A DNA stretch of 12,578 nucleotides. Source: Lysobacteraceae bacterium (GTDB lineage Bacteria; Pseudomonadota; Gammaproteobacteria; Xanthomonadales; Wenzhouxiangellaceae). Made by a program: the position numbers and the translations under genes. Below are positions 1 to 12,578 of the stretch, piece by piece. The notes beneath the pieces were generated by a model. It saw only the letters and a list, made by a program, of their open reading frames with translations. It was not told the DNA's origin and searched no databases. Where the stretch lies: the NCBI GenBank assembly GCA_020201235.1, contig JAIVHD010000246.1, positions 1 through 12,578 of the forward strand. The letters are read 5' to 3'. Positions within the stretch are counted from its first letter, which is position 1. Each line of letters opens with the position of its first letter.

Positions 1-870
1 GATAACACGCCGACCTTCGACTGTCGTTCCGCCAACCGTGATGCGCGCCTGCGACTCTTCTTTACTAAACTTCCAGGCATTCGAAAGCAGGTTCTTCAAG
101 GCGATGGTCAGCATGTTGGCGTCGCCCCGGAGCGTCAGCCCCGATTGTATATCGACTTCCACTCGGCGCTCGGGATCCTCTTCCCGAAACTCGGTCACGA
201 TTCGCTCAGCGATCCGGGACAAATCCACGGTTTCGTTTTTCAGCGCCTCCCGCTGGAGTCGGGACAAGCTCAACAGGTCATCGATGATAGCTTCCATGCT
301 GTCGCTCGCTTCCTGAATGCGGTCCAGATAATGCTGCCCCTGCTCGTCGAGCTGTCCGGAATGGTTGGTTTTCAGCGCCTCGCTGAACCCCGACATCCTT
401 CGCAGCGGCGCCCGCAGGTCGTGTGAAACCGCGGAACTGAACTGCTCGAGTTCGTAATTGGCATTCTCCAGCGCGCGATTGGCGTGTACAAGGTCGTCGC
501 GGGTGGGTATCGACCGGATGTTGGGCAGCAGTCTGAAAAGCATGTAGGCAGTCGGAATGGAAGCCGCGGCCGTTACGAACTTGATGCCGCCGGAGAACCA
601 GAAATTCGCGTTCCAGATATTCCAGATCTCCACCCAGTGTGTGGCGCCGCAGGCGACGATGAAAACACCGAACAGCACGAACATCCAGGAAAACGGCAAG
701 TCCCGGCGTTGCCTGACCACCATCAGCAGCGCAATCGGGATCGCCACGTATGCCAGGCCGATCAGCGCATCGGAGCCCGCGTGCAGTATGACGAGGCTCG
801 GCGTCCAAAGGTAGCAATGACCATGCGGAATAAACCCTTGCGCCAGGGTTCCAAACGCTGAAACATCCAT
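1..870 (-). CDS. Ethylene-receptor-like (ETR1-type) sensor histidine kinase, 3' end cut by window edge
   Basis: 290 codons are open from ATG at 870 to base 1. GGGGGA at 877-882 is a good ribosome site 6 nt upstream of the start. Residues about 26-116 form three hydrophobic helices resembling the ethylene-binding domain of plant ETR1 and cyanobacterial Etr1: SDALIGLAYVAIP, then VACGATHWVEIWN. D34, Y41, I44, P45, C74 and H78 match ETR1 D25, Y32, I35, P36, C65 and H69 with a constant offset of 9 and no gap; C65/H69 hold the copper cofactor in ETR1. A short coiled-coil-like linker leads to a phytochrome-type HisKA domain with H150 in VSHDLRAP as the likely phosphorylation site. The HATPase N-box NLLENAWKF is at 260-268; the G boxes lie beyond the edge. 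An inner-membrane autokinase is expected. The ligand is inferred from residue conservation and could differ. The partner response regulator is not in the window. Confidence 0.93.
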   Translation of the reverse strand, partial: MDVSAFGTLAQGFIPHGHCYLWTPSLVILHAGSDALIGLAYVAIPIALLMVVRQRRDLPFSWMFVLFGVFIVACGATHWVEIWNIWNANFWFSGGIKFVTAAASIPTAYMLFRLLPNIRSIPTRDDLVHANRALENANYELEQFSSAVSHDLRAPLRRMSGFSEALKTNHSGQLDEQGQHYLDRIQEASDSMEAIIDDLLSLSRLQREALKNETVDLSRIAERIVTEFREEDPERRVEVDIQSGLTLRGDANMLTIALKNLLSNAWKFSKEESQARITVGGTTVEGRRVI

Positions 871-922
871 ATTTAATCCCCCGCCTGTCGGCGAATTTTC
901 GGACAGCTTACTGCGCCCACTT

Positions 923-951
923 TTGGTGGGTCAAGTAACTGGACTTAATAG
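923..951 (+). promoter_or_regulatory. Candidate sigma70 promoter of the PAS-GGDEF-EAL gene
   Basis: TTGGTG at 923-928 and TAATAG at 946-951 are separated by 17 bp. They lie about 36 bp before the GTG start at 988, in the divergent intergenic region. The same region holds a small stem-loop, CCCAC-TTTTG-GTGGG (916-930), which overlaps the -35 box. The match is moderate and the call is inference only. Confidence 0.3.
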
Positions 952-987
952 TAGTGTACAGTTCGGGAAGGTGATCGGAGTTCAAGA

Positions 988-1768
988 GTGCTTCACGGTA
1001 AATCACTAAAACGCACGGGACCGCAGGAAATACCGGGACGCCCGGCGCGTTTGTCCCGTTCCGGCCGTCGAATCGCGTTCATCTACCTCGCACTGGGCCT
1101 CCTGTGGATCCTGGCATCGGACGCCTTCCTGGTGTTCACTGGCGTCCTCGATCTGGGCACCTTTGCGGAAGCAGCGATCAAGGGCAGTGTGTTCGTCGGG
1201 CTCTCGGCGCTGGCGCTGTATCTGCTGGTGCGATACCTGCCCGCCGGGCGGCGCTGGCTGCCGGTGCTGGTCGCCCTGGCCTATCTCGCGATGGGTCTGG
1301 CCTGGATCGTCGCATCGGACTTCTACCTGTTCCAAACGGGTCATTTGAGCCGTGAGGCCTTGTGGATGCAGATGTTCAAGGGCGCCGCCTTTGTCACGAT
1401 CTCGGCTTTCGTCGTCCTACTGATTACCCAGCTCATGGAAGGCCAGCAAATGACCGGTTCGATGGCCCGGGGCGAGGGGGAAAAGATGCCGGGTCTCCGA
1501 ATCCATCCTTTGCGCGTCTCCACGCTGTTCGGCGTCATTCTGCTGGGCCTGTCCCTGATCCTGGATGTCTACGAGCTGGCGGTAGCCCAGGTGATTACAC
1601 CCGCCAAATTTGGTCGGCACGTGGTGGAAAGCCTGGTTCTGACACTTTTCGCGGGTGCCACCCTGTTTCTGTTGCTACGCTTCTATATTTCCAAGGCCAA
1701 GGCCGCCAATCAGGAACTCGTCGCCAGCGAGGCGCGCTACCGGGCGCTTTTCGAGCACACCCCGGATA
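988..1768 (+). pseudogene. N-terminal membrane half of a frameshifted PAS-GGDEF-EAL protein
   Basis: The GTG start at 988 has GGAG at 977-980, 7 nt upstream. The protein has six predicted membrane helices (about residues 29-49, 63-84, 91-112, 130-149, 178-200, 211-233). The first two pairs are an internal duplication: WILASD...KGSVFV..SA and WIVASD...KGAAFV..SA. A helical linker then enters a PAS domain at ARYRALFEHTPD (249-260). There the frame is lost: after GAT at 1765-1767 an extra A (1768) shifts reading, and the original frame runs on as arginine-rich nonsense to a stop at 2286. Removing that A joins this part directly to the downstream frame, as D-GTRLPAEV, giving a protein of about 866 residues. 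Most of the first PAS domain (roughly 70 residues by family expectation) is also missing, so both a deletion and a frameshift are present. It senses an unknown signal at the membrane. Confidence 0.8.
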
Positions 1769-3589
1769 GGCACCAGGCTTCCAGCAGAGGTGACCACTGT
1801 ACGCTTCCAGAGCCTGGAAGGAGAAGCACAGTCCTTTGTGGTGGCACGCGACATCAGCCGACGCCTGGAAGCCGAGCGCCAACTCAAGCTGGTGGCCGCC
1901 GCTTTTCGCGGCGCCGGCGAGGCGATGATGCTTTGCGATTCGGATTTCGTGATCCTGGACGTCAACCAGGCCTATACGCGCCTCATCGGGTGCGAACGGG
2001 ACGATGCCATCGGCACCCTCCCCCTGTTCCTGGAAGTCGAACAGCAAGAGAGTCACCTCCGCCAGGGGCTCCAGACCGAAGGCCGCTGGCGCGGCGATCT
2101 GCTACAGCGGCGCATGGACGGTCACATGTTCGTGTCGCGGGCCGCCGTCAGCGAAGTAGAGGATCCCGAAGGGGGCGACCCCAACCTGGTGGTGAATTTC
2201 GAAGACATTTCCCAACTTCGCGACTACGAGCGCAAGGTCGATTATCTCTCCTACCACGACCTCCTGACCGGCTTGCCCAATCATGACGCCCTGAAGGATT
2301 GGTTTCAGAGCGCGGATATTCCCGGCGAGGCCGGGGCGATACCGAATCGGGCCCTGGCCGTCATGAACGTGGACCGGCTCAAGACCGTAAACAATGCCTT
2401 CGGCCACGCAGTGGGCGACAAGCTGATCGAGGAGCTGGCCCGGCGCCTGAGAAAGATGTGCGGCAGAGACGACTACGTGGCACGGTTGCTCGGCGATGAC
2501 TTCGTGATGGTGGTTGGAGACGTTACCGACGCCGAGGAGGCAATCGACATCATCCGTCAACGACTGCAGAGCTTGACCGCTCCCCTTCAGCTCGACCAGG
2601 CCCCCGTTCATCCCACCGTTTGTGTCGGCATCGCCCTGTCTCCGGAGCACGGCATCAACCTGGAAGAGCTTCTCCGCAAGGCCGACATGGCCAAGTATGA
2701 GGCCAAGCGCCATGGTCGCGGCGAGGTTGTCGTGTTCAGCCCGGAAATGACCGAGGAGATGGAATTCCGGCTCCTGATCGAGCGCCGGCTCCGGAGCGGC
2801 CTCGACAACCAGGAGTTCCTGCTCCACTACCAGCCCTCCGTTACGCTATCGAACAACCGGGTCATCGGGTTGGAGGCCCTGTTGCGTTGGCACAGTCCCG
2901 AACTCGGCATGGTGGGTCCGGATCGTTTCATCCCGGTGGCCGAGGAAAACGGCATGATCATCGAGCTGGGCGCCTGGGTCTTCGAGGAGGTCTGCCGCCA
3001 GATTGCCGAGTGGCGGGACGAGGGCGTCCCCTTCGGCTGCATCGCGGTCAACTTTTCGCCCATCCAGTTCCAGGATTCAGGTTTGTTGGAAGCGATCCGG
3101 ACGTCCATGCAACGTCACGGCGTGCAGGGCTGCGAGATCCGGGTCGAGATCACCGAAAGCGTGCTGGTCATTGATCCGGACTGGACCGTGCAACTGCTCA
3201 AGAGCCTGCGGGAAATGGGTATCCTGATCTCGGTCGACGATTTCGGGACCGGCTATTCGTCGCTGGCCTACCTAAAAAAATTCCCGGTGGACTTTGTCAA
3301 GCTCGACAAATCCTTCGTCGGCGGGCTGCCGCACGACAAGTCCGATGCCAACATCGCCGCCTCGGTCATCGACCTGGGCCAACGCCTCGGCCTGGGAATC
3401 GTGGCCGAAGGCGTCGAGCGCAAGAATCAGCTCGAATTCCTGAAGAACGCGGGTTGCCCGGAAGGGCAAGGCTACTACTTCAGTCGTCCCATGGATGTGG
3501 AAAACACCGCCCGGCTGTTAAAGAACCACACGGAGCTTCCGGTCAGCCGGCCGGACGACGAATGCAGCGAGGCCGAATCCGGCGAGTAG
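1769..3589 (+). CDS. PAS-GGDEF(degenerate)-EAL c-di-GMP phosphodiesterase, C-terminal half
   Basis: This is the cytoplasmic output half of the frameshifted gene starting at 988. It opens with the end of a PAS domain (GTRLPAEV...VVARDISRR), then a complete second PAS from about 1886 to 2220. The GGDEF domain has the usual entry YHDLLTGLPN, but the signature is LGDDF (2489-2503): the first Gly and the Glu are replaced, so cyclase activity is unlikely. The EAL domain looks complete: EAL (2873-2881), NFSP, EITES, DDFGTGYSS (from 3236), KLDKSF and EGVE. It should therefore hydrolyse c-di-GMP, with the GGDEF domain perhaps acting as a GTP-binding regulator, as in other composite proteins. If the frameshift is real, translation would need an internal start; ATG ATG at 1925-1930 is in frame but lies inside PAS2 without an obvious ribosome site. 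The formal open frame begins at 1655, but those first codons are out of frame with the real protein. Confidence 0.88.
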   Translation, partial: GTRLPAEVTTVRFQSLEGEAQSFVVARDISRRLEAERQLKLVAAAFRGAGEAMMLCDSDFVILDVNQAYTRLIGCERDDAIGTLPLFLEVEQQESHLRQGLQTEGRWRGDLLQRRMDGHMFVSRAAVSEVEDPEGGDPNLVVNFEDISQLRDYERKVDYLSYHDLLTGLPNHDALKDWFQSADIPGEAGAIPNRALAVMNVDRLKTVNNAFGHAVGDKLIEELARRLRKMCGRDDYVARLLGDDFVMVVGDVTDAEEAIDIIRQRLQSLTAPLQLDQAPVHPTVCVGIALSPEHGINLEELLRKADMAKYEAKRHGRGEVVVFSPEMTEEMEFRLLIERRLRSGLDNQEFLLHYQPSVTLSNNRVIGLEALLRWHSPELGMVGPDRFIPVAEENGMIIELGAWVFEEVCRQIAEWRDEGVPFGCIAVNFSPIQFQDSGLLEAIRTSMQRHGVQGCEIRVEITESVLVIDPDWTVQLLKSLREMGILISVDDFGTGYSSLAYLKKFPVDFVKLDKSFVGGLPHDKSDANIAASVIDLGQRLGLGIVAEGVERKNQLEFLKNAGCPEGQGYYFSRPMDVENTARLLKNHTELPVSRPDDECSEAESGE

Positions 3590-3617
3590 CAGCTTGCGGC
3601 CCCCGGCTCCGTCATCC

Positions 3618-3642
3618 CGGCCCCCGGATCAAGTCCGGGCCG
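3618..3642. terminator. Hairpin between convergent genes, possible bidirectional terminator or small intergenic repeat
   Basis: CGGCCC (3618-3623) pairs with GGGCCG (3637-3642), continued by GGA/TCC around a 5-nt loop, with a 2-nt bulge. It lies 29 bp after the stop of the EAL gene and upstream of the tail of the convergent lipoprotein gene. No T-tract follows on either strand, so a classical intrinsic terminator is not shown. The CCCGGATCAAGTCCGGG core resembles dispersed intergenic hairpins of many GC-rich proteobacteria. The rest of 3590-3749 shows nothing recognisable. Confidence 0.35.
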
Positions 3643-3749
3643 CGCCTGATCCCCGCTCAGGTGTCCCCTCCAGCCCCGCTGCTAGTAATGTCTACTCGAG
3701 CATTGAGGGGCAGCGCCACCACCACGCATGAACGACTCCAGCAGCAAGC

Positions 3750-4148
3750 TTATTGAATCAAAACCAGTTCATTGTGGATGTCTGTATCGAGGTTCTTGAT
3801 CCAGCTATTGTAATTCTTGTGGATTGTTCCCCGATTCGGATTGTGCTTCAGGTTTGCCGACTCGCGATACGTAATGTTATAGCTCGAGCGGTCATAGCTG
3901 ATGTTGATACGAGCCACGTGATTGCGCACATCCAGGGTCCCGAGGATCGTCCCGTCGCCTTGCGGGCTCATGCGCCAACCGCGGTTGGCACCCGCACGAA
4001 TGATGGCATCGCGAACCTTCTCAAGGCTCGGATTGCCGGCTATCGGGGCGTCTTCCACGTTGCGGATCTCGGCGCCAGCACGGCAACCGGACAAGGCAAA
4101 CATGGATGCCACCATCAGAGCGATCAAATAGCTTGTTTTGTTCAGCAT
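3750..4148 (-). CDS. Small lipoprotein, unknown function
   Basis: 132 residues. A lipoprotein signal peptide is clear: K4, a hydrophobic core, then the lipobox ALSGC with C22 as the acylated cysteine. The residue after Cys is Arg, not Asp, so outer-membrane sorting is expected by the usual rule. The mature part is mixed alpha/beta in pattern (VRDAIIRAGANRGW, then TILGTLDVRNHVARINISYD, then YNITYRESANLKH) and ends with IHKNYNSWIKNLDTDI. This resembles a widespread family of uncharacterised small proteobacterial lipoproteins, but I cannot name it. The start is fixed by the ribosome site GGGGGAAG (4152-4159) and the lipobox position. It is monocistronic, with its own promoter upstream. It looks less GC-rich than the neighbouring genes (by eye, not counted), including AAT and AAC runs. 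Confidence 0.85.
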   Translation of the reverse strand: MLNKTSYLIALMVASMFALSGCRAGAEIRNVEDAPIAGNPSLEKVRDAIIRAGANRGWRMSPQGDGTILGTLDVRNHVARINISYDRSSYNITYRESANLKHNPNRGTIHKNYNSWIKNLDTDIHNELVLIQ

Positions 4149-4175
4149 GTTCTTCCCCCATCGTCGTATTTCCGA

Positions 4176-4205
4176 GTTTTAGCAGGCTGCTGAAAGGCCA
4201 GTCAA
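4176..4205 (-). promoter_or_regulatory. Candidate sigma70 promoter of the lipoprotein gene
   Basis: On the minus strand, TTGACT (4205-4200) and TAAAAC (4181-4176) are 18 bp apart. This places a transcription start near 4169, about 20 bp before the ATG at 4148. The spacer carries one arm of the inverted repeat described at 4181-4258. Confidence 0.45.
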
Positions 4206-4258
4206 TACCTGTGCAAACGGCAGTATAGCCCAGCCGAATCTAGCAGCCTGTCGGACTT
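4181..4258. repeat. Short inverted-repeat element (MITE-like?)
   Basis: CAGGCTGCT at 4183-4191 is the exact reverse complement of AGCAGCCTG at 4242-4250. The arms face each other across 50 bp, in the gap between the lipoprotein promoter and the end of the response-regulator operon. The outer flanks (TTTTAG and TCGGACTT) resemble ends seen next to insertion sequences in proteobacteria, recalled from general knowledge rather than a search. It carries no gene. Confidence 0.3.
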
Positions 4259-4288
4259 GACCAAAGGTGCGCGGCAAATGCACCGACC

Positions 4289-4303
4289 GCCTGCGCGGCA
4301 GGC
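4289..4303 (-). terminator. Stem-loop just after the response-regulator gene, possible operon terminator
   Basis: GCCTGC (4289-4294) and GCAGGC (4298-4303) form a perfect 6-bp GC stem with a 3-nt loop, 14 bp past the TAG stop at 4317-4319 in the direction of minus-strand transcription. It lacks a clear U-tract, so termination is only suggested by position. Confidence 0.35.
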
Positions 4304-4316
4304 CGACATTGGCGGG

Positions 4317-4919
4317 CTACAACCAGCCTTGATCGCGAGCGATTCGCCAGGCCTCGATGCGGTTGTCGGCATTGAGCTTGCCGATCGCCTCGGACAGGTA
4401 ATTGCGCACGGTGCCTTCGGCCAGGTGAAGCCGGCGACCCATCTCAGCGTTGGAAATGCCTTCGCCGGCCAGCCGCAGCACCTGGCGCTCGCGCATCGTG
4501 AGCGGGTCTTTGGCATCAAACGCGGTCAAGGCCAGTTCGGGGGCGATCACGCGCTCTCCGCGCTGCGCCCGGCGGATGGCATCGGCCAGCTTTTCGGCCG
4601 GCGTGTCTTTCAGCAGGTAGCCCGAAACGCCGGCTTCCAGCGCCCGTCGGAGATAGCCCGGCCGGGCGAACGTGGTCAGGATCACGACCCGGATTTCCGG
4701 ATGCTCGCGGGCCAGCCATTCGGCCAGCTCCAGGCCGGTCATGCCGGGCATTTCGATATCGCTGACGACCATGTCGGGCCGGTGTTGCTCGATCAGCGCG
4801 CGGGCTTCATCGCCGTCGGCGGCGCGGCCGACAACATCCAGATCGTCTTCCAGCGCCAGCAACTGGCCAATCGCACCGAGCAGCAGGTTCTGGTCTTCGG
4901 CCAGCAGGATGCGGATCAT
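4317..4919 (-). CDS. NarL/DesR-type response regulator
   Basis: 200 residues, the usual length for the NarL/FixJ class. The receiver domain (1-120) has the acidic pair E8-D9, phospho-acceptor D54 in VVSDIEMPG, T81/T82 and K103 in YLLKD. A LuxR-type helix-turn-helix occupies about 138-181 (LTMRERQVLRLAGEGISNAE, then EGTVRNYLSEAIGKL). It should bind DNA as a dimer once phosphorylated by the kinase encoded immediately upstream. The genes overlap by 4 bp (ATGA), indicating translational coupling. Its closest known relatives by architecture are DesR of Bacillus and YvfU-type regulators encoded with ABC-2 transporters. Its target may be this operon's own upstream palindrome, which is inference. Confidence 0.95.
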   Translation of the reverse strand: MIRILLAEDQNLLLGAIGQLLALEDDLDVVGRAADGDEARALIEQHRPDMVVSDIEMPGMTGLELAEWLAREHPEIRVVILTTFARPGYLRRALEAGVSGYLLKDTPAEKLADAIRRAQRGERVIAPELALTAFDAKDPLTMRERQVLRLAGEGISNAEMGRRLHLAEGTVRNYLSEAIGKLNADNRIEAWRIARDQGWL

Positions 4920-6028
4920 GGCAGGAGTGCGGCCTCTGGAAGCCGCGCGATGATTTGGGTGCCGGACCCGCTTTTCAATTGGAGTTCGCCACCCAGCGAC
5001 TCGATGCGCGCGCGCATACCCTGGACGCCGGAGCCTTCGGCCTTCAGGCCGCCTTGACCATCATCGGTAATCTCCAAACGCATGCCCTTGCCTTCTTTGG
5101 CGATCACAATTCGGCACCGCCGTGCGCCGGCGTGGCGAAGAATGTTGGTCACGGCCTCGCGCAGAATCAGCGCCAGCATAGCCTGGACCTGTAGCGGCGG
5201 GACAATGTCTGGATCACGCTCCAGTTCCAGTGCAACATCGGCTGCGCGCAGGCTGACCGCAACCTGCTCCAGCGCCTCGTTCAGGCCTTGTTCGTGCAGA
5301 CCGGAAATCGTTGCGCGCACCTCCTTGAGCGCCGTCCGCGCGGTTTGTTCGATGGCTTGCAGTTCCGCGCGCGCTCGCGCCGAATCGACCTCGAGCAGCT
5401 TTGCCGCCAGTTCGCTCTTGACCGTGATCAACGACAGCGTGTGACCGAGCACGTCGTGCAGATCGCGCGCGATACGCTCGCGTTCCGCGACCCGAGCCAG
5501 GCGTTTGACCTCGGCCTGCTTAAGGCGCAACTCGGCGTTGTGGCGCTCCTTTTCCGAAAACACGATGTTGGCGGTGCCGATGATTACGCTGATCAATGCG
5601 CCGGGAAGCCAGTAGACCAGGACCGGGTGGGCCAGCCAGGCGGTCGCCGCCACGGTCGCTGCCACACCGGCCAACACCATGAACGCGATGCGCGGTGGCC
5701 CCACACGGTAGGCGAAGCTCGCCGCATAGATGAACAGCACGCCCGAACCGGCGTTGAACGGGGCCCATGCGATTGCCAATAGCGCAAGTACCGCGATGTG
5801 GCCCATGGCCGAAGCGCCACTTCGTCGGTAGGCGCTGAAATACAGCACAGCAAACGCGATCAAGGTGCCAATGATGGCGATCGACTCAACTGGCCCGGGC
5901 GATCGAAAGATGTACTCGATGAAGAAAAAGCCGTAATAGATCAGCCACAGATACGGCAGCCAGCCGAGCCCCAGCTCGGCCGGCAACAGCCGCTGATGCA
6001 ATGCCATGAGCCGATTGCCTGGATTCAT
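4916..6028 (-). CDS. DesK-like sensor histidine kinase (HisKA_3)
   Basis: 370 residues. Five or six membrane helices fill residues about 22-156 with very short loops, so there is no extracytoplasmic sensor domain; the signal is probably read in the membrane, as in DesK. A coiled-coil stretch (160-182) leads to the HisKA_3 dimerisation helix with ERERIARDLHDVLGHTLS, H191 being the likely phosphorylation site. The HATPase part has N-box REAVTNILRHA (290-300), DDGQGG (322-327) and GSGVQGMRARIE (332-343). Its ATG overlaps the amidohydrolase stop (ATGA), and its own stop overlaps the response-regulator start. There is no strong ribosome site of its own, so it probably relies on coupled translation. 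A 14-bp palindrome sits 2 bp upstream of its start. Confidence 0.95.
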   Translation of the reverse strand: MNPGNRLMALHQRLLPAELGLGWLPYLWLIYYGFFFIEYIFRSPGPVESIAIIGTLIAFAVLYFSAYRRSGASAMGHIAVLALLAIAWAPFNAGSGVLFIYAASFAYRVGPPRIAFMVLAGVAATVAATAWLAHPVLVYWLPGALISVIIGTANIVFSEKERHNAELRLKQAEVKRLARVAERERIARDLHDVLGHTLSLITVKSELAAKLLEVDSARARAELQAIEQTARTALKEVRATISGLHEQGLNEALEQVAVSLRAADVALELERDPDIVPPLQVQAMLALILREAVTNILRHAGARRCRIVIAKEGKGMRLEITDDGQGGLKAEGSGVQGMRARIESLGGELQLKSGSGTQIIARLPEAALLP

Positions 6029-7800
6029 TCCAGGCGCGCCTGGTGGATGCTGAAATCGACCGCGTGATCCTGGCCGCCGGCGAATATGCCGATGGCGCGC
6101 AGCCGCTTTGGATCCAGCCCGCCAACGGAATCCAGCTCGATGGTCACCACGCGGCCGGCCTTGATTGGCACCTGCGCTGGCCGCGCGGACTGGCTTTCGC
6201 CGCTGAAGAACATCACGCTATAGTCGACGTCGTCGCCCTGGACTTCGACCTGCAAGCGCCGGTAATTGGCGTGATCAACCGGCTGCATCGGTGTTGCGCT
6301 TGCAAACCACATGGCACCAGCGTACGGGAACATGTAGCCGTCCGCCACTCGCCCCGTCACCTGCGCAAGACCGGTCGTCTCCCAGGCAAGCACGGCGCTG
6401 GATTGGCCGCCCATGTAGTCGTCGGCGGCCGCCATCCAGCGATCCGGCGCGGCCAGAAGATCGATCGGGCCCTCGACCTGCGTGCTTGCCGGCTCCGCGA
6501 CGTCGGCGGCAGGCCGTGCCGTGGCCACCGGCTGGCCGTTCTTCCACACCGCCTCGATTCGTGCCGTCGCTTCGATGTCGCTGGCCGGGTTGCCGTTGAC
6601 GATCACCAGATCGGCGCGGCAGCCCGGTTTGAGGCAGCCACGCCGGTCCAGGCCGAACGCTTGCGCGGGTCGTGAAGTCGCCGCACGCAACGCATCGATT
6701 GGCGTCAGCCCAGCCTCGACCAGCAATCGCAGCGCGTGGTGCATGGATGCACCGTAGGTGGTGCCGGGGTTGGGCGCGTCGCTGCCGGCCAGAATCGGCA
6801 CACCGGCGCGCTGCAAGGCTTCGATATTGTGTAGCAGCGTGGCCCAGCCATCGGAGTCCGCGTTGGCACCGGGGAAGCGTGCTTTGAGATTGTGGCGCTG
6901 TGCTTCACTCAGGCGCGCGCCGAGCACCGGATGATCCAGCAACCATTCGGTATCGTCGTGGCCCCAGGCTGCGGCCAGCACCGGCGTGGTCGGTACGACA
7001 AAGATGTCGGCCTCCCGAGCCGTGGTGATGAATGCCTCATCGACACGCTGATCGCCGAACAGGTGCACCAGTCCGTCAACACCGGCCTCGATCGCTGCAA
7101 TCGCGTCAGCATAGGTCGACACATGCGCCACCGCCATGAGTCCGGCGGCATGCGCAGCCTCGGCCAGGGCCGCGACCGTAGCCGCATCAAGTCTGGGCAA
7201 CTCGCGCTCGCCCCAGCCAGGTTCAATCACGATCTTGATCCAGTCCGAGCCCTCGGCCTTGCGCGCCGCCACCCAAGCGGCCGCCTGCTCCGGCCCGCTC
7301 AAGGTCGGCACCTCGATGCCGTACTGGGTGCCGTGGCCGCCCGGTGCGGTAGCCAGAAACCCGGCCGAGTACAGGTCGGCCTGGTCGGTGGGCGCCAGCA
7401 ACTCGCGTTCGGCGTGGGTCCGCTCGAAGTCCAGCGGCGGCCGGAACATGTCGAGCATGGTGGTCACGCCGAAGCGCAGCGCATCGGCCCGAGCCGTCCC
7501 GAAACTGTGCACGTGCGCGTCGATCAGCCCGGGCAGGATGGTCTTGCCGGAGACGTCGACCGCCTCGGCGCCATCATCAACGACAAGATTTCGACCCAGC
7601 GCCTCGACCTGGCCTTCGGCAATTACCAGCGTTGCATCGTCGATGAATGTTTCACCGTCGAAAACGCGCGCCCCGGTGATAAAAATCCGCTCGACTGTTG
7701 GCGCTGAATCCGGCGCGTCCCGGGCCGGTTCGGGCAACAACAGCAGCACGCCGGCCAATCCGGCGATAAGCAAAATCAGGATCCATGTGAAATTTTTCAT
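6025..7800 (-). CDS. Exported or membrane-anchored amidohydrolase with C-terminal CIA30-like domain
   Basis: 591 residues. An N-terminal hydrophobic helix (about 5-22) after MKNF acts as a signal anchor or signal peptide, so the enzyme should work outside the cytoplasm. The metal-dependent amidohydrolase fold covers about 36-430: DAHVH with H96 and H98, K189 in DWIKIVIE (possible bridging lysine), H226 (VAHVS), H246 (LVHLF) and D341 (LAGSDAPNPG). This is the imidazolonepropionase/prolidase-like branch; the substrate is not predictable. Residues about 445-591 form an added beta-rich domain resembling CIA30/galactose-binding-like folds (DYMGGQSSAVL, FPYAGAMWFA, RRLQVEVQGDDVDYSVMFF, IGIFAGG). 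GGAG at 7806-7809 is the ribosome site. ATGA overlaps on both sides tie it to the XRE gene and the kinase gene. Confidence 0.92.
   Translation of the reverse strand: MKNFTWILILLIAGLAGVLLLLPEPARDAPDSAPTVERIFITGARVFDGETFIDDATLVIAEGQVEALGRNLVVDDGAEAVDVSGKTILPGLIDAHVHSFGTARADALRFGVTTMLDMFRPPLDFERTHAERELLAPTDQADLYSAGFLATAPGGHGTQYGIEVPTLSGPEQAAAWVAARKAEGSDWIKIVIEPGWGERELPRLDAATVAALAEAAHAAGLMAVAHVSTYADAIAAIEAGVDGLVHLFGDQRVDEAFITTAREADIFVVPTTPVLAAAWGHDDTEWLLDHPVLGARLSEAQRHNLKARFPGANADSDGWATLLHNIEALQRAGVPILAGSDAPNPGTTYGASMHHALRLLVEAGLTPIDALRAATSRPAQAFGLDRRGCLKPGCRADLVIVNGNPASDIEATARIEAVWKNGQPVATARPAADVAEPASTQVEGPIDLLAAPDRWMAAADDYMGGQSSAVLAWETTGLAQVTGRVADGYMFPYAGAMWFASATPMQPVDHANYRRLQVEVQGDDVDYSVMFFSGESQSARPAQVPIKAGRVVTIELDSVGGLDPKRLRAIGIFAGGQDHAVDFSIHQARLE
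6030..6043. repeat. 14-bp perfect palindrome at the amidohydrolase/kinase junction
   Basis: CCAGGCGCGCCTGG is self-complementary. It lies in the last codons of the amidohydrolase gene, 2 bp before the kinase ATG at 6028. In mRNA it could fold over the kinase initiation region. It may also be chance in GC-rich codons (Gln-Ala-Arg-Leu). Confidence 0.4.
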
Positions 7801-8279
7801 GTTTGCTCCGTGTAGCGGCGAGGGTCCGCCTGGCGTGATCGTTGTTCACCGGTGGCCGCGAGGCTGCGGCGCTGCCGCTCCAACAACCAGCCTAAAACAG
7901 CCGAGACCGCTCCGACCAGCAGCCCGATTACGCCCAGCGACATTCCAGCTGTTGCCGCCGATGTGCCGCCATTGGCGAAATCCAGACCCACGCCGGCCAC
8001 CGCGCCGACCGCGCCCAGCGCTACTCCGGCCGTGCCGAAACGATGACCGCGTTCGATGCTGCGCAATAGCCGGGCCTGCTCCAGTGAGGTGTCTTCGAGC
8101 GCATCAGCGTCGATTTCGAACACCGAGGCCAGCGCCATGGCGGTTTCCATCGAAGCCACCCCGCCACGCTCCAGGCGCTGAATCGTGCGTGCGCTCAGCC
8201 CGGCCGCCTCGGCCAGGCTCTCCTGCGACATGCCGTGACGGTTGCGCAGATCCCGAACCAGATCGCTGTCGATTTTCAT
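7797..8279 (-). CDS. XRE-family regulator with two C-terminal membrane helices
   Basis: 160 residues from ATG 8279. AGGA at 8289-8292, 9 nt upstream, supports this start over the longer open frame that runs in from 8891. Residues 5-60 are a Cro/C1-type helix-turn-helix (LRNRHGMSQESLAEAAGLSA, then RTIQRLERG). A short linker (EQARLLRSIERGHR) leads to two glycine/alanine-rich membrane helices, about 81-101 and 111-133, and a basic cytoplasmic tail. It is therefore a membrane-tethered DNA-binding protein, whose signal is presumably read in the membrane. Its stop overlaps the amidohydrolase start (ATGA). A 104-bp gap separates it from the permease stop, so a secondary promoter there is possible. 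Its targets are unknown; self-regulation of this operon is a reasonable guess. Confidence 0.9.
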   Translation of the reverse strand: MKIDSDLVRDLRNRHGMSQESLAEAAGLSARTIQRLERGGVASMETAMALASVFEIDADALEDTSLEQARLLRSIERGHRFGTAGVALGAVGAVAGVGLDFANGGTSAATAGMSLGVIGLLVGAVSAVLGWLLERQRRSLAATGEQRSRQADPRRYTEQT

Positions 8280-8383
8280 CTTCGCTGTTCCTGTTGCCTG
8301 AAAGTTGTCGTCTATTGTGGTGCGGGCCAGAGCGAACCGCCACGACACGGCCCCGACAGCGCCGCGACACGAGCCCGCAGGAA

Positions 8384-8891
8384 TCATGCGCGAACCCCAT
8401 CCAGCCGGCGCCAGCCAATCGCGGTCAGCACTCCGAACAGCACGCTGTAGCCGAGCAGTGCGGCGACCGAAACCATGACATCGGCCGGTTTGACGGCGGC
8501 GACGTGCAGCGCAAGCTCGGCCAGATGATACGGCGGCAGCCAGGGTGCGAAGGCTTGCAGCCAGGCGGGAAACTGGGTGACCGGCTCCCACAGTCCGGAC
8601 AGAAATACCATGGGCAGGAATACGATATTGATCACTCAGCCAGCCCTGAGCGCGCTCGGTGGCGATGCCGACGCCAAACGAGAACAATGCCGCGCCAACC
8701 ACACCGAAGGTCGCAAAGGTGCACAGCAGCCAGGCGGCCTGCCCGGGCACCATCACCAGGCCAAAAAACGCGTAGAACATCACCGGAAACAGCAGCGTCG
8801 GCAACGTGTAGGCCGGTTCGCGCACCAGGTTCAGACACTGGGCGCGGATCAGTTGCAGCCACGCGCCGGGCTGGATGGCTTCGATATTCAT
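8384..8891 (-). pseudogene. ABC-2 type transporter permease, internally deleted and frameshifted
   Basis: The ATG at 8891 has AGGAGG (8896-8901) 4 nt upstream and overlaps the ATPase stop (ATGA). The first 83 or so residues are a normal ABC-2 permease start: amphipathic IRAQCLNLVREPAYTL, two membrane helices, then GVGIATERAQGWL. At about 8636-8639 the frame is lost. The matching C-terminal half (INIVFLPMVFLSGLWEPV, WLQAFAPWLPPYHLAEL, two more helices, end at 8384) continues in another frame directly after the break. About 80 residues expected between them (the LKRASP...PFCALGLALG part of the family) are absent, so this is a deletion of roughly 240 bp plus a frame change. The unshifted frame has no stop and reads on into the XRE gene. 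As written, no functional permease can be made. The natural substrate is unknown. Confidence 0.85.
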
Positions 8892-9793
8892 GCTGCCTCC
8901 TGTGTGGTGTTGTCGGTCAGTGCCAGAAACGCCGTTTCGAGATCGGCGGCCCGCACCTCCAGGTCGGCGACCTCCGGGTCGGCATCGAGCAGCGCGCGCA
9001 GCGTCTGTGTGCCGCCGGTCGAAAGAATCTCGACGCCGGTCTCGGTGCGCTGCACATGCTGGACTTGCGGCAACGCGCCAAGCTGCTCGATGCCGAGCCT
9101 GGTGCGCGCCCGGATGGTGTCGCGCGGCACTTGGCGGCGGATCTCGTCGGGCGTGCCGGTCGCGCGCACACGCCCCTGATCAAGCACGCAGATGCGGTCG
9201 GCCAGGCGCTCGGCTTCTTCCATGAAGTGGGTTGAAAGCAGGATCGCGGTGCCGGCCGCGCGGCGGGCCTCGATCGCGGTCCACATTCGCCGGCGTGCGG
9301 CCGGGTCCAGGCCGGTGGTCGGTTCGTCGAGCACCAGCAGCTCGGGCCGCCCGACCACGCCCAGCGCATATAGCACCCGCTGGCGCTGGCCGCCGGACAG
9401 GCGGTCAAAGCGGCGCGCATCCAGTCCCGCCAGCCCGCACTCGTGCAGCAATTCCTCAACGGTCGCCGGCACCGGGTAGAAGCTGGCGAACATCTCGATC
9501 AGTTCACGTACAGTCAGGTTGTGCTGCACACCGGATTGCTGCAGCATCACGCCGATGCGGGCCCGGGCCTGGCGGTGGCCCGGCGGCAGATCGCCGAACA
9601 GCCGAATTGAACCCGCGCGACAGGGTAGAAGCCCCAGCAGCAAATGAATCAGCGTGGTCTTGCCGGCGCCGTTGGGCCCGAGTAGCGCGGTGACCTGACC
9701 GGCAGCAAGTTCCAGATCGACTCCGGCCAGCGCCTGCTCGGCACCGTAGGCGTAGTGCAGGTTTTTCAGTTGTGCGATTGCGGGTGATTTCAT
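8888..9793 (-). CDS. ABC transporter ATP-binding protein (ABC-2/DrrA-like)
   Basis: 301 residues from ATG 9793. An upstream GTG at 9850 would add 19 residues that do not resemble the family, so the shorter form is preferred, although neither start has a strong ribosome site. Walker A GPNGAGKTT (39-47), Q-loop MLQQSG (83-88), signature LSGGQRQRV (132-140), Walker B LLVLDEP (152-158) and H-loop H189 are all intact. A C-terminal extension of about 85 residues is typical of DrrA/NatA-like ATPases that pair with ABC-2 permeases for export. Its partner is the adjacent, broken permease, with a 4-bp overlap. It is the first gene of the operon that ends with the DesK/DesR-like pair, as in Bacillus yvfRSTU-type clusters (established for that organism, inferred here). 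Confidence 0.95.
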   Translation of the reverse strand: MKSPAIAQLKNLHYAYGAEQALAGVDLELAAGQVTALLGPNGAGKTTLIHLLLGLLPCRAGSIRLFGDLPPGHRQARARIGVMLQQSGVQHNLTVRELIEMFASFYPVPATVEELLHECGLAGLDARRFDRLSGGQRQRVLYALGVVGRPELLVLDEPTTGLDPAARRRMWTAIEARRAAGTAILLSTHFMEEAERLADRICVLDQGRVRATGTPDEIRRQVPRDTIRARTRLGIEQLGALPQVQHVQRTETGVEILSTGGTQTLRALLDADPEVADLEVRAADLETAFLALTDNTTQEAA

Positions 9794-9876
9794 GGTGAGC
9801 CGAATGGCTGAGAATGTGCACACAGTTTGTTCGCGGGAAGGCATTTCCACCAGTGGACAATATCAGCCATTCAGCG

Positions 9877-9907
9877 TGACAATTGTCATGCGCCAATGCT
9901 TGCATTG
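9877..9907. promoter_or_regulatory. Candidate operator: perfect 12-bp palindrome plus adjacent 14-bp inverted repeat
   Basis: TGACAATTGTCA (9877-9888) is fully self-complementary. CAATGC-TT-GCATTG (9894-9907) follows 5 bp away. ATTGTCAT occurs in both elements at a 22-bp interval (9882-9889 and 9904-9911), two helical turns apart. They lie about 85 bp upstream of the ABC ATPase start, between that operon and the plus-strand genes from 10035. Likely binders are the operon's own response regulator or XRE protein; which one is unknown. I could not resolve a convincing -35/-10 pair for the operon here. Confidence 0.5.
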
Positions 9908-9952
9908 TCATCCTGGATTTTTAGCGAACAGGCCTTTTCAAATGAAATCAAT

Positions 9953-9977
9953 AATCTGAGAAAATCTGTGTAATCTG
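9953..9977 (+). repeat. Three AATCTG direct repeats
   Basis: AATCTG occurs at 9953, 9963 and 9972, close to one helical turn apart. A weak stem (CCAAG 9982-9986 with CTTGG 9996-10000) follows, in the leader of the small membrane protein gene. Similar AT-rich 'atctgtgtaatctgtgg' strings occur in many environmental genomes, so this may be an intergenic relic rather than an operator. Confidence 0.25.
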
Positions 9978-10034
9978 TGGACCAAGGGGTTTTGTCTTGG
10001 CGCGGCTGAGTCATTTACCTAATCGGATCAAGAC

Positions 10035-10214
10035 ATGAACGCTCGAATCGCCGCAGTGCTGATTCTGGTCCTGACCGCGTGGCTGGCGGTAGCGGCGTGG
10101 TCACATGTGACGCCGGCTTACAACGAAGGCTGGCTTGGCGTTGGAATGGCCGGCCAGATATTCCTGCTGCTGATCATCCCCTTGGCACTCGCCATCTGGC
10201 TGTGGCGGCGGTAG
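10035..10214 (+). CDS. Small two-helix membrane protein, hypothetical
   Basis: 59 residues, ATG at 10035 and TAG at 10212-10214. There are two hydrophobic segments: residues about 4-22 (IAAVLILVLTAWLAVAAW) and about 37-56 (GMAGQIFLLLIIPLALAIW). A short polar loop (SHVTPAYNEGW) joins them, and the protein ends with the basic anchor RR. The codon pattern is GC3-rich, like its neighbours. The upstream GGATCA is only a weak ribosome site. The layout resembles many unnamed DUF-type small inner-membrane proteins. No function can be assigned. It precedes the Uma2 gene on the same strand by 33 bp. Confidence 0.6.
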   Translation: MNARIAAVLILVLTAWLAVAAWSHVTPAYNEGWLGVGMAGQIFLLLIIPLALAIWLWRR

Positions 10215-10247
10215 GATGGAGGCGAGATTGATCGGAACATTTACGCA

Positions 10248-10847
10248 ATGACCAACACGGCAAAACGCCAGGCCTGTTATGACGATCTCCGCGCGCTGCC
10301 GGATAACATGGTTGGCGAAATTCTCGGAGGCGAACTGCATGCAACGCCGCGCCCGGCGCCGCGGCATGCGCGGGCGTATTCGGCGCTCGGGTTTTCGTTG
10401 GGCGGCCCTTTCGACAGGGGTCGCGGCGGCCCCGGCGGCTGGTGGATCATCGACGAACCCGAACTGCACCTGGGCGGCGACGTAATCGTACCCGATATTG
10501 CCGGCTGGCGCCGATCACGCATGCCGACCCTGCCCGAGACCGCGTGGTTCGAGCTGGCGCCGGACTGGGTCTGCGAAATCCTGTCGCCTTCGACCGCCAA
10601 CACCGATCGCGCCGTCAAGATGCCGATTTACGCGCGCGAAAGCGTCGAACATTTATGGCTGGTCGATCCCGATGCCCGCACTCTGGAGGTTTATCACCAG
10701 CAGGCCGACGGTCACTGGCTGTTGCTGGCAACATTGAAGGACGACGACGGCGTGCGCCAGCCACCGTTCGACGCGATCGAATTTCCACTGTCCGACCTGT
10801 GGGCCGACCCGCCAACCGAATCAAAACCCGAATCGGAGGACTCCTGA
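10248..10847 (+). CDS. Uma2-family (DUF820) putative restriction endonuclease
   Basis: 199 residues, the usual length for the family. The PD-(D/E)xK-like core is visible: VPDIAGW with D83, then WVCEILSPST with E110, then RAVKMPIYA with K124, followed by the characteristic VEHLWLVDPDARTLEVY. The N-terminal part has the family pattern of a short helical head and an E-x-G-GEL strand. Members are abundant in cyanobacteria and many proteobacteria, usually as solitary genes; the biological role is unsettled. The start has no strong ribosome site, and the purine-rich GGAGGCGAG lies too far upstream. The C-terminal tail is acidic (ESKPESEDS). The glyoxalase gene follows after only 3 bp, suggesting co-transcription. 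Confidence 0.9.
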   Translation: MTNTAKRQACYDDLRALPDNMVGEILGGELHATPRPAPRHARAYSALGFSLGGPFDRGRGGPGGWWIIDEPELHLGGDVIVPDIAGWRRSRMPTLPETAWFELAPDWVCEILSPSTANTDRAVKMPIYARESVEHLWLVDPDARTLEVYHQQADGHWLLLATLKDDDGVRQPPFDAIEFPLSDLWADPPTESKPESEDS

Positions 10848-10850
10848 ACC

Positions 10851-11291
10851 ATGCGCTATCTGCACACCATGCTCCGGATTACTAATCTGGATGACTCGCT
10901 GGACTTTTTCTGCAACAAGCTCGGGCTGGTCGAGATCAGCCGCAAGGAGTCCGAGACAGGCCGGTTCACGCTGATCTTTCTCGCCGCGCCAGACGACATC
11001 GAGCGCGCCAAGAACGAGAAATCCCCGCTGGTCGAGCTGACCTGGAACTGGGATCCGGAAGCGTTGAGCGGCGGCCGCAATTTCGGCCACCTGGCCTACC
11101 GCGTCGACAACATTTACGAGACGTGTCACACGCTGATGGACGCCGGCGTGACCATCAACCGCCCACCGCGCGATGGCCACATGGCCTTCGTTCGCTCGCC
11201 CGACGGGCACTCAATCGAGTTGCTGCAGGAAGGTGATCATCTGCCGCCCGAGGAACCCTGGGTGTCGATGGAAAATACCGGGAGCTGGTGA
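10851..11291 (+). CDS. gloA: Lactoylglutathione lyase (glyoxalase I)
   Basis: 146 residues. It converts the hemithioacetal of methylglyoxal and glutathione to S-lactoylglutathione in the cytoplasm. Both vicinal-oxygen-chelate halves are present with the four metal ligands H5 (YLHTM), E62 (VELTWNW), H80 (FGHLAY) and E123 (SIELLQ), matching H5, E56, H74 and E122 of E. coli GloA. The central loop SGGRNFGHLAYRVDNIYETC is typical of the short Ni2+-type bacterial enzymes. The ribosome site GGAGGA (10835-10840) is strong and lies within the end of the Uma2 gene, so the two are probably co-transcribed. The C-terminus (EEPWVSMENTGSW) extends slightly past the core. Confidence 0.95.
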   Translation: MRYLHTMLRITNLDDSLDFFCNKLGLVEISRKESETGRFTLIFLAAPDDIERAKNEKSPLVELTWNWDPEALSGGRNFGHLAYRVDNIYETCHTLMDAGVTINRPPRDGHMAFVRSPDGHSIELLQEGDHLPPEEPWVSMENTGSW

Positions 11292-11299
11292 CGGATCGC

Positions 11300-11474
11300 G
11301 CAAAAATAACTTCCGAATTTTCGCGGGTCCTGCAGCCAATTCCGGTTTGAGCAGTCCCGGGTCGACCGGGGCCTGGTGCGGGATCTCGCGCGCCCGGGCC
11401 AGGCTGCTCAGGGCTGTTTCAACGGCCTGGGCCAGCGGCTCGACCGCTTCCGCGCCAAAACCGCCGTCGATCAG
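11300..11474 (-). pseudogene. Possible C-terminal scrap of the SNF2 helicase gene
   Basis: On the minus strand from 11474, the frame reads LIDGGFGAEAVEPLAQAVET and then ALSSLARAREIP, a helical pattern. It begins directly after the SNF2 fragment's stop, one frame over. That layout mirrors the other deletion scars in this window, where the 3' part of the same gene follows the break. It may be the helical tail found at the end of some bacterial SNF2 proteins. The open frame runs on into gloA without a proper end, so the lower boundary is unclear. The assignment is tentative. Confidence 0.3.
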
Positions 11475-11806
11475 CGATAACCAACCGGCCGGCCGTGCTT
11501 ATCCAATGTGTAGAACTCACGGTTGAAGCGAAACAGTGGCCCGAGCAGACGCGGGTCGATGGCCTGGGCGATCGAATAGATTTCGTCGATGCGATTCTCC
11601 AGCGGCGTGCCGGTGAGCACAAACAGGCAGCGGCTGTTCAAGCGCTTGACCGCATCGGCAGTTTTGGTCTGCCAGTTCTTGATCCGCTGGGCCTCGTCCA
11701 GAATGATTACGTCCGGTGCCAGCTCGCGGTTGACCGCAACTTCATCGGTCAGCAGTTGTTCGTAGTTGCCCAGGTTGTAGAATGTGGCGGCTTTGTACTG
11801 GCGCTG
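11471..11806 (-). pseudogene. SNF2/DEAD-box helicase remnant
   Basis: 111 codons between stops at 11807-11809 and 11471-11473, with no start codon of its own. It contains an unmistakable SNF2-family core: YNLGNYEQLL, VIILDEAQRIKNWQTKTA (motif II, DEAQ), FVLTGTPLENRIDEIYSI (motif III), then FRFNREFYTLDKHGRPVGYR. Intact relatives are around 1,000 residues or more. The Walker A region is missing upstream, and the whole second RecA domain is missing after GYR, where relatives continue with NLdxLrexLaPvlLRR. It is therefore a decayed fragment truncated at both ends, in reverse orientation downstream of gloA. Such helicases often sit in chromosomal islands or beside SWIM zinc-finger genes; nothing of that survives here. 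Confidence 0.85.
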
Positions 11807-11885
11807 TCACGATTGCAACGCTGGGGTTCAATTGCCGCCAATGGCCTCGACACGCCGCATCACGGCGCGGGGGCAGCCGGCGGCT

Positions 11886-12452
11886 TCAGTCCTCGGCCGG
11901 CAACTTCCGGGGTGTGCCGAGCTTGAGACCATAACCGCCTACCGCAAGGTTTCCGTCAAGCGACAAATAGAACTCCTCAACCGCCAGCACGACACGCGTG
12001 CCATCCGCGAAGCGCGCGCGTGCTTCGATGTTCGGGTGTTTGCGCCGCAACAACTCCAAGGCAATGAGCGCGGTCATACCTTTTCTCGCGCCAGCGACGT
12101 CCGGCAGCGCATAAAGCGTTTCGCCGAAGCGCTTCTCGAACTTTCCATTGAGCATGTTCTTAAGCCCCCGTTGCCAAAGTGCGCGAATGTCCTCGTTTTC
12201 GGCAAACACATATTCGGCGCTGGCCTGCTGCTGATTGAACATCGGTTCCCCCGCGAGATCAAATTCCTCGAGCACTGCATGTTCCAATCGGTAGAAGACC
12301 ATTGCGGTGTAGACGGCCTGTATCGCGATCGGGCCGTCGACCCAGTTGATCGGCGGCGCAGCCCGGGCCGCCTCCGGGCGCAACGAAACCAGCGCAAGAA
12401 TCAACGCGATGATTAAGCCCGCCTGATTCATCACCCGTCGAGCGCGAGACAC
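11886..12452 (-). CDS. Exported protein of unknown function
   Basis: 188 residues from GTG 12452, or 181 from the in-frame ATG at 12431; neither has a well-spaced ribosome site. A Sec signal peptide is clear: basic RARR, hydrophobic GLIIALILALVSL, and probable cleavage after EAARA (before APPINW). The mature protein of about 155 residues is mostly helical in the first half (IQAVYTAMVFYRLEHAVLEE, then IRALWQRGLKNMLNGKFEKR). It ends in a strand-rich section (ARFADGTRVVLAVEEFYLSL, LAVGGYGLKLG). There is a single candidate catalytic-looking cluster (RLEH) but no motif I recognise, and no cysteines. The neighbours, a helicase relic and a possible transposase start, suggest a rearranged region and give no functional clue. 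Confidence 0.7.
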   Translation of the reverse strand: MSRARRVMNQAGLIIALILALVSLRPEAARAAPPINWVDGPIAIQAVYTAMVFYRLEHAVLEEFDLAGEPMFNQQQASAEYVFAENEDIRALWQRGLKNMLNGKFEKRFGETLYALPDVAGARKGMTALIALELLRRKHPNIEARARFADGTRVVLAVEEFYLSLDGNLAVGGYGLKLGTPRKLPAED

Positions 12453-12534
12453 TGGCCCCTGTGTGTCAACATCCAGTCCAACAGCTCCTGATCGGTTTTA
12501 TCTGTAACATTCAGGGCGCTCATGGAGTGAAAAA

Positions 12535-12578
12535 ATGTCTGATTCGAATGAAGTTGTCACCGACCCCCGACTGGAGAA
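12535..12578 (+). CDS. Start of a possible transposase, cut by the right edge
   Basis: GGAG (12524-12527) lies 7 nt before ATG 12535, which opens MSDSNEVVTDPRLE and runs off the window. The beginning ...DPRLE(K) resembles the N-terminus of a group of IS3-type OrfA transposases (DPxLEKRxRRRF...), from general recall of the family. Only 14 residues are visible, so the assignment is weak. The 82 bp upstream carries no inverted repeat I can identify. Confidence 0.35.
   Translation, partial: MSDSNEVVTDPRLE

Follow-up and report, generated by a model that had tools for sequence, protein, structure and literature searches.

Does a histidine kinase gene that runs off the edge of a Wenzhouxiangellaceae contig encode an ethylene receptor, and if so, through which output would such a receptor act? 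The window, that is, the whole stretch of DNA analyzed here, is one complete contig of 12,578 bp from a 439-contig assembly, with base 1 at the contig end. We put the probability at about 0.7 that its first gene specifies an ethylene receptor of the SynEtr1/AzoEtr1 kind, which would couple a phytochrome-like kinase to a single-domain response regulator encoded beyond the contig and serve a physiology linked to cyclic di-GMP (c-di-GMP). The features on which this joint reading draws are collected in Table 1.

Table 1. Positions of the sensor gene, its predicted elements and the adjoining divergent gene in the window
Feature	Position	Strand	Basis and remarks
Ethylene-receptor-like sensor histidine kinase	1..870	-	ATG start; 290 codons, open up to the contig end, where the 3' end is cut
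ETR1_N (PF25487) membrane sensor domain	511..795	-	Pfam
Motif P-H-G-x-C-x-x-W, codons 15-22, in the N-terminal tail (predicted periplasmic)	805..828	-	Alignment
Predicted TM helix 1, residues 24-54, with D34, Y41, I44 and P45	709..801	-	AlphaFold and alignment
Predicted TM helix 2, residues 61-86, with I71 and the putative Cu(I) ligands C74 and H78	613..690	-	AlphaFold and alignment
Predicted TM helix 3, residues 90-119, with K97 (ETR1 K91)	514..603	-	AlphaFold and alignment
HisKA dimerization/phospho-acceptor domain; H150 (SHDLRAP) presumed phospho-acceptor	250..450	-	Pfam and alignment
Start of HATPase domain, cut at the contig end	1..126	-	By position in P0001 (HATPase 249-357)
Intergenic region of the two divergent genes, alignable in part to G014	871..987	.	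DNA comparison
Divergent TM-PAS-PAS-GGDEF-EAL gene, broken	988..3589	+	Pfam and comparison with G014

Domain Architecture and Kinase Core

The Pfam ETR1_N model matches residues 26–120 of the sensor with 121.4 bits against a cut-off of 27 (E = 1.9e-35) and is followed by HisKA at residues 141–207, in agreement with the initial annotation, which had proposed a complete ETR1-type site in a bacterial kinase. The HATPase domain just begins within the window and is complete in the full-length relative P0001, a rescan of which returned ETR1_N, HisKA and HATPase, as in its precomputed domains. The 14 closest relatives (60–92% identity, 358–362 amino acids) all carry this ETR1_N-HisKA-HATPase arrangement, with no receiver domain among their precomputed Pfam assignments, and alignment A1, comprising the window protein and 57 homologues, displays the conserved kinase residues. 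No Rfam family matched the window at gathering scores and no sigma-70 promoter-like site was found at window positions 700–1200.

Among solved kinases the nearest core is 8f71, the kinase of bacteriophytochrome RpBphP2, at 3.5e-12 with the window fragment and 3.8e-35 with P0001, HK853 being likewise among the nearest for the latter. Plant ETR1 (4pl9) matches P0001 at 6.8e-4 and comes last among the best 60 of 64 chains, so that the earlier assignment of the HisKA to a phytochrome-like rather than plant type is borne out. The likeness to bacteriophytochromes is one of kinase core: P0001 has no chromophore-binding PAS-GAF-PHY module and carries ETR1_N as its sensor instead.

The Putative Copper/Ethylene Site

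Residues D34, Y41, I44, P45, C74 and H78 align, ungapped and at a constant offset of 9, with D25, Y32, I35, P36, C65 and H69 of ETR1, just as had been claimed from the sequence. I71 aligns at the same offset, likewise ungapped, with I62, presumably the seventh residue of the ETR1 ethylene-binding set and one that the annotation had not listed. K97 corresponds to ETR1 K91 at an offset of 6, and T100 is present as well. In alignment A1 no sequence departs from C74 or H78, and D34 is conserved at 90% or more. The number of residues reported as required for ethylene binding by ETR1 is seven (PMC11819568).

AlphaFold predicts three helices for P0001 and for window residues 1–130 (Table 1), the second ending at about residue 86 or 87, with a mean pLDDT of 88 for the window model. 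Their i/i+4 spacing on helix 2 puts C74 and H78 on the same helix face. Arginine is abundant in the loop joining helices 1 and 2, which points to a periplasmic N terminus. No solved structure matched the membrane domain at E values up to 1. Judged by its sequence, the gene is an ethylene-receptor-type sensor known in kind, which carries every binding residue and occurs in a lineage where such sensors are rare.

The sensor is a further member of a known bacterial family of ethylene-receptor-like proteins, and the view in the initial annotation that for hardly any such protein a ligand or output has been defined has been overtaken by publications on AzoEtr1 (PMC11819568) and SynEtr1/UirS (PMC6682694, PMC5812497). 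AzoEtr1 of Azospirillum brasilense, like the window protein a bacterial histidine kinase with an ethylene-binding domain, is reported to bind ethylene and to alter biofilm formation and root colonization, with less biofilm on exposure to ethylene or on disruption of the receptor (PMC11819568). It has the seven binding residues at nearly equal positions, its D35, C75, H79 and K98 corresponding to D34, C74, H78 and K97 of the window, but it is 525 amino acids long with a PAS domain between sensor and kinase, whereas the closest relatives of the window protein, at 358–362 residues, have no PAS. The single-domain regulator gene of AzoEtr1 is described directly downstream of it (PMC11819568), whereas that of the window would lie off the contig. 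SynEtr1/UirS (Synechocystis Slr1212) likewise combines an ethylene-binding domain with a kinase and a known two-component relay (PMC6682694, PMC5812497); unlike it, P0001 has no UV-sensing cyanobacteriochrome domain. Plant ETR1/ERS1 share the seven residues and K91, while the GAF and receiver domains of ETR1 are absent from P0001, the ETR1 kinase core is far from that of P0001, and the N-terminal tail of ETR1 holds a Cys pair and no PHGxCxxW, where the window tail has this motif and a single Cys, C19.

Would such a domain necessarily report on ethylene? It may bind Cu(I) and respond to copper itself or to another small ligand (other alkenes, CO, a redox signal); conservation is limited to the binding residues, the additional His/Cys motif described below would suit copper handling, and we know of no ethylene source for the window organism. 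We nevertheless consider this unlikely. All seven residues are those of the ETR1 ethylene-binding set and are common to AzoEtr1, an ethylene binder (PMC11819568), and SynEtr1 is also reported to bind ethylene (PMC5812497).

A Conserved Motif in the N-Terminal Tail

The initial description of the site, right for the residues that it named, missed the seventh residue and also a PHGxCxxW motif that precedes the first helix. Across 234 bacterial sequences including the window, P15, H16, G17, C19 and W22 are conserved nearly as well as the copper ligands (H16 in 227/231, C19 in 229/233, C74 in 232/234 and H78 in 231/234). Because part of this set came from a search pattern containing the motif itself, the count was repeated on loci found with the Pfam ETR1_N model, which begins after the motif. 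An alignable domain was obtained from 167 of 176 such loci, the other 9 being left out; eight of the 176 (L185–L192) stem from four genomes reached through the motif-bearing pattern search, and not included were five more places that passed the cut-off, four being short fragments, and four that fell below it. A domain was scored as motif-bearing when HG was followed by one or two residues, C, two residues and W, F or Y; L289, in the DNA of which the motif is present but a stop codon directly follows its Cys, was counted as positive.

By this measure 98 of the 99 domains with all seven residues carry the motif, the exception being L259 with Gln for His. It is present in 130/138 domains having both copper ligands versus 3/29 with a ligand lost and, for domains of at least 60 bits, in 128/131 versus 3/13 (Fisher p = 3e-20 for the association of motif and ligand pair, computed ignoring relatedness). 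On a tree built from the 155 distinct rows whose domains reach 35 bits or more, the ligand pair was lost independently nine times, with C19 and H16 lost in five of these nine events (six if L289 is scored as lost), W22 and W86 in one each and P116 in none; over the whole tree, L289 again scored as lost, C19 disappears 7 times and H16 8 times. P45 is lost in seven of the nine events and T100, T107 and I71 in five each, so that the co-loss signal is not unique to the motif; losses elsewhere are also frequent for T100, T107 and P45, with tree totals of 10, 15 and 13, respectively. There are also counter-examples in both directions: L287, L139 and L289 (with its stop) have the motif though their ligand pair is incomplete, and among the 138 domains with the pair there are 8 that do not have the motif, just L259 of these eight having all seven residues. 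Given these counter-examples and the shared co-loss, a copper-handling role for the motif is put forward as a proposal. The AlphaFold confidence of 55–58 in the tail is too low to place it relative to the copper site. A literature text search for the string PHGHCYLW returned no paper, which is weak evidence since alignments appear as figures.

A competing explanation holds that C19 does no more than form a dimer disulfide, along the lines put forward for cyanobacterial proteins, and is unconnected with copper. We regard this as a real contender at somewhat less than even odds: such a disulfide has been suggested for cyanobacterial receptors, which have a single N-terminal Cys, and plant receptors have two disulfide-forming Cys (PMC6682694), but a disulfide would have no use for H16, and this residue disappears about as frequently as C19 from domains that have lost copper ligands. 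Over 20 ligand-loss domains, H16 is kept in a fraction of 0.25 and C19 in 0.35 (0.30 and 0.40 with L289 as kept), versus 0.70 for W22.

Departures from the canonical residues were encountered as well. L306, L308 and L309, from the cyanobacterial sample, are diverged domains that keep the Cys/His pair, have His for the binding Asp and are without PHGxC; they are possibly a subfamily with a different ligand. Three Rhodocyclales/Sulfuritalea receptors (L008, L009 and L010) have Glu in place of this Asp.

The Divergent GGDEF-EAL Gene and a Candidate Output

Divergent from the kinase lies a TM-PAS-PAS-GGDEF-EAL gene that is split over two frames. Its counterpart in G014, a member of the same family but another genus, is intact (957 amino acids) and aligns with the window DNA in two pieces at 83% and 75% identity; relative to it, the window has about 203 bp fewer between positions 1766 and 1791, in the first PAS domain, with a shift of frame. 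Upstream of the G014 gene, at the position of the window kinase, we found a receptor 5' stub that reads MEFMPHGQCYLWTSWLVL (alignment score 90; the highest of 200 shuffles reached 38). A stop comes next and then, in the same frame, the C-terminal half of a response regulator. This regulator remnant stops right after the receiver fold and is of the single-domain, CheY/RcpA/Rcp1-like kind, its best chains being 5brj (9.4e-14) and 5ic5 (9.5e-14), with RcpA (2.5e-6), Rcp1 (8e-6), PleD and PhoB also among the matches. The stub and the regulator end stand divergent to an intact GGDEF-EAL gene, an arrangement suggestive of a receptor-regulator operon next to a c-di-GMP gene, and the simplest reading is that an ancestral operon of this composition was divergent from GGDEF-EAL and was for the most part deleted in G014. 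By extension from this remnant, a partner regulator for the window kinase would be encoded off the contig. At fourfold-degenerate sites the two GGDEF-EAL parts of window and G014 are 0.70 and 0.77 identical, above the 0.52 of rpoB, the one reference gene used (comparisons with L326 and L327 were left out); this suggests that the module moved between the genus of the window and that of G014.

With the GGDEF-EAL gene of the window short of about 203 bp and out of frame, and the receptor of G014 reduced to a stub, the module may be decaying, and the rarity of ETR1_N in the family (1 of 43 genomes) would fit a sensor gene that is a remnant without working output. Against such a reading, which we think quite unlikely, the sensor frame is open across 290 codons with its seven key residues kept, six relatives of 77–92% identity are full length, and the GGDEF-EAL break could be a fault of the 439-contig assembly.

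ETR1_N loci elsewhere give further indications of output. Outside the window's own genome, its phylum yielded 43 ETR1_N places that pass the cut-off; the neighborhood of 40 was inspected (three were left out). By manual count, a receiver is present in the same protein at 19/40 and an adjoining same-strand regulator gene at 9/40, 28/40 together; the 12 loci with neither include two fusions of ETR1_N to GGDEF-EAL, L148 (confirmed by Pfam) and L151, the latter being the same gene as L105 and having Asn in place of the binding Asp. Another GGDEF gene occurs within 700 bp at 7/40 loci, where random genes drawn from these loci give 4.0 on average; with p = 0.04 the excess is weak and a clear statistical link between GGDEF and ETR1_N was rejected. 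We treat the c-di-GMP connection as a lead. No report of an ethylene-receptor domain fused to GGDEF was seen in the titles and abstract beginnings of the matching papers listed.

Two of these loci have unusual gene organizations. L148 (3951–7034) encodes an ETR1_N-PAS-GGDEF-EAL protein, possibly a receptor that passes ethylene directly to c-di-GMP. At L150 (4002–8070) ETR1_N stands alone as a protein of 198 amino acids; next come a PAS-HisKA-HATPase protein, encoded separately, and a response regulator, and the locus also has a divergent RR-GGDEF gene.

Distribution and Origin

ETR1_N is found in 1 of 43 genomes of the family (25 of which are at least 90% complete), in 3 of 299 of the order, in 12 of 369 of the class and in 28 of 398 of the phylum, the window's own genome being included each time; at E 0.001 instead of the Pfam cut-off the class and phylum counts become 16 and 29. 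It is present in 31/249 genomes from the order of G928 (35 at E 0.001) and in 44/146 from the phylum of the cyanobacterium that carries L013 (45 at E 0.001). These samples overlap in part. Sensor residues 1–160 matched nothing in a phage collection, and a phage origin was rejected on this ground. They did match 19 plasmid records, seven from Azospirillum, each at less than 60% identity. No paper on ethylene sensing in Wenzhouxiangella was found among literature matches judged by title and abstract beginning.

Absence of the domain from the other 42 family genomes might also mean that the contig was binned wrongly and that the kinase gene is foreign to the assembled organism, a possibility that we rate as very improbable: the amidohydrolase on the same contig, several named homologues of which come from Wenzhouxiangella, has 61% identical matches in the family members G013 and G009, and the one close match of the GGDEF-EAL protein (75%) is that of G014 with its adjoining receptor stub, the next being at most 40% among the matches listed.

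Two other regions of the contig deserve mention. The reading frame at 7797–8891 (-) resembles, by eye, a membrane transport protein at its start and a DNA-binding protein of the XRE type at its end, and is perhaps a frameshifted or fused pair. A HisKA_3 kinase beside a LuxR-type response regulator (4317–6028) is probably a separate system of its own.

Proposed Mechanism and Implications

In the ethylene-receptor reading that we favor, three membrane helices would hold Cu(I) through C74 and H78, with D34 and K97 placed as in ETR1. Ethylene, arriving from the membrane or the periplasm, would bind the copper and change autophosphorylation of H150 in the phytochrome-like core, after which phosphate would pass to a single-domain response regulator, the gene for which probably lies immediately downstream, beyond the contig end. 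As the presumed operon of the window's lineage lay divergent to a GGDEF-EAL gene, attachment or motility tied to c-di-GMP would be the likeliest physiology. A more far-reaching proposal, speculative and on balance doubtful, is that in bacterial ethylene receptors the tail His/Cys forms a second metal-binding pair, lost in plants, that completes or loads the Cu(I)-ethylene site, and that some gamma-proteobacterial receptors control c-di-GMP through a divergent GGDEF-EAL gene, as in the window's lineage, or by direct fusion to GGDEF-EAL.

It is the tail motif and the receptor/regulator/GGDEF-EAL remnant that merit further attention. A bacterial His/Cys pair whose losses tend to coincide with those of the known ligands provides a short list of mutants with which copper coordination could be addressed in SynEtr1 and AzoEtr1, and the remnant in the G014 neighborhood allows a guess at what the receptor may control in the family of the window.
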